A DNA stretch of 64,000 nucleotides from Chloroflexota bacterium (lineage in GTDB: Bacteria > Chloroflexota > Anaerolineae > Anaerolineales > Villigracilaceae), in contig JACRLC010000006.1 in the NCBI GenBank assembly GCA_016235425.1, positions 1 through 64,000 on the forward strand, read 5' to 3'. Under the pieces are notes generated by a model that saw only the letters and a list, made by a program, of their open reading frames with translations, searched no databases and was not told the origin of the DNA. Both the position numbers and the translations under genes were made by a program. This document shows, one piece after another, positions 1 through 64,000 of the stretch (its first letter is position 1; every line of letters begins with the position of its first letter).

Positions 1-140
1 ATATGTCCAATGGCAGGAGAAGCAAGAAAAGCAAGACGAGGCCGTGCAAGGAAAGTTGTTTGATTAAGAAACTATCCTGAAAGTGCGCGCCTTCCAGGCG
101 CAATGTTCTAAAGCCACCGCCTATGGCGGTGGTAGTTTAC
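1..140 (+). mobile_element. Right end of an IS200/IS605-like element
   Basis: Positions 114-121 (CCACCGCC) and 125-132 (GGCGGTGG) form a perfect 8-bp stem with the 3-base loop TAT, followed by TAGTTTAC ending at 140. IS200/IS605 elements have no terminal inverted repeats; they carry subterminal hairpins and are cut next to a short tetra- or pentanucleotide. The layout of transposase end, short spacer, hairpin and TTTAC fits this. The element end coincides with the stop codon of the neighbouring gene. The left part of the element is outside the window. Confidence 0.5.
2..67 (+). CDS. C-terminal end of a probable IS200/IS605-type transposase (partial)
   Basis: An open frame enters from the left edge and ends in 21 codons rich in Gln, Glu and Lys, closing with GKLFD and a TAA. 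Alone this tail is not diagnostic. The assignment rests on position: 46 bases after the stop there is a hairpin followed by TTTAC, the usual right-end design of IS200/IS605 elements, and TnpA proteins of that family often end in a charged helix of this kind. It could instead be the end of a TnpB or of an unrelated protein. Confidence 0.4.
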   Translation, partial: YVQWQEKQEKQDEAVQGKLFD

Positions 141-967
141 TGGTCATCTTCTGGTGGGTCAAATAGTGATGGTTGATAAGAACCTGTTGCTCCCTTTCCC
201 TTGAATTTTCTTGGTTTAAATTTCCCAACATCCAACCCGCCAAGTCTATCAATTGTATCTTTGACTTTTTCAACACAATACTCGGCCATTTGTTCACGTA
301 CTTGTTGACTCGTGAATCTTAGGATATGCCAACCTTTTGATGTCAAATCATTGTAACGAATGGAATCCTCTGCGCGTTTTTCAGGATGTGAATGCCAGTA
401 GTCGCCATCGGTTTCAACATCAATTTTTCCGTCAATACAATAAACTGCAAAATCCAGCGCATACTCTCGTCCGTTGACTTCAATAAACTCCTGCCGCTCT
501 GCTGGAATTTCTAGACTTCTTAGTTCAACCCAAAGTGCATCTTCCAATGGGCTGTCATCGTAAAGATCGTTAATTTGTTCTGCAACTTTGAATTTATCAA
601 CAGTCGTAGATATAAAAATAATTCTTCGATGTCGGTAACTAAAAATTGGCGTCGGTAGTGGTTGTAAAGGTGACGTAAAAATTTGATGGTAACGATTGTT
701 CGTTTTCTCGCTTATTGGTTCGTCGGGAAAAATTTCATATCGGTATACTTGTTGTACCTCTTTTACTTTGGCGACATAGTTTACGGCATAAGCCTCTGCG
801 CCAAATTTCTTCGTTTGATAAAAAGCAATCCATTCAGGCGGAAAGCGGTTTTTGAGCCATCTATCAGCACTTGAGACAGGAATACGGTACCAATGACGGT
901 CTCGTAAGTCAGCGAAATCGTTCAGGTTATTGATTATTGCAATTAAAACTTCACCGCGTTTTGTCAT
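137..967 (-). CDS. DUF559/Vsr-like PD-(D/E)XK endonuclease-domain protein
   Basis: A 276-residue protein of unknown specific role. The C-terminal half (about 150-245) has the DUF559 fold seen in Vsr-like nucleases: an Asp in YALDFAVY, then a beta-strand with DVETDGDYWH, then helices and WHILRFT. These residues match the catalytic D...ExD/H pattern. The N-terminal 140 residues match nothing I recognise. It lies 29 bases downstream of a UvrD-like helicase on the same strand, so the two are probably co-transcribed and may work as a nuclease-helicase pair in DNA processing or defence. Its stop codon overlaps the IS end at 136-140, so the last residues may have been set by that insertion. The family call is fairly safe; the function is inferred. 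Confidence 0.7.
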   Translation of the reverse strand: MTKRGEVLIAIINNLNDFADLRDRHWYRIPVSSADRWLKNRFPPEWIAFYQTKKFGAEAYAVNYVAKVKEVQQVYRYEIFPDEPISEKTNNRYHQIFTSPLQPLPTPIFSYRHRRIIFISTTVDKFKVAEQINDLYDDSPLEDALWVELRSLEIPAERQEFIEVNGREYALDFAVYCIDGKIDVETDGDYWHSHPEKRAEDSIRYNDLTSKGWHILRFTSQQVREQMAEYCVEKVKDTIDRLGGLDVGKFKPRKFKGKGATGSYQPSLFDPPEDDQ

Positions 968-996
968 AACTCAATTTTAACCGATGAACACACTGA

Positions 997-3396
997 TTAC
1001 TGTTCACTGCTTTCCCACCACCCCATCAACTCCGCCATCGCCAGACTCGGCGTCGCGTCGCCCTGCCTCCCTGAATTCCACGTCACGATCAAATCCTCCT
1101 TCGCGCGCGTGATGCCCACGTACAACAAACGCAGGCGTTCCTTCACATATCCCAACCTTGCGGCAAAGGTCGCTGCGCCTTCTTCATACCATTCGTATTC
1201 GCTGTTTGACTCGAGCGCGGTCAACTGCGCCAGCGACTCTGCTTCGAGATTCAGCCCGCCGCGAATAAACCACTTCTCCGAAATAAAACGGTCATTCGGC
1301 ATGTTCGACGGGAAATCATAATTATTGACCGACATCAAATACACGCGGTCCCACTCCAGCCCCTTCGCCTTGTGCATCGTCGTCACCACCACCTTGCCGC
1401 GGTGCCGTTCAGGGTCAAAGCCCGAATCGTCCGACGAGAAGCCGATGAAGCGCCGCTCGTTCTTCGCGATCACCGCCAGTTCCGACGCCAGCTCAGGCAG
1501 GCGCCAATCCGTGTGGTCATTCGCGGCACCCCTCAGCACCAGCGCCAGTTTATGCGCCAGCGCCAGGTCCGACGCTTCGCTGAACACATCCTGCGCCAGC
1601 GTCAGCACCAACTGATCAATCGGAAGTGTTACCGCATTCAACCATCTCTGGACATTGACTCGAAACTCTTTTAATTCTTCGATGACTTGCTCCGCTTCAG
1701 ACTCACCGATAGTTGACAGCCAATCATCGGCCCGACTCGGCACGATAAATTTTTCCACATGAACTAGCGTGTTCAACAACTTGGCGACGTGCTTCATTAA
1801 CTCAGTCTTTGAGAAACCCTCATCTGAATCGCCAATCTCCAATTCTCTAGTCTCCAATTCTCCTCTCCCCTCCCGCCAATCCCGCCGCCACACTTCATAC
1901 GCCTTCGACAGTTTCCGCGCCGATTGCGGATCCGCCAGATACGACAATAAATAATTCAACGATCCCGCCGCCGCCCGCGTGGTGGACGTGGACGAGATCA
2001 ACTCGATCACTTCGATATTTTTCTTCTTGAGCGCTTCGATCACTTCAATGCCGCGATTATTGCGCGGGACAAGCACCGCAATGGTTGGTTTCTGCTCATC
2101 CTCGGCAAACGAATCCAAATGTCCCTTCACCGACTTGACCACCGCATCCAATTCTTCCTCGGGCGTGTACTTCTTGCTGATGAACTTAATCGCTTTGGGA
2201 TTGTCAGGCGGGTTTTGTTGCGGGTCGTCTTCTGGGACAGGCACAATATGCGGCAATGACAACGCTGTCCGCACGTTTGGGTCAGGATGCGCGTTCATCG
2301 TCCAATCAATCAAATGATTCGCGATGGCAAGGATGGACGGTTGCGACCGTCCCGACTCTGGCATGTCCGCGCTGGGATTGGTTCGAATGAACTCTCGCAA
2401 CAACTCCGGGTCAGCGGTTGTGAACGTTTCAAAGATAGCTTGATTCGGGTCACCGACACGAACCCAATTGCCCTCTCCGCGCTGAGCGGAGCCGCGTTCG
2501 TTGCGCCGTAGTCGAAGCGCATCGTCAGCAACACTCCCTTCGACATCGCTCGCGGAGCCTGTCCTGAGCTTGTCGAAGGGCTCAGGGAGGAGTGAACCTG
2601 ATAATAAAGACAATATCCTCTGCTGTGACAAACTCGAATCCTGCGCCTCATCCTCCAAAATAAACGGATACCGAAAACGCAGACGCTCCAAATATTCCTC
2701 GTCGCTTTCGAGTAGGGTCAATGCCAGGCGAATGAGATCGTCGAAGTCCACGGCGCCGCGATAGGCGAGGGCGCGTTGATAGTCCGCGTAAATGCTCCAG
2801 CCGAGTTCGGCGAGAGGCAACGGGGCGGGAACTGAATCGAGTTTAGCTCGCAGGCTTTCGGGAGTCAGGAGGCGATCTTTGGATGAACGGATAAATGCCA
2901 AAGCGAGCGAGTCCACCATATCGGGCAGTTGCTGACGTTTCACCCAATCCCGTTTTGAATCATCGAGAGCGGGATCGAGATAGTCATCCAGCGAATGCGA
3001 CGCCAGCCACGCATTGACCGACTCGCGGCGGATGAAGCCCGCCTCGCGCTCGTCAATGATGCTGAAACGCTCCTCGAGACCCACGCGCGCAGGCTTCTCG
3101 TGGACGATGTCATGCGCCAGCCCATGCAGTGTGCGGACGCGATATTTATACAGCGCCTGCAAGGGGTTGTCGAAAAACTTTTTGATGCGCGCTTCGAAAT
3201 TATCCACTGCCGAGTTGACGAGCGTGACGATGAGCACTTCCTGCCCGTCCTGCAACTGGTTGTCGTGAATGATCTGCGCCGCGAGGGCAGAGAGAATGTG
3301 CGTCTTGCCTGCGCCAGGGACGGCGGCAATGCCCAGCCGTCCGCCCGTGTAGCGGAGGATGTTTTGTTGGGAGGGTCTGGGGGTAAAGTTGTTCAT
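997..3396 (-). CDS. UvrD/PcrA-like superfamily I ATP-dependent DNA helicase
   Basis: Unwinds DNA using ATP, probably in repair or recombination. Visible motifs: Walker A AVPGAGKT at residues 25-32, Walker B with DEAQ at about 249-252, VGDPNQAIF (motif III region), TMHKAKGLEWD (motif V) and LLYVGITRAKEDL (motif VI). I start at the ATG at 3394-3396, seven codons inside the longest frame, because MNNFTPRPSQQ matches the Q-motif start of the family. Two stretches look foreign: about residues 267-309, between the Walker B region and VGDPNQ, is made of palindromic repeat sequence (2470-2600), and a second short Glu/Arg-rich stretch comes from the repeat at 1835-1870. Both are in frame. The last residues also come from a dispersed repeat. 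The DUF559 nuclease gene follows 29 bases on. Confidence 0.88.
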   Translation of the reverse strand: MNNFTPRPSQQNILRYTGGRLGIAAVPGAGKTHILSALAAQIIHDNQLQDGQEVLIVTLVNSAVDNFEARIKKFFDNPLQALYKYRVRTLHGLAHDIVHEKPARVGLEERFSIIDEREAGFIRRESVNAWLASHSLDDYLDPALDDSKRDWVKRQQLPDMVDSLALAFIRSSKDRLLTPESLRAKLDSVPAPLPLAELGWSIYADYQRALAYRGAVDFDDLIRLALTLLESDEEYLERLRFRYPFILEDEAQDSSLSQQRILSLLSGSLLPEPFDKLRTGSASDVEGSVADDALRLRRNERGSAQRGEGNWVRVGDPNQAIFETFTTADPELLREFIRTNPSADMPESGRSQPSILAIANHLIDWTMNAHPDPNVRTALSLPHIVPVPEDDPQQNPPDNPKAIKFISKKYTPEEELDAVVKSVKGHLDSFAEDEQKPTIAVLVPRNNRGIEVIEALKKKNIEVIELISSTSTTRAAAGSLNYLLSYLADPQSARKLSKAYEVWRRDWREGRGELETRELEIGDSDEGFSKTELMKHVAKLLNTLVHVEKFIVPSRADDWLSTIGESEAEQVIEELKEFRVNVQRWLNAVTLPIDQLVLTLAQDVFSEASDLALAHKLALVLRGAANDHTDWRLPELASELAVIAKNERRFIGFSSDDSGFDPERHRGKVVVTTMHKAKGLEWDRVYLMSVNNYDFPSNMPNDRFISEKWFIRGGLNLEAESLAQLTALESNSEYEWYEEGAATFAARLGYVKERLRLLYVGITRAKEDLIVTWNSGRQGDATPSLAMAELMGWWESSEQ
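2470..2600. repeat. Dispersed palindromic repeat inside the helicase gene
   Basis: Contains CGCTGAGCGGAG and GTAGTCGAAGCGC, then CCTTCGAC and CTGAGCTTGTCGAAGG, which are half-sites of a repeat family seen also at 8385, 9748, 11619, 41703, 43006, 51046, 56169 and 59812. Here it is translated in frame as about 42 residues between two conserved helicase motifs. Confidence 0.8.
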
Positions 3397-3406
3397 ATTT
3401 TTTGAA

Positions 3407-3520
3407 CCGCGAAGCACGCAAAGGTCGCTAAGATTCTTTTTTGGTTTTCTTTGCGTTCTTTGCGGTCTTAGCGGTGAAAATCTTTAAACCGCGAAGCATG
3501 CGAAGAACGCTAAGGATTCT
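3407..3520. repeat. Inverted copies of a CCGC(G/A)AAG-type repeat
   Basis: ACCGCGAAGCACGCAAAG (about 3410-3427) is followed by its near reverse complement, CTTTGCGTTCTTTGCGGTC (about 3452-3470), and by a further copy from 3487. Another inverted copy lies at 3955-3988, on the other side of the GxxExxY gene, so the gene is framed by repeats. Confidence 0.75.
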
Positions 3521-3932
3521 TGATGAATTTCACGGGTAACGCTGGTTCCTCGAGACCATTTACAACTCTTTGGATTCCGTTTTTGATTAGTTTCACGTTC
3601 CAGTTTATCAGAAAGCCAAGCTTGCAGTCTTTCAGTTTGAGGTAGGTTATCAATTGTGCCAGGTGAATGGGATGAACAGTATCAACAGATTTGTTTTCGA
3701 TAATGACAAGATTGTCAACCAATTCGTCTATTCGATAGCCTTCATCGAATTCTTGACCATCGTAGACTATTGGCAATTTCAATTCGGTCAACACAATTCT
3801 GCCATGCTTGCGAAGTTCGTAAGCATGACACGCTTGATACGCAGACTCTAATAAGCCAGGCCCGAATTGCTTGTGGACTTTGACAGCGCAATCAACGATA
3901 TCTGCGGCAATCGCTTCAATTTCTTTGCTCAT
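3510..3932 (-). CDS. GxxExxY family protein
   Basis: A 140-residue protein with the family hallmark GLLESAY (residues about 26-32) near its start, and later a Glu followed by VIIENKS, the ExK pattern of the PD-(D/E)XK nuclease fold to which this family is related. Its biological role is not established. Length is typical for the family. It is a single gene with a good start (an AAGGGA-type RBS at the ATG at 3932). It is flanked on both sides by inverted copies of the CCGCGAAG repeat, an arrangement often seen around GxxExxY genes. Family call is secure; a role in maintaining or reacting to these repeats is speculation. Confidence 0.85.
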   Translation of the reverse strand: MSKEIEAIAADIVDCAVKVHKQFGPGLLESAYQACHAYELRKHGRIVLTELKLPIVYDGQEFDEGYRIDELVDNLVIIENKSVDTVHPIHLAQLITYLKLKDCKLGFLINWNVKLIKNGIQRVVNGLEEPALPVKFIKNP

Positions 3933-3954
3933 CTTATATCCCTTCTTTTTGGTT

Positions 3955-3990
3955 TTTTCTTAGCGTTCTTTGCGCTCTTAGCGGTTAATT
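3955..3990. repeat. Downstream copy of the GxxExxY-flanking repeat
   Basis: TTAGCGTTCTTTGCGCTC and TTAGCGG match the reverse complement of the repeat at 3407-3520. The stretch from here to 4086 has no gene that I can support. Confidence 0.7.
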
Positions 3991-4086
3991 GGTTTTGCGT
4001 AGTTTTCCGCGTGAACTATCGTCACCTCTGGCGGGGCGGTTTTGCCTGGCGGGCCCGTGGGTCAGTCAAGGAAACCTTTAGGGTCT

Positions 4087-4572
4087 CTACTCACCAGTTT
4101 GATTCAATACTTCGCCAACAATTGCTTGCGCGATGCCGAACCCTGATTTTTGCAGTCGTTCGATTTCAGGTTTAAGAGTTGGAATCAAGCCAAGTTGTTT
4201 GGCTTTGAGCAAAATGCCAATGGTTCCGATTTTGGGAATGTTGAGTTGTGAGAGTTTGCGCCTGCCCTTTCTCTCGTCCATCAAAACCCAGTCAGCGTTC
4301 ATTTCTTTTGCAAGGATAATTGTTTCCACTTCCCCCAAGTCCATTTCGTCAAGTAAAACATCCACCGCAAGACGATCTTGTGCTTCTACGACGCGAATCC
4401 AATCTGCGCTGGAAACCGCCTGTTTTGCAATTCCTTCCTCATGGCCACGAATAACAGTCTCATCGTAAACCGCTTGCGGAATGTAGACTTCTCCGAACAA
4501 TTCAAGCAGCAGTTCAAGCCTGCCAATGGATGCCAGTCCAATCAATGGTGTAGTATCAGAGACGACGATCAT
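4087..4572 (-). CDS. DUF3368 PIN-like domain protein, probable toxin
   Basis: A 161-residue protein with PIN-fold features: DTTPLIGLASIGRLELL at the N-terminus (first acidic residue), a middle Glu in LGEVETIILAKE, and DWVLMDERKGRR with the acidic pair near residue 95-100. DUF3368 proteins are predicted RNA-cutting toxins. Its start overlaps the stop of the upstream UPF0175 gene by four bases, the usual antitoxin-first coupling. The C-terminal 40 residues are typical of DUF3368 (IPKIGTIGILLKAKQLG). Family call is strong; toxicity is inferred from the pair. Confidence 0.82.
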   Translation of the reverse strand: MIVVSDTTPLIGLASIGRLELLLELFGEVYIPQAVYDETVIRGHEEGIAKQAVSSADWIRVVEAQDRLAVDVLLDEMDLGEVETIILAKEMNADWVLMDERKGRRKLSQLNIPKIGTIGILLKAKQLGLIPTLKPEIERLQKSGFGIAQAIVGEVLNQTGE

Positions 4573-4850
4573 TTTTTGGTTTTGGGGGTAAGTTTTTTGA
4601 CCGCACCAAATTCTTCTTTTAGTTCTTCTTCGCTGTAATTGATAAAGGCAATTCCGCGTGTTTTCAAGAGCTCAATGAACTCAAGTCGAGATAAACCAAG
4701 TAGTTTCCCAGCTTTGCCAGATGAGATTTTCCCCTCAGAGAAAAGTGAAAATACCAGCCATTCCGAGATTCGGCGCTGGATTTCTTCCTGGCTTAATCCC
4801 AGGTTGAGAAGGCTGCTTGAAACACGAACGTTAAGATTAGTTTCTAACAT
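4569..4850 (-). CDS. UPF0175 family protein, probable antitoxin
   Basis: A 93-residue protein, Leu-rich at the start, with the central helix-turn-helix-like part SSGKAGKLLGLSRLEFIELLKTRGI that marks UPF0175. Members pair with DUF3368 PIN proteins, as here, and are thought to bind DNA and neutralise the partner. An AAGGAG sits 6 bases before the ATG at 4850. The gene ends in a basic tail rich in Lys and Thr and overlaps the toxin start by four bases (ATGA). Confidence 0.82.
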   Translation of the reverse strand: MLETNLNVRVSSSLLNLGLSQEEIQRRISEWLVFSLFSEGKISSGKAGKLLGLSRLEFIELLKTRGIAFINYSEEELKEEFGAVKKLTPKTKK

Positions 4851-4979
4851 AGGATACTCCTTGCTTCCCGTTTATTTTAGCACGTTGCAACTGCCATCAA
4901 CAGTGCTTCGTGCCGCTGGGTCAACTCGCGGAGTTAACATGATAACGTCGATTGCTTGATTTGCCGGTTTCACTGTAAA

Positions 4980-6158
4980 TTATCCGTGCCAGTTCGTTGA
5001 ATCCGCGTCGTTTGTGAGTTGTCTCTTCTCCTTCTCCGATGTCATTCTCCATTGCTTCCACAAAAGATAGCCAAGCGCAATTGCATTTACCCATACCGCA
5101 GGCGGAATGAAGATCTGTGGGCGAAACGCGAAAAGATAGGGCATGTAGGAGAGCAGTGAAATGACCTGGTAGGCGGCGGCAACAAACCACATTCCGGGTG
5201 AATAGAAAGCCGCGATGATGGAGAACACGTCTGCCGGGTAGAAATAGCGGTCGTGCATTTTGGGCAAAATAAATGGTACCAACGCGGCTGAAACGAGGGC
5301 AGTGTGCATAAGAATGTCTGGGGTGGTGGAATAAGCCTTTCGTCCGTAGACCAATGCCCAGGTCAGGAGAAGAAGCGCAGAGAGAGGGAGACCGATCAGC
5401 AGGGCGGTTTGGTAGTCTCTGGGATGCAGGAAAAAATAAAAGTTGGCCGCGTTCATGGATGCTTTCGCAAACGTCTCACTCTGAACTGCATACGTGCTGA
5501 AGATGGTTGTGATGGACCGGCCGGCAAGCAGGGTCGGAATGAATGCGGCCGCATAGATGACGGGTATCCAAAAGAATGTGTACCAGGCAATACGCCTCTT
5601 GAAGAAAAGCACGGCAAGGAGCGGCGCAAGGAAAACGGCTTGTGCCTTGATGGCAAAAGAAACTGCGAATGCAATTACACCCGCAGTGGGACGATCTTTG
5701 AGCAGGTAGTACACACAAAGCAGGAGGAAAGCGGTATAGAGTGAGTCGGTCTGCCCCCAGAGCGAACTATTGATCAGGATCGTCGGTGCGGCCCACATCA
5801 CGAGCGCCGCGAGCACGGCTCTTGGACCTTCTGGAAAACGGAATTTTACGATTTTGTAGGTAAATACCATGCAGAGGATGTCGAGGGCGATTGGGACCAA
5901 CTTGATCGCCCAAATTTTTGGAAGAAATGATTTCGTGAGCGTCGTCAGTGCGAGCAGATAAATGAACGGCGGGTTATACCCGGAGAATTGTTCGCCAAGC
6001 GATTGCACGATCCCATGTCGTGCGATGTAGTCATACCATTGAATGTATGCGCCCATATCCAGCGTGCGCGCAGGGAGGAATAATAAACGCAGGGCTAATC
6101 CGAATGTGAACATCAAGCTGAACCAGAATATTTGTGCGGGTTGTTTGGAATTTTTCAT
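4980..6158 (-). CDS. GT-C type membrane glycosyltransferase (Gpi18/DUF2029-like)
   Basis: A 392-residue, very hydrophobic protein with about ten membrane segments. The first outer loop carries the acidic motif TLDMGAYIQWY (around residue 33), where GT-C enzymes bind the lipid-linked sugar donor, and NSSLWGQTDSLYTAFLL resembles the GPI mannosyltransferase Gpi18 group. It is predicted to move a sugar from a polyprenyl-phosphate donor onto a glycolipid or protein at the outer face of the membrane; the substrate cannot be read from sequence. It stands alone on its strand, 90 bases downstream of a helicase gene. Confidence 0.75.
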   Translation of the reverse strand: MKNSKQPAQIFWFSLMFTFGLALRLLFLPARTLDMGAYIQWYDYIARHGIVQSLGEQFSGYNPPFIYLLALTTLTKSFLPKIWAIKLVPIALDILCMVFTYKIVKFRFPEGPRAVLAALVMWAAPTILINSSLWGQTDSLYTAFLLLCVYYLLKDRPTAGVIAFAVSFAIKAQAVFLAPLLAVLFFKRRIAWYTFFWIPVIYAAAFIPTLLAGRSITTIFSTYAVQSETFAKASMNAANFYFFLHPRDYQTALLIGLPLSALLLLTWALVYGRKAYSTTPDILMHTALVSAALVPFILPKMHDRYFYPADVFSIIAAFYSPGMWFVAAAYQVISLLSYMPYLFAFRPQIFIPPAVWVNAIALGYLLWKQWRMTSEKEKRQLTNDADSTNWHG

Positions 6159-6247
6159 ACGGCCCTTTCGCAGTTGATTGTGTCACTCGATATTGTTTGC
6201 AAACGGCCTGATGGACCCAGGCGCGATGGCACCCGTTGTAATTGGTA

Positions 6248-8419
6248 TTATGATCCCGTTGCCTGCAAAACCTTCTGGAATGCCCTCAACAAATCGCCTC
6301 TTTGCTCGAATCCACTTTCGCCCAGTTCGGATAATCCCAGGTAGACGCGCTCCCTGCAACGGTGCAAAAGACCCGAAACGAGCCGCGCCAGTGCTTCGCG
6401 ATTTGACTCGACTTCATCGGCGTCGCTCCAGATTCTTCCGGGCTGCCATTCACGGCTCAACACGTACGGATGCGTCAACGGTTGGGCCAGGCGTTCGTGC
6501 CAGCCGCTCGAGCCTGCATCCAGCCAAAATTGCACGGTGACGGGACGGTTCATCATCAGGAAGGTGTGCGCCGGTGCAACCAATACGGCATCCTTTTCCT
6601 CGGTTTGCCACGATTCGAGATAGGATGCGGCGATCACACCGTCTTCGAGCATGGAGACGTATTCCCTGCCAAAATCGAAATTGGGACGATCCAACTGGAC
6701 AAAGGACGGCTCCATCGCCATGCGGAATTTCCTTACCGATTCGATCAGGCTCGCGGCGACGCGGATGGAATCAAAGTTGCGGTGATAGCCGAAGCCGGGC
6801 TGGGAGAGCACCTCGCCAAAAAGTTTGCGGAAGAAATGGTCGAGCGGCAGGGGCATGGATTCGCGATAGGCGAGGAGCCAGCCGCGGAGCTGAGAGTAGC
6901 GTGAACCGAGCAAATACGTGATGCGTTCCTGCACATCGGGCTTGATTTGGTCGAAGGTCGAAAGTTGAAGGTCTCTTGGATGATAGACGATCTCGGTGAG
7001 GAGCTGCGCGCGGACGAGGTCAAGGCCTTCGATGGATTGCATGAGGGCGTAGGCCGCGTCGAATTTTGGCGGGCGGATATTCCAGTAAGGGTGTGCCAGC
7101 GCGCCAAGTGTGACGAGCGCATGACTGGCGGGTTCGTCCCGGAGCGAACGCGATGGGCGGTGGGAGCGGACAGGGACGTTAAGCGCTTCGAGACGGTTCA
7201 TTAAAGAGAAACGTAACGCGTCGGAGAGATAGGGCGCGAGGATGACGATCTCGGAGGGGGGAATGAGATGATCGGAGATTAGGGATTGCGTTTCGTTCGC
7301 GACCGTGTCGAGGAGTTCGGGATAGAAGCGGGACGTGATGATGTGGAGTGAGGCGGTCTCTTCTGCCTCCTCTTTTGTTTCAGAAGCAAGGGGAAAGAAG
7401 AAAGAGGAAACATCCGGGGCGATGCTTGCGGTAAGAGTTTCTCCGAGATGCGCGATGGATTCTGGGACGACAAATGAATCCTGAAAAACCATCTGTTCGC
7501 CGCACAGGCTGCTCAGGGCGCGCGCTGTCTCAACGTCCGCGCCGAGGAAGCGGCGATAGCCGCCGCCCTCGTCGAAAATGAGCAATGCGGATTGGAAATC
7601 CGGCAGCCATTCACGGATGATATCGTGCGGGCGCGCGCCGTCTTCCTCGACGTTGTCGTAGATCAGGTGGCGGTAGGATTTCACCAGGTATTCGCGCACC
7701 TGCGGCTGCGGCCAAAGAGTGTTGGCAAAGATTTCAAGTTGAAGGGAGAAATCGAGCAGGTTGTGCGCGAGACAATATTCCCGAAAGCGATTGGCGCAGT
7801 CCTGGGCATCCGCATACACCCGGCGTTGGGCTGGTTCGCCAAAATAAGCAGAGTCCAGCCTTGCGCCGATTTCCGTATGCGGGAAGCCGACGATGGCGGC
7901 TTTGTTGAGGTTGTCTATGATCTGGGAATACAGCCGGTTGCGGTCGATGGTGACGGATTCAAAATAGCCTTCATCGAGCAATGGTCTCACGATGTAAGCC
8001 ATGTAATATTGCGCGGTTTCAAGTGTGAGGAAGATCGGCGCTTGGTCTGGATAGGCAAAGCCGGCCTGTTCCGCGGCGAGCGGCCAGAACAGGTCGCACA
8101 TTCTGCGCGCCAGGCCGCCGATTGTGGCGGGCGTCACTTCGCCGCCTGCCAGCCGCGCGGGGCTTGTGAGCAGATTCAAATATGGCTCTTGCAGGGTCCG
8201 TTGGGGGGTGAGCATGAGAATGGATTCGCCCGGTACGCCTTGCGCGAGCAAATGGGTCAGGTGGGCGACCCCGGCTGTCGTTTTTCCGGTCCCTGCCGGG
8301 CCGGAGACGAAGAGATGCGTGTCAAGGGGCGAGTCAACTATTTGACGCTGAAGCAGGCTGAGGCTTGTCTTGAGCCGCCGCGTTGAGCCTGTCGAAGCGA
8401 AAGCCGAAGGATCAGTCAT
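6248..8419 (-). CDS. Superfamily I-type ATP-dependent helicase (UvrD/AddB-like)
   Basis: A 723-residue protein with Walker A GPAGTGKTT at 40-48, a Walker B-like strand HLIYDNVEEDG, and a later LLIFDEGGGYRRFLGAD where UvrD enzymes have motif III. The second half is diverged and I cannot see a clear motif V/VI pair or an iron-sulfur nuclease domain, so it may be an AddB-like partner with weak or no helicase activity. The first 15 residues come from the dispersed repeat at 8385-8401, so the original start may have been lost or moved. It stands opposite the ion-channel genes and shares the 100-base upstream region with them. Confidence 0.6.
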   Translation of the reverse strand: MTDPSAFASTGSTRRLKTSLSLLQRQIVDSPLDTHLFVSGPAGTGKTTAGVAHLTHLLAQGVPGESILMLTPQRTLQEPYLNLLTSPARLAGGEVTPATIGGLARRMCDLFWPLAAEQAGFAYPDQAPIFLTLETAQYYMAYIVRPLLDEGYFESVTIDRNRLYSQIIDNLNKAAIVGFPHTEIGARLDSAYFGEPAQRRVYADAQDCANRFREYCLAHNLLDFSLQLEIFANTLWPQPQVREYLVKSYRHLIYDNVEEDGARPHDIIREWLPDFQSALLIFDEGGGYRRFLGADVETARALSSLCGEQMVFQDSFVVPESIAHLGETLTASIAPDVSSFFFPLASETKEEAEETASLHIITSRFYPELLDTVANETQSLISDHLIPPSEIVILAPYLSDALRFSLMNRLEALNVPVRSHRPSRSLRDEPASHALVTLGALAHPYWNIRPPKFDAAYALMQSIEGLDLVRAQLLTEIVYHPRDLQLSTFDQIKPDVQERITYLLGSRYSQLRGWLLAYRESMPLPLDHFFRKLFGEVLSQPGFGYHRNFDSIRVAASLIESVRKFRMAMEPSFVQLDRPNFDFGREYVSMLEDGVIAASYLESWQTEEKDAVLVAPAHTFLMMNRPVTVQFWLDAGSSGWHERLAQPLTHPYVLSREWQPGRIWSDADEVESNREALARLVSGLLHRCRERVYLGLSELGESGFEQRGDLLRAFQKVLQATGS
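8385..8401. repeat. Half-site of the TCGA-type dispersed repeat
   Basis: TTGAGCCTGTCGAAGCG matches the repeat family described at 2470 and falls within the first codons of the helicase gene. Confidence 0.6.
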
Positions 8420-8484
8420 GAAGCGAGGGTACAGGAGGGAGGGGGATTTGTCAACTGGTTGAAAGTTGAAACGAAAATTCTCAT

Positions 8485-8493
8485 GCTATACTT
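8485..8493 (+). promoter_or_regulatory. Extended -10 promoter of the first ion-channel gene
   Basis: TGCTATACT is an extended -10 (TGnTATAnT). A TTGAAA lies 15 bases upstream at 8467-8472, a short but usable spacing. The start of transcription would be near 8500, about 20 bases before the ATG. Confidence 0.5.
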
Positions 8494-8521
8494 TTTTCAT
8501 CCAATCCTCATGGAGCGAAAA

Positions 8522-9643
8522 ATGAATCGCATATTCCGCAAACCGTGGCTTGCGCTGGCCGTCGTCCCTGTTTTTTTGATCGCATTTGCGCCGTTGTTGA
8601 ACAGGCAGGCGGCCGGTGCGCAGGCCGAAGGTACACGCAGGCTCGCCCAATCCACTGCGGCTCAAACCGCAAATGATGTATATCTTGTGGAAGTTATTGT
8701 TCTGAATCTCTCGAACATTGATTTAACTGCGGGCACCTATTCGATGGATTTTTACCTCATGCTCACCTGTGAGAATCCGCCCTGTTCGAATGAGCCGAGC
8801 TGGGATATTTTGAACAGCGAATCAGGTTGGGAGGTTCAGGATCAAGGCGTTACAAGACCTTTTGAATATTATGAGTATCGCGTAAAGGCGGACATGATCG
8901 GGCAGGTGGATTACACTTTTTATCCATTTGATTATTTGTACGTGGAAATCTTCATTGAAGATAAGGAACTAACCTCCGACCGGTTGTCTTATGAGTTTTA
9001 CAACATCACCGTTGACCCGCTATTGTTCAATCCCTCAGGCTGGTTCCATCGCCCGGATTATGACGGCGGTTATACGTATTCCATAAATTACGGCGATTCC
9101 GATAACACATACGAGCGGCTCGATCTATGGCTGTTCCTGGAACGCGATTGGTTTGGCGCATTCATGAAGACGATCTTTGCGGCTATTGTGATCGTGATGA
9201 TCGGTATGTTGTCATTTTTGATGAAAGCAGATGCGACGACCGAGAGGCTTGCGCTCGTATCCTCCACACTGGTGGCTGTTGTGCTGTATCACATCTCGCT
9301 TGTGGCCGGTGTGCCCGCAACGGGCTATTTGACCTTCACCGACAAGTTCATGGTGTGGACGTACCTGATCGTGTTCCTTTCACTGGTGATCTCCGTGTTG
9401 ATGATGGTCTACGTCAATAGCGGACACCTGGACAAAGCGGAACGCCTCCACACCCGGACCCGCTGGCTGATCCCGTTACTATGGATTTTGATCATGGCCT
9501 TTGTATTTCTCAAAGACCTGTTCATCCCCCATCATATTCTCATCACAACGTCCGAAGGCATTGACTGGTGGCCGAAGAGTCTGGAATGGCTGGCGAATTT
9601 GCTGGATTATGCAAAATATTTGCCGGAAGGATATTTTCAATAA
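8522..9643 (+). CDS. Pentameric ligand-gated ion channel homologue 1
   Basis: A 373-residue Cys-loop receptor relative, related to the bacterial channels GLIC and ELIC. Signal peptide 1-34 (cleavage after AAGAQA). Extracellular beta-sandwich about 50-208, with TYSMDFYL and the loop signature YPFD at 134-137 (FPFD/YPFD in the family). Four membrane segments follow: M1 212-233, M2 242-262, M3 275-297, M4 314-333. The M2-M3 loop VPATGYLTFTDKFM matches GLIC's LPKTPYMTY region. Glu241 aligns with position -1' of cation-selective channels. Cys83 and Cys88 form a CxxxxC pair that is kept in the second channel. I use the ATG at 8522 because GGAGCG precedes it and a clean signal peptide begins there. 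Ligand unknown. Confidence 0.85.
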   Translation: MNRIFRKPWLALAVVPVFLIAFAPLLNRQAAGAQAEGTRRLAQSTAAQTANDVYLVEVIVLNLSNIDLTAGTYSMDFYLMLTCENPPCSNEPSWDILNSESGWEVQDQGVTRPFEYYEYRVKADMIGQVDYTFYPFDYLYVEIFIEDKELTSDRLSYEFYNITVDPLLFNPSGWFHRPDYDGGYTYSINYGDSDNTYERLDLWLFLERDWFGAFMKTIFAAIVIVMIGMLSFLMKADATTERLALVSSTLVAVVLYHISLVAGVPATGYLTFTDKFMVWTYLIVFLSLVISVLMMVYVNSGHLDKAERLHTRTRWLIPLLWILIMAFVFLKDLFIPHHILITTSEGIDWWPKSLEWLANLLDYAKYLPEGYFQ

Positions 9644-9644
9644 T

Positions 9645-9714
9645 TCACCTTACCCACTGATGTTACGTCCCGCCCCGTCCTGTCCCGTCCGGGACAGGAC
9701 GGGGCGTAAGGTGA
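9645..9714. repeat. Long GC-rich inverted repeat after channel gene 1
   Basis: Positions 9671-9686 and 9691-9706 are perfect 16-bp complements (arm CGCCCCGTCCTGTCCC) with a 4-base loop. An outer pair TCACCTTAC (9645-9653) and GTAAGGTGA (9706-9714) surrounds it. It probably also stops transcription of channel gene 1. Confidence 0.8.
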
Positions 9715-9745
9715 GTTACTCAGAATGATGTTTTGTCCACGAATC

Positions 9746-9771
9746 CTTCGACAAGGTTTCGACAGGCTCAA
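9746..9771. repeat. TCGA-type dispersed repeat half-sites
   Basis: CCTTCGACAAGG and TTCGACAGGCTCAA are half-sites of the family described at 2470, here in non-coding DNA. Confidence 0.6.
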
Positions 9772-9897
9772 TTGAAATGGGTGTGTTTCATTTCAGTTGA
9801 AACCGTCCCGAAGGTTGGCTAAAACGACCGAAATTTCCCCACAAAACCTTCGGGACGTTCTTTCTTTCAACTCATTTGAAACACACCCAATTGAAAT
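9771..9897. repeat. MITE-like element with about 40-bp imperfect inverted arms
   Basis: The left arm (9779-9816, GGGTGTGTTTCA...CCCGAAGGTT) and right arm (9845-9888, AACCTTCGGGAC...AAACACACCC) are imperfect reverse complements, and AATTGAAAT lies at both outer ends. No protein is encoded. The 394-base space between the two channel genes is filled by this element, the GC-rich hairpin before it, and the -10 box of the second channel. Confidence 0.65.
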
Positions 9898-10002
9898 TAG
9901 CGGACAACCTTTTGGGTTTTGCGTAAGTCCCATTGGTTTTTCCGCGTTAATCCGTGCTCGTCCGCGTCCTATTTCTGAGCGCACGGTAGAGAGATCTTTT
10001 TG

Positions 10003-10008
10003 TATAAT
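10003..10008 (+). promoter_or_regulatory. -10 box of the second ion-channel gene
   Basis: A perfect TATAAT lies 30 bases before the ATG at 10038. I see no good -35 box at 16-18 bases, so it may depend on an activator or extended contacts. Confidence 0.45.
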
Positions 10009-10037
10009 GGATTTATCCCAAGTCCGCGGAGCGCAAA

Positions 10038-11105
10038 ATGATGTTTTTCAGTCGAAGAAAACCCTGGGTTTTGATGGCGGTAATGTTTGCCCTGATGATC
10101 GGGTTGGTGCCATTGTTTCTAAGCTCGTCGGGAGGCGGCTCATCCGGCCTGGGAGGTTTCGACTATCAGAATTTGGTTCGCGATTTCGAGCCGCGCCCAT
10201 CGGACGAGACTTTGCAAGGGAAGGAAATTGTACGGATCGGCGTTTACATTCTCTCAGTCGGCAGCCTGGATACGACGAACGGCACTTATTCCGTGGATTT
10301 CTTTCTGAATTTTATCTGTGAGACATCCAATTGCGACCCTTCGGATTTCGACATTATGAATGCCGCCTCTGAGCCGGAGGTTGTGGACCAGACGGCAAAT
10401 GCTGTGAGGGGCAGGGAGTTTTACTACCGCATCCGGGCGGACCTGCAAACCAACCTGGACCTGCGAAATTTTCCCTTCGACAATCACATCCTCGGCATCG
10501 AGTTCGAGGATAAAAATAAGGCAAATGACAAATATGTCTTTATTGCCGACCCGGATTTGAGCGGCATCGATTCGCAGGTGTACGTCGCGGGCTGGAATCT
10601 TGATCCGTACATCCTGGGCAGGGCCTCATCGCACGAGTATCAGATCTATAAGGAGTCCTATTCGCGTGCGCGCTTTGCGATCCACATTGACCACCCATGG
10701 TCTTCATCCTTCATGAAGGGCTTGTTCGCGGCCATCGTGATCGTTGGCGTGGGGATGCTTTCCTTCCTGATGAATCCCGCCGAAGCCCAGGACCGCATCG
10801 CGCTCACGTCCGGCACTCTCGCCAGTGCGATCTTCTATCACATGACGTTGACATCATCCATTCCGCCGGTGGGCTACCTGACCTACGCAGACCGCTTCAT
10901 GATTTTGCAGTACATCTTTATCACAGCCTCGCTCGCAGTGGCGGTGACCCTCTTCCTGCTCCTCAGCGCGGAAAAGCGCGGCGCGAATTACCGGAAAATT
11001 GCCGGGCAGATCCATCAAGCCACGCGCTGGACAATTCCGCTCCTATGGGTGATCGCCATGATAGTCTTGCATTATCTAACCATCGGCTTTACTCCGTTGA
11101 TTTAA
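10038..11105 (+). CDS. Pentameric ligand-gated ion channel homologue 2
   Basis: A 355-residue paralogue of the preceding channel. Signal peptide or signal anchor 11-30, a Gly/Ser linker, beta-sandwich about 60-220 with TYSVDFFL and the classical FPFD at 145-148, then M1 224-245, M2 253-272, M3 284-310 and M4 near the end. The M2-M3 loop IPPVGYLTYADRFM matches the family. Asp252 aligns with the -1' acidic residue of channel 1, suggesting cation selectivity for both. The CxxxxC pair (Cys94, Cys99) lies at the same place as in channel 1, replacing the usual Trp-Asp motif of that strand, and could form a disulfide. The two may form hetero-pentamers or be separate sensors; separate promoters favour independent control. 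Confidence 0.85.
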   Translation: MMFFSRRKPWVLMAVMFALMIGLVPLFLSSSGGGSSGLGGFDYQNLVRDFEPRPSDETLQGKEIVRIGVYILSVGSLDTTNGTYSVDFFLNFICETSNCDPSDFDIMNAASEPEVVDQTANAVRGREFYYRIRADLQTNLDLRNFPFDNHILGIEFEDKNKANDKYVFIADPDLSGIDSQVYVAGWNLDPYILGRASSHEYQIYKESYSRARFAIHIDHPWSSSFMKGLFAAIVIVGVGMLSFLMNPAEAQDRIALTSGTLASAIFYHMTLTSSIPPVGYLTYADRFMILQYIFITASLAVAVTLFLLLSAEKRGANYRKIAGQIHQATRWTIPLLWVIAMIVLHYLTIGFTPLI

Positions 11106-11240
11106 GTGCCTGCTGAAGAACTTCTTTACCCTCTCCCACGCATCTTTGGATGCTTCAGGTTTGTACACGCTGGGGTCGCTGTCCCGAAAGAAGGCGTGAC
11201 CTGAATTCGGGTAAAGGGTCTTCCCATCGTTCCTAAAAAT
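11076..11240 (-). pseudogene. C-terminal remnant of a dienelactone hydrolase
   Basis: The minus strand encodes DGKTLYPNSGHAFF, then KPEASKDAWERVKKFF, which is the last 50 residues of the dienelactone hydrolase family with its catalytic His (GHAFF). Nothing of the remaining 180 residues is present: upstream of about 11240 the similarity stops at a sequence that codes convincingly on the other strand. The fragment has no start of its own and is taken as a relic. It overlaps the end of the channel gene by a few codons. Confidence 0.65.
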
Positions 11241-11243
11241 GTC

Positions 11244-11423
11244 ATGGCACTCCTCGTCAATCTCGAAAGCATTACCCAGAAGATCATTGACAACGCCGCC
11301 GCCACAAAGACCATCACCAATGTGCAAGCCGGCCTCAAGACTGGCGATGTGAACAAGATCAAGGGACATGCCGGTGAACTCCAGGCAATGACCAGGTCCC
11401 TGACGGCGATGCTTCCCAAATAG
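11244..11423 (+). CDS. Small protein, 59 residues, possibly a truncated gene
   Basis: A short frame of mainly Ala, Lys, Thr, Asn and Gln, predicted helical (IIDNAAATKTITNVQ near the start). I do not recognise it. The codon use is strongly biased to G/C at third positions, as in the neighbours, so it looks truly coding. No good ribosome site precedes the ATG, and the frame stays open upstream into the point where the hydrolase relic begins, so this may be the 3' end of a gene cut by the same rearrangement. It might still be a working small protein. Confidence 0.35.
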   Translation: MALLVNLESITQKIIDNAAATKTITNVQAGLKTGDVNKIKGHAGELQAMTRSLTAMLPK

Positions 11424-11506
11424 CATTCCCGCTTCTTTCCTGGCTTTGGGGTTGCTTCCGTTAAAATGAAAAGCGACATGACTGAAAAATTGACGCGGCG
11501 CTTTCA

Positions 11507-11535
11507 TTGACACGGCAATACCCCGCATGTATAAT
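11507..11535 (+). promoter_or_regulatory. Consensus sigma-70 type promoter of rplU-rpmA-rpmE
   Basis: TTGACA at 11507-11512 and TATAAT at 11530-11535 are perfect hexamers with the ideal 17-base spacer. Transcription would begin near 11542, leaving a leader of about 150 bases before rplU. Confidence 0.85.
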
Positions 11536-11549
11536 GTCATCCGCTTCAT

Positions 11550-11574
11550 GCCCTGGCAGAAGAATTGCCGGGGC
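11550..11574 (+). promoter_or_regulatory. Hairpin at the start of the rplU leader
   Basis: GCCCTGGCA and TGCCGGGGC pair over nine positions (one G-U) around a 7-base loop, immediately after the predicted transcription start. Ribosomal protein leaders often hold autoregulatory structures; whether this one binds bL21 is unknown. Position 11619-11639 of the leader is a TCGA-type dispersed repeat half-site. Confidence 0.4.
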
Positions 11575-11690
11575 GGTTGCTTGTAAAACCCCCAGCTTCC
11601 CCGTGATTTGGCGTAGACTTGCCCTGAGCATGGTCGAAGGGATGTAAAGGTCCGCAGAATTCGCGGCGAAGTGAATGACTGGAGAAAAAA

Positions 11691-12227
11691 ATGAGATTCG
11701 CAATTGTTGAAAGCGGCGGCAAGCAATACCGTGCCGTCGAAGGCTCCACCATCGAAGTGGACCGCATGCCCGTTGAACCGGGAAAGAAATTCGACCTCGA
11801 GAGCGTCCTGCTTATGGCGGATGGCGAAGAGGTGATGGTCGGGACGCCCACTGTGAGCGGCATTCAAGTCAAGGCCACGGTGGTGGACCATTTCAAAGGC
11901 CCCAAGGTTGTCCGATTTAAATATCGCCCGAAGAAACGCATCCGTGTGAAAGGCGGCCACCGCCACCAGTACACGCGTTTGATGATTGATTTCATCGGCA
12001 GGCCGGGCGAGGAACGCACACTTGCACCGCACGCAAGTGCAGGTGAGGTTGAAAAGCCGATTGTGAAGGAAGAAGCCGAAGCGCCGGTCGAAATGGCTGA
12101 GGCGGAGACGAAAGTCAAGGCCGAGAAGCAGGCGAAGGCCCCGAAGAAGGAAGCGGGCAAGTCATCTGCAAAGAAGACGGAAAAGGCCCCGGCTAAGAAG
12201 TCTGTAAAAAAGACTGAGAAGAAGTAA
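11691..12227 (+). CDS. rplU: 50S ribosomal protein bL21 with Lys/Ala-rich C-terminal tail
   Basis: A component of the large ribosomal subunit that binds 23S rRNA. The core (1-103) begins [15 protein letters not shown] and holds the family signature [20 protein letters not shown]. The usual length is about 103 residues; here about 75 more follow, rich in Glu and Ala and then Lys, Ala and Pro ([18 protein letters not shown]), predicted disordered and basic at the end. A similar tail occurs on PPDK in this window. GGAGA precedes the ATG. First gene of rplU-rpmA-rpmE under a consensus promoter. Confidence 0.97.
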
Positions 12228-12238
12228 GAGAGGTAGTC

Positions 12239-12499
12239 ATGGCACATAAAAAAGGTGGCGGTTCGAGCCGCAACGGACGTGACAGCAATTCCCAGCGCCT
12301 GGGTGTGAAGCGTTATGCCGGTCAGTTTGTGCTTTCAGGCAATATTCTCGTGCGCCAGCGCGGGACGAAGATCAAGCCCGGCCTGAACGTGTTGGTTGGC
12401 AAGGACGATACCTTGTTCGCGGTTGCGGACGGGATCGTGATGTTCGATATTGTGAAGGGACGCAAGCGCGTGAACGTCGTCCCAACTGAGGCAGAGTAA
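12239..12499 (+). CDS. rpmA: 50S ribosomal protein bL27
   Basis: An 86-residue large-subunit protein whose N-terminus reaches the peptidyl transferase centre. It starts [22 protein letters not shown], so it has no Firmicutes-type cleavable N-terminal extension, and continues with [22 protein letters not shown] typical of bL27. An AGAGAGG lies before the ATG. It is 11 bases after rplU, the order usual in bacteria. Confidence 0.97.
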
Positions 12500-12500
12500 C

Positions 12501-12971
12501 ATGAAAGCTGAAATCCATCCTGCATTTTACGAAGCGAAGGTGACTTGCGCCTCCTGCGGCAACACGTGGACGACCGGTTCCACCCGCAAGGAACTGCGCG
12601 TGGACATTTGCTCCAAGTGCCACCCGTTCTTCTCCGGCGAAGCCGCCCGCATCATCGACATCGAAGGCCAGGTGGACCGCTTCTACAAGAAGCTCTCCGC
12701 CCGCCAGGCTTATGTTGAAGAGAAGAAGGCCAAGGAAGATGCCAAGAGCTCACCCGAACGCGCGATTGACGAACTGGGTCTCGCCGCTCGTGCGGCGGAT
12801 GCCTTGAAGAAGGCCGGCCTTGATACCATCGGCAAGTTCCTCGCCAAGCTCGGCGAAGGCGACGAAGTCGTGCTGGCGATTTCCGGCTTCGGCCAATCGT
12901 CATTGACTGCGGCGAAGAAGAAACTTCGCTCATTCGGATACGAAGTTCCCGAGGCTCCTGCGGCCGCATAG
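12501..12971 (+). CDS. rpmE: Ribosomal protein bL31 fused to an alpha-CTD-like helix-hairpin-helix domain
   Basis: Residues 1-70 are a zinc-type bL31: MKAEIHPAFYEAKVTCASCGN and DICSKCHPFFSG supply four Cys. A Lys/Glu linker (about 70-90) leads to residues 92-150, DELGLAARAADALKKAGLDTIG then ISGFGQSSLTAAKKKLRSFGYEVPE, which has the pattern of the RNA polymerase alpha subunit C-terminal domain (LGLS-R--N-L---G--T-G-L and GFG--SL---K--L---G). Normal bL31 has about 70 residues, so the length is doubled. The fusion may tether the ribosome to the transcription machinery or simply be an extra RNA/DNA-binding module. It starts one base after rpmA ends. The bL31 part is secure; the second domain is by pattern. 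Confidence 0.92.
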   Translation: MKAEIHPAFYEAKVTCASCGNTWTTGSTRKELRVDICSKCHPFFSGEAARIIDIEGQVDRFYKKLSARQAYVEEKKAKEDAKSSPERAIDELGLAARAADALKKAGLDTIGKFLAKLGEGDEVVLAISGFGQSSLTAAKKKLRSFGYEVPEAPAAA

Positions 12972-13010
12972 GCTGAGGACTTGCATAAAGAGTAATCTCA
13001 GGTAAACTTG

Positions 13011-13045
13011 ACAGGCAGATGCAAAAGTGTCTGCCTGTTTTGATA
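13011..13045 (+). terminator. Intrinsic terminator of the rplU-rpmA-rpmE operon
   Basis: ACAGGCAGA (13011-13019) pairs with TCTGCCTGT (13030-13038) around a 10-base loop, followed by a T-rich run TTTTGATAATTTTT. Confidence 0.75.
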
Positions 13046-13048
13046 ATT

Positions 13049-13111
13049 TTTACCCCCTCCCGCCCTACGGGCACCCTCTCCCATATTGGGGGAGGGCGGG
13101 GGGTGGGGGTC
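13049..13111. repeat. CCCTCTCC/GGGAGAGG-type dispersed repeat
   Basis: CCCCCTCCCGCCC and CCCTCTCCCATATTGGGG, with GGAGGGCGGGGGG behind, form an imperfect palindrome. Related copies lie at 57035-57060, 57888-57930 and 63222-63262. Here it separates the rpmE terminator from tdk. Confidence 0.7.
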
Positions 13112-13120
13112 GGAGAATGT

Positions 13121-13690
13121 ATGCGTCATACACACGGCTCGATAGAAGTTATTTGCGGTTCCATGTTCAGCGGCAAAACGGACGAGTTGATTCGCCGCCT
13201 TGTCCGTGCTACGATTGCGAAACAGAAAGTTCAGGTGTTCAAACCTGCGATTGATGTGCGTTACGCGGCGGAGAAGGTCACGTCTCACGCGGGCGCGCAT
13301 TTCGACGCCATCCCGGTCGAAAAATCTTCCGACATTCATGTCAAGCTCGATAAAGATACAACCGTCGTTGGCATTGACGAAGCGCAGTTCTTCGACGCGG
13401 ATATTGTGCAGGTGGCGAAGGAACTGGCAGATCGCGATATCCGCGTTCTGGTCGCGGGCCTCGACACGGATTTCCGCGGCGAGCCGTTTGGTGCAATGCC
13501 GGTATTCATGTCCATTGCCGAGCACGTGACCAAACTCCATGCCATTTGCATGGTTTGCGGCGACGAAGCCTCGCGCACGCAGAGGCTGGTCAACGGCAAG
13601 CCCGCGCGTTATGATGACCCCGTCGTGATCGTCGGCGCGTCCGAACTTTACGAAGCGCGTTGCCGGCGTCATCATGAGGTGCCTCGGTAG
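13121..13690 (+). CDS. tdk: Thymidine kinase (type II)
   Basis: Phosphorylates thymidine to dTMP with ATP in the salvage pathway. P-loop GSMFSGKT near residue 10, the acidic Walker [12 protein letters not shown], the lasso region [31 protein letters not shown] with its zinc Cys pair, and a C-terminal C-x2-H zinc half (ARCRRHH). About 190 residues, normal for the family. I start at the ATG at 13121, because the frame upstream is repeat sequence and [20 protein letters not shown] is the expected N-terminus. It lies 90 bases ahead of hpt, another salvage gene. Confidence 0.95.
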
Positions 13691-13775
13691 TTGGATGGTT
13701 TGGGTAGTTGAGTAGTTCGGTAGTTGGTTTGAACTGTCAAACTACAAAACTGCCGGATTACCAAACTAAGGAACT
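13691..13775. repeat. GTAGTT-type low-complexity repeat
   Basis: Runs of TAGTT, GGTAGTT and their complement AACTAC fill the tdk-hpt spacer. The same type of sequence lies in frame inside hemW at 22224-22276. Confidence 0.6.
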
Positions 13776-13780
13776 AACAT

Positions 13781-14338
13781 ATGCAAGACTACAAAGACGT
13801 ACTTGCCGAAATCCTGATTGATGAAAAATCCCTGCAGAAGCGCATCAGGGAACTCGGTGCAGAGATCAGTGCAGATTATTCCGGTGACACCCTGCTCCTC
13901 ATCTGTATCCTGCGCGGCGGCGTGCCTTTCATGGTTGATCTCAGCCGCCACATCACCGTCCCGCACATGATGGACTTCATGGCCGTCTCGTCCTATGGCG
14001 CGGGCAAGCGCGAATCAAGCGGTTTTGCGCGCGTCACGCTTGACCTGCAAACCGACATTCGCGGCAAGGACGTTCTGCTCGTCGAAGATATTATTGACAG
14101 CGGCCACACGATTGCCTCCGTTTTGCAGATGCTCGAAACGCGCCAGCCGAACAGTCTCAAAGTCTGCGCGCTCCTCGATAAGGAAGAACGGCGTGAAGCG
14201 GTCGTCCCCATTCACTATCGCGGTTTCAGCATTCCCAATAAATTTGTTTTCGGCTATGGCCTCGACCTTGACGAGTACTACCGCAACCTGCCTTTCGTCG
14301 GTGTCGTTGATCTCGAAAAATATCAACCGCCCTCTTGA
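13781..14338 (+). CDS. hpt: Hypoxanthine phosphoribosyltransferase
   Basis: Joins hypoxanthine (and usually guanine) to PRPP to make IMP/GMP. A 185-residue protein of normal length: the PRPP-binding motif VLLVEDIIDSGHT near residue 100, the flexible catalytic loop region SSYGAGKRESSG, and the purine-binding KFVFGYGLDLDEYYRNLPFVG at the end. AGGAAC precedes the ATG. It follows tdk, making a small nucleotide-salvage group. Confidence 0.96.
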   Translation: MQDYKDVLAEILIDEKSLQKRIRELGAEISADYSGDTLLLICILRGGVPFMVDLSRHITVPHMMDFMAVSSYGAGKRESSGFARVTLDLQTDIRGKDVLLVEDIIDSGHTIASVLQMLETRQPNSLKVCALLDKEERREAVVPIHYRGFSIPNKFVFGYGLDLDEYYRNLPFVGVVDLEKYQPPS

Positions 14339-14387
14339 TTTACGATTTCAGATTTATGATTGACGATTGACCCGCACGTTTTGCAAC

Positions 14388-16079
14388 ATGCAAGACGAAA
14401 CTCCCCACCCTGCCGCAAACGACACGCACACATCATCCTACGCCGGGCGATGGGTTGCCCGAGTCCGCGGAAAGGTTGTTGCCCAGGGCGGCACACCCGA
14501 ACAGGCCCTGCGCGCCGCGCAAACAACCCGCCATAAAGAAAAGCCGGAAATCATCTACATGCCTGCGCCTTTTTCGCTTCCTCCTCTTATTGACAGAATC
14601 AAAGGACTCCTGCCTCCCGAACAGGAAATCTGCCTCGTCGGCGGCGCGGTGCGGGATTTATTGATTAACCGCCTCTCGCGGGACTTTGATTTTGCCCTGC
14701 CCTCGAACGGCATTTCCTTCGCCCGAACAATTGCCCGCCAACTCCAGGCTGATTACATGACCCTCGACGATGAGCGCGGCACCGGCCGCGTCATCGTGAC
14801 AGAGCCTGACGATTCGCGCATCTTCCTCGATTTCGCCTCCTATCGCGGTGATTCGCTTGAGGCAGATTTGCGCGGCCGCGACTTCACCATCAACGCCCTC
14901 GCCTACGACCTGCGAAACGACACCATCATTGATCCTCTCGAAGGCGCGTCTGACTTGCGCGCCAAACGAATCCGCGCCTGCACGCCGGCCTCATTCTCCG
15001 ACGACCCTGTCCGCATCCTGCGCGCGGTGCGGATGGCCGCGGGGTTTGGATTCCAAATCGAGAAAAATTCGCGGGAATTGATGAAGCAGGCCGCGGCCCA
15101 GATTGGACGCGTTTCACCGGAGCGTCTGCGCGACGAGTTGTTCAAAATCCTCGAAGGCCCGAAACCCGACGCATCCATGCGCGCGCTGGAAATGCTGGGA
15201 GTCCTTCCGCATCTTCTGCCTGAACTCACCGAACTCAAAGGCGTCGAACAATCCCCGCCGCATGTCTACGATGTGTGGACTCACACGCTGGCCGTTTTGG
15301 GCGAACTTGAAAATATCCTCGCCGCGCTGCGGGTCGGTTATTCCGCCGACAACACGACCGACTTGTTTACCGGCTTGCTCACTTTGCGGCTGGGGCGTTA
15401 CCGCGAACAATTTGCAAAACACTTTGCTGAATCCCTCAACACAGACCGCTCCATGCGCTCCCTGCTTTTCTTCGCCGCGTTATATCACGACGTCCGCAAG
15501 CCGCAGACCAAAACCTTCGATGAGGAGAAGGGCCGCATCCGTTTCTTCGACCACGATGAGCAGGGTGCAGAAGCGGCCACGGAACGCGCGCGTGCCTTCA
15601 ATTTGAGCAACGACGAAATCCAGCGCCTGCGCGCCATTATCAAGAATCACATGCGTATTCATTTCCACACCAGCCGCATGGAGGGGGAGGACAAGTCGCC
15701 CTCGCGCAAAGCCATTTATCGTTTCTTCCGTGAAAGCGGCGAAGCCGGCGTGGATCTGACCTTGCTTGCATTGGCCGACTTGCGCGGAACGCGCGCCAAC
15801 ACACTCACACAGGAAACCTGGTCCGCTTGTTTGGATGTGTGCCGGATCCTTTTGGAGAATTACTGGGAAAAACCCGAAGAGTCGGTCGCGCCGCCACGTC
15901 TGCTCACCGGTGATGATTTGATCAGCGGGTTTAATCTACGGCCGGGGCCTGTCATTGGTGATTTGCTCGAAGCCATTCGCGAAGGCCAGGCAACAGGTAA
16001 AATCGAAACGCGTGATCAGGCAATATCTTTTGCGCGCGAATGGATTAAAGAGAATCCCAACGGAACACGCAACACGTAG
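14388..16079 (+). CDS. CCA-adding tRNA nucleotidyltransferase/poly(A) polymerase family, with HD domain
   Basis: Adds or repairs the CCA end of tRNA, or acts as a poly(A) polymerase; the family contains both. The head domain has LVGGAVRDLL and DFDFALP (the two catalytic Asp), the neck RDFTINALAYDL and RILRAVRMAAGFGF, and an HD hydrolase-type domain LYHDVRKPQT with EHDEQGA-like continuation. It differs by about 55 extra residues at the N-terminus, YAGRWVARVRGKVVAQGG plus PEQALRAAQ, a DUF5678-like module. I choose the ATG at 14388 because an upstream TTG has no ribosome site. Length 563 residues. The exact specificity cannot be settled by eye. Confidence 0.9.
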   Translation: MQDETPHPAANDTHTSSYAGRWVARVRGKVVAQGGTPEQALRAAQTTRHKEKPEIIYMPAPFSLPPLIDRIKGLLPPEQEICLVGGAVRDLLINRLSRDFDFALPSNGISFARTIARQLQADYMTLDDERGTGRVIVTEPDDSRIFLDFASYRGDSLEADLRGRDFTINALAYDLRNDTIIDPLEGASDLRAKRIRACTPASFSDDPVRILRAVRMAAGFGFQIEKNSRELMKQAAAQIGRVSPERLRDELFKILEGPKPDASMRALEMLGVLPHLLPELTELKGVEQSPPHVYDVWTHTLAVLGELENILAALRVGYSADNTTDLFTGLLTLRLGRYREQFAKHFAESLNTDRSMRSLLFFAALYHDVRKPQTKTFDEEKGRIRFFDHDEQGAEAATERARAFNLSNDEIQRLRAIIKNHMRIHFHTSRMEGEDKSPSRKAIYRFFRESGEAGVDLTLLALADLRGTRANTLTQETWSACLDVCRILLENYWEKPEESVAPPRLLTGDDLISGFNLRPGPVIGDLLEAIREGQATGKIETRDQAISFAREWIKENPNGTRNT

Positions 16080-16103
16080 CAGCAATGCTTATTGTGAGGT
16101 AAC

Positions 16104-16640
16104 ATGAACTACGTCTTCTTCGATCTGGAAACACAAAACCTTTTTCAGGATGTAGGCGGGCGGCAAAACGTCGGTCAGCTGAAGCTGGCTTGCGGGGTTA
16201 CGTGGTCGAGCGAAAAGAATGAATTTTCGGTTTATTGGGAGAAGGACGCCCCTGCGCTGATTGCTGAATTGAAATCGGCGACGAAGGTGATCGGATTCAA
16301 CTTGATCAATTTTGACTATCAGGTGCTGCAGCCTTACGCGCCCGAAACGCGCTTCGCCTCCATCCCGACCCTCGACCTGCTTCTGGATATCAGCAGGCTT
16401 CTCGGCTTTCGGCTGAGTCTCGACACGATTGCAAGCGCATCGCTCGGTGCAGCCAAGACTGCGGACAGGGTACAATCTGTGGAGTGGTTCCGCAACGGCG
16501 AATTGGACAAGGTCGCCGAATATTGCAAAGCCGATGTGGATATCACCCGCCGCGTCTACGAATTTGGGCGCGATAATGGATATATCTTTTACAGGTCGAA
16601 ACTGGGGAGCAAGTTGAAGTTGAATGTGAATTGGAAATAG
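16104..16640 (+). CDS. RNase H-fold DEDD exonuclease (YprB-like)
   Basis: A 178-residue protein with the DEDDy pattern: FDLET at residues 6-10 (Asp, Glu), IGFNLINFDYQVL in the middle (second Asp), and EYCKADVDITRRVY near the end (Tyr and Asp). This is the 3'-5' exonuclease/RNase H superfamily, close to the YprB-type RNase_H_2 group, which acts on DNA or RNA ends. It consists of the catalytic domain alone. It starts at an ATG 24 bases after the CCA-adding enzyme, which hints at an RNA-related role. Confidence 0.75.
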   Translation: MNYVFFDLETQNLFQDVGGRQNVGQLKLACGVTWSSEKNEFSVYWEKDAPALIAELKSATKVIGFNLINFDYQVLQPYAPETRFASIPTLDLLLDISRLLGFRLSLDTIASASLGAAKTADRVQSVEWFRNGELDKVAEYCKADVDITRRVYEFGRDNGYIFYRSKLGSKLKLNVNWK

Positions 16641-16642
16641 AG

Positions 16643-16752
16643 CGTCATTGCGAGGAGGCCGCAGGCCGACGAAGCAATCCCGTCGCGATAGTGGAGATTG
16701 CTTCGCCAAAAAGCGGCTCGGAATCCCGCCGTAGTCTGGCGGGGCAACGACG
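16643..16752. repeat. GTCATTGCGAG/GAAGCAATC dispersed repeat
   Basis: CGTCATTGCGAGGAGGC, GAAGCAATCCCGTCGCGA, then GGAGATTGCTTCGCC and a CGGCTCGGAATCC end form a stem with paired inner halves (GAAGCAATC with GATTGCTTC). A fuller copy lies at 43142-43260. It separates the exonuclease and the hydrolase gene. Confidence 0.8.
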
Positions 16753-16765
16753 GGAAGAGAACAAA

Positions 16766-17530
16766 ATGCAAACAATCAATCTTAACGGTATCTCTCTCGC
16801 TTACACACGCCGCGGCAAGGGGACGCCGCTGGTGCTTGTGCATGGTTATCCCCTCGATCACACCATTTGGAATGAAGTTACACCGTTGCTGGAGAATACG
16901 TTCGATTTAATCCTGCCGGATATGCGCGGATTTGGCGAATCCACTACAATTGACGAACCATATTCGATGGATGACATGGCAGGCGATATTGCCGGTCTGC
17001 TTGACCATCTTGGCATCGAAAAGGCGGCGATGGCAGGCCATTCGATGGGCGGGTATATCGCGCTGGCATTTGCCCGCTTGTATCCCACCCGCGTGCGCGG
17101 GCTTGGACTGGTCTCTTCGCAGGCGCTGGCCGATACGCTCGAGCGCAAGCAGGGACGTTACGACACAGCCGCGCAGGTCGCTGGGAAGGGCGTGGGAATT
17201 GTCGCAGAAGCGATGGCCCCCAAACTTTCGTCTGATACGCGGGTGGAATCTTTTGCAAGACAATTAATCGAAAAACAATCTTCCGCCGGGGTAATTGGCG
17301 CGTTGAAGGCAATGGCGGAACGGGGCGATTCGACTTCGTTGCTTTCACTGCTCAAATATGCGGTTGTGATCCTGCACGGGTCTTCAGATGTGTTGATTCC
17401 GGTTGAGCGCGGGCGCGAAATCAAAGAAGCGATTCCCCATGCTGAATATTTTGAACTGGCGGGCGTCGGTCACATGCCGATGATGGAAGCGGCGGGAAAA
17501 ACCGCCGAGGCGTTGAAGTATTTGAAATAA
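16766..17530 (+). CDS. Alpha/beta-hydrolase fold protein
   Basis: A 254-residue hydrolase. LVLVHGYPLDHTIW is the oxyanion region, AGHSMGGYIALAF the nucleophile elbow (Ser), GSSDVLIPVERG gives the acid and GVGHMPMMEAAG the His. This is the general esterase/haloperoxidase-like form; the substrate is not predictable. I start at the ATG at 16766 because the open frame before it is dispersed repeat and the homologous N-terminus begins MQTINLNGISLAY. Alone in its unit, with hairpins after the stop. Confidence 0.88.
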   Translation: MQTINLNGISLAYTRRGKGTPLVLVHGYPLDHTIWNEVTPLLENTFDLILPDMRGFGESTTIDEPYSMDDMAGDIAGLLDHLGIEKAAMAGHSMGGYIALAFARLYPTRVRGLGLVSSQALADTLERKQGRYDTAAQVAGKGVGIVAEAMAPKLSSDTRVESFARQLIEKQSSAGVIGALKAMAERGDSTSLLSLLKYAVVILHGSSDVLIPVERGREIKEAIPHAEYFELAGVGHMPMMEAAGKTAEALKYLK

Positions 17531-17548
17531 CAAATATGCAAAAATATT

Positions 17549-17634
17549 GCCCGCCACTGTTTGGGAGTGGCGGGCAGGTTGATTAAACGAAAGCCCCGCA
17601 ATTTCTGTCAGAAGAGAAAATGAAAATTGCGGGG
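17549..17634. terminator. Two hairpins between convergent genes
   Basis: GCCCGCCACT/AGTGGCGGGC (17549-17575, 10-bp stem) and CCCCGCAATTT/AAATTGCGGGG (17594-17634, 11-bp stem). Read on the minus strand the second stem is followed by CTTTCGTTT, so it probably ends the response regulator gene; the first serves the hydrolase. Confidence 0.7.
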
Positions 17635-17648
17635 AAGCAGGCTGACGG

Positions 17649-18074
17649 TCAGAATTGAAGCGGGTGGGTGCCTCTAACGAGAGATTGTTTGGAGGCAGGC
17701 GCTTGTATCGAACCGGTCCGCCGCACTATTTTTCGCAGATGCGCGACGAGTATACTGCTTGGCACAGGCTTGACGAGATAGTCATCTGCGCCCGCATCGA
17801 GTACACTGGCGACCATGCGCGGGTCGTTGATGGCGGAGAGGATGAGGATGGGAACAGTGCTGAACGTTCGAATGGCCTTGCAGACTTCCCACCCATCTTT
17901 ATCGGGCATCATCAAATCAAGTAATACCACTTGCGGAAATTTTTCCTGCGCGAACTGGACGCCTTCTACACCGCTGTTGCTTGTGATGACTTCGAAGCCG
18001 TGTGTTTTTAACAACATACTCAACAGATCGGTGATGGCTTCATCGTCGTCTATAACTAGAATTTTTGTAGGCAT
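17649..18074 (-). CDS. Response regulator receiver-domain protein
   Basis: A 141-residue single receiver domain: acidic pair in VIDDDEAITDLL, phospho-acceptor Asp in VVLLDLMMPDKDGWEV, Thr/Ser switch in ILILSAIND and Lys in DYLVKPV. No output domain, so it acts by protein contact or is part of a phosphorelay. No kinase is adjacent. It lies opposite ppdK with about 160 bases between the starts. Confidence 0.92.
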   Translation of the reverse strand: MPTKILVIDDDEAITDLLSMLLKTHGFEVITSNSGVEGVQFAQEKFPQVVLLDLMMPDKDGWEVCKAIRTFSTVPILILSAINDPRMVASVLDAGADDYLVKPVPSSILVAHLRKIVRRTGSIQAPASKQSLVRGTHPLQF

Positions 18075-18167
18075 TTTTTCTCTGCCCCATTATCGCTTAT
18101 TTGTTGATTATTCTACTTTGCAAGTTGTTTACAGATTAAATGGCATTTATGTGGTGATGTTTGTCAT

Positions 18168-18195
18168 TTGCCAATCGGACTGAATTTGGTAAAAT
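18168..18195 (+). promoter_or_regulatory. Probable promoter of ppdK
   Basis: TTGCCA (18168-18173) and TAAAAT (18190-18195) with a 16-base spacer, 40 bases upstream of the ppdK ATG. Only moderate agreement with consensus. Confidence 0.4.
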
Positions 18196-18235
18196 ATTTC
18201 ACAATCCAAGCAATTTTTCCCTTAAGGAGGTTGTG

Positions 18236-21094
18236 ATGAAGAAGTGGATCTATCTGTATAACGAAGTGAAAGAGGTGGAGAAAGTCACCGGCGGCGACTG
18301 GGACAATGTCAAGGCGCTCGTCGGCGGTAAGGGTGCAGGGTTATTGGATATGACGCGCGCAAGCGTTCCAGTGCCCCCGTTCTTTACCGTGACAACGGAA
18401 GCATGTAATGAGTATCAGAAAGCGGGGAAATTTCCAGCGGGGATGTGGGAGCAGGAACTTGCCGCGATGAAAGCGGTCGAAAAACAGACAGGCAAAAAAT
18501 TCGGCGATTCAAAAAATCCATTGCTCGTATCCTGCCGCTCCGGCGCGAAGTTTTCCATGCCGGGCATGATGAACACGATCCTGAACATCGGCTTGAACGA
18601 TGAGTCGACGGAGGGATTGGCGAGGCTTTCGGATAATCCGCGTTTCGCGTATGACTCTTATCGCCGCCTGGTTGAGATGTTCGGCACGGTGGCAATGGAT
18701 ATCGCAGACGAAGCCTTCGAGCATCCATTTGCCGAATACAAGGCGAAGAAGGGGTACTCGGTTGACACCGAAATGACCGCGGGGGATTGGAAGACGCTGG
18801 TTGAACTCTACAAGGAAATCTATAAAAAAGAGACCGGCCAGGACTTCCCGCAGGACGCTTACAAACAACTGGCGCTGGCAACCGAGGCGGTGTTCAGGTC
18901 ATGGAACGGCAAGCGCGCAGTGGACTATCGCCGCGCGACCGGCATTTCAGACACGCTGGGTACGGCCGTCAACATCGTGACGATGGTCTTTGGAAATATG
19001 GGCTTCGACTCCGGCACAGGTGTGGCGTTCACCCGTAACCCGTCCACCGGCGAAAACAGGATGATGGGCGATTACCTGCTCAACGCCCAGGGCGAAGACG
19101 TGGTGGCTGGCATTCGCAACACGGATCAGATCGAAAACCTCGTCCATAAAATGCCGGATGTCTACAAACAATTCATGGACATCACGAACAAACTTGAAAG
19201 ACATTACCGCGACATGCAGGACGTTGAATTCACCATTGAGCGCGGCAGATTGTGGATGCTCCAGACGCGTACCGGAAAACGCACGGCCAAGTCCGCGGTG
19301 AAGATTTCCGTAGAAATGGCAAATGAAGGTCTGATCACAAAAGAGGAAGCAGTACAGCGCATCTCGCCTGAAACCGTGGACGCGTTGCTCCATCCGCAGT
19401 TCGATGAAGCGGCGATGAAGAACGCGGAGAAGGCGGGCAAGTTCTTTGCCAAGGGCGTGAATGCTTCGCCGGGTGCGGCGGTTGGACAGATTTATTTCGA
19501 TGCCGATACCGCCGAGAAAATGGCGAAGGAATCGAAACAGGACACGATCATGGTGCGCCCGTTCACCAAGCCGGATGACGTGCATGGCATGATCGCATCG
19601 AAAGGTGTGCTGACCAGCGAAGGCGGCGCGACATCGCACGCGGCGGTCGTGGCGCGGCAGTTCGGTATTCCATGCGTGGTCGGCGCTTCGGCGATCAAGA
19701 TCGACCTTGAAAAGCGCGCAATGTTCGTTGGTGGCAAGACCGTCAATGAGGGCGAATGGATTTCCGTGGACGGCACAACGGGACAGGTTTTTGTCGGCAA
19801 GATCCCCATGTCCACGCCCACACTCGAAGAGCAGACCGAACTCCTGACCCTGCTCACATGGGCGGATGAGATTTGTGCCCGCCAGGATGTACGCGAAGCA
19901 CCGAAAGGCTGGCCGACACGCGGCCTGCAAGTTTGGGCAAACGCGGACTACCCGAAGGATGCGCGCCGCGCCCGTTCCTACGGCGCTGTGGGCATCGGTC
20001 TGTGCCGCACCGAGCACATGTTCTTTGAACCCGAACGCCTGCCCATCGTCCAGCGCATGATTTTGGCTGAGACGAGCGAGGGACGCACGAAAGCCCTCAA
20101 TGAATTACTGCCCACCCAGCGCAAGGACTTCGACGGCTTGTTCGATGCAATGAACGGCTATCCGGTCATCATCCGCTTGATTGACCCGCCTCTTCACGAG
20201 TTCATGCCCGATGAAGAGAAACTCCTCGAAGAAGTCATCACCATGCGCGTCAAAGGCGAGACCGATGGGTTGGCCGATAAAGAAAAGCTATTGAACTCGA
20301 TCAAGGCGATGCACGAATCCAACCCGATGATGGGTATGCGCGGTGTGCGTTTGAGCATTTCCATGCCTGAGATCGTGGAGATGCAGGTGCGCGCCATCTT
20401 CGAAGCCGCGGCAGATTGTACCAAGCGCGGCATCGTCGTCAGGCCCGAAGTGATGATCCCGCTCACCGGCACGGTCAAGGAACTTGAGTGGATCCAGCCG
20501 CGCCTCGAGCGCATCGCCGCGGCGGTGATGGACGAGAAGAAAGTCCAATTCGATTACAAGTTTGGCACGATGATCGAAATCCCGCGTGCGGCAGTCACGG
20601 CGGCTGAAGTTGCCCAGCGCGCGCAGTTCTTCTCCTTCGGCACCAACGACCTCACGCAAATGACCTTCGGCTACTCACGCGACGATGCCGAACGCAACTT
20701 CCTCGTCACGTATGTGGAGGAAGGCATCCTGCCGAAGAACCCGTTCCAAACCCTCGACCGCGAAGGCGTGGGCAAACTCATGCAATGGGCGATCACCGAA
20801 GGCCGCAACACCCGCGCCGATCTCGAAGTGGGCATCTGCGGCGAACACGGCGGCGACCCGAACTCCATCGAGTGGTGTCACATCATCGGCAACAACTACG
20901 TCTCCTGCTCGCCGTTCCGCGTGCCCATCGCGCGTCTGGCCGCGGCACATGCGGCGTTGAAACACCGCAAGCCGGCGAAGAAAACGGTCAAGGCGGCGGC
21001 GAATGCCAAAGCCGCGAAGCCCAGGCCCAAGGTCCGGAAAAAGAGCGTTGTAAAGGCGAAGAAAAAAGCCGCGGTGAAGAAGTCCCGCAAGTAA
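18236..21094 (+). CDS. ppdK: Pyruvate, phosphate dikinase with Lys/Ala-rich tail
   Basis: Interconverts pyruvate, ATP and phosphate with PEP, AMP and diphosphate. The N-terminal grasp domain begins WIYLYNEV and holds GGKGAGLLDM; the swivelling His domain has TSEGGATSHAAVVARQFGIP (phospho-His); the C-terminal TIM barrel has GIGLCRTEHMF, then SFGTNDLTQMTFGYSRDD and CGEHGGDP. About 952 residues. AAGGAGG lies six bases before the ATG at 18236, fixing the start. The usual enzyme ends near residue 900; here some 45 residues rich in Lys, Ala and Arg (KKAAVKKSRK at the end) are added, like the tail on bL21. A terminator follows. Confidence 0.97.
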   Translation: MKKWIYLYNEVKEVEKVTGGDWDNVKALVGGKGAGLLDMTRASVPVPPFFTVTTEACNEYQKAGKFPAGMWEQELAAMKAVEKQTGKKFGDSKNPLLVSCRSGAKFSMPGMMNTILNIGLNDESTEGLARLSDNPRFAYDSYRRLVEMFGTVAMDIADEAFEHPFAEYKAKKGYSVDTEMTAGDWKTLVELYKEIYKKETGQDFPQDAYKQLALATEAVFRSWNGKRAVDYRRATGISDTLGTAVNIVTMVFGNMGFDSGTGVAFTRNPSTGENRMMGDYLLNAQGEDVVAGIRNTDQIENLVHKMPDVYKQFMDITNKLERHYRDMQDVEFTIERGRLWMLQTRTGKRTAKSAVKISVEMANEGLITKEEAVQRISPETVDALLHPQFDEAAMKNAEKAGKFFAKGVNASPGAAVGQIYFDADTAEKMAKESKQDTIMVRPFTKPDDVHGMIASKGVLTSEGGATSHAAVVARQFGIPCVVGASAIKIDLEKRAMFVGGKTVNEGEWISVDGTTGQVFVGKIPMSTPTLEEQTELLTLLTWADEICARQDVREAPKGWPTRGLQVWANADYPKDARRARSYGAVGIGLCRTEHMFFEPERLPIVQRMILAETSEGRTKALNELLPTQRKDFDGLFDAMNGYPVIIRLIDPPLHEFMPDEEKLLEEVITMRVKGETDGLADKEKLLNSIKAMHESNPMMGMRGVRLSISMPEIVEMQVRAIFEAAADCTKRGIVVRPEVMIPLTGTVKELEWIQPRLERIAAAVMDEKKVQFDYKFGTMIEIPRAAVTAAEVAQRAQFFSFGTNDLTQMTFGYSRDDAERNFLVTYVEEGILPKNPFQTLDREGVGKLMQWAITEGRNTRADLEVGICGEHGGDPNSIEWCHIIGNNYVSCSPFRVPIARLAAAHAALKHRKPAKKTVKAAANAKAAKPRPKVRKKSVVKAKKKAAVKKSRK

Positions 21095-21100
21095 AATGAA

Positions 21101-21131
21101 AAATCCCCGTCAATAAAATGGCGGGGATTTT
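21101..21131 (+). terminator. Intrinsic terminator after ppdK
   Basis: AAATCCCCG (21101-21109) and CGGGGATTT (21122-21130) with a 12-base loop and a short T-run; it can serve the convergent hemW as well. Confidence 0.7.
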
Positions 21132-21132
21132 G

Positions 21133-22428
21133 TCACTCGATAAATTGCATGAAGACTTGATTCCCCAGCAGGCGCCCGCGTTTGGTGAGCCTTAAGACCT
21201 CCGAGTTCTTTAAGAACTCGGAGGTCTGCTTATATTCAAGCAGACCCAACTGGATGAGTTCCCCGATTTCTTTTTGATAGACGTCGAAAAGTCCGCGTCC
21301 AAACCTGGACCTGAAACCTGCCTCCGTTACCCCGGCCTTTACAAGCCTGAGGTTGGTTATCATGAACTCGCTCATCTCGTCTCGTGGCGTTTGGCGGTGG
21401 TGATTCACTGTTGCGGGGGTGAGGGGAAATTGGAAATTTGTAATTGGTAATTTGTGATTGGCGAGTCGTTCGATGTAGGTCTTGATGCGCAGGACGTTGG
21501 AGCAGCGGTAGCCGTTGGCGTAACCGTGCGCGCCCGCGCCGAAGGCGAGATAGGGAAGGGACTGCCAGTATTGGAGGTTGTGGCGGCAAACGAATGAAGA
21601 ATGATGAATGTCGAATGCAGAATTCGATTCTGCATTTTGCACTCGGACTTCTGCATTTCTTTTTGCCCAGTTTGAAATTTCATATTGAACATACCCATTA
21701 CTTTCAAGAAATTCTTCGGCGAATTCGTACATCTCCGCGGCAAGATCGGGATCAGGGAGGGGGAGCATGCCTTTGGATGACCAGCGTCCAAAGGGTGTGC
21801 CGTGTTCGAGGGTGAGCGCGTAAGCCGAGATGTGTTCAGGATGCAGGTCAACGATGCGCTGGAGGGTAGTCTGCCAGGTTGGGAGAGTCTGTTCGGGGAG
21901 GCCGTAGATGAGGTCGAGGTTGAGGTTGTCGAAACCAGCTTTTCTCGCGGAGGAGACTGCTTCGATCACGTCGAAGAAATTGTGCGCGCGTTCGAGCATG
22001 CGCAGTTCTTCCGCGTTCGCAGATTGCACGCCAAAGCTGATGCGGTTGATGCCGATTTTGCGGAGTTGTTTTAGAGCTTCAAGTGAGACCGTGCCGGGAT
22101 TGGCTTCGATGGTGTTTTCTGAATCTTCGAGCAAATTGAAGTTTGTGCGAATGGCTTTGAATATCGAGTCAAATTGCGCTGGCGAAAGGAGGGAGGGAGT
22201 CCCGCCGCCGAAGAAAATAGTTTTGATGGTTCGGTAGTTTGATAGTTCGATAGTCTGGTGGTTGGATGGTTCGGTAATGCAACGGCCAACGAAATTGATT
22301 TCCCGAATCAATGCTTCAACATACGCGGGGATGCTGTCCTCCTGTCCGGCGTATGTGTTGAAGTCGCAGTAGGCGCAGTGGTGTTTGCAGAATGGGATGT
22401 GGAGATAAATGGAAGTGTCGGGTGTCAT
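21133..22428 (-). CDS. hemW: HemW-like radical SAM protein (heme chaperone/coproporphyrinogen oxidase-related)
   Basis: Radical SAM enzyme of the HemW group, which binds heme and is needed for heme insertion in other bacteria. CKHHCAYC at 14-21 holds the iron-sulfur Cys; FFGGGTPSLL, FGVQSAN and LIYGLPEQT follow as in the family; the C-terminal HemN domain is present. Three segments are not part of the family: residues about 51-68 from GTAGTT-type repeat (22224-22276), a stretch of about 22 residues between SNWAKR and CRHNLQYW from an ATTCTGCATT-type repeat (21597-21662), and HKLPITNFQFPLTP from a TAATTGGTAATT-type repeat (21427-21462). All three keep the frame. The MBL hydrolase gene lies three bases upstream. 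Confidence 0.9.
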   Translation of the reverse strand: MTPDTSIYLHIPFCKHHCAYCDFNTYAGQEDSIPAYVEALIREINFVGRCITEPSNHQTIELSNYRTIKTIFFGGGTPSLLSPAQFDSIFKAIRTNFNLLEDSENTIEANPGTVSLEALKQLRKIGINRISFGVQSANAEELRMLERAHNFFDVIEAVSSARKAGFDNLNLDLIYGLPEQTLPTWQTTLQRIVDLHPEHISAYALTLEHGTPFGRWSSKGMLPLPDPDLAAEMYEFAEEFLESNGYVQYEISNWAKRNAEVRVQNAESNSAFDIHHSSFVCRHNLQYWQSLPYLAFGAGAHGYANGYRCSNVLRIKTYIERLANHKLPITNFQFPLTPATVNHHRQTPRDEMSEFMITNLRLVKAGVTEAGFRSRFGRGLFDVYQKEIGELIQLGLLEYKQTSEFLKNSEVLRLTKRGRLLGNQVFMQFIE

Positions 22429-22431
22429 GTG

Positions 22432-23178
22432 TCAAGTGATGGAGGTGTGTTGGACGAAAAATTCCGGGAACATGTGACTGTTGGTGACCAGCACTTCGGA
22501 ATGTGATCTCATGAAGGCGCGCAGGTATGGATCATACGGTCCAAGTACGAATTTGATCAGCCAGGCGGGTGACGTGTCGTTGTAGACCGCGCCCGCGTCC
22601 CCGGCATGGAAGAGCCAGCCGGTTGATGTTTTGACGGCGACGCCGCAGTGGCCGTGGGAATGTCCATACAGAGGGATCAGATACATCTCCGGTTCGAAAG
22701 GCAGGCGGATGGCGTCGAAGTCATACCATTTTTCGGTGACCTGATCGTATAGAACCCAATCCGGCTGGTGCGCGATGCTGCGCGGGATGTAGGCATATTC
22801 GTTCCAGTGTGTGATCCTGTGATCGGTGAAGGCTTCGTACTCGCGCCGGTGCACGTGGATTTTGGCGTGGGGAAAATCGGGGAGTCCGCCGCAGTGGTCG
22901 AAGTGCATGTGGGTGAGGATGATGTGCTTCACGTCTTCGGGTTTATACCCCATCCGCTGGACTTGGTTAACCGCCGCCTCCTGCGGGTCGAACGGCATGA
23001 CGGTGATGACGCGGAAGAATTGTGTGAACCAGGTTGGGCGGGCGTAATCTTTGAGGCCGAGACCCGTATCCACGAGCGCGAGTCCCTGGGCTGTTTCGAT
23101 GAGTAAACAAAGTGTGCCTGTTTTCATATTCCCGACACGGGCGTTGCAGGTAAAGCAGTTGAGCAGGTGAATGGTCAT
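22432..23178 (-). CDS. Metallo-beta-lactamase fold hydrolase (lactonase-like)
   Basis: A 248-residue MBL-fold protein with THMHFDHCGGLP (HxHxDH at 90-95), a later GHSHGHCGVAV His and HAGDAG Asp, so a two-metal site is complete. The pattern of a short N-terminus with ALVDTGLGL resembles the N-acyl-homoserine lactonase group, but the substrate cannot be fixed. I start at the ATG at 23178, because the longer frame adds a hydrophobic stretch with no family match. It is followed three bases later by hemW, so the two are co-transcribed. Confidence 0.85.
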   Translation of the reverse strand: MTIHLLNCFTCNARVGNMKTGTLCLLIETAQGLALVDTGLGLKDYARPTWFTQFFRVITVMPFDPQEAAVNQVQRMGYKPEDVKHIILTHMHFDHCGGLPDFPHAKIHVHRREYEAFTDHRITHWNEYAYIPRSIAHQPDWVLYDQVTEKWYDFDAIRLPFEPEMYLIPLYGHSHGHCGVAVKTSTGWLFHAGDAGAVYNDTSPAWLIKFVLGPYDPYLRAFMRSHSEVLVTNSHMFPEFFVQHTSIT

Positions 23179-23211
23179 GATAGTGATATTTAACCACAGA
23201 AATGCTTCGGT

Positions 23212-23217
23212 TATAAT
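23212..23217 (+). promoter_or_regulatory. -10 box upstream of the TIR-WD40 gene
   Basis: TATAAT, 51 bases before the ATG at 23269; no convincing -35. Confidence 0.35.
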
Positions 23218-23268
23218 TTTCCTCAGCATCAGCATGGGTTGTTTCGCTTTAGTGATGGCAGGTGAAAG

Positions 23269-26205
23269 ATGACCAACGTGTTCGTTTCATATTCCCGAAA
23301 AGATTCAGCGGCGGCTCGAAAATTGATCGAAGCCTTCAAAACGATTGAGCTTGATGTCTGGGTGGATTGGGAGGACATTCCTCCGGCTGTGGGATGGCTG
23401 GACCAGATCCTGCGAGGGATCGAAGAATCGGACGCGTTCATCTTTTTCATCAGCCCTGATTCTGTCGCATCCGAAGTCTGCAACGTGGAAGTCGGCCATT
23501 CGGGGAAGAACAACAAACGCATCATCCCGGTTATGCTTCGCGATGTGGACCCGAAAACCGTCAACCCGATCATCCGCGATTTGAACTGGATTTTTATCCG
23601 CGAGCAGGATGGCTTTGAGGAGGGGATCAAAAAGATCAGGACCGCAATTGATTTGGATATTGAATGGGTGGAGGAACATCGCCGCTTGCAGGTGCGCGCG
23701 CTGGAGTGGGACCGCAAAAAGGACCCAAGCCTGCTCCTGCGCGGCGGCGGCCTGCGCTATGCGGAGAAAATGGTCAAGTCTGCGGATGGCAAGGATCCCA
23801 AGCCGACGTTTTTGCAGAAAGTGTATATTCAGCATAGCCTTCGGGATGAAAGGCGAAAGATATTCCTATGGGGAGTAACTGCCCTGACAGTACTCATGAT
23901 GGCAATCTTATCATTTACTGCGTATCGCCAATCCAGGCTGGAGGCCGCAAATGCAAGCCTGGCCCTGGAAAATCAACGCCTTGCGGAACAGAAAGCGGCG
24001 ATCTCACGGGAAAACGAGCAAATCGCCAGGGAAGCCCAGTCCGTTGCCGAGACGAGCGAGAATCTGGCGGAGGCACAGCGAAGCGCGGCGCGGGCGCAAA
24101 TCTATCAATCAAGGACGGGGGAGTTGTATACCAGCACATTGCTTGCCATTGATTCGTGGCAAAGACATCCTTCCACCGAAGCCGAGGAAATCCTGCGAAA
24201 GAACATCAGCCTCCTGCCAATCCCTGTGGCGCAGACGGGACAACTGGATCGCATCAACTCGCTGGAGTTCAACCCAAACGGCGATACATTTGTAACGGCC
24301 AGCGCCGATAACACGGCTTGCGTGTGGAATGTCAAAGATGGGACCAGGCTATTTTGCGCGGCCAGTTCCGGGTCCGTGAATGATGCGGCGTTCAGTCCGG
24401 GCGGTGAAATCGTCGTTACGGGAGATTCCGAGGGCGTGGTCCAAATCCTGGATGCAGGAAATGGAAAAGTCAAAAATGAATTCAACTTCGGTGTGCCGGT
24501 ATGGGACGTGAATATCAGCCCCGACGGTCAACTGCTCGCAGTTGCGCGCGACGATGGAAAGATAACCGTCATCGATTTGGAAACTCCGAAGGATACTTAC
24601 GACCTGCAAACATTCGGCAGTCTTTTTGTGTCAACGTTCAGCCCGGACGGAGCGTGGATCGCGGCGGGTTCGAGTTCGGGTAGTGTCACCATTTGGAATT
24701 TGATCGATGGCAGGATCGTCGCCGGTCCGGTTCATAAGGGAGAAGTCTTTGCAATCGAGTTCAGCCCGAACAGCAACATGCTCGTCTCCGGCGGCGCAGA
24801 CAGCGCGGCCTTCGTTACTCAAACTTCAACCGGCAAGGAATTCTTTCACATCCTCAACGAAGATTGGGTGGAAGATATTGCATTCAGCCCGGATGGTTCG
24901 TGGTTTGTGACGGTCTCGGATGATCGCAGGATCAGGGTTTGGGACACGGCCAGCGGCAACGAAAGAATTCGCATGCTGCAGGATAGTTTTGTGCAGGAGG
25001 TAAAGGTCAGTTCCAATGGGCAATGGATCGCGACGACCGGCTCCGATAAAACGATCCGCGTTTGGAATGCCGCGACCGGCGCGGAGATTTTCCAAATCCC
25101 TCTCACGAGCGGTGGTTCGGTTCTCGCATTTAGCGCGGACGGGAAATATCTCGTATCGGGCGACCAGGGCGGCGAGATTGACATCTGGAATATTGCCAGC
25201 ATGTCCGCGCCGACGAGTTATGTTCAATTTCAGGGATTTACTGAAAACGTTCAATTCAGCGCTTCGGGAGACTGGCTGGCCGCTTCCGACGAAAATCGAA
25301 TTTGGCTGCTGGACGAGGGGCGGTACTCCACGCTGACGGCGCGTCCGCAAGGCAAGCCGACTCTTGAACTGACCGGCCACGTGAAAAACCTGCTCATCAG
25401 CCCGGATTCAAAATGGATTGGCATCTCGACGGATTCAGGCGAGGTCATTCTTTACGACGTTGAAAAACGGACATCAAAAACGATAAACCAGTCCAACTTT
25501 GAACAACAGATTGCATTCTCTCCCGACGGCCTGCAATTGATCACGGGTGATTCTGACGGCAGGGTGCAGGCCTGGGATTTGTCCACTGGTGGGTTGGCAG
25601 GGACGCTGCTCGAAGCTGATTCAAGCGTGATGTCCCTGGGGACGGGTTTGAATCTGCTGGCAATTGGCCTGGAGGATAAAATCATTATCCTGAATATGAG
25701 CACCGGGCAGATGGAAACCGAAATCGAATTCGCCGGAGGCCACCAACACATAGCCCTTGATCCGGATGGCCTTCTGCTCGCGTCGAGCACTTCATCCGGC
25801 CAGGTCAATATTTGGGGAGAGGCGAATGGCGGATTTGTGTTGCTGCACACCCTCCCAAGCGAGCAGGTTCTTGCGATGTCCTTCAATCCAAAAGGTGACC
25901 GGTTAATTATCGGGGCGATGAACAACGTCTATTTGATCGATCCGGCCACGGGTGGTGAGATCGCCAGAATCCCGCACAAGGACTCGGTCAACAGCCTGGC
26001 ATTCTCCGCAGATGGAAGGACGCTTGCCACGGCCTCACTCAAAGTCATTCAATTTTGGGATGTCTCAAAAATACCGGTCATCGAAGCAGATAACCTTGTG
26101 GAAACTGCATGTGCGCGCTTGACGCGGAATTTTGATCAAGCCCAATGGAGCGCCTTCTTTGGAGACGAGCCCTACCGGTCGCTGTGCCCGAACCTGCCGG
26201 AGTGA
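23269..26205 (+). CDS. TIR-domain membrane protein with WD40 repeats
   Basis: A 978-residue protein with an N-terminal TIR domain (about 1-130: FVSYSRKD, DVWVDWEDI, and VCNVEVGHSGKNNKRIIPVML, where Glu74 sits at the position of the NADase glutamate), one membrane segment about 199-217, a coiled coil about 223-275, and then WD40 repeats to about residue 955 (repeated ISPDG, FSPDG, VWN/IWN, DIWN units, perhaps 12-14 blades or two propellers). TIR proteins with sensor repeats act in bacterial immunity or signalling by NAD+ cleavage or scaffold assembly. Here no NTPase module is seen, so the membrane-TIR-propeller form is unusual. No defence gene is adjacent. Domain order is clear; function is inferred. 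Confidence 0.85.
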   Translation: MTNVFVSYSRKDSAAARKLIEAFKTIELDVWVDWEDIPPAVGWLDQILRGIEESDAFIFFISPDSVASEVCNVEVGHSGKNNKRIIPVMLRDVDPKTVNPIIRDLNWIFIREQDGFEEGIKKIRTAIDLDIEWVEEHRRLQVRALEWDRKKDPSLLLRGGGLRYAEKMVKSADGKDPKPTFLQKVYIQHSLRDERRKIFLWGVTALTVLMMAILSFTAYRQSRLEAANASLALENQRLAEQKAAISRENEQIAREAQSVAETSENLAEAQRSAARAQIYQSRTGELYTSTLLAIDSWQRHPSTEAEEILRKNISLLPIPVAQTGQLDRINSLEFNPNGDTFVTASADNTACVWNVKDGTRLFCAASSGSVNDAAFSPGGEIVVTGDSEGVVQILDAGNGKVKNEFNFGVPVWDVNISPDGQLLAVARDDGKITVIDLETPKDTYDLQTFGSLFVSTFSPDGAWIAAGSSSGSVTIWNLIDGRIVAGPVHKGEVFAIEFSPNSNMLVSGGADSAAFVTQTSTGKEFFHILNEDWVEDIAFSPDGSWFVTVSDDRRIRVWDTASGNERIRMLQDSFVQEVKVSSNGQWIATTGSDKTIRVWNAATGAEIFQIPLTSGGSVLAFSADGKYLVSGDQGGEIDIWNIASMSAPTSYVQFQGFTENVQFSASGDWLAASDENRIWLLDEGRYSTLTARPQGKPTLELTGHVKNLLISPDSKWIGISTDSGEVILYDVEKRTSKTINQSNFEQQIAFSPDGLQLITGDSDGRVQAWDLSTGGLAGTLLEADSSVMSLGTGLNLLAIGLEDKIIILNMSTGQMETEIEFAGGHQHIALDPDGLLLASSTSSGQVNIWGEANGGFVLLHTLPSEQVLAMSFNPKGDRLIIGAMNNVYLIDPATGGEIARIPHKDSVNSLAFSADGRTLATASLKVIQFWDVSKIPVIEADNLVETACARLTRNFDQAQWSAFFGDEPYRSLCPNLPE

Positions 26206-26324
26206 CTGCCGCCTGGGATCAAGCCTCCTTTCAATTTAGAAAGGTCTCTGTTTTTGATTTTGTCTGTATAATAGTAACAATCGTTTTTCCATCGCAATCA
26301 TAAAAAACAATAAAGGAGAAAAAC

Positions 26325-27125
26325 ATGTCTCAAGATAACATTGTTGATACCAGCAGACCCTCCGCAGGGCGAATGTATGACTATTACCTCGGCGGCAACC
26401 ACAATTTTGAAGTAGATCGCCAGGCAGCGGATCAGGTGCTTAAACTATTGCCGTTTGCCGCCAAGTTTGTTCGGCTTCAGCGTTGGGCGCTGCAAGACAT
26501 TGCCGTGGAGTTAACCGAAAAGCGCGGTTACAAAGTAATTGTTGATTTTGCTTCAGGCCTCCCGACCAACGATCACATTCATCACAAGGTGTCCAAGGAT
26601 ACCACTGTCGTTTATTCGGATTACGATCCGATCGTCGTGGAATACACCCATGAAATATTGAATAATACTACCAATGCCTACTTTTTCCACAGTGATGCTC
26701 GCAAACCCGATGAACTGCTTAACCGCCCCGAAATGCAGAAAATCCTGGATAATCGGCAAAAGGTGGCCTTTGTTTATTGGGGCGTCAGCGCCTTTCTGGC
26801 AGATGAAGATATTTCACATTTGGCGCGCGTTTTGTATGATTGGGCCGCGCCCGGCAGTTGTCTGGCTTTTAACGCCCAAGGCGCAGAGGTCCCCGATAAC
26901 CCGGCGGTCGAGCAGGTAATGAAGATCTACGAGCAAATGGGATCAAAGGTCACTCTCCGTTCCCTGGAAAGATATCGGGAACTGTTGCAACCCTGGCAGC
27001 CAGACGCGAATGGTTTTATTTCCCTGCTCGAATGGCATGGCTTTGATCAATCCGTGCTTGCGAAAGAGGACGCGCAAGCCTTCGGCCCGTTGGGCGGCGG
27101 TTATGGCGCTTACCTGGTCAAATAA
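26325..27125 (+). CDS. DUF574 family SAM-dependent methyltransferase
   Basis: A 266-residue protein with the family start RPSAGRMYDYYLGGNHNFEVDR (PSxARxYDYxLGG), the SAM-binding VIVDFASGLPT and YSDYDPIVV strands, and the tail GGGYGAYLVK. DUF574 (S-adenosyl methyltransferase) proteins are common in Actinobacteria and have no proven substrate. GGAGAA precedes the ATG. It begins a run of same-strand genes with a sensor-domain protein, a histidine kinase and a response regulator at 31, 20 and 11 base gaps, so the enzyme may be controlled by or feed into that signalling unit. Confidence 0.85.
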   Translation: MSQDNIVDTSRPSAGRMYDYYLGGNHNFEVDRQAADQVLKLLPFAAKFVRLQRWALQDIAVELTEKRGYKVIVDFASGLPTNDHIHHKVSKDTTVVYSDYDPIVVEYTHEILNNTTNAYFFHSDARKPDELLNRPEMQKILDNRQKVAFVYWGVSAFLADEDISHLARVLYDWAAPGSCLAFNAQGAEVPDNPAVEQVMKIYEQMGSKVTLRSLERYRELLQPWQPDANGFISLLEWHGFDQSVLAKEDAQAFGPLGGGYGAYLVK

Positions 27126-27156
27126 CGAGGGCAAAGCCCAATACTGGTAATCACTG

Positions 27157-27615
27157 ATGGAAGACACAACTCCGATACCAACGGGCGATCTGTTGATATT
27201 CCTCGCGCAGCGGGTGGATGACAATCGCACCGATCTTATCAGCCGCTATCAGCAGGCTCTCCGGGAAACCTTGTTCGCCAATCGCGCCGAGGTGCGGCCC
27301 AACATGCTGAAAAATATCGCCGCAGACGAGGCTGAAGCGCTCCTTAGTTTTCTGCACCAGTCCGCATTATCCGGCGCAGAACGCGGGAAACAACTCTACC
27401 AGACGGGTTTGGGCGAGCAGGCGGTGTTGCGTCTGGGCGAGGTCACACGTCATTTCTTCCTGACCCACCTGGAATGCGAGCAATTCGCCTCCATGCTGGA
27501 AACTGTTCATGCCTATCAAGAGACGGTGATCCAGGGTTTCGTACAAGGCATCGAAAAGAATCATCTGATCGAATTGGAACGAACGCGCAACGCCCTGCAA
27601 GGCGGCTCCAGTTGA
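27157..27615 (+). CDS. Stand-alone copy of the sensor domain of the next histidine kinase
   Basis: A 152-residue, mostly helical protein that aligns along its whole length with residues 10-150 of the histidine kinase encoded next (shared patterns RYQQALRETLF/RYRRSLQETLF, AEVRP, AADEAEAL, YQETVIQGFVQ). It has no His or ATPase domain. The domain is not one I can name; its all-helical form recalls globin-like or RsbR-N type sensors. It is probably a tandem duplication and could form hetero-dimers with the kinase and tune it. Confidence 0.65.
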   Translation: MEDTTPIPTGDLLIFLAQRVDDNRTDLISRYQQALRETLFANRAEVRPNMLKNIAADEAEALLSFLHQSALSGAERGKQLYQTGLGEQAVLRLGEVTRHFFLTHLECEQFASMLETVHAYQETVIQGFVQGIEKNHLIELERTRNALQGGSS

Positions 27616-27635
27616 TGTGACCATAAACGTTGCTC

Positions 27636-28853
27636 ATGGAAAATATCGCTCCCAATCAATCCGGCGCCCTGCTGGCCTCGCTCGCACTGCGAGTGGAGGC
27701 CCATCGCGCCGACCTGATGGACCGCTATCGCCGGAGTTTACAGGAAACTCTATTTACCAATCGCACCGAGGTACGGCCGCGTGAGTTGGGGCGTATTGCG
27801 GCAGAGGAAGCGGAGGCACTTATCAGGGCGTTCCATCCGCATCGGCCTTCCGGTGTGGAGCAGGGCGCGAAGTTATGCCAAATGGGATTGAGCGAACAGG
27901 CAATCCTGGGGTTGGGGAAGGCAGCCCGGCAGTTTATCCTGGCGATTTTTGAACCCGACCTGATTTCACCGGCCCTGGATGTCGCTGATTCCTATCAGGA
28001 TGAAGTGATCCGGGGATTCATCCAATCCCGTGAAAAGCTCATCCTCGCCGAGCAGGAACGGATCCGGGGAGCGCTGCAGATCGCCATCGGCCGCTATACC
28101 GTCGAGATCAATGAAGTCAAGGAACTGGCGCAAAACGCAACGGAGGCCAATGAATTCAAATCCCAGTTCATTGCCCGCATCAGCCATGAACTACGGACTC
28201 CCCTGGGCGCTCTGATGGGCATGGCGGAGATGTTGCAACAGAATGTTTATGGTCCGCTTAGCCAGGCCCAACAGGATATCGTTCAGCGCATCGTCAACAA
28301 CGCCCAGGCGTTGAAACAGGTTTTCTCGGAGCTTTTGGACCAGTCACAGATAGAGTCAGGACAATTGCGGTTGAAAGAACATCCCTTTTCCCCGCATACC
28401 CTGGTAAAAAGAGTGCATTCCAGCTATTTGGCAATGGCACTGCAAAAAGGGCTGTCCATGTGGATGGATGTGGCTCCTGAAGTGCCGCAGACTCTCATCG
28501 GTGACGAAGGGCGGGTTGAACAGGTCTTGTCGAATCTGGTGGTCAACGCGATCAAATTTACAAGAACCGGCGGGGTTACGATCCATGTATTCAAGGGAGA
28601 GAACACCCATTGGGCGTTGCAAGTGAAAGACACGGGAATTGGCATTTCGCCGGAAGATCGTGCTTATATCTTTGAACCGTTTCGCCAGGCGGACGAAACC
28701 ACAAGCAGGAAGTATGGCGGGGTGGGACTGGGTCTTTCCATTGTGCAACAACTTGTATCCGCCATGGGTGGTTCCATAGACCTGGAAAGCAAAACCGGAC
28801 AGGGAAGCGTATTTACGGTGTACCTTCCAATCCGGTCTGTTGATAGCCTATGA
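27636..28853 (+). CDS. Sensor histidine kinase, cytoplasmic
   Basis: A 405-residue kinase without membrane segments. Residues 1-150 form the helical sensor domain shared with the preceding protein; FIARISHELRTPLG holds the phospho-acceptor His184; the ATPase domain has SNLVVNAIKFT (N box), VKDTGIGISPED (G1) and GVGLGLSIVQQLV (G2). I start at the ATG at 27636, two codons inside a TTG-started frame. The response regulator gene follows 11 bases after the stop. Confidence 0.9.
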   Translation: MENIAPNQSGALLASLALRVEAHRADLMDRYRRSLQETLFTNRTEVRPRELGRIAAEEAEALIRAFHPHRPSGVEQGAKLCQMGLSEQAILGLGKAARQFILAIFEPDLISPALDVADSYQDEVIRGFIQSREKLILAEQERIRGALQIAIGRYTVEINEVKELAQNATEANEFKSQFIARISHELRTPLGALMGMAEMLQQNVYGPLSQAQQDIVQRIVNNAQALKQVFSELLDQSQIESGQLRLKEHPFSPHTLVKRVHSSYLAMALQKGLSMWMDVAPEVPQTLIGDEGRVEQVLSNLVVNAIKFTRTGGVTIHVFKGENTHWALQVKDTGIGISPEDRAYIFEPFRQADETTSRKYGGVGLGLSIVQQLVSAMGGSIDLESKTGQGSVFTVYLPIRSVDSL

Positions 28854-28864
28854 AAGGATGAGCG

Positions 28865-29263
28865 GTGGAAACAAAACCGATAGCCCTGGTTGTCGAAGAT
28901 AATGAAGATCAGAATTTGATCTTTACGATGGCTCTCAACAAGGCCGGGTATGAAGCCGAGTCAATTCATAATGGGACGGCGGCACAAAAGCGATTGAATG
29001 AGGTTGTACCCCACATCGTCGTGTTGGACCTTCACATGCCGGATATCGATGGAAACATCATCCTTAGCCAGATCCGTACCGACAAGCGGCTCTCAAAAGT
29101 GAACGTTATCCTTGCCACAGCGGATTCGGCGTTCGCAGAAACGCTTCAATCCCAGGTGGAGCTGGTTTTATTAAAGCCGATCAGTTTCTCACAGCTGACA
29201 GATTTGGCGGGACGTTTCAACCCACATAAACGTTCAAACGAAGAGTCTGACGATAACATTTGA
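28865..29263 (+). CDS. Response regulator receiver-domain protein
   Basis: A 132-residue single receiver: VVEDNEDQNLIF acidic pair, VVLDLHMPDIDG phospho-Asp, and VLLKPISF Lys. It starts with GTG after AAAGGATG. Having no output domain, it is likely to act on a protein partner. It is the cognate partner of the kinase upstream by position. A terminator follows. Confidence 0.88.
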   Translation: METKPIALVVEDNEDQNLIFTMALNKAGYEAESIHNGTAAQKRLNEVVPHIVVLDLHMPDIDGNIILSQIRTDKRLSKVNVILATADSAFAETLQSQVELVLLKPISFSQLTDLAGRFNPHKRSNEESDDNI

Positions 29264-29289
29264 CCGGCGCTTCAAATAAAGTGAATCCG

Positions 29290-29324
29290 AAAGCGGCACA
29301 TTTCGAATGCGCCGCTTTTCTTTT
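29290..29324 (+). terminator. Intrinsic terminator after the response regulator
   Basis: AAAGCGGC (29290-29297) and GCCGCTTT (29311-29318) with a 13-base loop and TTTTCTTTTA. Confidence 0.75.
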
Positions 29325-29399
29325 AATCAGAAACATCATCTGTCCCCCGCATTTCGTCCGGCACCGCGCATGGAATTGAAAAGTCAGTCCGCCAAAAGA

Positions 29400-29427
29400 T
29401 TGACATTCCGGCAGGACATAGTATAAA
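29400..29427 (+). promoter_or_regulatory. Promoter of speD-speE
   Basis: TTGACA (29400-29405) and TATAAA (29422-29427) with a 16-base spacer; the leader would be about 120 bases long. Confidence 0.65.
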
Positions 29428-29446
29428 TGCCCCAACAGAGTCTATT

Positions 29447-29520
29447 CGAAGGCGGTTTCACACGTTATGCAGGGCAAACATCCTGCAAATCGTGTTGAAA
29501 TTCCAAAGTTCGTGCCTTCG
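29447..29520 (+). promoter_or_regulatory. Structured leader RNA of speD
   Basis: Three nested helices can form: CGAAGGC (29447-29453) with GCCTTCG (29514-29520), TTTCACACG (29456-29464) with CGTGTTGAAA (29491-29500), and GCAGG (29469-29473) with CCTGC (29482-29486), the last closing an 8-base loop. It lies between promoter and ribosome site. It might be a metabolite- or protein-responsive element for polyamine or SAM control; no known class is recognised. Confidence 0.45.
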
Positions 29521-29557
29521 GATGGGTTCTTTATATTTTTAATCCCTGGAGGTGTGA

Positions 29558-29941
29558 GTGAACGCGACTTTGAAATTGGGAGAGCATTATATTTTCGATC
29601 TCTCCAACTGCAACCATGAGATTCTCATGGATGGCGAGCGGGCATACTCGCTGTTTGCGCAGGCCGTACGCGAAAGCGGCTTGACGGTTGTGGATGAGGG
29701 CTTTTACAAGTTCAGCCCGCACGGTTTTACTTGTTTTTTGCTTCTCGCAGAGTCGCATGCAAGTTTGCATGCATGGCCCGAATACGATTATTGCGCAATT
29801 GACCTGTTTACCTGTGCCATCGGCAAAGACTTGTTGCCGCTGATCCAACGCATCAAGTACGCGTTTGGCGCAGATAATTTTGCGCTTCGCAAGCTGGACC
29901 GCGAAGCGGAACTCGAAACCAAAATGCCGGTTGCCGTGTAG
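29558..29941 (+). CDS. speD: S-adenosylmethionine decarboxylase proenzyme (SpeH type)
   Basis: Makes decarboxylated SAM, the aminopropyl donor for spermidine. A 127-residue class 1B enzyme: the self-cleavage site with its pyruvoyl-forming Ser is AESHASLHAWPE (Ser in ESH), and the active-site Cys is in DLFTCAIG. It starts with GTG after GGAGG. speE follows 27 bases on, so product and user are co-transcribed. Confidence 0.94.
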   Translation: MNATLKLGEHYIFDLSNCNHEILMDGERAYSLFAQAVRESGLTVVDEGFYKFSPHGFTCFLLLAESHASLHAWPEYDYCAIDLFTCAIGKDLLPLIQRIKYAFGADNFALRKLDREAELETKMPVAV

Positions 29942-29968
29942 GATTTCATCCACAGGATTGCTTCGCTT

Positions 29969-30796
29969 ATGAGCATTTGGTTTACCGAAGAGTTGCATTC
30001 ATATTATCGCAAAGGCATCCGCGTCAAGCGCGTGCTTGCAGATGAACGAACGCAGTACCAGCACATTCAAGTGGTCGAAACCGAATTCTTTGGCAACGCG
30101 CTCATCCTCGATGGCATCATCCAGCTGACCGAGCGCGATAACATGGGTTATCACGAGATGATCGTCCACGTGCCCATGCTTGCAGTCGGACAGCCGAAAC
30201 GGGTGCTGATCGTCGGCGGCGGTGACGGTGGCTCATTGCAGCAGGTTTTGCGATATCCCTCCGTCGAAGAGGCTCTCGTCTGTGAGCTGGACCAGCGTGT
30301 TGTGGATTTATCACGCGAACACTTCGCCTCTTTTTCGGACCCCTGGTCTGATCCGCGCGCCAAATTGCTTGTGCGCGACGCCTTTGGTTTTCTCGAAGAA
30401 AACCCCGGCCAATTCGACGTGATTATCTCGGATACCACCGATCCAATCGGTATGGCGGAGCGCCTGTTCTCGGACGAATTCTACAAGCTCATGGTGCGCG
30501 CTTTGACTCCCACTGGAGCCGCGTCTACGCAATGCGAGCAGCCCTTCTTCGATACGGAATTGATCAAGCAGATCTACAAATCAGCCAAAACATTGACGAA
30601 GTATCCCGCCTACTACTATGCCAACATCCCCACCTATCCCGGCGGTGGAATTGGTTTCATGTACGTCTCCAACACCCCCTGGGAAAACGGATTGAAGACT
30701 CCGCTTCCATCAGGCATAAACAACTATATCAACCCTGAAATCCACAAGGCGGCGTTTGCCCTGCCTGAGTTTTTCAGGAAAGAACTGTACGATTAA
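29969..30796 (+). CDS. speE: Spermidine synthase
   Basis: Transfers the aminopropyl group of decarboxylated SAM to putrescine. A 275-residue protein with the family signature VLIVGGGDGGSLQQVLRYP, the substrate loop ISDTTDPIG (DxxD catalytic region) and YYYANIPTYPGGGIGF. N-terminal beta-domain WFTEELHSYY...VKRVLADERTQYQ. Follows speD; terminator after it. Confidence 0.95.
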   Translation: MSIWFTEELHSYYRKGIRVKRVLADERTQYQHIQVVETEFFGNALILDGIIQLTERDNMGYHEMIVHVPMLAVGQPKRVLIVGGGDGGSLQQVLRYPSVEEALVCELDQRVVDLSREHFASFSDPWSDPRAKLLVRDAFGFLEENPGQFDVIISDTTDPIGMAERLFSDEFYKLMVRALTPTGAASTQCEQPFFDTELIKQIYKSAKTLTKYPAYYYANIPTYPGGGIGFMYVSNTPWENGLKTPLPSGINNYINPEIHKAAFALPEFFRKELYD

Positions 30797-30802
30797 ACCA
30801 GG

Positions 30803-30833
30803 ACTCCGAGTCTCAAAAACTCGGAGTTTTTTT
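30803..30833 (+). terminator. Intrinsic terminator after speE
   Basis: ACTCCGAG (30803-30810) and CTCGGAGT (30820-30827) followed by seven T. It touches the end of the convergent decarboxylase gene. Confidence 0.85.
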
Positions 30834-32229
30834 ACAAACATTCTGCCATCGCCTGCCAGGCAATTTCGAGATCTTTTTCTTCCGTACGCCAGTTGCTGAA
30901 AGCCGCGCGGATCGCGGGAACGCCGTTGTAGGTTGTTGGCGTCATAAACACGCGCCCATCATCTCGAAGACGCATGAGAAAGGTTTTTACCCGTTCCGCG
31001 TTTATATCTCCGTTCAAGGTAAAACATACAACGTTCATGCGAACAGGTGCAAGGAGGCAAAATGCGCCGCTGGCATTGATCCTTTCACCTAATTTCTGCG
31101 CCATTAAACAATTCCTTTCCATAATATCCTGGTATCCAGCGCGGCCGTACGCCGTCAAACTGAACCAGGCTGGCAAAGCCCTCATGCGGCGGGAGTTTTC
31201 CGGCGAGAGGTGAATGAAATCAACAGGCTCTGCTATTTCGCCCAAATATGCTCCGCTATTTTGGAAGACCGAAATTTGCAGGTCGCGATGCCGGGTAAAG
31301 ATCATGGCCGAATCATAAGGGACATTCAGCCACTTGTGCGCGTCAATGGTAATGCTGTCCGCATCTTGCATCCCGTTTAGCAAATGCCGGTATTTTGGCG
31401 AGCAGGACGCAAATCCGCCAAAGGCCGCGTCCATGTGCAACCAGAATTTGAACCCGGATTTGAGCGCAGAAATGGATTGCAGGTCGTCAAAATCCACTGT
31501 GTTCACGGTCCCTGCATTAGCGATCACGATGCAAGGTTCACCGCTTAATTCCAGCAATGCCGTTCTGAGCGCAGAAACATCCATTGCTTCACGATTACCG
31601 GATAGTTTGGGAATGATCTTCATGTTTTCCCGTCCTATTCCCAACATTGCCAATGCTTTGAGGGAACTGCTGTGTGCTTCACTGCTCAAGACCTTTATTT
31701 GTGGAATGACGTGAAGACCTTCCTGCGAAATATTTTTGCCGAATTGCCGCCCAACCCACTCGCGTGCCATTGCCAGCCCCGAAAAATTGGACATGGTTGC
31801 ACCCGAAACAAATGTCCCCGAAAAGTTCTCGGGCAAACCAAATAATTGCCGCAACATATGAATGGCTTCCATTTCAATGTTTGGCGCAACGGAATTTGCC
31901 GCATGGCTTAGATTCAGGTCATAGACACTTGTCAGCCAATCTCCCATCAAAGCGGCGGGGGTCGTTCCGCCTGTGACCAATCCCCAAAAGCGCGGGCCAT
32001 TGCTGGAGGGTATGTCCCTGCCATATCGTTCAAGGAACAATCCAAGGGTCCGGGCCGAAGCGAGACCGTCTTCCGGCAGGGTCAACATCTCTTTTTGTGA
32101 AAAGGCTGTGGCGGGAGGACGGGTATCCACCGAGTCCAAATATTCAGTTGATACATGAAGCGCGTTTTCGAGCAGGGATTCGAGATTCGATCCGTCCTGT
32201 TTCAGGTTTTGGCGCATTTTTAAACTCAC
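30832..32229 (-). CDS. Pyridoxal-phosphate group II amino-acid decarboxylase
   Basis: A 465-residue fold-type I PLP enzyme of the aromatic-amino-acid/glutamate decarboxylase group. The Schiff-base Lys is in SITIDAHKWLNVPYDS; the His stacking on PLP is in SEAHSSSLKAL; ANAGTVNTVDFDD and WLHMDAAFGG complete the site; the N-terminal part PRFWGLVTGGTTPAAL is typical. It makes an amine from an amino acid; which one is not decidable here. It lies opposite the Crp-like regulator, with a 100-base shared upstream region. Confidence 0.88.
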   Translation of the reverse strand: MSLKMRQNLKQDGSNLESLLENALHVSTEYLDSVDTRPPATAFSQKEMLTLPEDGLASARTLGLFLERYGRDIPSSNGPRFWGLVTGGTTPAALMGDWLTSVYDLNLSHAANSVAPNIEMEAIHMLRQLFGLPENFSGTFVSGATMSNFSGLAMAREWVGRQFGKNISQEGLHVIPQIKVLSSEAHSSSLKALAMLGIGRENMKIIPKLSGNREAMDVSALRTALLELSGEPCIVIANAGTVNTVDFDDLQSISALKSGFKFWLHMDAAFGGFASCSPKYRHLLNGMQDADSITIDAHKWLNVPYDSAMIFTRHRDLQISVFQNSGAYLGEIAEPVDFIHLSPENSRRMRALPAWFSLTAYGRAGYQDIMERNCLMAQKLGERINASGAFCLLAPVRMNVVCFTLNGDINAERVKTFLMRLRDDGRVFMTPTTYNGVPAIRAAFSNWRTEEKDLEIAWQAMAECL

Positions 32230-32332
32230 TCCTTCGTATTTTTGATGCCACTAATATAACGGTTTTATGTGCAGTTTATTTTGATCGGCTTGTGTTCAAA
32301 AGGGTGTTCGGAGTAAGATAGGGCTTATTCCC

Positions 32333-32944
32333 ATGTACTCTCGAGAACAGAAACTCCTGATCGCATTCCTGCAATCCATAACAAATATACCAAATGCGGA
32401 AATTGACAGGGCATTGGGTATTTTCCATTTATCCAAACTTCCCAAAAATCAGTTTTTGGTCAGCGCGGGCGAAATTCCTGCCACTCTGGGTTTTGTTGTT
32501 TCGGGTATCCTGCGGCTATACTACATTTCGGATTCCGGCTCTGAGTTTACCAAATCCTTCTGTGTTGAAGGTGACGTGGTGGCCGCATACACTGCGCTTC
32601 TCAACAATGAACCTTCGAAGCTTTTTATTCAGGCACTTGAAGATTGCGATCTGTTGGTTGCGGATTATCGGGAATATCAGTCAATCACAGCCAAACATCC
32701 CTGCTGGCACGCGGTAAATCAAAATATCGCAGAACGATTATTCATGAAAAAGGAAAAACGCGAAAGTTCCCTGCTTCTCGAAAGCGCTCAAAGCCGCTAC
32801 ATGAGATTTAGAAATGAATATCCAGGACTGGAGAATCGGGTGAAACAGCATTTGATAGCATCCTATCTGGGTATTACACCCGTCACGCTGAGTCGAATTC
32901 GGGCCAGACTGCGGAAATCCTTATCTTATGATAATGAAGATTAA
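32333..32944 (+). CDS. Crp/Fnr-family transcriptional regulator
   Basis: A 203-residue protein with a cyclic-nucleotide-binding-like beta-barrel (about 30-115: GEIPATLGFVVSGILRLYY) and a C-terminal helix-turn-helix (about 165-200: VKQHLIASYLGITPVTLSRIRARLRK). The phosphate-binding cassette with its Arg is not preserved, so cAMP binding is doubtful; this is typical of the Crp subgroup of small stress regulators. It is divergent from the PLP decarboxylase and upstream of an SDR gene and may control either. Confidence 0.85.
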   Translation: MYSREQKLLIAFLQSITNIPNAEIDRALGIFHLSKLPKNQFLVSAGEIPATLGFVVSGILRLYYISDSGSEFTKSFCVEGDVVAAYTALLNNEPSKLFIQALEDCDLLVADYREYQSITAKHPCWHAVNQNIAERLFMKKEKRESSLLLESAQSRYMRFRNEYPGLENRVKQHLIASYLGITPVTLSRIRARLRKSLSYDNED

Positions 32945-32992
32945 AAAAGTGAGTGGTACTCTAAGAGCATAAATCAATCTCTTGGAGAAAGA

Positions 32993-33718
32993 ATGAATAC
33001 CACAAATAACACTGTACTAATAACGGGGGGCACATCAGGCATAGGCTTTGCGCTCGCTAAAAAATTCCTGAGTGAAGACAACCATGTTATCGTCACGGGA
33101 AAAGATGAACGAAATTTTCTGCAGGCGCAGGCGGAGTGCCCGGGCCTTGAAACGTTTAAGGCGGACATGAACCATTTGGAAGATCTGGAGCGATTATCCC
33201 GTCAGTTTACCGATGTAAACATTTTGATCAATAATGCAGGGGTGCAATATAACTATGATTTTTCCGATCCAGCCATTCCAGTGGATCACATCCAAAAAGA
33301 ACTGCAAACCAATTTGGTTGGGCCGCTTCTGTTGATTAGATTGATGCTCCCGCATCTTATGACGAAACAAACAACGGCGATTGTAAACGTCTCATCTGGG
33401 CTGGGGATCGTTCCAAAACAAAGCGCCCCTGTCTATTGTGGGAGCAAGGCCGGGCTTCACTTGTTTACCAAATCCTTGCGCTGGCAACTCGAGGATACAG
33501 GCATTAAAGTTTTTGAAGTCATTCCTCCGATCGTGGATACGGCCATGACACGCGGACGTGGAGGAGGAAAAATCTCCCCTGAAGCATTGGTCGAAGAATT
33601 CTGGAATGGTTTTCAAAACGATAGATATGAGATGGCAATTGGTAGAACGAAACTGCTGGTTTTCATCCATCGCTTCCTGCCCAAATTGGCGGACAGAGTC
33701 ATGCGTAATGGGCTGTGA
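32993..33718 (+). CDS. Short-chain dehydrogenase/reductase (DltE-like)
   Basis: A 241-residue SDR: TGGTSGIGFALAKKF binds NAD(P), NNAGVQYNYDF is the NNAG motif, and the Ser with YCGSKAGLHLF (YxxxK) are catalytic. The spread of residues after the active site (IPPIVDTAMTRG) resembles DltE-type oxidoreductases. Substrate unknown. It follows the Crp-like regulator by 48 bases with GGAGAAAG before the ATG. Confidence 0.88.
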   Translation: MNTTNNTVLITGGTSGIGFALAKKFLSEDNHVIVTGKDERNFLQAQAECPGLETFKADMNHLEDLERLSRQFTDVNILINNAGVQYNYDFSDPAIPVDHIQKELQTNLVGPLLLIRLMLPHLMTKQTTAIVNVSSGLGIVPKQSAPVYCGSKAGLHLFTKSLRWQLEDTGIKVFEVIPPIVDTAMTRGRGGGKISPEALVEEFWNGFQNDRYEMAIGRTKLLVFIHRFLPKLADRVMRNGL

Positions 33719-33735
33719 TCGATATAAAATTGCAT

Positions 33736-33772
33736 GGCCAACTCCGCGTTCCTCGAGAACGCGGAGTTGGCC
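33736..33772. terminator. Bidirectional terminator hairpin
   Basis: A perfect 16-bp stem (arm GGCCAACTCCGCGTTC) with a 5-base loop between two convergent genes. Confidence 0.75.
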
Positions 33773-33783
33773 GTTTACTAGTC

Positions 33784-34662
33784 TTAATTCACCAAAGAAC
33801 GAATTATCTCTTCTGCATACTTTTTGAACAGCGATAGATGTCCCTCATTGGCATAGAACTTTGCCTGGATGTTGGGAATGGCTTCTGCCATATAACGTCC
33901 CATGGCAATGGGCGCATTCTTGTCCGATTCACCGTGCCACCAATAGACAGGTATTCGAATATCCTGCGGGCGGAAATCCCAATCGGTGACCATCAGGCGC
34001 GTATCGTGTTGCGCGCCGCGGGGTCCCTTGCGCAGCGCCTCTTTGATTATGCCAAGAAATCCTTTTTGGAACTCGGGATGGTGTGCCATGATGTTCCGAT
34101 CCGGTTCCGGTAAAGCTGCCATGGCATTGGCAATGACTTGTTTTGGCGCGAGGCGCGCCATGGCTCCCATCATGTTCAAAAACAGGTGTGAAAGCCAGGG
34201 CTTCTCATGCGAGAAGGCAAAGAAACGGAGGTTGTCCGCAGGGATGGTATCCGTGAGACCGGGGTGGGTGAAGGGCGCGGTGCCGCTGACGATGCCCGCT
34301 TTGATGATACGCTCTGGAATAGCGAGGGCGCATACCGCGGCATAGACGCCGCCCCCGGAGTATCCAAGAACGGCAAAGCGCTCAATTTTCAGATAATCTG
34401 CCAATGCGACGACATCCTTGGGCCAATCCATAAAACGACGGCCTGGCTGAAAATCAGAGAGACCGCTTCCTGGTCTATCGGGAGCGATCAGGCGGACATT
34501 CAATGCTTGCAACATCTCTTCGCTTCCAAAAAGGGCGAATTCGATTCGGGCGCTGGGCGAACCATGGAAATAAAAAAGCGGCGTTCCATCAGGCGAGCCG
34601 TATTCGTTATAACCAAGCATGCGGCCATCTGGCAAACGCACTTGCTGATCAAGTTTGGGCAT
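33784..34662 (-). CDS. Alpha/beta-hydrolase fold protein
   Basis: A 292-residue hydrolase: FYFHGSPSARIEF oxyanion region, GYSGGGVYAAVCAL nucleophile elbow, WWHGESDKNAPI acid region and a His in NEGHLSLF. N-terminus MPKLDQQVRLPDGRMLGYNEYG is typical of the proline-iminopeptidase-like hydrolases. I start at the ATG at 34662, preceded by GGAGAAG, 20 codons inside the longest frame. Substrate unknown. Confidence 0.85.
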   Translation of the reverse strand: MPKLDQQVRLPDGRMLGYNEYGSPDGTPLFYFHGSPSARIEFALFGSEEMLQALNVRLIAPDRPGSGLSDFQPGRRFMDWPKDVVALADYLKIERFAVLGYSGGGVYAAVCALAIPERIIKAGIVSGTAPFTHPGLTDTIPADNLRFFAFSHEKPWLSHLFLNMMGAMARLAPKQVIANAMAALPEPDRNIMAHHPEFQKGFLGIIKEALRKGPRGAQHDTRLMVTDWDFRPQDIRIPVYWWHGESDKNAPIAMGRYMAEAIPNIQAKFYANEGHLSLFKKYAEEIIRSLVN

Positions 34663-34737
34663 TACTTCTCCTGGATAAAATGCAGTCCGTATTATGGTGC
34701 GAACAAATACGCTGTTCGGCACTGTCCTGCAAAAATT

Positions 34738-34763
34738 CTCCGAGTTCTTTGGAGAACTCGGAG
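34738..34763. terminator. Terminator hairpin for the OsmC unit
   Basis: CTCCGAGTTCT and AGAACTCGGAG pair perfectly over 11 bp around TTGG; read on the minus strand a run AATTTTT follows. Confidence 0.7.
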
Positions 34764-34773
34764 TTCTGTTATT

Positions 34774-34972
34774 TTACACCAACATTCTGACGAGATTTTC
34801 CAGGAACCCAGCTGCATCGTCCCGATGCTTTTCGGGGGCGCCTGCATGAACTGGGCGGCTTCGGGGGGATTGATGATGACAATTAAGTCTTCGACATCAT
34901 CCAGTTTGACCTTGCTTTTGCGGGCGCGCGCGGCCATGACTTTGCCTTCGCCCGAAATCTGTCGCAGGGGTT
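34774..34972 (-). pseudogene. Degenerate 3' copy of the pyruvate dehydrogenase E2 gene
   Basis: The sequence matches the last part of pdhC (38328-38660): TTACACCAACAT(T/C)CTGAC, TTTTCCAGGAACCC, the region for DDVE-D and IINPPEAA, and FMQA. Two blocks are lost: 42 bases between two copies of CTTCGACATC (38547 and 38591 in pdhC) and a larger piece between GCxGCxTC words near 38385 and 38510, and about 26 bases with an inner hairpin are inserted. Neither catalytic His-Asp motif survives. It lies immediately downstream of osmC and has no start. Confidence 0.85.
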
Positions 34973-34976
34973 TCTG

Positions 34977-35408
34977 TCACCGCGAAAGCAATCGCGCAGT
35001 CAGCGTGGTGGGCACATTCGAAAGCGCCGCCGATACCGGGCAACTCTGCTTTACAGCCTCCGCGATCTCCTGAAATTTTTCGTTGCTGATTTCGGGCACG
35101 GCTGCCTCTGTTTCAAGATGTATCTTCGTAATGCGGTTCTTTCCGTCCACGAGTTCCATGGTCACCTGCACGCTGGTGTGGATGTGCTCCGGTGTGAAAC
35201 CAGCCTTGCCCAGGTTTGAACTGAGCGCCATTGAAAAACAACCTGCATGCGCCGCCCCGAGTAGTTCTTCGGGGTTGGTGCCTCTCCCATTTTCAAATCG
35301 GGAAGACCAGGTATAAGATCCTTCAAAGGCTCCACTGCCGAGTTTCATTTTTCCCCTTCCCTCTTTGAGGTTTCCATCCCAAACTGCTTCTGCATTTCGT
35401 ACGGCCAT
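34977..35408 (-). CDS. osmC: OsmC-type peroxiredoxin
   Basis: Reduces organic hydroperoxides in the cytoplasm. A 143-residue OsmC/Ohr protein with the two redox Cys in HAGCFSMALS and QSCPVSAALS and the early WDGNLKEGRG with its Arg. Subfamily: OsmC rather than Ohr, from SYTWSSRFENGRGTNPEELLGAA. Start at the ATG at 35408 with AGGAGA before it. Single gene ahead of the E2 relic. Confidence 0.93.
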   Translation of the reverse strand: MAVRNAEAVWDGNLKEGRGKMKLGSGAFEGSYTWSSRFENGRGTNPEELLGAAHAGCFSMALSSNLGKAGFTPEHIHTSVQVTMELVDGKNRITKIHLETEAAVPEISNEKFQEIAEAVKQSCPVSAALSNVPTTLTARLLSR

Positions 35409-35466
35409 TTCGATTCTCCTTTCCAACGGTAAGAATTATTTTTCCAATTTCATTAAATCACAGGTT

Positions 35467-35636
35467 TGTCATTCTGCCTGCACCGCCGTTCGCTGTGCGA
35501 AGGCGCAGTGCGCAGGCACGTGTGAGACGCCAGTGTTCTTCTGGCGGCGAAGGATCCCTGCGCTTGTGCCGAGACTCTTCACTCGCACATCGTCCTGCGT
35601 TCGGTGCAGGGAAGAACGCTCGCTCAGAGTGACATG
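35467..35636. repeat. GTCATTCTG/CAGAGTGACA dispersed repeat
   Basis: TTTGTCATTCTGCCTG at the left and CTCAGAGTGACATGA at the right are outer inverted halves, with GCGAAGGATCCC and GAGACTCTTCACTCGC inside. It occupies most of the 358-base space between osmC and the beta-helix gene; the rest holds a TATAAT at 35724-35729, upstream of the latter gene. Confidence 0.75.
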
Positions 35637-35766
35637 AAAATCGTAATTTTGGGATTATACATCACACTTAATCGAATAAATTGCAACTCTCATACAGCAA
35701 AATCACTTTGCTATACATTCCTGTATAATGAAAATGTGTACAAGTGGGTTTTGCTGGAAGGAGAGA

Positions 35767-37833
35767 ATGATGAATCCCAAATATCTGAAAACTCTCTCGC
35801 GGGGTATCGCCGTGTTTGTGCTGGCGGCGTTGCTGTTCGGCGCGCCGCTTCCAGCACGGGCAGTTGTTGCTCAGCTCCTGCCCGAAAACGCCAGTGCCGT
35901 CTTCACTCAATTGGACCTGTATCCCAATATCGAAACCATTGGGGTCGTTGTCAGCGGCACCAACCTGTCGAAGACAGCGCAACTAATGGTTCGTCAGAGC
36001 GATGACCCCACATGGCATTCTGCTCACCCGCTCGTGCGTATTGATGACGGCCGTCTCGTCGGCAGTTTGTTTGGGCTTTCTCCGGCCGCGTCTTACAGCA
36101 TCAAGGTGCTTGACGGGACTACCGAGATCAGCGGTTCGACCACTACGCAGCCAGACGGGCTTCAGTTCACGCCCTCGGTTATCCTGCATGTAAATGACGA
36201 CGCGTTGCCGGGCGGCAATGGCTCTGCGGCAGCGCCCTTCCAGACCATACAGGAGGGGGTCAACCATGCCGGCCCGGGGACACAAGTCCTGGTTGTTGAT
36301 GGCATTTATCGCGAGGCGGTCACATTCCCTGCTTCGGGTGTTGCGGGCAATTGGATACAGGTCAAGGCCGAAGGAAGTGGTGCAATCCTGGACGGCTCGG
36401 AGAATCTTACGGGAGACATCTGGACGCCTCATGAGTCGAAGGCACACGTATGGTTCACCAAAATCGGAGCATCCATCAGGTATCTAGCGCGTGACCAGAA
36501 ACGCTTCTACATGTACGACAGCCTTGCAGATCTTCTGCAGGGCCGTGGACACAACAACGTACCGATGAACGAGGGCTGGTACATCGAGCCAAGTACCTGG
36601 AAACTCTATCTGCGCAGCCTGGATGACCCTGCCAGCCATGCCTGGCAGGTGCCTCGTCTCAACCGCGCGTTCGAAGCGGCCAGCCGCGATTGGTTCTGGA
36701 TCGAAGGATTTGAAATACGGTTCTACGGCGGTACGGAATATGGCTGTGGTGTCTGTACGAAAAACGCCTCTCACGTGGTGATTCGCGGAAATAGGATTCA
36801 CAACCTGCAAACTGGCATCTTCGTTGATTGGGATGGGGGCGAGAATCAGGGCAACGACTCTCGAATCGAATTTAACGAAGTTTATGATCCGCCGGTGAAC
36901 GAATGGCCCTGGAACGCGGTCAAAGGCAGTTCGATGGAAGGCACTGCAGTCGTCGTCAGAGGCCACATCGGGGCGATTGTGCGCGGCAACGAAATACATC
37001 ACTTCTTCAATGGCATATACACTGGCTCATCAGCCGCCCTGGAGAATTCCGGGATTGCGTTTGATGCCGACATCTACAGCAACCATATCCATCACATTGG
37101 CGACGATGCGCTGGAGCCGGAAGGTACCTGCATCAATCATCGTTTTCGGAACAACACCATTGATACGAGTTTTGTCGGTATCTCCCTGGCTCCGGTTACC
37201 CAGGGTCCCACCTGGGTGTTGCGCTCGACCTTCACCAATTACACTGGCAGAGGCCTCAAATGGGACCGGAATTCTGATGGCATCGTGTTGATCTATCACA
37301 ACACAAGCTGGACGAATGCAAGCAGTGCAAATGCGATGGATCTAATCAGCCCGGTGCATAACGCGATTCTGCGCAACAACATTTTCCAGAGCAATGGGTA
37401 TGCGTTCGAGGAGGTTCCCACCGGATCGACGGGACATGACTGGAACAATGACAACTGGTACACCACGCGTGGGTCCAGCGGTCCTCACTTCAAGTGGGAG
37501 AACATACCGTATAACACGATCGGGGAGTTGTGTGCGGCGACAGGCCTTGAATGTACAGGGTATGAAAGTTTCCCCGGATTGACCAACCCGGGCGGCGGCG
37601 ATTTCACACTTCTTCCATCGAGTCCGAACATAGATCGGGGCGTCGTTATTCCCGGCATCAATGATGGTTTCGCGGGCAGTGCACCGGATGTGGGTGCCTA
37701 CGAATCTGTGCTTGATTCTGCTATCTTCGGAGATGTACCCCCCCAATTATTGGGCATGGACCTGGATCGAGCGTCTTTACAATGCCGGCATCACCAGCGG
37801 CTGTGCGACGAATCCTCTGCGCTACTGCCCTGA
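35767..37833 (+). CDS. Secreted right-handed beta-helix protein, 5' part of a frameshifted SLH protein
   Basis: About 688 residues. Signal peptide MMNPKYLKTLSRGIAVFV to PARAVVA, a beta-sandwich part about 35-130, then PGGNGSAAAPFQTIQEGVNHAGPGT, the start of a DUF1565-type parallel beta-helix with repeated NRIHN, NEIHHF, NHIHHIGDDA and NTIDTS turns up to about 640. These resemble polysaccharide-lyase-like surface proteins. Near the end the frame reaches FGDVPPQL and 28 junk codons, whereas frame +1 reads FGDVPPNYWAWTWIE and gives S-layer repeats. The break is at seven C in a row (37738-37744). I take the start at 35767 (AGGAGAGA before ATGATG). Confidence 0.8.
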   Translation: MMNPKYLKTLSRGIAVFVLAALLFGAPLPARAVVAQLLPENASAVFTQLDLYPNIETIGVVVSGTNLSKTAQLMVRQSDDPTWHSAHPLVRIDDGRLVGSLFGLSPAASYSIKVLDGTTEISGSTTTQPDGLQFTPSVILHVNDDALPGGNGSAAAPFQTIQEGVNHAGPGTQVLVVDGIYREAVTFPASGVAGNWIQVKAEGSGAILDGSENLTGDIWTPHESKAHVWFTKIGASIRYLARDQKRFYMYDSLADLLQGRGHNNVPMNEGWYIEPSTWKLYLRSLDDPASHAWQVPRLNRAFEAASRDWFWIEGFEIRFYGGTEYGCGVCTKNASHVVIRGNRIHNLQTGIFVDWDGGENQGNDSRIEFNEVYDPPVNEWPWNAVKGSSMEGTAVVVRGHIGAIVRGNEIHHFFNGIYTGSSAALENSGIAFDADIYSNHIHHIGDDALEPEGTCINHRFRNNTIDTSFVGISLAPVTQGPTWVLRSTFTNYTGRGLKWDRNSDGIVLIYHNTSWTNASSANAMDLISPVHNAILRNNIFQSNGYAFEEVPTGSTGHDWNNDNWYTTRGSSGPHFKWENIPYNTIGELCAATGLECTGYESFPGLTNPGGGDFTLLPSSPNIDRGVVIPGINDGFAGSAPDVGAYESVLDSAIFGDVPPQLLGMDLDRASLQCRHHQRLCDESSALLP

Positions 37834-38281
37834 AGATGGTGCCACTCGTGCGCAAATGGCCGTCTTCCTCGAGCGCGGGATGAACGGTTCATCCTATTTT
37901 CCGCCTCCAGCCACAGGCACTGTCTTTGAAGACGTGCCCGTCTCCTGCTGGGCGGCGGCCTGGATCGAAAAACTAGCCGCCGATGGCGTCACTGCTGGTT
38001 GCGCGGCAGGTCTGTATTGTCCCGACTATTTGGTGAGCCGCGCCCAGATGGCGGTCTTCCTGCTCAAGGCCAAATATGGTTCGTCATACACCCCGCCTGC
38101 TGTCGGGTCGGGCACGGGCTTCAACGATGTGCCTGTCACACATTGGGCGGCCGCCTGGATTAAGCAGTTGGCGGCGGAGGGCATCACCGGAGGGTGCGGA
38201 AGTGACATTTATTGTCCAGATAGCCTTGTCACGCGCGCACAGATGGCGGTTTTCCTGGTGAAGACGTTCAATTTGCCGTAA
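37745..38281 (+). CDS. Three S-layer homology-like repeats, 3' part of the frameshifted surface protein
   Basis: The frame continues the preceding protein after loss of one C. Three repeats of about 55 residues follow: NYWAWTWIERLYNAGITSGC...RAQMAVFLERG, FEDVPVSCWAAAWIEKLAADGVTAGC and FNDVPVTHWAAAWIKQLAAEGITGGC, each with YCPD and RAQMAVFL. Such SLH-like repeats anchor proteins in the cell envelope. Whether the break is a real slippery site (phase-variable or programmed) or a base error in the sequence cannot be told here. There is no own start codon with a ribosome site. Confidence 0.8.
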   Translation, partial: NYWAWTWIERLYNAGITSGCATNPLRYCPEDGATRAQMAVFLERGMNGSSYFPPPATGTVFEDVPVSCWAAAWIEKLAADGVTAGCAAGLYCPDYLVSRAQMAVFLLKAKYGSSYTPPAVGSGTGFNDVPVTHWAAAWIKQLAAEGITGGCGSDIYCPDSLVTRAQMAVFLVKTFNLP

Positions 38282-38327
38282 TTCTCAAAAAAGAGCGACA
38301 CACTTTTTGAAGTGCATCGCTTACCTT

Positions 38328-39572
38328 TTACACCAACATCCTGACAGGATTTTCCAGGAACCCCGCCAGCGCCTGCATGAACTGCGCCGCCTCCGCACCG
38401 TCGCTGACACGATGATCAACGGAGATGGTGGCTTTCATGCGCCAGCCCACTTTCAACTCGCCACTTTCTACAACTGGCACTTCTCTTGCGGAACTGATCG
38501 CCAATATCGCGGCTTCGGGTGGATTGATGATGGCAATGAAGTCTTCGACATCGTACATCCCCAGATTGGACGTGGAGAAGGTGGAACCTTCGACATCATC
38601 CGGCTTGACCTTGCCTTCGCGGGCACGCGCGGCCATGGCTTTGACTTCACCTGAGATTTGGCGCAATGTCTTTTGATCGGTGTCTTTGACAACGACGGTC
38701 ATCAAGCCGCCGGGAACTGTCACTGCCACGCCGACATGGACATGACCGAATTGAACGACCTCATTGCCCTTGATGGTCGCGTTCAGATTGGGGAATTGTC
38801 TCAGCGAGAGTGCCACGCCCTTGAGAATGAAGTCGTTGACGGAGACTTTTTCGTTGTCAGGCAAATACGCATTGATTTGCTTGCGCATGTCCAGCAACGC
38901 CTCCATTCTGAATTCGTGGGTGACGTAGAAGTGGGGGACGGTTTGCTTGGACTCGACGAGGCGGCGTCCGATGGCTTGGCGGAGTTTTGTCGTTTGGATG
39001 ACTTGGTCTTCAGTAGACGGTGGACGGTAGACGGTGGACGGTGGGACACTGATTACGGTCTGCGGTCTACGGTCTACGGTCAGCGCGCCGCCAGCCAACG
39101 CGGTCTCGATGTCTTTGCGGACAATTCGTCCGCCTGGGCCAGTGCCTTGCACGCGCGACAAATCCACTTTGTTGTCGCGGGCAATCTTCTTGGCAAGGGG
39201 TGAAGCTTTAACGGGACCCTCTTGAACGGCCGCGGCTGTTTGAGCAACGGGGGCAATTGTCGGGGCGGATGGAAGCGGTTTTTCATCCGCAACTTTTTTA
39301 CTGCTCACTGATAACTGTTCACTGATCACTTCGTCCGCCGAACCCACAACTGCAATCGGATCGCCAATTGGGACGATGCTTCCCGCTTCCACCAAAAGTT
39401 TGCGGACGACGCCGCTTGCAGAAGATTCGACTTCAACGGTGGCCTTGTCGGTTTCGATCTCGGCCAGCACGTCGCCTTTGTTGACGTTCTCGCCTTCGTT
39501 CTTCACCCAGCGGACGAGCAAACCTTCCTGCATGTCGAAGCCCAATTTGGGCATGTTAATTGTTTCGGCCAT
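38328..39572 (-). CDS. pdhC: Pyruvate dehydrogenase E2, dihydrolipoyl acetyltransferase
   Basis: Core of the pyruvate dehydrogenase complex; passes acetyl from lipoyl-Lys to CoA. 414 residues: lipoyl domain 1-75 with ETDKATVEVES (Lys43), a linker, the peripheral-subunit binding domain ASPLAKKIARDNKVDLSRVQGTG, a second linker, and the catalytic domain with DHRVSDGAEAA (His-Asp). The linkers contain repeat-derived stretches: EQLSVSSKKV from a CACTGATAACTG-type repeat and DRRPQTVISVPPSTVYRPPS from an ACGGTCTACGGTC-type repeat (39005-39085). Its start overlaps the end of pdhB. A broken copy of its 3' part lies at 34774. BCKDH/2-oxo acid variants are possible but the E1 set favours pyruvate. Confidence 0.92.
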   Translation of the reverse strand: MAETINMPKLGFDMQEGLLVRWVKNEGENVNKGDVLAEIETDKATVEVESSASGVVRKLLVEAGSIVPIGDPIAVVGSADEVISEQLSVSSKKVADEKPLPSAPTIAPVAQTAAAVQEGPVKASPLAKKIARDNKVDLSRVQGTGPGGRIVRKDIETALAGGALTVDRRPQTVISVPPSTVYRPPSTEDQVIQTTKLRQAIGRRLVESKQTVPHFYVTHEFRMEALLDMRKQINAYLPDNEKVSVNDFILKGVALSLRQFPNLNATIKGNEVVQFGHVHVGVAVTVPGGLMTVVVKDTDQKTLRQISGEVKAMAARAREGKVKPDDVEGSTFSTSNLGMYDVEDFIAIINPPEAAILAISSAREVPVVESGELKVGWRMKATISVDHRVSDGAEAAQFMQALAGFLENPVRMLV

Positions 39573-40546
39573 TATTTTAAGACCTCCTTCACCGCTTCGA
39601 TGATGTCGTGCACCTGCGGGAGCGCGGCCTGTTCGAGTGCGCGGTTGTAGGGAAGCGGGACTTCTTTTTGTGCGACGCGGATAATGGGCGCGTCGACGTA
39701 ATCGAATGCTTCTTCATAAATTCGGCTGACGATTTCCGAGCCAACGCCGTAGGACTTCCAACCCTCTTCGACGACGATGGCGCGATTCGTTTTCTTGAAC
39801 GACTCAAGCACGGGGCCCATATCCAGCGGGCGGAGTGTGCGAAGGTCAACGATTTCAGCTTCGATGTCTTCCTTGGCGAGTTCGTCGGCGGCCTTCATCG
39901 AAAGTTCGAGACCTTTGCAGTAGGTGACGATGGTGACGTCCCTGCCTGCGCGCTGGATTTTGGATTGACCAATTGGGATGAGATACTCGCCATCCGGCAC
40001 TTCGCCGCGGACTTGGTACATGGTGGCGTGCTCGATGAAGAGAATCGGATCGTTCGACCGGATGGCTGATTTGAGCAATCCTTTGGCATCTTCCGGCGTT
40101 CCAGGGCTGACGACTTTCAGGCCGGGGAAGTGTGCGAAGACCGCGTCGGGAGTCTGTGAGTGTGTCGCGCCAAGCTGGCGCCCGCCGCCGCCGACGGCGC
40201 GAATGACCATTGGGACGGAGAATTGTCCGCCGAACATATAGCGCAGTTTCGGCGCTTGATTGATGATGTAGTCCATCGCGGAGAATGCAAAGTTGATGGT
40301 CATCAATTCCGCGATGGGGCGCTGGCCGACCATCGCCGCGCCGATTGCCGCGCCGATGATTGCGTTCTCTGCAATCGGCGTATCCTTGATTCGTTGCGGG
40401 CCGTACTTGTCATAAAAGCCTTTGGTCACGGCATACGTGCCGCCCCAAACGCCGACCTCCTCGCCCATAATAAAGACCGCTGGATCGCGATCCATTTCTT
40501 CCATAAGTGCCTGCGAGATCGCCTCGCGCATTGTTATTTTCGCCAT
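39572..40546 (-). CDS. pdhB: Pyruvate dehydrogenase E1 beta subunit
   Basis: 324 residues; with E1 alpha forms the thiamine-diphosphate decarboxylase. MGEEVGVWGGTYAVTKG at the N-terminus and RIKDTPIAENAIIGAAIGAAM with its Glu contact the cofactor; the C-terminal half has VIVEEGWKSYGVGSEI. It lies between pdhA and pdhC on the minus strand and its stop overlaps the start of pdhC. AGGATTTAT spacing before the ATG at 40546 is weak but the N-terminus is right. Confidence 0.94.
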   Translation of the reverse strand: MAKITMREAISQALMEEMDRDPAVFIMGEEVGVWGGTYAVTKGFYDKYGPQRIKDTPIAENAIIGAAIGAAMVGQRPIAELMTINFAFSAMDYIINQAPKLRYMFGGQFSVPMVIRAVGGGGRQLGATHSQTPDAVFAHFPGLKVVSPGTPEDAKGLLKSAIRSNDPILFIEHATMYQVRGEVPDGEYLIPIGQSKIQRAGRDVTIVTYCKGLELSMKAADELAKEDIEAEIVDLRTLRPLDMGPVLESFKKTNRAIVVEEGWKSYGVGSEIVSRIYEEAFDYVDAPIIRVAQKEVPLPYNRALEQAALPQVHDIIEAVKEVLK

Positions 40547-40565
40547 AATAAATCCTCGTTATTCC

Positions 40566-40722
40566 GTAGGGGCGACCCTTGCGGTCGCCCAGGCTTGCGG
40601 TCGCCCAGGCTTGCGGTCGCCCAGGCTTGCGGTCGCCCTTTTGGACAGGGGCAAGCCCTGCCTTGCTGGACAGGGGCAAGCCCTGCCTTGCAACGGACAG
40701 GGGCAAGCCCTATCCCTACGAG
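40566..40722. repeat. Two tandem repeat blocks in the pdhA-pdhB spacer
   Basis: First block: four copies of a 16-base unit GCGGTCGCCCAGGCTT (about 40579-40640). Second block: three copies of GGACAGGGGCAAGCCCT with a variable link (about 40644-40715). The flanking GTAGGGG and CCCTAC are complementary, so the whole may fold. It lies in the operon between E1 alpha and E1 beta genes. Confidence 0.8.
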
Positions 40723-41679
40723 TTACTCCGCATAAATATCCGTGTACAAATCTTCCACTGTAAGCTCAGGACTCGCCTCCGCGAACTCCACGGCCTTGTT
40801 CACTTCGTTATCCACGCCCGCGTCGATGTCATCCAAAGCCTTCGCGGTTGTGGCTTTCTTTTCAATTAATTGCTTTCGGAAAATTCCAATCGGATCGTTC
40901 TCCTGCCACTTCTTTACTTCTTCCTGCTTGCGGTAACGTTCGGGGTCGCCCATCGAGTGACCGCGGAAACGGTACGTGTCAATTTCGAGCAAATATGGCT
41001 GGCCTTCCTTGCGGACGTAATCCATCGCTTCCTTTGCGGCTTCATAGACCTTCATCACGTCCATGCCATCCACCTGGCTGTTCTTCATCCCATACCCTTC
41101 GGCTTTCTGACGAATCTCCGTCACAGCCGACGCGCGTTCCACCGCCGTGCCCATGCCATATTGATTGTTCTCACAAACCCACAGCACACGCAGTCCCCAG
41201 GTCTTTGCGAGATTCAAAGCCTCGTGAAAATAACCGATGTTCGTTGCCCCATCGCCAAACATACAAATCGTGACGTTGTCGTTTCCCGCGTACTGGTCGC
41301 CGAGCGCCAACCCCGACGCGATGGGTAAGTGCCCGCCCACAATCGCATGTCCGCCCCACATGTTCTTGGACGTATCCGCCATGTGCATCGAGCCGCCCTT
41401 GCCCTTCGACGTTCCCGTCTCTTTTCCGAGCAATTCAGCCATCACTTCATTGGCCGAAATTCCGCAGTTCAGCGCAACACCGTGGTCACGATACGCCGTG
41501 ATTATACGGTCACGCGGTTCGCGCGCCGCAATCAGACCCGTGCTCACCGCTTCCTGTCCGATGTACAGGTGCATGAAACCGCCAATCTTGCCTTGCTGGT
41601 AAAGTTCCGCGCCGCGTTCTTCCACGCGGCGAATCAGCACCATCTGATGATACAAATCGAGTTGTTGTTCTTTCTTCAT
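40723..41679 (-). CDS. pdhA: Pyruvate dehydrogenase E1 alpha subunit
   Basis: 318 residues, thiamine-diphosphate-binding part of E1: GDGATNIGYFHEALNLAKTWGLRVLWVCENN is the TPP/Mg motif (GDG...NN); SKGKGGSMHMAD and YRFRGHSMGDPERYR (regulatory/catalytic His loop) are typical. First gene of pdhA-pdhB-pdhC. Start MKKEQQLDLYHQMVLIRRVEERG. Feeds acetyl-CoA synthesis, next to the PPDK in carbon metabolism. Confidence 0.94.
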   Translation of the reverse strand: MKKEQQLDLYHQMVLIRRVEERGAELYQQGKIGGFMHLYIGQEAVSTGLIAAREPRDRIITAYRDHGVALNCGISANEVMAELLGKETGTSKGKGGSMHMADTSKNMWGGHAIVGGHLPIASGLALGDQYAGNDNVTICMFGDGATNIGYFHEALNLAKTWGLRVLWVCENNQYGMGTAVERASAVTEIRQKAEGYGMKNSQVDGMDVMKVYEAAKEAMDYVRKEGQPYLLEIDTYRFRGHSMGDPERYRKQEEVKKWQENDPIGIFRKQLIEKKATTAKALDDIDAGVDNEVNKAVEFAEASPELTVEDLYTDIYAE

Positions 41680-41811
41680 TGATTGACTCCGCTAAGAATC
41701 TTGCCTTGAGCCTGTCGAAAGGTCAGACAAAATAACACCAATTATTCACGAGCGTTATGCCTTGGAAAACAAGCACGGCATTATATCAGATAATTTTAGT
41801 CCGATTTTCTG

Positions 41812-41837
41812 GTAATGCGAGATTAATCTCGCATTAC
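41812..41837. repeat. 26-bp perfect palindrome, GTAAYGCGA family
   Basis: The half GTAATGCGAGATT is followed by its exact complement. Related palindromes lie at 50066-50091 and 51766-51785. It is about 20 bases before the HEAT-repeat gene start region. Confidence 0.7.
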
Positions 41838-41857
41838 TTTGCGTGTAAAATAGAAAC

Positions 41858-43009
41858 ATGAATTGGCTCACAGGAGGAAAGACCGGCGAGGTCAAACGCC
41901 TCATCTCTCAACTTGCAGACGCGTCCAAACGCGACCATGCCGCGCACGAATTGATTCGACTCGGCACCGAAGCCGCTCCCGCGCTGATAGAAGCGCTTCA
42001 AACCAACGACTTGAACCTGCTCCCGTTATATGGACAGATCCTTACCCGCATCCCCTCCGCCACCCCCGTATTGACGAAGGCTCTTGGAACCGCACATCCC
42101 CTCGTGCGCGGACGCGTCTGCGAGATCCTCGCGGTGACGCGCGACCGTGCCGCCGTCCCCGCTCTCATGGACGCGTTGCACGGCGAATTTTATACCGTCC
42201 GTGCAAAGGCCGCGGCAGCCCTGGGCAGTATCGGCGATCCAAAGTTTATTCACGAATTATTGCCCGCGCTCAATGACCCGGAAGATGAAGTCCGCATTGC
42301 CGCTGTGCTTGCGTTGGGAAAATATCGCGAACCCTCCACTTTTGATGAAATGGGAAATGTTCTTCTCGACGACCCAATCATCGAAGTCCGCCAGGCCGCG
42401 GCGCGGGCATTGGGAAATACCAAACATCCTGAGGCCGTGTTCTTCCTCATGCAAGCCATTCGCGATGCCTTCTGGTGGTACGAGCGCGAACACGCCGCAG
42501 GTGATTTACTGCAAGCCATCGAAAACATCGGCGCTCCCGCGGTTGACTCACTAATCGAAGCACTGGCAGACAGGGAAGGGACAGTCCGCAAATTTGCCGC
42601 CACCATCCTCGGCAAAATCGGCGACCCGCGCGCCATCGAAGAATTGGGCATGGCATTATACGATTTGCATCATGAGGTCAGTCTTGCCGCGGCGGAGTCG
42701 CTTGCCCAATTTGGCGCGCCAGTTATCGAGGTCATGGCCGAAGCGTTACGTCATCCCGAGTCCGCCGTCCGCGAACATGCGATTATCGGGCTGGGAAAAA
42801 TCCAGGATGCGCGTGTCGCACCGCTCCTAATTCAAATGCTGAAAGACCCCGAGAGAATTGTGCAAAAGCAGGCCATTAAGTCGCTTGGTCAATTGCATGA
42901 TTCGCGCGCCGAGGTTGCATTAAAGGAAATTGCATCCAACCGTGCCGACCGCGAGTTTTCCATGCTGGCGAAACAGATGATGGAAAATAACAAAGCCCAT
43001 TCGTCCTGA
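41858..43009 (+). CDS. HEAT-repeat (PBS lyase-like) protein
   Basis: A 383-residue alpha-helical solenoid of about ten HEAT units of 30-35 residues, with repeated AVPALMDAL, VRAKAAAALGSIGDPKFI, VRIAAVLALGKY, VRQAAARALGNTK, VRKFAATILGKIGDP and VREHAIIGLGKIQD. Such proteins are protein-protein scaffolds; similar repeats occur in bilin-lyase subunits but no catalytic part is present. No signal peptide; cytoplasmic. Partner unknown. Confidence 0.82.
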   Translation: MNWLTGGKTGEVKRLISQLADASKRDHAAHELIRLGTEAAPALIEALQTNDLNLLPLYGQILTRIPSATPVLTKALGTAHPLVRGRVCEILAVTRDRAAVPALMDALHGEFYTVRAKAAAALGSIGDPKFIHELLPALNDPEDEVRIAAVLALGKYREPSTFDEMGNVLLDDPIIEVRQAAARALGNTKHPEAVFFLMQAIRDAFWWYEREHAAGDLLQAIENIGAPAVDSLIEALADREGTVRKFAATILGKIGDPRAIEELGMALYDLHHEVSLAAAESLAQFGAPVIEVMAEALRHPESAVREHAIIGLGKIQDARVAPLLIQMLKDPERIVQKQAIKSLGQLHDSRAEVALKEIASNRADREFSMLAKQMMENNKAHSS

Positions 43010-43137
43010 GCGGAGCGCCGTGTTCGCCTGCCCCGACGCTCTTCCGGGACTGACGAACACAGTCCCTCCGCTCAGCGCGGAGCATACTTCGTCCTGCCTG
43101 CACCGTGCGCAGGCATGTGTGAGCGGAGCCGTTGTTA
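43006..43137. repeat. GAGCGGAG/TCGTC-type dispersed repeat
   Basis: TCGTCCTGAGCGGAGCG at the left and CTCCGCTCAGCGCGGAG further on are inverted; the family is that described at 2470. The stretch covers the end of the HEAT-repeat gene. Confidence 0.65.
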
Positions 43138-43141
43138 TTAT

Positions 43142-43260
43142 TATGTCATTGCGAGACGGCGCTCTTCCGTCGAAGCAATCTCTAATTAATGGTGAATGCT
43201 ACTTGATAAGGGCTATCCGTTTACGGGGGATTGCTTCGCCAACAAACGGCTCGCAATGAC
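43142..43260. repeat. GTCATTGCGAG dispersed repeat, full copy
   Basis: GTCATTGCGAGACGG at the left and CGGCTCGCAATGAC at the right are outer inverted ends; GAAGCAATCTC and GGGATTGCTTCGCC are the inner pair. A shorter copy lies at 16643. Together with the previous element it fills the 275-base gap. Confidence 0.85.
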
Positions 43261-43284
43261 AAAAATTTATTCGTAGGAGCAAAC

Positions 43285-43980
43285 ATGAAACGCATTCACA
43301 CTTTACTGGCTGTGCAATCCCTTGTAGCCGTTTTGGTCTCGATCAATCGCCTCGGCACGTGGACTCTGGGTTACGTCCTGCCGAACGAATTTCTCCGCTG
43401 GGTGGATTTCAACAACATGCTCATCCTGCCGCTGATTAGTCTCGCGGCGTTTTATCTTCTCAAGAAGACCATCGAATACAATTCGTCGGCGCGTGAAGGC
43501 CAGACCCACCTTGCCATCAATCTGGTTTTCATCATCGGCGTTTACCTGCTCGCCGCGAGTTACGGTGACCATGAAGTGACGAATTACCTTCACGCCCGTT
43601 TTTGCCTGGATGACCCCGCAAGTGATGTGTGCCGCGTCGTCATCTTCAACGACGATGAATTCAGCCACTGGATTTTCTTCACAGGTTTTGTGATGATGAA
43701 CGCGGCTTTGCTTTTCCTGCAAGTTGTTTTTCCCCACAAAGACAGTTTGTCCAAAACAGATATCGGCCTGCTTATCGCCAATTCCCTTTTTCTCGGCGCG
43801 GGCATTTTTGCAAATCTTGGCTTCGAGGAAATCGGCCTTGATTTGTATGTCGTTGCCCTGCTTGCTTTTCTTTCCACCTATCTCCTGTGGAGACGTGGGG
43901 GACAGCCCTTGTTCATTTATTACACCTCAGCATATTGGTCGGGCCTGATTGCAAGCTTCATTGCACAAGCAATGAGATAA
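43285..43980 (+). CDS. Hydrophobic membrane protein of unknown function
   Basis: A 231-residue protein with about six or seven membrane segments (for example LLAVQSLVAVLVSI, NNMLILPLISLAAFYLL, LAINLVFIIGVYLLAA, WIFFTGFVMMNAALLFLQVV, LGLLIANSLFLGAGIF-like, LYVVALLAFLSTYLLW). The loop FCLDDPASDVCRVVIFNDDEFSHW holds two Cys and many acids. I do not recognise the family. TAGGAGC precedes the ATG at 43285, which I prefer over a longer repeat-coded frame. Confidence 0.7.
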   Translation: MKRIHTLLAVQSLVAVLVSINRLGTWTLGYVLPNEFLRWVDFNNMLILPLISLAAFYLLKKTIEYNSSAREGQTHLAINLVFIIGVYLLAASYGDHEVTNYLHARFCLDDPASDVCRVVIFNDDEFSHWIFFTGFVMMNAALLFLQVVFPHKDSLSKTDIGLLIANSLFLGAGIFANLGFEEIGLDLYVVALLAFLSTYLLWRRGGQPLFIYYTSAYWSGLIASFIAQAMR

Positions 43981-44017
43981 CTCGTATGGAAACTTGGCTC
44001 AGGAATTTTTCACAACC

Positions 44018-44112
44018 CCGAAGGGGCGCAGCGTTTATAGACAAAAAGCGTTTGTTTCCGAACCCCGACGGGGTGACATTTTTCCCCAATATGCCATCCC
44101 TTCGGGATTGTT
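44018..44112. repeat. CCCGAAGGGG/CCCTTCGGGA dispersed repeat
   Basis: CCCCGAAGGGGCGCAGCG, AACCCCGACGGGGTGACA and ATCCCTTCGGGATTG follow each other. Related copies lie at 62312-62463 in the trp region. Confidence 0.7.
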
Positions 44113-44211
44113 GCTTTGGCTGTGTCGAGTATTTTCTCCATCTTTGATTTCGGCTTGAAAAGATGTAAAATACGAGTAATCTTATCCGTATTTACAAGCG
44201 ACATAAACTCC

Positions 44212-46314
44212 ATGTCACGCAACCTGGCTGACCGTCTCAACTCAGCGCGTCACGCCCATTTCGTTGGACGCAACGGCGAGCTTTCTGTCTTCGAATCCGC
44301 CCTGAGCGCAGAAACCCTTCCCTTTCTCATCCTTCATATTTTTGGCCCCGGCGGCGTGGGCAAGACCACCCTCCTGCAAGAGTTCGCGCTTCTGAGCGAG
44401 CGGCACGGAGCACATCCTGTCTATCTCGACGCGCGCCACATTGACCTCTCACCGGACGTTTTCACGAAAACCCTATGCGCCTCATTGGGACTCAACAACG
44501 GCGCTTCATTGCCGGACCTGTTGGCGGCCGCGCCTCAACGGACAGTTATCCTCATTGACACATACGAGGCCCTTACCTCGCTCGACGGTTGGTTACGTGC
44601 CACCTTCCTGCCTCAACTCCCCGATACAGTCCTGACCGTGCTGGCAGGCCGCAACCCTCCCGACACGGCCTGGCTGGGTGACGCCGGCTGGCAGGACCTC
44701 GTGCGGGTCATTTCACTTCGCAATTTGAGCCAGGAGGAAAGCCGCGCCTTCCTCAGCAAGCGCGGGCTTCCCACCGACCAACAGCAGAGCGCACTGGAAT
44801 TCACCCACGGACATCCGCTCGCACTTTCGCTGGTGGCCGAGGTCTTCTCGCAGCGCGGCCATGTCGGCTTTCGCCCGGAGGAATCGCCGGATGTGGTCAA
44901 AACGCTGATGGAGCGTTTCGTGCAACAAGTTCCGGGGCCTGCTCATCGCGCCGTGCTGGAAGCGTGCGCGTTGGTACGCGTCACCACTGAGGCTTTACTG
45001 GGTGAAATGCTGGGTATGCCCATTGCAGGCCCAGCCTCCCAGGGAGTCCACGCGTTGTTCGAATGGCTGAGGGAATTGTCCTTCGTCGAATCCAGCGCCG
45101 AGGGTGTTTTTCCCCATGACCTGGCGCGCGAAACCCTTGCCGCCGACTTGCGCTGGCGCAACCCCGACTGGTACGTGGAACTCCATAACCGCGCCCGCAA
45201 ATACTACACCGGCCGCTTGAGCCAGACCAGCGGCCTTGCCCAACAACGCCTCATGCTTGATACGGTCTTTCTGCATCGCGAGAACGCCGTCATCCGCTCG
45301 TTCTTCGACTGGCAGGCGACGGGCAGTATGATCCCGTACAACATGGAGAATGACGACGCGCCCGCGCTGGAAAGGATGGTCGCCGCGCACGAGGGCAGGC
45401 AATCTGCGCAGATTGCCGCGCACTGGTTCAAAAAATTCCCGCAAAATGTGACTGTTTGGCGCGATGCCCAGGATGCGCCGCTGGGCTTTGTATTGTCCCT
45501 GCCGCTTCATGCGATGAGCGACGAAGATGAAAGGTTCGACCCTGCCATCAAGTCCACGAGGGCGTATCTGGCAAACCACGCCTCCCTGCGCCCGGATGAA
45601 GTCGCGACGTTGTTCCGATTCTGGATGGCGGGAGATTCTTATCAAGGCATCTCACCGATTCAAAGCCTGATATTCATTCAAGTGGCAAAACATTACCTGA
45701 CCACCCCTGGTTTGGCTTTCACTTTCTTCCCCTGCGCCGACCCGGACTTCTGGACGGCAATCTTGGGTTACGCGGAATTGGCGCGCCTGCCCGATGCCGA
45801 TTTTGACGTGAATGGAAAACACTACGGCGTTTATGGCCATGATTGGCGTGCCATGACGCCGGCGGTCTGGATTGCGCGGCTGGCTGAGAAAGAGGTTGGG
45901 GTAGCCGAGCCAACTCCCGTACCGCTGTCCGTTGAACCACTGATGCTTTTGAGCCGGGATGAGTTCAGTGATGCGGTGAAGCGGGCGCTTCAGGATTTTG
46001 CCCGTCCGGGCGGGTTAACGGGGAATCCTCTTCTGAGGTCAAGGCTGGTTTCGGAGACAGCAGGCGAAGGGTCCGGGGAAAGAAGCGAGGTTTTAAAGTC
46101 AAAAATGAGGGAAGCGGCGGACTCATTACGCGTCCATCCGCGGGACGAGAAATTGTTCCGAGCCATCGAAAAGACCTATCTCCATCCCGTGCCCACCCAG
46201 GAGGCGGCGGCGGAACTGCTCGACCTGCCGTTCAGCACGTATCGCCGGCATTTGACGAGCGGCATCCAGCGCCTGACCGAGATTTTGTGGCGGCAGGAGG
46301 TCGGAGAAAATTGA
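44212..46314 (+). CDS. STAND-type ATPase regulator with C-terminal helix-turn-helix-like region
   Basis: About 700 residues. HFVGRNGELSVFESAL precedes the P-loop FGPGGVGKTTLL; Walker B is TVILIDTYEAL; a winged-helix part follows (AHRAVLEACALVRVTTEALLGEML). The middle third matches nothing I know. The last 100 residues hold EAAAELLDLPFSTYRRHLTSGIQRL, which reads as a helix-turn-helix of sigma-4 or GerE type. STAND ATPases act as ligand-gated switches. The gene ends just before two copies of a TGAAC-AA-TGAATAG motif and the ECF sigma gene, so it may control that unit. Start at the ATG at 44212 (family start SRNLADRLNSARHAHFVGR). Confidence 0.78.
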   Translation: MSRNLADRLNSARHAHFVGRNGELSVFESALSAETLPFLILHIFGPGGVGKTTLLQEFALLSERHGAHPVYLDARHIDLSPDVFTKTLCASLGLNNGASLPDLLAAAPQRTVILIDTYEALTSLDGWLRATFLPQLPDTVLTVLAGRNPPDTAWLGDAGWQDLVRVISLRNLSQEESRAFLSKRGLPTDQQQSALEFTHGHPLALSLVAEVFSQRGHVGFRPEESPDVVKTLMERFVQQVPGPAHRAVLEACALVRVTTEALLGEMLGMPIAGPASQGVHALFEWLRELSFVESSAEGVFPHDLARETLAADLRWRNPDWYVELHNRARKYYTGRLSQTSGLAQQRLMLDTVFLHRENAVIRSFFDWQATGSMIPYNMENDDAPALERMVAAHEGRQSAQIAAHWFKKFPQNVTVWRDAQDAPLGFVLSLPLHAMSDEDERFDPAIKSTRAYLANHASLRPDEVATLFRFWMAGDSYQGISPIQSLIFIQVAKHYLTTPGLAFTFFPCADPDFWTAILGYAELARLPDADFDVNGKHYGVYGHDWRAMTPAVWIARLAEKEVGVAEPTPVPLSVEPLMLLSRDEFSDAVKRALQDFARPGGLTGNPLLRSRLVSETAGEGSGERSEVLKSKMREAADSLRVHPRDEKLFRAIEKTYLHPVPTQEAAAELLDLPFSTYRRHLTSGIQRLTEILWRQEVGEN

Positions 46315-46333
46315 ACAAAAAGTGAATAGTTTT

Positions 46334-46354
46334 TGAACTGGAAAATGAATAGCG
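46334..46354 (+). promoter_or_regulatory. Shared 21-bp motif, copy 1 (upstream of the ECF sigma gene)
   Basis: TGAACTGGAAAATGAAT followed by AGCG; 20 of 21 bases are the same at 47980-48000. A related half, TGAACAAAAAGTGAATAG, lies just before it at about 46313-46330. Possibly an operator or an alternative-sigma promoter. Confidence 0.55.
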
Positions 46355-46399
46355 GCTCTTGCTACACTGCGGTTGTCAAATGACAGCCGCAGTTTTGTT

Positions 46400-47035
46400 A
46401 TGAGGTTTCAATGTGCATTAGAAGAGAGAGCAGTCTTGGCATACACTAAATTGCCTGCCCGGCAGTTGAGTGACGAAATGCTGGCAGACCGGGTTGCCCG
46501 GGGTGACCCAGCCGCGCTTGGGACCCTTTATGACCACTACGCCTCCACAGTTCTGGGCATCTCGCTCAAGATCATCGGTGATCGCGCCGCGGCTGAGGAC
46601 GTGTTGCAGGAGACTTTCTGGCATGTGTGGCAGGGCGCAGTCACTTATCAATCCCAGCGCGGCTCTTTCACAAGCTGGCTTTTCAGGATTGCGCGCAACC
46701 TTGCCATTGACGCCTGCCGCCGGCGTAGTGTTCGTCCGCAGGCAATCACCGAGACGGCGGATGCCAATCCCATTTTGGATCAGATGCCTGATCCCGACGC
46801 GGATGTCCCGGAGCAGGCTCAATCAAGGCTCAAGGCCCGGCAGGTGCAAAACGCATTGAAAGTCCTGCCGCGTGAACAGAGGCAGGTGATCGAAATGGCT
46901 TATTTTTGTGGAATGACACGGCAGGAGATTGCGGAAGCGACCGGGGAAGCGCTTGGCACAATCCACACCCGCGCCCGGTTGGGATTGCAGAAATTACGTG
47001 AAGAATTGGAAAGAAGAGTCGAGTTCGAATTTTGA
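46400..47035 (+). CDS. ECF-type RNA polymerase sigma factor
   Basis: About 211 residues. Region 2: LADRVARGDPAALGTLYDHYAS then AAEDVLQETFWHVWQG and FTSWLFRIARNLAIDACRRR; region 4: ALKVLPREQRQVIEMAYFCGMTRQEIAEATGEALGTIHTRARLGLQKLREEL. It directs RNA polymerase to its own class of promoters. No anti-sigma gene is adjacent; instead SnoaL- and SRPBCC-type genes follow, recalling ECF41-like contexts, though no SnoaL domain is fused here. Start uncertain: the ATG at 46400 is chosen, a TTG at 46436 with good spacing is possible. Confidence 0.9.
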   Translation: MRFQCALEERAVLAYTKLPARQLSDEMLADRVARGDPAALGTLYDHYASTVLGISLKIIGDRAAAEDVLQETFWHVWQGAVTYQSQRGSFTSWLFRIARNLAIDACRRRSVRPQAITETADANPILDQMPDPDADVPEQAQSRLKARQVQNALKVLPREQRQVIEMAYFCGMTRQEIAEATGEALGTIHTRARLGLQKLREELERRVEFEF

Positions 47036-47059
47036 GCCGCCAACTGTTTTGAGAAACCT

Positions 47060-47476
47060 ATGACCCACGACCTTATTTCTTACATCCAACGGCTGACCAA
47101 CGCCTGGAACTCCCATGATTTGGAGCAGGTTCTGCCTTACTACTCGGAAGAGTATGAAGGCGTGGACATCGGCGAACCGCAGTTGCAACGTGGGCGCAAG
47201 GCGGTGAAAGCGATGCTCCTTCGTTACTGGGGAGCCTTTCCAGACTTGCAGTTTACCGTGGAGAACACGGTTGCCGAGGCCGGCCGCATCGCCATATCCT
47301 GGCTGGCGGAAGGGACGCAACAGGGGTTGATCATGAATATTCCGCCAACCGGGCGCAAGGTGGAGATAAGAGGCGTTTCGGTCATTGATGTGAAGGATGG
47401 CCTGGTGGTGCGCGGCGAATATATTTGGGATCTCGCTGGAATGTTGAGGTCACTTGGTTTATTACCGCAGCTTTAG
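47060..47476 (+). CDS. SnoaL-like (NTF2-fold) protein
   Basis: A 138-residue cone-shaped NTF2/SnoaL-fold protein: FVQ-like opening LISYIQRLTNAWNSHDLEQVLPYYSEEYE, then GRKAVKAMLLRYWGAFPDLQFTVENTV and PPTGRKVEIRGVSVIDVKDGLVV. The pattern resembles ester cyclases/polyketide cyclase-like proteins; ligand unknown. It lies 24 bases after the sigma gene and may be a ligand-sensing partner, as in ECF41. Confidence 0.82.
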   Translation: MTHDLISYIQRLTNAWNSHDLEQVLPYYSEEYEGVDIGEPQLQRGRKAVKAMLLRYWGAFPDLQFTVENTVAEAGRIAISWLAEGTQQGLIMNIPPTGRKVEIRGVSVIDVKDGLVVRGEYIWDLAGMLRSLGLLPQL

Positions 47477-47525
47477 CAGGTGTCAGCATTTGCGTTCAGC
47501 GTTTCAAACTTTAGAGGAGTTTATG

Positions 47526-47960
47526 ATGAATACCATCGAAATCCAATACGACATCGCACGGAGGCCAAATGACGTCTTCGCGTTCCTGACAGACTTCAGT
47601 CAACTCAGGAAATGGCGCACGCTGGAAGATTTCCGCGTGGAGCCAGATGGCCCCATCCACGTTGGCAGTCGGCTGCTCTCGAAGGTCAGCGGCATTAGCC
47701 AGCCGATGCAGTTCACGAATGAAGTCGTGGAGCTTGACGCCGCCCGCCGCGTCTATCGCGATCGCTGCCTGGACGGAACGTTCCTCATTCAGAGCGGTTG
47801 GCAGGTCGAGTCCGATAACGGAAGTTCTCGTCTCAAGCGGGTCACAGAATTTGAAACGCGCGGCTTCATGAAATTGCTGACCCCTGTCCTCCGTCGCGCC
47901 ATTCGTCAGGGACAGCTTCAGGATCTATCAAAACTGAAGCAGATTCTGGAGAAGAATTGA
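47526..47960 (+). CDS. SRPBCC (polyketide cyclase/START-like) protein
   Basis: A 144-residue helix-grip protein: MNTIEIQYDIARRPNDVFAFLTDFSQLRKW is the typical N-terminus, with ELDAARRVYRDRCLDGTFLIQSGWQVE and a long C-terminal helix MKLLTPVLRRAIRQGQLQDLSKLK. Such proteins bind hydrophobic ligands. GGAG lies six bases before the second of two adjacent ATG (47526), which I choose. Same strand as the sigma and SnoaL genes. Confidence 0.85.
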   Translation: MNTIEIQYDIARRPNDVFAFLTDFSQLRKWRTLEDFRVEPDGPIHVGSRLLSKVSGISQPMQFTNEVVELDAARRVYRDRCLDGTFLIQSGWQVESDNGSSRLKRVTEFETRGFMKLLTPVLRRAIRQGQLQDLSKLKQILEKN

Positions 47961-47979
47961 ATAGTAATTGGGCATTAAA

Positions 47980-48000
47980 TGAACTGGAAAATGAACAGCG
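47980..48000 (+). promoter_or_regulatory. Shared 21-bp motif, copy 2
   Basis: TGAACTGGAAAATGAAC followed by AGCG, one base different from the copy at 46334-46354, and 52 bases upstream of the small membrane protein gene. Confidence 0.55.
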
Positions 48001-48052
48001 CCGCGCAGTAAATTATTTGTAACTCATCTCCAGAAGGAGCACGAAAAACAGT

Positions 48053-48355
48053 ATGGACATCCAATCTTTACAACTTTTCGCTGGGTTTACCTCCACTGCC
48101 ATGTTCGTCACCAGCAACCTGCCAATGCTTTTGAAGGCCTACAAAACCAAGAACTTGAAATCCTACAGCTTTGGACACATTGCAATGAGCAACCTCGGCA
48201 ACCTGATCCACTGGCTGTATGTTTCCAGCCTGCCGGTCGGGCCGATCTGGTTTCTGCACGGATTCTTTACAGCGGCCACCGCACTGATGCTGTTTTGGTA
48301 TCTGCGCTACGAAATGGGCTGGCCTGGCTCGAATCGGTCGGAAAATCCGACCTGA
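48053..48355 (+). CDS. Small three-helix membrane protein, PQ-loop/SemiSWEET-like
   Basis: A 100-residue protein with three membrane segments: LFAGFTSTAMFVTSNLPMLL, FGHIAMSNLGNLIHWLYVSSL and IWFLHGFFTAATALMLFWYL. The arrangement and the KTKNLKSYSF link between helices 1 and 2 match SemiSWEET half-transporters (KTKSxKxxS), which dimerise to move small sugars. The Pro-Gln of the PQ-loop reads Leu-Pro here. AAGGAGC precedes the ATG. The motif at 47980 lies upstream. Confidence 0.65.
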   Translation: MDIQSLQLFAGFTSTAMFVTSNLPMLLKAYKTKNLKSYSFGHIAMSNLGNLIHWLYVSSLPVGPIWFLHGFFTAATALMLFWYLRYEMGWPGSNRSENPT

Positions 48356-48379
48356 GAAATCCACCCAAAAGGAGAACCC

Positions 48380-48826
48380 ATGCCACACCATGGCTTGATG
48401 GATCCAAACAAAATGACAGAAGAAGATGCGGCTTTGATGCGTGCCCGTCTGCACCTGCGCGGTGGAAAACGCCGGCTTCAAGAAGGCTTGTCGGCGGCAG
48501 GCATTGTGGCTTTATATGACGCATTGCTCTTTGGGATGCGGTACTTCATTGCCAGGCCTGAACGTTGTGAAAGAATGAGCGTCACAAGTACTGCTGATTT
48601 GTGGGATCATACCGCCCTGTATTACACACTGACAAAGGCGGGCGTCTTCGACGATCCATATGCTTTCAACCATTTGAGCCTGATCGTTGAACGGGCGCTC
48701 TGGCAGGAATCATTTTCATTCGATGCCGATGCAGTCCTCGTGGAAATTGAAAAGATGCTGACGAGACTCGGCGTCATCCCATTCAGCGAAGCCGCTTTGC
48801 CTGGCGAAGCGGGGGGAGCGCGTTGA
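48380..48826 (+). CDS. Conserved-looking protein of unknown function
   Basis: A 148-residue soluble, helical protein beginning MPHHGLMDPNKMTEEDAALM; a possible amphipathic core AAGIVALYDALLFGMRYFI and LSLIVERALWQESFSFDADAVLVEIEKML. I recognise no family. It lies 24 bases after the SemiSWEET-like gene with AGGAGA before the ATG, so it is probably co-transcribed. Confidence 0.6.
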   Translation: MPHHGLMDPNKMTEEDAALMRARLHLRGGKRRLQEGLSAAGIVALYDALLFGMRYFIARPERCERMSVTSTADLWDHTALYYTLTKAGVFDDPYAFNHLSLIVERALWQESFSFDADAVLVEIEKMLTRLGVIPFSEAALPGEAGGAR

Positions 48827-48967
48827 TTATTAAAGTGACGGAAGGAAGGTGATGCTTATTGGTGAAAGGATTGACTGCCAGCTTTATCGTTTTGCAAGTG
48901 TTTGGCCCTGTCTCTCAGCGTCAGTTTTGCTGACTTCGCGGAGACCAACAAAGAAAAGGAGATAAAA

Positions 48968-49411
48968 ATGTCTGCTCAAGACAACCTCAAAGTAGATGAA
49001 GAAAACATCGCGGCCTGGAATGCTCACGATGTTGAACGATCCGTGGCGATTTTCCCGGATGATGTTACGTGGCACGACGTAGGCAGTCCGCAGCCCTTCA
49101 AGGGCAAGGACGCCGTCCGTCAGTATATCCAGGGCTGGTTCACAGCCTTCCCGGATATGAAGATCACCGTGAAGAACCGTGTGATCACTGAAGATCAATT
49201 GGCGTCAGAAGTCGAATTCACCGGCACGAACACTGGCCTGCTTGAATTAGCCCCCGGCGCACCCGCCATTCCTGCCACAGGGAAGAAAATCAACGGAAAG
49301 GGAACCTACTTCGTCCGCTTCAAGAATGGGAAACCGGTGGAAGTGCATACCTATCCGGATGCCGCAGGGATGATGATGCAGTTGGGCCTGATGCCCATGC
49401 CCGGCGCATAA
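48968..49411 (+). CDS. SnoaL-like ester cyclase family protein
   Basis: A 147-residue NTF2-fold protein: NIAAWNAHDVERSVAIFPDDVTWHDVG, GKDAVRQYIQGWFTAFPDMKITVKN, and PATGKKINGKGTYFVRFKNGKPVEVHTYPD, the steroid-isomerase/SnoaL plan. It is a distant paralogue of the protein at 47060. AAAAGGAG lies before the ATG at 48968, which fixes the start. Ligand unknown. A terminator follows. Confidence 0.83.
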   Translation: MSAQDNLKVDEENIAAWNAHDVERSVAIFPDDVTWHDVGSPQPFKGKDAVRQYIQGWFTAFPDMKITVKNRVITEDQLASEVEFTGTNTGLLELAPGAPAIPATGKKINGKGTYFVRFKNGKPVEVHTYPDAAGMMMQLGLMPMPGA

Positions 49412-49424
49412 ACCTCTACTTTTC

Positions 49425-49456
49425 AAGAGACAGTCATTATGAAGCGGCTGTCTCTT
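49425..49456 (+). terminator. Hairpin after the second SnoaL gene
   Basis: AAGAGACAG (49425-49433) pairs with CTGTCTCTT (49448-49456). It lies directly before the next membrane gene; there is only a short T-run. Confidence 0.55.
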
Positions 49457-49469
49457 GTCGAGGAAAAAT

Positions 49470-49850
49470 ATGAAAACTTCTTTTGAAAGATTCGCCGCCT
49501 GGGGAGCGATCCTGGCCGGATTGGCCGGACTTCTATATTCCATTGCCTTCATCGTTTTGCAGGACAGCCTGCTCAGCGGCCTCTTCCTGATGTTGGGTGG
49601 ACTCTTCGTCACTTCGGCATTGACGGCCCTCTATCAACGCCTCCGCGGGACCGATGGCGGGTTCGCGTTGCTTGGGCTTCTCCTCAGCCTTAGCGCGGCC
49701 CTCGGATCCACCATCCACGGTGGTTATGATCTCGCGAATGCCATCAACCCGCCTGCCACAGCCAATCTCGATCTGCCCAGCCAGATTGACCCGCGCGGCC
49801 TGTTACCTTCGGCGTGGCTGGCATTGGACTTTTCCTCCTTGCGTGGCTGA
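49470..49850 (+). CDS. Membrane protein, N-terminal part (frameshifted)
   Basis: About 126 residues with four membrane segments (AAWGAILAGLAGLLYSIAF, SGLFLMLGGLFVTSALTAL, FALLGLLLSLSAALGSTIHGG and the start of another), then an abrupt hydrophilic end. In the next frame from about 49800 the sequence VAGIGLFLLAWLMAKDNN continues a membrane protein to 50053. Loss of one base near CTGTTACC (49799-49806) would explain it. Either a sequence error or a broken gene. Family not recognised. Confidence 0.6.
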   Translation: MKTSFERFAAWGAILAGLAGLLYSIAFIVLQDSLLSGLFLMLGGLFVTSALTALYQRLRGTDGGFALLGLLLSLSAALGSTIHGGYDLANAINPPATANLDLPSQIDPRGLLPSAWLALDFSSLRG

Positions 49851-50053
49851 TGGCCAAAGATAACAATTTTCCCAAGGGGCTTGCTTATCTTGGATATCTT
49901 TCGGCCACCCTGATGCTGGTTCTTTATCTGGGTCGGTTAATCATCCTTCAAGCCGCGAACCTGGTCATTGTCATCCCGGCTTTACTGGAAGGTTTTATCG
50001 TCAACCCGATATGGTATTTGTGGCTGGGACTCGCGTTACTTCGCGGTAAGTAG
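49814..50053 (+). CDS. Membrane protein, C-terminal part (frameshifted)
   Basis: About 79 residues beginning with a GTG, three membrane segments (GIGLFLLAWLM, LAYLGYLSATLMLVLYLG, IPALLEGFIVNPIWYLWLGLAL). Joined to the preceding frame it would give a protein of about 195 residues with seven membrane segments. No ribosome site of its own. Confidence 0.55.
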   Translation: MAGIGLFLLAWLMAKDNNFPKGLAYLGYLSATLMLVLYLGRLIILQAANLVIVIPALLEGFIVNPIWYLWLGLALLRGK

Positions 50054-50065
50054 TTCTTGATTTCT

Positions 50066-50091
50066 GTAACGCGACATTCATGTCGCGTTAC
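50066..50091. terminator. Palindromic hairpin, GTAAYGCGA family
   Basis: GTAACGCGAC (50066-50075) and GTCGCGTTAC (50082-50091) with the loop ATTCAT, between convergent genes; probably acts as terminator for both. Same family as 41812-41837. Confidence 0.65.
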
Positions 50092-50099
50092 GATCGAAG

Positions 50100-51020
50100 T
50101 TACTGAACTTGGAGAAATTTCTCAATCGCAGGCGCGATGTCTGTGAGAGCACGGATGCCCGAGAAAAATTTTTGTCGCGCGCGCAAATCCCCAATCAACA
50201 ATAATGGGACTTTCGCGTCCGTGTGCCTGCGCGTGGACAAATCCTCCATGTTCCCATGATCGGACGTGAGCACGATCAAATCGTCTTCATCCTGCCACGC
50301 TTCGAGCAGGCCTTTCAACACCCCGTCGAATGTCTCCAATTGATTCACCGCCCAGGGCATATCCTGCTTGTGGCCGGCGTAGTCGCTGGCCCAGTATTCG
50401 AAGAGGGAGAAATCATATTGCCTGGCGAGTTCCGCTAATTTGATTCCCGCCTGAACGGGTTCATAGCTTGGCGCATCGGGGAAACCGAGGAAGCCGCGCC
50501 AGCCTTCGCCTGTGAAATCTGCGGATAGGGCATGGCCCGCGTAGAAGTCATCCTTGTTGAAGAGGGAGAGTCCCGCGTTGGTGACCGCGAGCGGAATGGA
50601 TGAATAGAGTCGCTTGCCCGATTCAATCCCGCCGAAGTAGCGCGGGGGATAGCCATTGAGCAGTGCGGCTTTCTTTCCCGCATGCACGGTTTTGGAAAAG
50701 AGTGTTGCCCCGTTGAGATAACTAGCAACTTCGGGATTTGGCTTCGGGCCGTAGTGGTAGCCGAGTTCTGCGGGGATGTTGATTCCCGTTAGCAGGATGG
50801 CTTGTCCCGTGGCGGATTGCGGCAGGCCTTTTACGCCAACACCTGCATCCACTGCAAGCAGGGTGGCGCGGTCACCTTCAAATGGCGCGGTGTGACGAGT
50901 GAGAGGTTTTCCGCCGATGAGTTGATTCAGGGTGGGGGTTTGTGCGCGTGCGAAGGGATTTATTTCGGGGTCGTTTTCGCCGAGTCCGATGCCATCGAGG
51001 AAGAGGAAGAGGAGATTCAT
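50100..51020 (-). CDS. Alkaline-phosphatase-superfamily metalloenzyme, iPGM-like
   Basis: 306 residues. LFLFLDGIGLG at the start gives the first metal Asp; TSDHGNMEDLSTRRHTDAKVP near the end holds the second metal site, both as in cofactor-independent phosphoglycerate mutase. The usual iPGM has about 510 residues with an inserted transferase domain; here that insert is short, so a phosphatase or phosphodiesterase is as likely. FEYWASDYAGHKQDM is well kept. I start at the ATG at 51020, as the longer frame is repeat sequence. Confidence 0.78.
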   Translation of the reverse strand: MNLLFLFLDGIGLGENDPEINPFARAQTPTLNQLIGGKPLTRHTAPFEGDRATLLAVDAGVGVKGLPQSATGQAILLTGINIPAELGYHYGPKPNPEVASYLNGATLFSKTVHAGKKAALLNGYPPRYFGGIESGKRLYSSIPLAVTNAGLSLFNKDDFYAGHALSADFTGEGWRGFLGFPDAPSYEPVQAGIKLAELARQYDFSLFEYWASDYAGHKQDMPWAVNQLETFDGVLKGLLEAWQDEDDLIVLTSDHGNMEDLSTRRHTDAKVPLLLIGDLRARQKFFSGIRALTDIAPAIEKFLQVQ

Positions 51021-51045
51021 GAGTACCAGTAAGCAGTGAGATAAT

Positions 51046-51206
51046 TCGCGCTGAGCGGAGTGAGACAGTGTTCCCTTCGACAAGCTCAGGACAGGCTTCT
51101 GTCGAACGCAGTCGAAGCGCGGGGCGCTTGAAAATTCGACGTTTTCTTAAAACCTGTCCTTCGACTACGACGCACAAAGAACGTGCGTCTTCGCTCAGGA
51201 CGAAGG
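51046..51206. repeat. GAGCGGAG/TCGAC dispersed repeat, long copy
   Basis: GCGCTGAGCGGAGTGAG, CCCTTCGACAAGCTCAGGAC, GTCGAACGCAGTCGAAGCGC and, inverted, GTCCTTCGACTACGACGC and TCGCTCAGGACGAAGG. The region between the two genes has a cascade of paired half-sites. Another short repeat, a CAGTGAGATAAT-type word, is at 51022-51040. Confidence 0.75.
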
Positions 51207-51758
51207 TTTCTGATACAAAAACCACGCGGAAGGGCGTTCGCGTTTGTCGAAGCCGTCTTTGCGGGAGAGGAGGGTCAGGCCTCGGGCTGAGATCATGTCG
51301 AGGTCGGCCGCGACAAGACCAGGTCCCGCGTGATGCGGGGCGGGGTTGAAGAATCCGTACATTAACCAGAATCCGCCCGGGACGAGGAGTCGAGTCAGTT
51401 GATCAAGATAAGCCGCCCGATCCTTCACTCCATGAAAACAGCCGATGTCGAGGGCAAGGTCGAATTGTTGATTCAGGTTAAGTTTGGTTACATCGCCTGC
51501 GTGGAGATCGGCAGTTACACCCGCGTGCTGCGTTTTTCGTTTTGCTATTTGGATGGCGCGGACTGCAAAATCCATACCCGTAACCTGCCAGCCCGCTTTG
51601 GCAAGGGTGATGACGTTTGTGCCTGTGCCGCAACCGAGGTCAATGGCGCGGCCCGCGGGATGGGTTTGGATGAAGTCGAAAAGTTCGGGAGGGGAGATGC
51701 CGCTATCCCAGGGGGCTTTGCCGAAATAGGAGAGGTTGAATTTGAGGCGGCGGAACAT
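51195..51758 (-). CDS. Class I SAM-dependent methyltransferase
   Basis: A 187-residue methyltransferase: motif I AIDLGCGTGTNVITLAK, motif II acid in VTGMDFA, and DLALDIGCFHGVKDRAAYLDQL, with LLVPGGFWLMYGFF as motif III. The pattern resembles tellurite-resistance/TehB-like enzymes. Substrate unknown. It lies 26 bases downstream of the thioredoxin-like gene on the same strand, so it may belong to the same transcript. Its C-terminus overlaps the dispersed repeat. Confidence 0.85.
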   Translation of the reverse strand: MFRRLKFNLSYFGKAPWDSGISPPELFDFIQTHPAGRAIDLGCGTGTNVITLAKAGWQVTGMDFAVRAIQIAKRKTQHAGVTADLHAGDVTKLNLNQQFDLALDIGCFHGVKDRAAYLDQLTRLLVPGGFWLMYGFFNPAPHHAGPGLVAADLDMISARGLTLLSRKDGFDKRERPSAWFLYQKPSS

Positions 51759-51765
51759 GTTTGTT

Positions 51766-51785
51766 GAGCGAGATTAATCTCGCTC
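51766..51785. repeat. 20-bp palindrome between thioredoxin and methyltransferase genes
   Basis: GAGCGAGATT and its complement AATCTCGCTC, centred at 51775/51776; a shorter member of the family at 41812 and 50066. Its last base is the first base of the thioredoxin stop codon. Confidence 0.6.
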
Positions 51786-52267
51786 TACGGGAGCGAATCG
51801 CGCACTTTCTGCGGGTCGAAATCGCCGACGGAGCGCCAGACTTCGTTGCCTTGCGCGTCGAAGAAAATGAAGGTGGGGGTGGATTCAAAACCATACACGG
51901 GCGCAAGTTCGCGGCCAACGGATTCCTGGATGTTGAGGCGAATGAAGAGGAGTTGATCTCCAAGTTCCTGTTCGAGCTCGTCAACGACGGGCTTTACGGC
52001 TGTGCAGGCAATTCAGTATGGCGATTGGAATTCGAGCAGGACGGGTTCGCCTGCGCCGATCATATCCCGCACCATTTTGGCATCGTCCATGAGCGGGGTT
52101 TGGCGCGGGTGCATGACGAACCAAGCCGTGACCAGCCCGCCGAGGATCACACCGAATGCAAGGTAATCCGTCCATTTTGGATTGCGGGAGAGAAGTACCA
52201 ACCCCGCCACCATTGCCAGCGCGGCGGCGATCAGAATGAAGGAATATTGATTAAGAACCGAACCCAT
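51785..52267 (-). CDS. Membrane-anchored thioredoxin, candidate selenoprotein (in-frame TGA)
   Basis: 160 residues if TGA at 52013-52015 is read as selenocysteine. Two N-terminal membrane segments (about 8-27 and 34-52), then a thioredoxin domain: LLEFQSPY, TGA (residue 85), IAC, TAVKPVVDELEQEL, then FIRLNIQ and the cis-Pro GFESTPTFIFF. TGA stands exactly where the first Cys of CxxC belongs, giving UxxC. The frame stays open for 75 codons after it. A hairpin of GCCCGTC/GACGAGC (one C-A mismatch) with loop GTT, 27 bases after TGA, fits a bacterial SECIS. GAGG precedes the ATG at 52267. The alternative is a nonsense mutation. No sel gene is in the window. Confidence 0.75.
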
Positions 52268-52319
52268 AACCGCCTCGACGTTTGCACAATGTCATGTTTG
52301 GTCTGTGACGCTTCACACT

Positions 52320-52348
52320 TTGACAATTCAAGTGACTTCTTTTACAAT
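52320..52348 (+). promoter_or_regulatory. Promoter of the EF-G paralogue gene
   Basis: TTGACA at 52320-52325 and TACAAT at 52343-52348 with a 17-base spacer; 50 bases upstream of the ATG at 52398. Confidence 0.7.
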
Positions 52349-52397
52349 CACGCAACTGTTTGCTATATCCCATCCCATTTTGAAGGAAGGGTTTTCC

Positions 52398-54479
52398 ATG
52401 AAAGAGTATACCACTGAGTTTCTTCGCAACGTCGCTCTGGTCTCGCATGGAGGCGCGGGGAAGACGATGCTTGCGGAGGCATTTCTGCACGCAACGGGGG
52501 CGGCCACCCGCCTTGGCAAGGTGGAGGACGGGACGACGGTTTCGGATTATGACGACGAGGAAAACCGTCGAAAGATTTCGATTTATTCAAGTGTAATTCC
52601 CATTGAGCATCGCGATCATAAAATAAATGTAATCGACGCGCCAGGCTACACTGATTTCGTGGGCGAGGCTATTTCCGCCCTGAGTGTTGCTGATGGCGCG
52701 ATTATTTTAGTGGACGCGGTCGCCGGCGTGGAGGTTGGCACCGAGCTGGCCTGGCGCTATGCGGAGGAGTTCAAGCTCCCGCGCTTCTTCGTGATCAACA
52801 AGATGGATCGCGACAACGCCGATTTCGAGAAGACCTACGCCGCGCTCGAAGAGTTTGCCCGCACACACGGGAAGCGCGCCATCAAGGTGCATTTGCCGAT
52901 TGGCGAGAAGCATAACTTCAAGGGCGTGGTGGACATCATCGGCATGAAGTCATACATGGGCGACGGCAAGACGATTGCGGAGATTCCCGCCGACTTAAAA
53001 GACGCGGCGGAAAAAGCACACTTCGCGCTTGTGGAGGCCGCGGCCGAGGGCGAAGATGAACTGATGGAGAAATATCTCGAAAACGGTTCACTCTCGGACG
53101 AGGAGATGGTGCGCGGCCTGGAGGATGTGGTCTACGCTGGAGAATTTATCCCGGTCTTCTGCGCCGCGGGCGGACACGAGATCGGCGCAATCGCTCTCCT
53201 CAACGATATCATTGACCTGATGCCCTCGCCGAAGAATGCTCCCAAGCGAATGGCGCAAAACAAAGACAGCGAGGAGGAGTTGAAACCCTCCGACGCTGAG
53301 CCTTTGGCGGCTTATGTTTGGAAGACCACTGCCGATCCCTTTGTCGGCAAGATGACCTACTTCCGCGTGTTCTCTGGTTCCATTCAAGCCGATGCGCGTG
53401 TCTGGAATCAAAACAAGAACGCGGAAGAACGCATGGCGGGCCTGCACCTCCAGCGCGGCAAGGAAGGTATCCCCGCGAAAGTTGTCCATGCGGGCGATAT
53501 TGCTTCCGTCTCCAAATTGACCGTGACCGCGACGGGCGATACGTTCTGCGATAAAAGTCATCCACTCACGGTTGAAAAGCCAAAATTCCCCGCCGCACTC
53601 TATCGCGTGGCGATCGCGCCCAAGACGCAGGCCGACGCCGCGAAAATCTCGCCGACCCTCACACGTCTCTGCGAAGAGGATATGACCCTCACCTGGCAGA
53701 ACGATCCCATCACGCACGAGACCGTTTTGCAGGGCATGGGCGACCAGCACATTGACGTGGCCGTCCATCGCGCACAGACCAAGTTCCAGGTGGGTCTGGT
53801 TACGCACGAGCCAAAGATCCCGTATCGCGAAGGGATCACGCGCAAGGCCGCCGCGCAATATCGTCACAAGAAACAATCAGGCGGCGCGGGTCAATTCGGC
53901 GAAGTACATCTGCGCATCGAACCGTATCACGACGGCGACTTTGAGTTCACGGATGAACTCGTGGGCATGAATCTCTCGAAGTCATATTTGCCTCCCATTG
54001 AAAAGGGCATCAAAGCCACCATGGAACGCGGCGCTTTCGCGGGTTACCCGATGAGCAACGTGAAAGTGATCGTTTACGACGGCAAGGAGCACGAAGTCGA
54101 CTCCAAACCTGTGGCCTTCGAAATCGCAGGCCGCGAGGCTTTCAAACTCGCAGTGCAGGATGCGGGTCCCGTGTTATTCGAGCCAATCATGGAGGTGCGC
54201 GTAACCGTGCCTGACGCGAACATGGGCGACGTGATGAGCGATCTCAATACCCGCCGCGGCCGTGTACAAGGGACTGAATCCGAGCATGGCAGTACTACCG
54301 TTATCGCGCTTGTTCCGATGGCTGAGACAACGCGCTACACAACGCAGATCCGCTCGATCACAGGCGGGCGCGGCTATTTCACGATGGAGTTGCATCATTA
54401 CGATGTGGTCCCCTCCCATGTAGCCGCTCCGATCATCGAAGCGCACAAGAAGGAAATGGAAGCGAAGAAGGAAGAGTAA
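52398..54479 (+). CDS. Elongation factor G-like translational GTPase (EF-G paralogue)
   Basis: About 693 residues. G1 SHGGAGKTMLAEAF, G3 DAPGYTDF, G4 NKMDRDNADFEK, then EF-G domains II-V with a Tyr/Gly-rich ARR-GRVQG region NTRRGRVQGTE near the end. The GAGKT P-loop (Ala-Gly instead of His-Val/Asn-Asn) and missing parts of switch I match the EF-G-like/EF-G2 group rather than main FusA. Its role is not well set (stress or recycling). I start at the ATG at 52398; the longer frame has no ribosome site. It is divergent from the thioredoxin gene. Confidence 0.9.
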   Translation: MKEYTTEFLRNVALVSHGGAGKTMLAEAFLHATGAATRLGKVEDGTTVSDYDDEENRRKISIYSSVIPIEHRDHKINVIDAPGYTDFVGEAISALSVADGAIILVDAVAGVEVGTELAWRYAEEFKLPRFFVINKMDRDNADFEKTYAALEEFARTHGKRAIKVHLPIGEKHNFKGVVDIIGMKSYMGDGKTIAEIPADLKDAAEKAHFALVEAAAEGEDELMEKYLENGSLSDEEMVRGLEDVVYAGEFIPVFCAAGGHEIGAIALLNDIIDLMPSPKNAPKRMAQNKDSEEELKPSDAEPLAAYVWKTTADPFVGKMTYFRVFSGSIQADARVWNQNKNAEERMAGLHLQRGKEGIPAKVVHAGDIASVSKLTVTATGDTFCDKSHPLTVEKPKFPAALYRVAIAPKTQADAAKISPTLTRLCEEDMTLTWQNDPITHETVLQGMGDQHIDVAVHRAQTKFQVGLVTHEPKIPYREGITRKAAAQYRHKKQSGGAGQFGEVHLRIEPYHDGDFEFTDELVGMNLSKSYLPPIEKGIKATMERGAFAGYPMSNVKVIVYDGKEHEVDSKPVAFEIAGREAFKLAVQDAGPVLFEPIMEVRVTVPDANMGDVMSDLNTRRGRVQGTESEHGSTTVIALVPMAETTRYTTQIRSITGGRGYFTMELHHYDVVPSHVAAPIIEAHKKEMEAKKEE

Positions 54480-54575
54480 TAACCTCGGTGGTTGAGCAGC
54501 CCCGAATGCTCTTTGAGGGGCATATTGAGACCACCAAGTCGTGTTGCGTAATTCGTAATTGGTAATTCAAGTAAA

Positions 54576-54605
54576 GTCCCGAAGCTGAAAAACTTCGGGA
54601 CTTGT
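54576..54605 (+). terminator. Hairpin between convergent genes
   Basis: GTCCCGAAG (54576-54584) pairs with CTTCGGGAC (54593-54601), flanked by AAGTAAA and TTTACTT. A TAATTGGTAATT-type dispersed repeat lies just upstream at 54545-54570. Confidence 0.65.
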
Positions 54606-54642
54606 TTACTTGTGTGCCTGTTTACTTGCCTGCTTCTTACTC

Positions 54643-55482
54643 CTACTTCGGCGAGAACAAAATATCCTCCAATGGCGTTTTCATCTGAATTCGCCTGCCG
54701 CTGAATTTCATCAACTCGGCAAGCGACTTTTTCTTTGTACCGTCCCAGAGCACAAGGTTATCTTTTTGTTTTTTCATGTAGTCAATGAGTTTGTCGAATT
54801 CAGAATAGCCGTTAAAGAACCCTACCAGGCGGCGGAATATTTTAGGCAGAACCAGGATATCTTCTTGAAGGGTTCGCACGTCCCAGAGCGTAAAATCGGA
54901 CGTGCGGTCAATGGACCAGATACCGCGTTTTGTTTTTCTTGCCCGCGCAACAACCGCGCGGATCTTTTCCGCGAAGGTGCGGTCTGTAGTCGTGTAAAAA
55001 GTAGGATAAACCAGACCCTCGCGCGCAAGTTGGAAATTGATTGACTCTTCGACGGGAAGCGTGCTCGAATCCATCACCGCGCCATCTGTCAGTGGAGCAT
55101 CCTTCGGGAACACGTAGCTGACGGGCCGCCCGAATCGGTCTGTTACTGCTGATGCGACGAAGCCTGATTTCCCATCATCAGCGTCAACGATTTGGGTGAG
55201 GCTCAAACTGTACGTGACGGATTTGATTTGCAGAAGCTCCAGGAGAGATTCGAGCGCGGCCAGGGCGAACGGACGAGGTTGATGGTAACCCTCATAATGA
55301 GTCTCCAGTGCATCAATAGCCTCCACGCGCAGTTGTTTCTTCCTGGTGTTTTTATCCGCATCGCTTTCCCAGGTGAAAAAATCCCAGTTGGCCTGGTTCG
55401 CTGCTTGAAAACGAATTGAATCTCCGTCGGGCTGAAAGCCTTTGACGTGGAAAGTCCCGGCTATCACTTTGTATTGTGCCAT
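54643..55482 (-). CDS. Staphylococcal-nuclease-like (TNase fold) protein
   Basis: 279 residues. The OB-fold nuclease pattern is seen as GFQPDGDSIRF (Asp-Gly-Asp), LRVEAIDALETHY (Arg and acidic residues), DRFGRPVSYVF, NFQLAREGLVYPTFY and ARKTKRGIWS, as in thermonuclease (DRYGR, LV..GLA, RGLW). The last 80 residues are extra. There is no signal peptide, so it acts in the cytoplasm if active. The catalytic Arg/Glu set appears partly changed, so activity is uncertain. It stands opposite the MoaD-like gene. Confidence 0.75.
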   Translation of the reverse strand: MAQYKVIAGTFHVKGFQPDGDSIRFQAANQANWDFFTWESDADKNTRKKQLRVEAIDALETHYEGYHQPRPFALAALESLLELLQIKSVTYSLSLTQIVDADDGKSGFVASAVTDRFGRPVSYVFPKDAPLTDGAVMDSSTLPVEESINFQLAREGLVYPTFYTTTDRTFAEKIRAVVARARKTKRGIWSIDRTSDFTLWDVRTLQEDILVLPKIFRRLVGFFNGYSEFDKLIDYMKKQKDNLVLWDGTKKKSLAELMKFSGRRIQMKTPLEDILFSPK

Positions 55483-55555
55483 CCTGATCTCCTTGTTGAA
55501 TTCATTATAGAAAATTTTCCGCGTAAAGGCAACTGTTTCAAAGTAAAATGTATTT

Positions 55556-55843
55556 ATGGCGATAGTCCGTTTTCCTGCGGTGATGAAATATTATGTAGAC
55601 AACCAGGCTGAGTTTTCCGTGCCTGCCTCAACGGTCAATGAGATGCTTGAAAAGGTGATCGGGCAATACCCGGCGGTTAAATTCCACCTGGTCGATTCGA
55701 ATGGCAATCTCCGCAGGCATTTCAATGTCTTCGTCAACGGCACGCATATCCGCGAGCTGGATGGGCTGGATACGCAATTGAAGGAAGATGACAAAGTAAT
55801 CCTGATGGCGTCGGCGGCCGGGGGCCAGGAATTTTTGCATTGA
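55556..55843 (+). CDS. MoaD/ThiS-like sulfur-carrier protein with a tail after Gly-Gly
   Basis: A 95-residue beta-grasp protein: YYVDNQAEFSVPASTVNEMLEKVIGQYP, HFNVFVNGTHIRELDGLDTQLKEDDKVILMASAAGG and then QEFLH. In carriers the C-terminal Gly-Gly is activated and thiocarboxylated; here five residues follow, so a cleavage is needed first. A JAMM protease gene lies 1.2 kb downstream in the same cluster. The first gene of the cysteine-synthesis group, and paralogous to the carrier at 57942, which ends in GG. Confidence 0.85.
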   Translation: MAIVRFPAVMKYYVDNQAEFSVPASTVNEMLEKVIGQYPAVKFHLVDSNGNLRRHFNVFVNGTHIRELDGLDTQLKEDDKVILMASAAGGQEFLH

Positions 55844-55920
55844 CAAATCCGGTAAGATTCGTAAAATAACGGACATCTAACAAACACCTATGAAAATACT
55901 TACCCATTGCTTGTGTCTTT

Positions 55921-56030
55921 GGCGGGGCTCGTAGCCACCGCTTGAGATATCCGCAGTCAACGGCTCAGACGGTTGGACGACCCCCGCTTGCAAATCTTTG
56001 CATAGTGTGGCGTTTGTTCGCCGTCTTTTT
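55921..56030 (+). promoter_or_regulatory. Highly paired leader RNA upstream of cysteine synthase
   Basis: A single long hairpin can form: GCGGGG (55922-27)/CCCCGC (55982-87), TCGT/ACGA, CCA-CCG (55935-40)/CGG-TGG, TGAG/CTCA, CCG/CGG, closed by loop CAGTCAA. Then come TGCAAA/TTTGCA (55989-56002) and GGCG/CGCC followed by TTTTT (56009-56030), a terminator-like part. The mixture of bulges (AG, T, ATAT) suggests a binding structure. No known class is recognised. This covers most of the 222-base gap. Confidence 0.5.
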
Positions 56031-56065
56031 GTTTACCCGTTGACTGTTTTTGTTTAAGGATTCCC

Positions 56066-57058
56066 ATGACTTTACTGGACTTCCAACTTGCCGACTCGAA
56101 GACCAATCTGTTGGATGGACTCGCCTCCCACGCAGGCAACACGCCCTTACTCCCGCTTCGCCGCGTGACCCTTCGACAAGCTCAGGGCGGCGCCCTGGGC
56201 CTGCCTCCGCGCGTAAAGATATTTGCCAAAGCCGAATGGTTTAACCCGGGCGGCTCGGTGAAGGACAGGCCTGCGCTCAATATCATCCAAAACGCACTTG
56301 CGAATGGCGACCTCGGCAGTGGCAAGCGATTGCTTGATTCCACTTCCGGCAACATGGGCATTTCGTACGCGACCTTCGGCGCGGCCATCGGGATTCCTGT
56401 CACGTTGGCCATCCCTGCCAGCGCCAGCCCCGAACGATTGACCCTCTTGCGCGCGCTCGGAGCCGAGATCATCCTTACCGATCCCTCCGAAGGCTCGGAC
56501 GGCGCGATCCTGGCGGCGCGTCAACTTGCGGAAGACAACCCCGATCTGTATTGGTATGCAAATCAATATGGCAATCCCGCGAACTGGCAGGCGCATTATC
56601 TCTCCACCGGCCCTGAAATCTTCGCCCAAACAAATGGACAGGTCACTCATTTCGTCGCGGGCCTCGGTACCTCCGGTACATTGATGGGCACGGGACGTTA
56701 TCTGCGGGAGCGCCTGCCGAACGTGAAGATCATATCCATGCAGCCGGACGCGGCGTTCCACGGTCTCGAGGGCCTCAAGCACATGCCTTCGGCGATCAGG
56801 CCCGGGATCTATGATGAGTCATTTGCCGGGAGCAATCTCGAGGTCCGAACTGAAGCGGCGCATGAGATGACGTTGAGGCTTGCACGCGAGGAAGGTCTGT
56901 TCGTCGGGATTTCATCCGGCGCGGCGGCGGTCGCGGCGTTGGAAATCGCGAGTCAATTGGATGAGGGAGTCGTTGTTACAATCTTCCCCGATGCGGGCTA
57001 TAAATATTTGAGCGACAAAGCCCTGTGGGAGTCCCCTCTCCCCAAGGGAGAGGGTTAG
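56066..57058 (+). CDS. cysM: PLP-dependent cysteine synthase, CysM-like
   Basis: 330 residues. NPGGSVKDRPA holds the PLP Lys66; DSTSGNMGISYATFGAAIG is the substrate loop; GLGTSGTLMGTGRYLRE binds the phosphate. In this gene group it most likely uses O-phosphoserine or O-acetylserine and a protein thiocarboxylate (as in the CysO-CysM-Mec system), not free sulfide. Residues about 35-46 come from a TCGA-type dispersed repeat (56169-56187), and the last 7 residues (SPLPKGEG) from a CCCTCTCC repeat (57035-57060); both keep the frame. Start after TAAGGA. Next gene starts 10 bases after the stop. Confidence 0.9.
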   Translation: MTLLDFQLADSKTNLLDGLASHAGNTPLLPLRRVTLRQAQGGALGLPPRVKIFAKAEWFNPGGSVKDRPALNIIQNALANGDLGSGKRLLDSTSGNMGISYATFGAAIGIPVTLAIPASASPERLTLLRALGAEIILTDPSEGSDGAILAARQLAEDNPDLYWYANQYGNPANWQAHYLSTGPEIFAQTNGQVTHFVAGLGTSGTLMGTGRYLRERLPNVKIISMQPDAAFHGLEGLKHMPSAIRPGIYDESFAGSNLEVRTEAAHEMTLRLAREEGLFVGISSGAAAVAALEIASQLDEGVVVTIFPDAGYKYLSDKALWESPLPKGEG

Positions 57059-57067
57059 GGTGAGGGC

Positions 57068-57490
57068 ATGTTGCAAATTTCAAATGCAATTCTCGCGCGA
57101 ATTCACAGGAACGGCGAAGAGGCGTATCCCGAAGAGGGGGCAGGCTTTTTGCTCGGCGCGGACGGTGATGAAAGAAACGTGACGGAAATCTTTGCCCTGC
57201 CAAATTCTCGTGAGGATATCGCGCGGCACAACCGTTATTTGATCACTCCCGAAGATTACCTCAAAGCCGAATTAACGGCGGACAGGCTTGGGCTGAGTCT
57301 GATCGGCGTTTTCCATTCGCATCCCGACCATCCAAATCGCCCGTCTGAATTTGACCGCGAGTGGGCACAGCCTTTCTTTTCATACGTCATCACGAGCGTG
57401 GATGAAGGAAAAGCAATCGAAAGCCGCTCGTGGAGGCTGGCTGAGGACCGTTCGCAATTTACGGAAGAAAAAATAATTTTGGAGAAATAA
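57068..57490 (+). CDS. mec: JAMM/MPN+ metalloprotease, Mec-like
   Basis: A 140-residue zinc peptidase domain with the JAMM motif: Glu in YPEEGAGFLLG, and FHSHPDHPNRPSEFDREW (HxH...S-D). In Mycobacterium, Mec releases cysteine from the CysO-cysteine adduct. Here it may do that and perhaps trim QEFLH from the first carrier. It follows the cysteine synthase directly and is upstream of the second carrier and the E1 enzyme. Confidence 0.9.
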   Translation: MLQISNAILARIHRNGEEAYPEEGAGFLLGADGDERNVTEIFALPNSREDIARHNRYLITPEDYLKAELTADRLGLSLIGVFHSHPDHPNRPSEFDREWAQPFFSYVITSVDEGKAIESRSWRLAEDRSQFTEEKIILEK

Positions 57491-57540
57491 ACGGGAGCAA
57501 GCTTCCTGACTCCAAAAAATCAAACCAAAGGAGTTTACAA

Positions 57541-57846
57541 ATGTCTCTCTATTTTGTTCGTCACCAGCATTCTGCTGAAACCTGCCCCGCGAAGGACCCT
57601 GAAATGGGCCAGATGCTCGTTCAACACGTCAGCAAGAAGAACGCTAAAAAGTTTGGCGTTGACCTTCTCGCCGATGCGGTGTTGGACAGCGGACACACTT
57701 TCGTTTTGATCGTGGAAGCCGAAGATAAGGCTTATATCGAACAGTTCATGCAGCCGTTCGCGATGGCAGGCTCCGTTGAGATTACGCCCTCCTCCACTTG
57801 CGAGGCTGTGGTGGAACGCGGCAACTGTGAGCCGGTTCCCGCTTAG
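57541..57846 (+). CDS. Small protein of unknown function in the cysteine cluster
   Basis: A 101-residue protein starting MSLYFVRHQHSAETCPAKDP with three Cys in all (Cys15, Cys87, Cys96). The predicted alternation of strands and helices suggests a ferredoxin-like alpha/beta barrel of the DUF3303 kind. AAAGGAG lies before the ATG. Its place between the JAMM protease and the second carrier suggests a part in sulfur delivery, but this is inference only. Confidence 0.7.
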   Translation: MSLYFVRHQHSAETCPAKDPEMGQMLVQHVSKKNAKKFGVDLLADAVLDSGHTFVLIVEAEDKAYIEQFMQPFAMAGSVEITPSSTCEAVVERGNCEPVPA

Positions 57847-57941
57847 TTGAAAATAAGCAGGTTGAAGGTTAGAATGAATCATATCCCATCACCCTTCGCT
57901 CTTTCCCATGGGAGAGGGCAGGGGTGAGGGAAAGGCTGAAT

Positions 57942-58214
57942 ATGTCTATTTTGAAGATACCAACTCCATTACGTTCCTACACCAACGGCCAGGCGGAGGT
58001 CACTGTGAATGGCGGGACTGTCGCTTCTGCCATGACAAGTTTAATTGAGCAATATCCCGCGCTCAAGCCGCACCTCTTTAGCGAAGGGGGTGACTTGCGC
58101 GCGTTTGTCAACCTGTTTTTGGGTGAACACAATATCAAGGATTTGCAGGGACTCGAAACGCCGCTTGGCGAGAGTGACCGTTTGATATTAATCCCTTCGA
58201 TTGCAGGAGGTTGA
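57942..58214 (+). CDS. cysO: MoaD/ThiS-like sulfur-carrier protein, CysO-like
   Basis: A 90-residue ubiquitin-like carrier: MSILKIPTPLRSYTNGQAEVTV at the start and DLQGLETPLGESDRLILIPSIAGG with the free Gly-Gly at the end, ready for adenylation by the E1 enzyme encoded next. The pattern resembles CysO. The stop TGA lies two bases before the GTG of the E1 gene. I use the ATG at 57942; the frame before it is repeat sequence. Confidence 0.88.
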   Translation: MSILKIPTPLRSYTNGQAEVTVNGGTVASAMTSLIEQYPALKPHLFSEGGDLRAFVNLFLGEHNIKDLQGLETPLGESDRLILIPSIAGG

Positions 58215-58215
58215 T

Positions 58216-59367
58216 GTGCTTCCAGGTTTAACGCGTGAAGAAATATTGCGATACTCGCGTCACTTATTGATTCCCGAAGTGGGACTCGAAGGCCAGCGAA
58301 AATTAAAGGGTTCGTCTGCGCTGGTGATCGGCACCGGCGGCCTCGGCTCGCCGGTTGCCCTCTATCTGGCCGCGGCAGGTGTTGGCCGCATCGGACTTGT
58401 GGATTACGACGTGGTCGATTCGTCGAACCTGCAACGACAGGTGATCCACGGCACGAATGGCATCGGCAAGCTGAAAGTCGAATCGGCGCGTGACCGAATG
58501 CTCGATCTCAATCCCGATATTGAGGTCGAAGTTTATAACGAGCCATTCACCTCTGAAAACGCCATGCGAATCGCGAAGGATTACGACGTCATCATTGACG
58601 GGACGGATAATTTCCCGACGCGCTATCTCACCAACGATGTCTCTGTGTTTCTTGGCAAGCCCAATATCTATGGCTCGATCTTTCGCTTCGATGGGCAGGT
58701 GAGTGTCTTTTATGCAAAAGAAGGCCCGTGCTACCGCTGCCTCTTCCCCGAACCGCCGCCGCCCGGACTTGTCCCTTCGTGCGCGGAAGGCGGTGTGCTC
58801 GGCGTGCTTCCCGGCACGATTGGCACGTTGCAAGCCACCGAAGCGCTGAAAGTCTTGCTTGGGATTGGCGATCCGCTCATTGGCAAACTTCTGCTCTACA
58901 ACGCGCTGGATATGTCCTTTGATTTTGTAAAGCTCAAGAAGAATCCGAAGTGCCGCGTCTGCGGGCCCAACGCGGACATCAAAGAGTTGATTGACTACGA
59001 GGAATTCTGCGGCGTTCCCGGCCATGACCATGAAGAGGGTTCCGCTGGCACGGGCTGGGACATCACTGCAAGCGAACTCTACGAACGCGTGAAAACCAAT
59101 CACCTCAAGTTGTTGGATGTGCGCGAGCCGCATGAGTTGGAGATTTCCAAGTTGCCGAACGCGGTAAACATCCCGCTCGGTCAATTGGCGGGGCGCCTGG
59201 CCGAACTCGATAGTGCCGAGGATATGGTCGTCTTCTGCAAAGGCGGGACGCGCTCCGCGCGGGCGCTGGAGTTGCTGGTCAGCGCGGGGTTCAAGAAGGT
59301 GAAGAATTTGAAAGGTGGGATCAATGCCTGGGCGAAGGATGTGGATATGAATTTGCCGGTGTATTAG
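58216..59367 (+). CDS. moeZ: MoeB/MoeZ-type E1 adenylyltransferase with rhodanese domain
   Basis: 383 residues. The E1 part has VIGTGGLGSPVALYLAAAGVGRIGLVDYDVVD, SNLQRQVIHG, DGTDNFPTRYLTND, Cys pairs for zinc (CYRCLFPE and CRVCGPN), and CAEGGVLGVLPG. The rhodanese part (about 275-383) has VVFCKGGTRSARAL with its Cys. It activates the carrier's C-terminal Gly as an adenylate and passes sulfur from the rhodanese Cys to form the thiocarboxylate. I take GTG at 58216, with AGGAGG five bases before. Confidence 0.93.
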   Translation: MLPGLTREEILRYSRHLLIPEVGLEGQRKLKGSSALVIGTGGLGSPVALYLAAAGVGRIGLVDYDVVDSSNLQRQVIHGTNGIGKLKVESARDRMLDLNPDIEVEVYNEPFTSENAMRIAKDYDVIIDGTDNFPTRYLTNDVSVFLGKPNIYGSIFRFDGQVSVFYAKEGPCYRCLFPEPPPPGLVPSCAEGGVLGVLPGTIGTLQATEALKVLLGIGDPLIGKLLLYNALDMSFDFVKLKKNPKCRVCGPNADIKELIDYEEFCGVPGHDHEEGSAGTGWDITASELYERVKTNHLKLLDVREPHELEISKLPNAVNIPLGQLAGRLAELDSAEDMVVFCKGGTRSARALELLVSAGFKKVKNLKGGINAWAKDVDMNLPVY

Positions 59368-59373
59368 TGCGTT

Positions 59374-59408
59374 ATGGCTCCCGTCATGGTGATGGGAGCC
59401 ATTTTGTT
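59374..59408 (+). terminator. Intrinsic terminator of the cysteine cluster
   Basis: ATGGCTCCC (59374-59382) pairs with GGGAGCCAT (59394-59402), followed by TTTTGTTG. Confidence 0.7.
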
Positions 59409-59454
59409 GTGCAAAGTTAAGCTGGTGATATCAGGGTGAAGGCGATTTTATATT

Positions 59455-60309
59455 TCACCTCATAGCGTTTCGAAAACTCCTCGCAAACTCTTTCGCGGCC
59501 TCAACTGGATTCGGGTTTTCGCCAATCGTCTTCACGCACGCCGAACCGACAATCACCCCGTCCGCCAGCGCGCCGACTTGTTTGGCTTGTTCGGGCGTAC
59601 CGATTCCAAATCCTACGCACACCGGCACGGACGCATGCTCACGGACGCGGGCGATCAAATCGCCAAGTCCATCTGAGATAGATGCGCGCGCGCCTGTAAC
59701 GCCTGTGACTGAAACGAGATAGATAAATCCCTTTGCATTTCGCGCAATCGCTTCCATGCGTTCGTTGGGCGATGTCGGCGCGAGCATTTGAATTAATGGC
59801 AACTCTCCGTCCTGAGCGGAGCGGAGCGTAGTCGAAGGACGATTTACACCATTCGCCTGCGCTTCGACTTCGCTCCCCTGTTGGGTCGCTCCGCTCAGCG
59901 CGGATTCAAACTCTCCTGCTTCCTCCAGCGGCAAATCGGGGATGATGAATCCGTCCGCGCCTGCTTCGCGCGCATCGCAGACAAATTTCTCCAATCCATA
60001 CGCAAGCATGGGATTGAAATATCCCATCAGAATTAACGGAACGGTCACGCCGCGCCGACGCAGTTCCGCAACCGCCGCCAGCGACTTCCTGACCGTGATT
60101 CCCTTTTCCAGCGCAATCTGCGTTGCCCTTTGAATGACTGGGCCGTCAGCCAGCGGGTCGGAAAAGGACAGCCCCACTTCGATCAAGTCTGCGCCATTTT
60201 TGGCAAGCGCTTCGATCACGTCAATGGATGTGTCCAAGTCAGGGTAACCCAACGGGAAGTAGGGCATGAAGATTGGTTTGTTGGCAAAAGCAGATTCAAT
60301 TCGATTCAT
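59455..60309 (-). CDS. trpA: Tryptophan synthase alpha chain
   Basis: Cleaves indole-3-glycerol phosphate to indole for the beta chain. 284 residues: LIEVGLSFSDPLADGPVIQ holds the catalytic Glu and Asp, GYFNPM and ADGFIIPDLPLEE follow, and GFIYLVSVTGVTGAR and VCVGFGIGTPEQAKQV are typical. Between EFESAL and LPLIQMLAP there are about 31 extra residues (138-169) from a palindromic repeat at 59803-59905; the family has none. Last gene of trpD-C-F-B-A. Confidence 0.95.
   Translation of the reverse strand: MNRIESAFANKPIFMPYFPLGYPDLDTSIDVIEALAKNGADLIEVGLSFSDPLADGPVIQRATQIALEKGITVRKSLAAVAELRRRGVTVPLILMGYFNPMLAYGLEKFVCDAREAGADGFIIPDLPLEEAGEFESALSGATQQGSEVEAQANGVNRPSTTLRSAQDGELPLIQMLAPTSPNERMEAIARNAKGFIYLVSVTGVTGARASISDGLGDLIARVREHASVPVCVGFGIGTPEQAKQVGALADGVIVGSACVKTIGENPNPVEAAKEFARSFRNAMR
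59803..59905. repeat. Palindromic repeat inside trpA
   Basis: CCTGAGCGGAGCGGAGCG and CGTAGTCGAAGGAC at the left, GCGCTTCGACTTCGCTCC and GTCGCTCCGCTCAGCGCGG at the right: inverted half-sites of the family at 2470. It is translated in frame. Confidence 0.8.
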
Positions 60310-60329
60310 GGTTTCCTCATAATCAGAGA

Positions 60330-60420
60330 ATTAGAGAAGTTGAGAATTGAGTATTACGGGACTCCAACCCTCGATACGGGTTTGCCGCTCAGGGCAAGTC
60401 TCTAATTCTCCAATCTCAAA
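60330..60420. repeat. GAATTAGAGA/TCTCTAATTC-type repeat between trpA and trpB
   Basis: AATCAGAGAATTAGAGAAG at the left and TCTCTAATTCTCCAATCTC at the right are inverted. Similar words occur at 1835-1870 and 61625-61668. Confidence 0.6.
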
Positions 60421-61603
60421 TCCTCATCTCTTTTATCACCGTATTCAAATCCTTGTCCCCTCTTCCTGATAAATTCACCAATATCACCTGGTCTTTTCTC
60501 ATCGTTGGCGCGCGCTTGATGACCTCCGCCACCGCGTGAGACGACTCCAGTGCGGGGATAATCCCCTCCGTGTGACACAAAGTTTGAAACGCATCCAACG
60601 CCTCTTCATCCGTTGCAGACGTGTAAAATGCGCGCTCGTTGTCTCTCATCATCGCGTGCTCGGGGCCGACCGCCGCGTAATCCAACCCTGCCGAAACCGA
60701 ATGTGTCTCTGCGATTTGTCCATCTTCATCCTGCAAAACATAAGTGCGCGTGCCGTGAATCACTCCAACGCGCGCCTTTGATGGGTCGCCAAATCGAGCG
60801 GCGTGTTTGCCTGAAGCGATTCCATTTCCACCTGCTTCGACGCCAATTAGTTCCACGCCGTCATCCTTGACGAACCCACTAAAGATACCAATCGCGTTCG
60901 AGCCGCCGCCGACGCACGCAATCACGGTATCAGGCAGGTGTCCCACTTCCATCATTACCTGTTCCCGCGCCTCTGTTCCAATCACAGACTGAAACTCGCG
61001 CACAATCGTTGGGTATGGGTGCGGCCCCAGCGCCGAGCCGAGCAGGTAATGTGTGTCGCGCACATTCGTCACCCAATCGCGGATGGCTTCGTTGATGGCA
61101 TCCTTCAACGTCTGCGTGCCCGACGTTACTGGCTGCACCTCCGCGCCGAGCAGCTTCATGCGGAACACGTTCGGCTCCTGCCGCGCGATGTCCACCACGC
61201 CCATGTACACCACACATTCGAGTCCAAGCAACGCGGCGGCTGTTGCAGAAGCCACGCCATGTTGCCCCGCGCCCGTCTCTGCGACAATGCGTCGCTTGCC
61301 CATCCGCTTCACGAGCAACGCCTGTCCCAAAGCGTTGTTGATCTTATGCGCGCCCGTGTGTGCCAAATCTTCGCGCTTCAAATAAATCTGCGCGCCGCCC
61401 AACTTCTCCGACAATCTTTTTGCATAAGTCAAAGGCGTGGGTCGTCCCACGAACGACGCCATCAACCTGTTGAATTCTTCCTGAAACGCGGCATCGTTCT
61501 GCGCGGATACAAACGCCTCTTCCAGCTCAATCAACGCAGGCATCAAGGTCTCAGGGACAAATTGTCCACCATAGATTCCAAATTTTGCAGGTAGTAACGT
61601 CAT
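60416..61603 (-). CDS. trpB: Tryptophan synthase beta chain
   Basis: Joins indole and serine with PLP. 395 residues: the PLP Lys is in [30 protein letters not shown] and the phosphate loop [10 protein letters not shown] follow; [14 protein letters not shown] and the end LSGRGDKDL are typical. N-terminus [17 protein letters not shown] marks the TrpB1 type. It lies between trpF and trpA on the minus strand. Confidence 0.97.
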
Positions 61604-61622
61604 GTGTTCCTCATTCCAGAAA

Positions 61623-62306
61623 TTAGTGATTGGAGACTGGAGATTGGCTAATCTCCAGTCTCTTAACTGCTCTTACGAAAGCCTTCATCCTGCTCGCATC
61701 TTTCTCACCCGCGGCTGATTCCACGCCAGAGGCAACGTCCACACCCCACGGCTTGACCTGCCGCACCGCGTCTGCGACATTCTCTGGAGTCAATCCACCT
61801 GCCAGCAAAAGCGGATACCGCTTCGCCAACTCCGCCGCCGCTGGCCAATCTGCCGTTACGCCGCTACCGCCATACACGCCTTTGACTGCCGCGTCTATCA
61901 AAAAGGCAGGGGGAGAAGCGGATTCGGGAACGGATTTGAGAAACGGAAAAACGGATGTAGAGACTTGCTCTTGTGATTGAACAGGCAAGCGGATGGCTTT
62001 GAACGCCCTCCCATCAAAAGCCGTGACCATTTCTGGCGTTTCATCACCGTGGAGTTGAGCCAAATCCAGTGAGCAGGTCTCCAGAATATCCTTCACTTCA
62101 TCCACCGGCGAATTCACAAACACGCCAATTAGTTTGATGTTCGGGTGCTCGCGCTTCAAAATGGATGTGATTTCTGCACAAATTTCCTTCTCAATAAACC
62201 GTACGCTCTTGGAATAGAAATTGAATCCCAGATAATCCGCACCCGCGACAATCGCGGCGAGGGAATCTTTCAAGGTTTTGATTCCGCAGATTTTTATAAT
62301 TGTCAT
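61623..62306 (-). CDS. trpF: Phosphoribosylanthranilate isomerase
   Basis: Third step of the tryptophan branch. 227 residues: [27 protein letters not shown] is the start with the catalytic Cys; [26 protein letters not shown] and [12 protein letters not shown] are kept, with the Asp in [12 protein letters not shown]. The last 10 residues (ISQSPVSNH) come from the GATTGGAGACTGG-type repeat at 61625-61668. I start at the ATG at 62306, since the longer frame upstream is repeat. Confidence 0.95.
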
Positions 62307-62311
62307 TATCA

Positions 62312-62463
62312 CTCTTCCAATCCCGAAGGAATGGTCTGATTCTAGAACTTGAGCATAGTTGTGTTTGAAACTCCGAAGGAGTGACATCATCATGTCATCC
62401 CTTCGGGATTTCTGACCAAGGACAGATCGTTATTACAATCGTTTCATCCCTTCGGGATTGTGC
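62312..62463. repeat. CCCGAAGGAA/TCCCTTCGGGAT dispersed repeat, several copies
   Basis: CAATCCCGAAGGAATGG, ACTCCGAAGGAGTGACATC, TCATCCCTTCGGGATTTC and TCATCCCTTCGGGATTGTG lie in a row between trpF and trpC, the last one in the 3' end of trpC. Same family as 44018. Confidence 0.75.
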
Positions 62464-63389
62464 TTCTCTGGAGGCGGACTTGCCGTCCGAGAGCCAGAAG
62501 CAAGCTTCTGGAATCCAGAATCATTGACCTGCGACATTTGACTCGAAAGTTCGCGTACCTTCGCGGGAATATCGTCGGATGTGACTAATGCCTCACCCAC
62601 AAGGATGGCATCCACATTCGCTTTGGCTAATCGGTCAACGTCGCTGGCGGTGAAAATGCCTGATTCAGCCACGACTGCAATATTAGCGGGAATCATCGGG
62701 CGGAGGCGTTCGGTGGTGGCGAGAGTGACCTCGAAGGTGGTGAGGTTGCGGTTGTTGATTCCAATCAAATTCACGTCTTTCAACTTTAGTGCTCGTTCGG
62801 TCTCCGCTTCATCATGAACTTCGACAAGAGCGGTCAAGCCCAAACTCAAGGCACAGGCGTGGAGGTCGGCGAAGTGTTTGTCGTCGGTGAGGGCGGCGGC
62901 GATGAGGAGGATGGCATCGGCGCCGTTGGCGCGGGCTTCGTAGATTTGAGACTCGGCGATGATGAAGTCTTTGCGGAGGAGCGGGATTGGTAACACCTGC
63001 ACTTGCGTGCGGTGCAAGTGTTGGTAATTGGTGCGTAGGGCGTGAAGGGTTTCGAGTTTGCCCATGAAGAATTTTTCATCGGTCAATACCGAGATGGCAG
63101 AGGCTCCGTTTTGGGCGTAGATGTCTGCAACCTGGAAGAGGTCGAGGTGCGGGGCGAGAATCCCTTTTGAGGGAGAAGCCCGCTTGAGTTCGGCAATCAG
63201 GCTCGGGCGGAGTCCGAAGCGGCGGCGCTCCCTCACCCCTGTCCCCTCTCCCAAAGGGCGAGGGGTAATAGCGGAGAGAAAATCTCTGGGCGTAGGACTC
63301 TGCTCAGCGGCGCGGCGTAAAGTCACAGTGTCGAGCGCCGCAATTTCCAATTTCTTTTGGGAGAGGATTTTTTCAAGTATGTTTGTCAT
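62433..63389 (-). CDS. trpC: Indole-3-glycerol phosphate synthase
   Basis: 318 residues. LIAELKRASPSKG (catalytic Lys), ISVLTDEKFFMGKLETL, LRKDFIIAESQIYEARANGADAILLIAAAL, GINNRNLTTFEV and VAESGIFTASDV are all kept. Between residue 42 and 61, PRPLGEGTGVRERRRFG is extra and comes from the CCCTCTCC-type repeat at 63222-63262; the tail after VRELS, ending SPPPEKHNPEGMKRL, contains another repeat. I start at the ATG at 63389, as the longer Pro/Ser-rich frame overlaps trpD in another frame. Confidence 0.95.
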   Translation of the reverse strand: MTNILEKILSQKKLEIAALDTVTLRRAAEQSPTPRDFLSAITPRPLGEGTGVRERRRFGLRPSLIAELKRASPSKGILAPHLDLFQVADIYAQNGASAISVLTDEKFFMGKLETLHALRTNYQHLHRTQVQVLPIPLLRKDFIIAESQIYEARANGADAILLIAAALTDDKHFADLHACALSLGLTALVEVHDEAETERALKLKDVNLIGINNRNLTTFEVTLATTERLRPMIPANIAVVAESGIFTASDVDRLAKANVDAILVGEALVTSDDIPAKVRELSSQMSQVNDSGFQKLASGSRTASPPPEKHNPEGMKRL

Positions 63390-63441
63390 AAGCAGATTCG
63401 GCAGCGGATTGCTTCGCAGAGTGGATAAACGGATGAACGGA

Positions 63442-64000
63442 TTAGGAAACAGATTGGCTGAACTCGACGAGGGCATTGAGTTTGTTGAGGGCTTTGCCGC
63501 TGTCGAGGGAGGCTGTCGCTTCTTTGAGCGCGGATTTGAAATCACCTGTTTCAGCGGCGAGGGCGGCGGCGGCATTGAGCAGGACTGCGTCACGGCGAGC
63601 GCCGTTGAGTTTGCCAGTGAACATCTCGCGCATCATCACAGCGGATTCGTCGGGGGCGCCGCCGCGCAGGTCTTGGATGGTGGCGGGAGCGAGGCCGAGG
63701 TCGGCGGGATCGAGGTCGTAGGTGCGGACCGCGCCATCCTTGAGGTGACTGACGCGATTGAGGCCGCAGGGATTGAGTTCGTCGGTACCGCCTGCGCCGT
63801 GAATGACGAGCGCGGCGCGCGAGCCGAGTTCATGGAGGACGTGCGCGAGCGGCTCGGTGAGACTGGGAGCATAGACACCCGTGAGTTGAATGTCCGCGCC
63901 CGCGGGATTGGTGAGCGGGCCGAGCAGATTGAAAATGGTGCGCTGACCGATTTCCTTGCGAGGGCCGACGGCGTGCTTCATGGCGGGATGAAACTTGGGG
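63442..64000 (-). CDS. trpD: Anthranilate phosphoribosyltransferase (5' part missing)
   Basis: The C-terminal 186 codons of TrpD; the start lies past the right edge. KEIGQRTIFNLLGPLTNPAGA is the family signature, and GSRAALVIHGAGGTDELNP with EYDLDPADLGL-like continuation and NAAAALAAETGDFKSALKEATASLDSGKAL at the end are typical. First of the trp genes seen, 52 bases upstream of trpC. Confidence 0.95.
   Translation of the reverse strand, partial: PKFHPAMKHAVGPRKEIGQRTIFNLLGPLTNPAGADIQLTGVYAPSLTEPLAHVLHELGSRAALVIHGAGGTDELNPCGLNRVSHLKDGAVRTYDLDPADLGLAPATIQDLRGGAPDESAVMMREMFTGKLNGARRDAVLLNAAAALAAETGDFKSALKEATASLDSGKALNKLNALVEFSQSVS

Follow-up and report, generated by a model that had tools for sequence, protein, structure and literature searches.

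A gene on the minus strand of the window, the 64,000-nucleotide stretch of DNA from a Chloroflexota bacterium (Anaerolineae, Villigracilaceae) that was analysed, very probably encodes a membrane-anchored thioredoxin-fold oxidoreductase with a selenocysteine (Sec) nucleophile in a UxxC site produced by SECIS-directed recoding of UGA. The frame starts with an ATG at 52267, which has a Shine-Dalgarno-like GAGG 5 nt ahead of it, and closes with a TAG ending at 51785. Its sole interruption is a TGA at codon 85 (QSPY-TGA-IAC), at the place where the first catalytic Cys belongs, and 75 residues lie between this TGA and the TAG. The arrangement proposed in the earlier note, a two-helix anchor followed by a thioredoxin fold with TGA at the first redox Cys, was reproduced from the sequence, with agreement between the open reading frame (ORF), Pfam and an AlphaFold model; its expectation that a gene caller would cut the gene at residue 84 was borne out by table-11 ORF calling, which lists an 84-aa truncated ORF. 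The features of the locus are as follows.

51785–52267, minus strand: selenoprotein gene, 160-aa two-helix membrane-anchored thioredoxin, UxxC (U85-I-A-C88); from the frame, Pfam, homologues and structure model
52013–52015, minus strand: in-frame TGA, codon 85, very probably read as selenocysteine; TGA, TGC or TGT only in 134 homologues
51975–51993, minus strand: bacterial SECIS-type hairpin, triloop GUU at 51985–51983, 27 nt between UGA and loop
52187–52243, minus strand: first predicted transmembrane helix, residues 9–27 (model helix 9–27; hydropathy maximum 2.3)
52112–52174, minus strand: second predicted transmembrane helix, residues 32–52 (model helix, hydropathy)
51195–51758, minus strand: SAM-dependent methyltransferase (Methyltransf_25/TPMT/TehB-like), 26 nt downstream
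50100–51083, minus strand: phosphoglycerate-mutase-like metalloenzyme, downstream neighbour, conserved in 58 of 81 loci
52392–54479, plus strand: elongation factor G, divergently oriented neighbour (on the opposite strand in 68 of 81 loci), not functionally implicated

The 160-aa readthrough product matched the thioredoxin family PF00085 (3e-10; 40.3 bits, gathering cut-off 23.5 bits) and also passed the cut-off of PF13098. In its AlphaFold model (pLDDT 86.5) a pair of helices precedes a thioredoxin fold, for which the closest solved structures in Foldseek were thioredoxins, as were the best matches in a profile search of PDB sequences. In the alignment of homologues, residues 85, 88 and P131 are invariant, comprising the UxxC/CxxC motif and the cis-Pro.

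Codon at the redox site and the selenocysteine machinery

Of 152 genomes in the GTDB family, 84 contained a match to the selenothioredoxin, as did 99 of the 396 in a class-wide sample. The site codon in the 82 family loci that cover it was TGA (n = 61), TGC (n = 13) or TGT (n = 8) and nothing else, while 52 class sequences from outside the family had TGA (n = 35), TGC (n = 13) or TGT (n = 4), with no Trp or other codon. Among these 134 homologues, every one that lacks TGA carries a codon for Cys, the residue that the earlier note had looked for at this place, and the family alignment is conserved both before and after the TGA. Because TGA is present in 61 of 82 homologues from other assemblies, the sequencing error that had been entertained at this position is ruled out. 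When two conserved peptides were used as patterns to scan GTDB contigs separately, Chloroflexota records came up, an outcome that depends on the patterns chosen. Two class genomes (G274 and G449) each hold a TGA-type copy plus a stop-free copy, and the copy that was read in G449 has Cys. No match to the thioredoxin occurred in any of the 12 genomes of the class sample that come from other families of the same order, though SelA is present in 11 of them, a pattern suggestive of loss or replacement of the gene there.

The 109-contig assembly of the genome (5.0 Mb; completeness 99.6%) contains SelA (448 bits), SelB (333 bits), SelD (353 bits) and a tRNA-Sec with anticodon UCA (70 bits; called by ARAGORN as tRNA-SeC (tca)), so that the missing machinery named beforehand as evidence against readthrough is present in full. 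The active site of SelD has an in-frame TGA of its own (CAGUASK), and one in-frame TGA occurs in FdhA, the formate dehydrogenase alpha subunit (SelD and FdhA loci L055:1501-2433 and L260, on contigs C20 and C106 of the genome). A second thioredoxin-fold candidate selenoprotein lies at L023:1450-1992 on the minus strand (contig C68 of the genome, near 4244-4477); it is a lipoprotein-like protein of 180 aa with a signal containing a lipobox-like LLASAC and the motif FTUGTC, and after its TGA comes a fully paired hairpin, GCCCAUG-GUU-CAUGGGC, whose register matches that in the two-helix thioredoxin. The genome probably encodes at least four selenoproteins, including the two-helix thioredoxin, SelD, FdhA and the FTUGTC thioredoxin.

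The hairpin downstream of the TGA

Counted from the T of TGA, the arms of the hairpin in the window occupy columns 23–30 and 34–41 (51993–51986 and 51982–51975), with one C.A mismatch. On its own this copy has no more than moderate stability, with an energy of -7.0 kcal/mol for the core alone and -8.2 over +15 to +60 (bacterial model limit, -7.5) and a pairing probability of about 50% within 60 nt. The case that it is more than a chance structure comes from the family, not from single-sequence stability. A hairpin with a GUN triloop and its loop 27 nt after the UGA was present in 94 of 94 distinct Sec sequences, the loop starting with GU in all of them; columns 24–30 pair with 34–40 around the triloop at 31–33, and the family mean of the energy over columns 22–42 was -8.0.

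Among the stem cells, 85% were paired in the Sec family set vs 37% in the Cys set, the latter equal to its own shuffles, and double-change cells in the Sec family set numbered 14, compared with 2.3 in shuffles and 0–1 in sliding-partner controls. Under a null in which the protein was held fixed and synonymous codons were resampled, the Sec family set formed 5.95 of 7 pairs where 3.99 were expected (z = 16; energy z = -25), while the Cys family set did not depart from the null (pairs z = 0, energy z = -0.8). The class set, with 34 distinct Sec sequences, behaved in the same manner, with z-scores of 13.6 for pairs and -17.5 for energy, compared with 0.4 for the Cys forms. Compensatory changes include G-C to A-U at 28/36 (26 sequences) and, at 27/37, C-G to U-A (12 sequences) or to G-C (6 sequences). 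The Glu codon at the 3' arm position was GAG in 26 of 26 cases, compared with 22% GAG and 78% GAA elsewhere in the family. Pairing in the stem thus greatly exceeds the level that the encoded protein would impose, and the stem covaries, as a feature of the group that is absent from the Cys forms; the GTT-loop hairpin that the earlier note had placed 27 nt from the TGA, with G as its first loop base, was located and is kept, with compensatory changes, in the TGA forms only.

RNAalifold called no consensus structure in the 60-nt alignment, and an explicit helix count with the synonymous-codon null was used in its place; minimum free energy folds of single 47-nt sequences often chose other pairings. 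A search of Rfam gave no SECIS match, and its weak sRNA matches were attributed to chance. The bSECISearch constraints (quoted in PMC13188914) specify a loop of 3–9 nt with G in the first two loop positions, a spacing of 16–37 nt, a stem of 4–16 bp and an energy of at most -7.5 kcal/mol. In geometry the hairpin conforms to this model, with a 3-nt apical loop of G then U, a 27-nt spacing and a stem of at least 4 bp. It differs in its near-invariant core, CCYRUC-GUN-GAYRGG, whose register stays constant in much of the class, and in the core energy in the window, which falls just short of the limit.

Exchange of selenocysteine and cysteine, and other readings of the TGA

With the redox site masked, a tree built from 131 proteins required 14 Sec/Cys changes, of which 10 were forced by supported branches; as this was a quick tree with several long branches, its figures are approximate, and they count changes in either direction. 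Among independent pairs the hairpin accompanied Sec in 8 of 10 (median), and in none did it go the other way (p about 0.008). Within the family (152 genomes) the Sec or Cys state could not be tied to loss of the machinery, because nearly all genomes retain SelA (142/152) and SelB (139/152). Outside the family, SelA was missing from 11 of 20 Cys-type genomes vs 8 of 61 Sec-type genomes (p = 4e-4), and from 8 of 14 vs 2 of 40 among those with a completeness of 90% or more (p = 1e-4), counts that were transcribed by hand from tables, take 'no stop inside' as Cys where a locus was unfetched and include related, non-independent genomes. SelA was not found in eight TGA-form genomes of the class and a few TGA-form family MAGs, mostly incomplete assemblies.

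In known bacterial systems, termination competes with Sec insertion. Such competition, together with an anchor that is complete and conserved ahead of the UGA, would suit a gene with two products that matter, in which the 84-aa two-helix peptide has a role of its own and the insertion of Sec serves as a switch that responds to selenium. This is very unlikely, as the 10–14 Sec/Cys exchanges on the tree include Cys forms that cannot make the stub, which is therefore dispensable, and anchoring alone accounts for the conservation of the anchor. There is next to no chance that UGA is recoded throughout the genome as Trp or another residue: an in-frame TGA taken alone would suit a change of code equally well, but the homologues show only Cys codons and never TGG, TGA terminates long ORFs too, and tRNA-Sec(UCA), SelA, SelB and SelD are present. 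With only TGA, TGC and TGT at the site, recoding as Trp was rejected. A true stop, through pseudogenization or sequencing error with only residual conservation downstream, is equally remote and was rejected, for while TGA does serve as the ordinary stop of 9 of 33 long ORFs in the window, the TGA itself recurs in family homologues of separate assemblies and the full-length downstream protein, including the Thr-Pro loop, is conserved along with the RNA hairpin. Sec is very probably inserted at codon 85, and the readthrough put forward in the earlier note is supported by the machinery, the site codons, the conservation of the SECIS element and the Sec/Cys exchange.

Relation to known selenoproteins, membrane setting and implications

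Thioredoxin-fold selenoproteins with UxxC are a kind already known, from which the two-helix Anaerolineae subfamily is distinct. Experimentally verified Sec-containing Trx (PF00085, UxxC) is listed in PMC13188914, and PMC1794560 lists thioredoxin selenoproteins of Geobacter, Treponema denticola, Carboxydothermus and Anaeromyxobacter. The protein shares with them the thioredoxin fold, the N-terminal Sec of UxxC, UGA recoding and a Sec-using bacterial host, but has two N-terminal transmembrane helices, SPY-U instead of the usual W-C and a Thr before the cis-Pro. The thiol:disulfide interchange protein (PF13098, UxxC) and the DsbG-like and TlpA-type selenoproteins (PMC13188914) are likewise UxxC or UGC thioredoxin-fold proteins with a presumed disulfide action outside the cytoplasm; the two-helix protein differs in its anchor architecture, and the DsbE, DsbD and ResA models match it weakly. 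No NCBIfam model covers the subfamily, as all scores were below cut-off: the best thioredoxin score was 49.1 bits for cytosolic TrxA (TIGR01068; cut-off 96.8), and the DsbE, ResA and DsbD models gave 11.7–18.9 bits (cut-offs 123–330). No description of the two-helix subfamily in Chloroflexota was found in the open-licence literature.

Lys and Arg average 0.09 before helix 1 and 2.9 in the inter-helix loop. Given this K/R-rich loop and the positive-inside rule, the topology suggested is a cytoplasmic loop with the thioredoxin domain on the outer face. In the proposed mechanism, the UGA would be decoded by the ribosome with SelB and Sec-tRNA(UCA), both recruited by the hairpin inside the coding sequence (GUN triloop, 27 nt past the UGA), while release-factor termination at the UGA would leave a membrane stub of 84 aa. 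Tethered by its two N-terminal helices, the redox domain would lie at the membrane and most likely on the outer side. Where Sec is the attacking residue of a UxxC site it provides a reactive selenolate, and the resolving C88 and the Thr-Pro ahead of the fourth strand are conserved. The probable task of the domain is to reduce disulfides or other oxidised thiols, after which a transmembrane electron carrier of the CcdA/DsbD type could reduce it again; three CcdA/DsbD_TM-family proteins are encoded in the genome, and neither CcdA nor another redox partner adjoins the gene. The cellular role is thus probably that of an outer-face disulfide reductase, for which the partner and substrate named here are guesses.

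The methyltransferase at 51195–51758, a neighbour in 52 of 81 loci, is probably co-transcribed with the selenothioredoxin. TPMT/TehB-type enzymes methylate thiols, selenium or tellurium compounds, and the position of such a methyltransferase beside a selenothioredoxin is suggestive given these substrates. A broader proposal, speculative and on balance doubtful, is that the protein represents a class-wide subfamily, as yet without a name, of selenothioredoxins at the outer face of the membrane, with a SECIS in fixed register and at least 10 exchanges of Sec and Cys; together with the TPMT/TehB-like methyltransferase it might make up a redox module, handling selenium or chalcogens at the membrane, for instance.

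The arrangement recurs throughout the class, so that standard gene callers would cut this gene at residue 84, or miss it, in many genomes; most of the sampled Anaerolineae that carry the gene have it in the TGA form. SelA occurs in 318 of the 396 sampled class genomes and Sec use is therefore the rule in the class, a trait scarcely mentioned in searchable papers. The exchanges of Sec and Cys among related genomes, often with the machinery intact, are a natural experiment on the retention or replacement of Sec, and also inform on the decay of the SECIS element after replacement.
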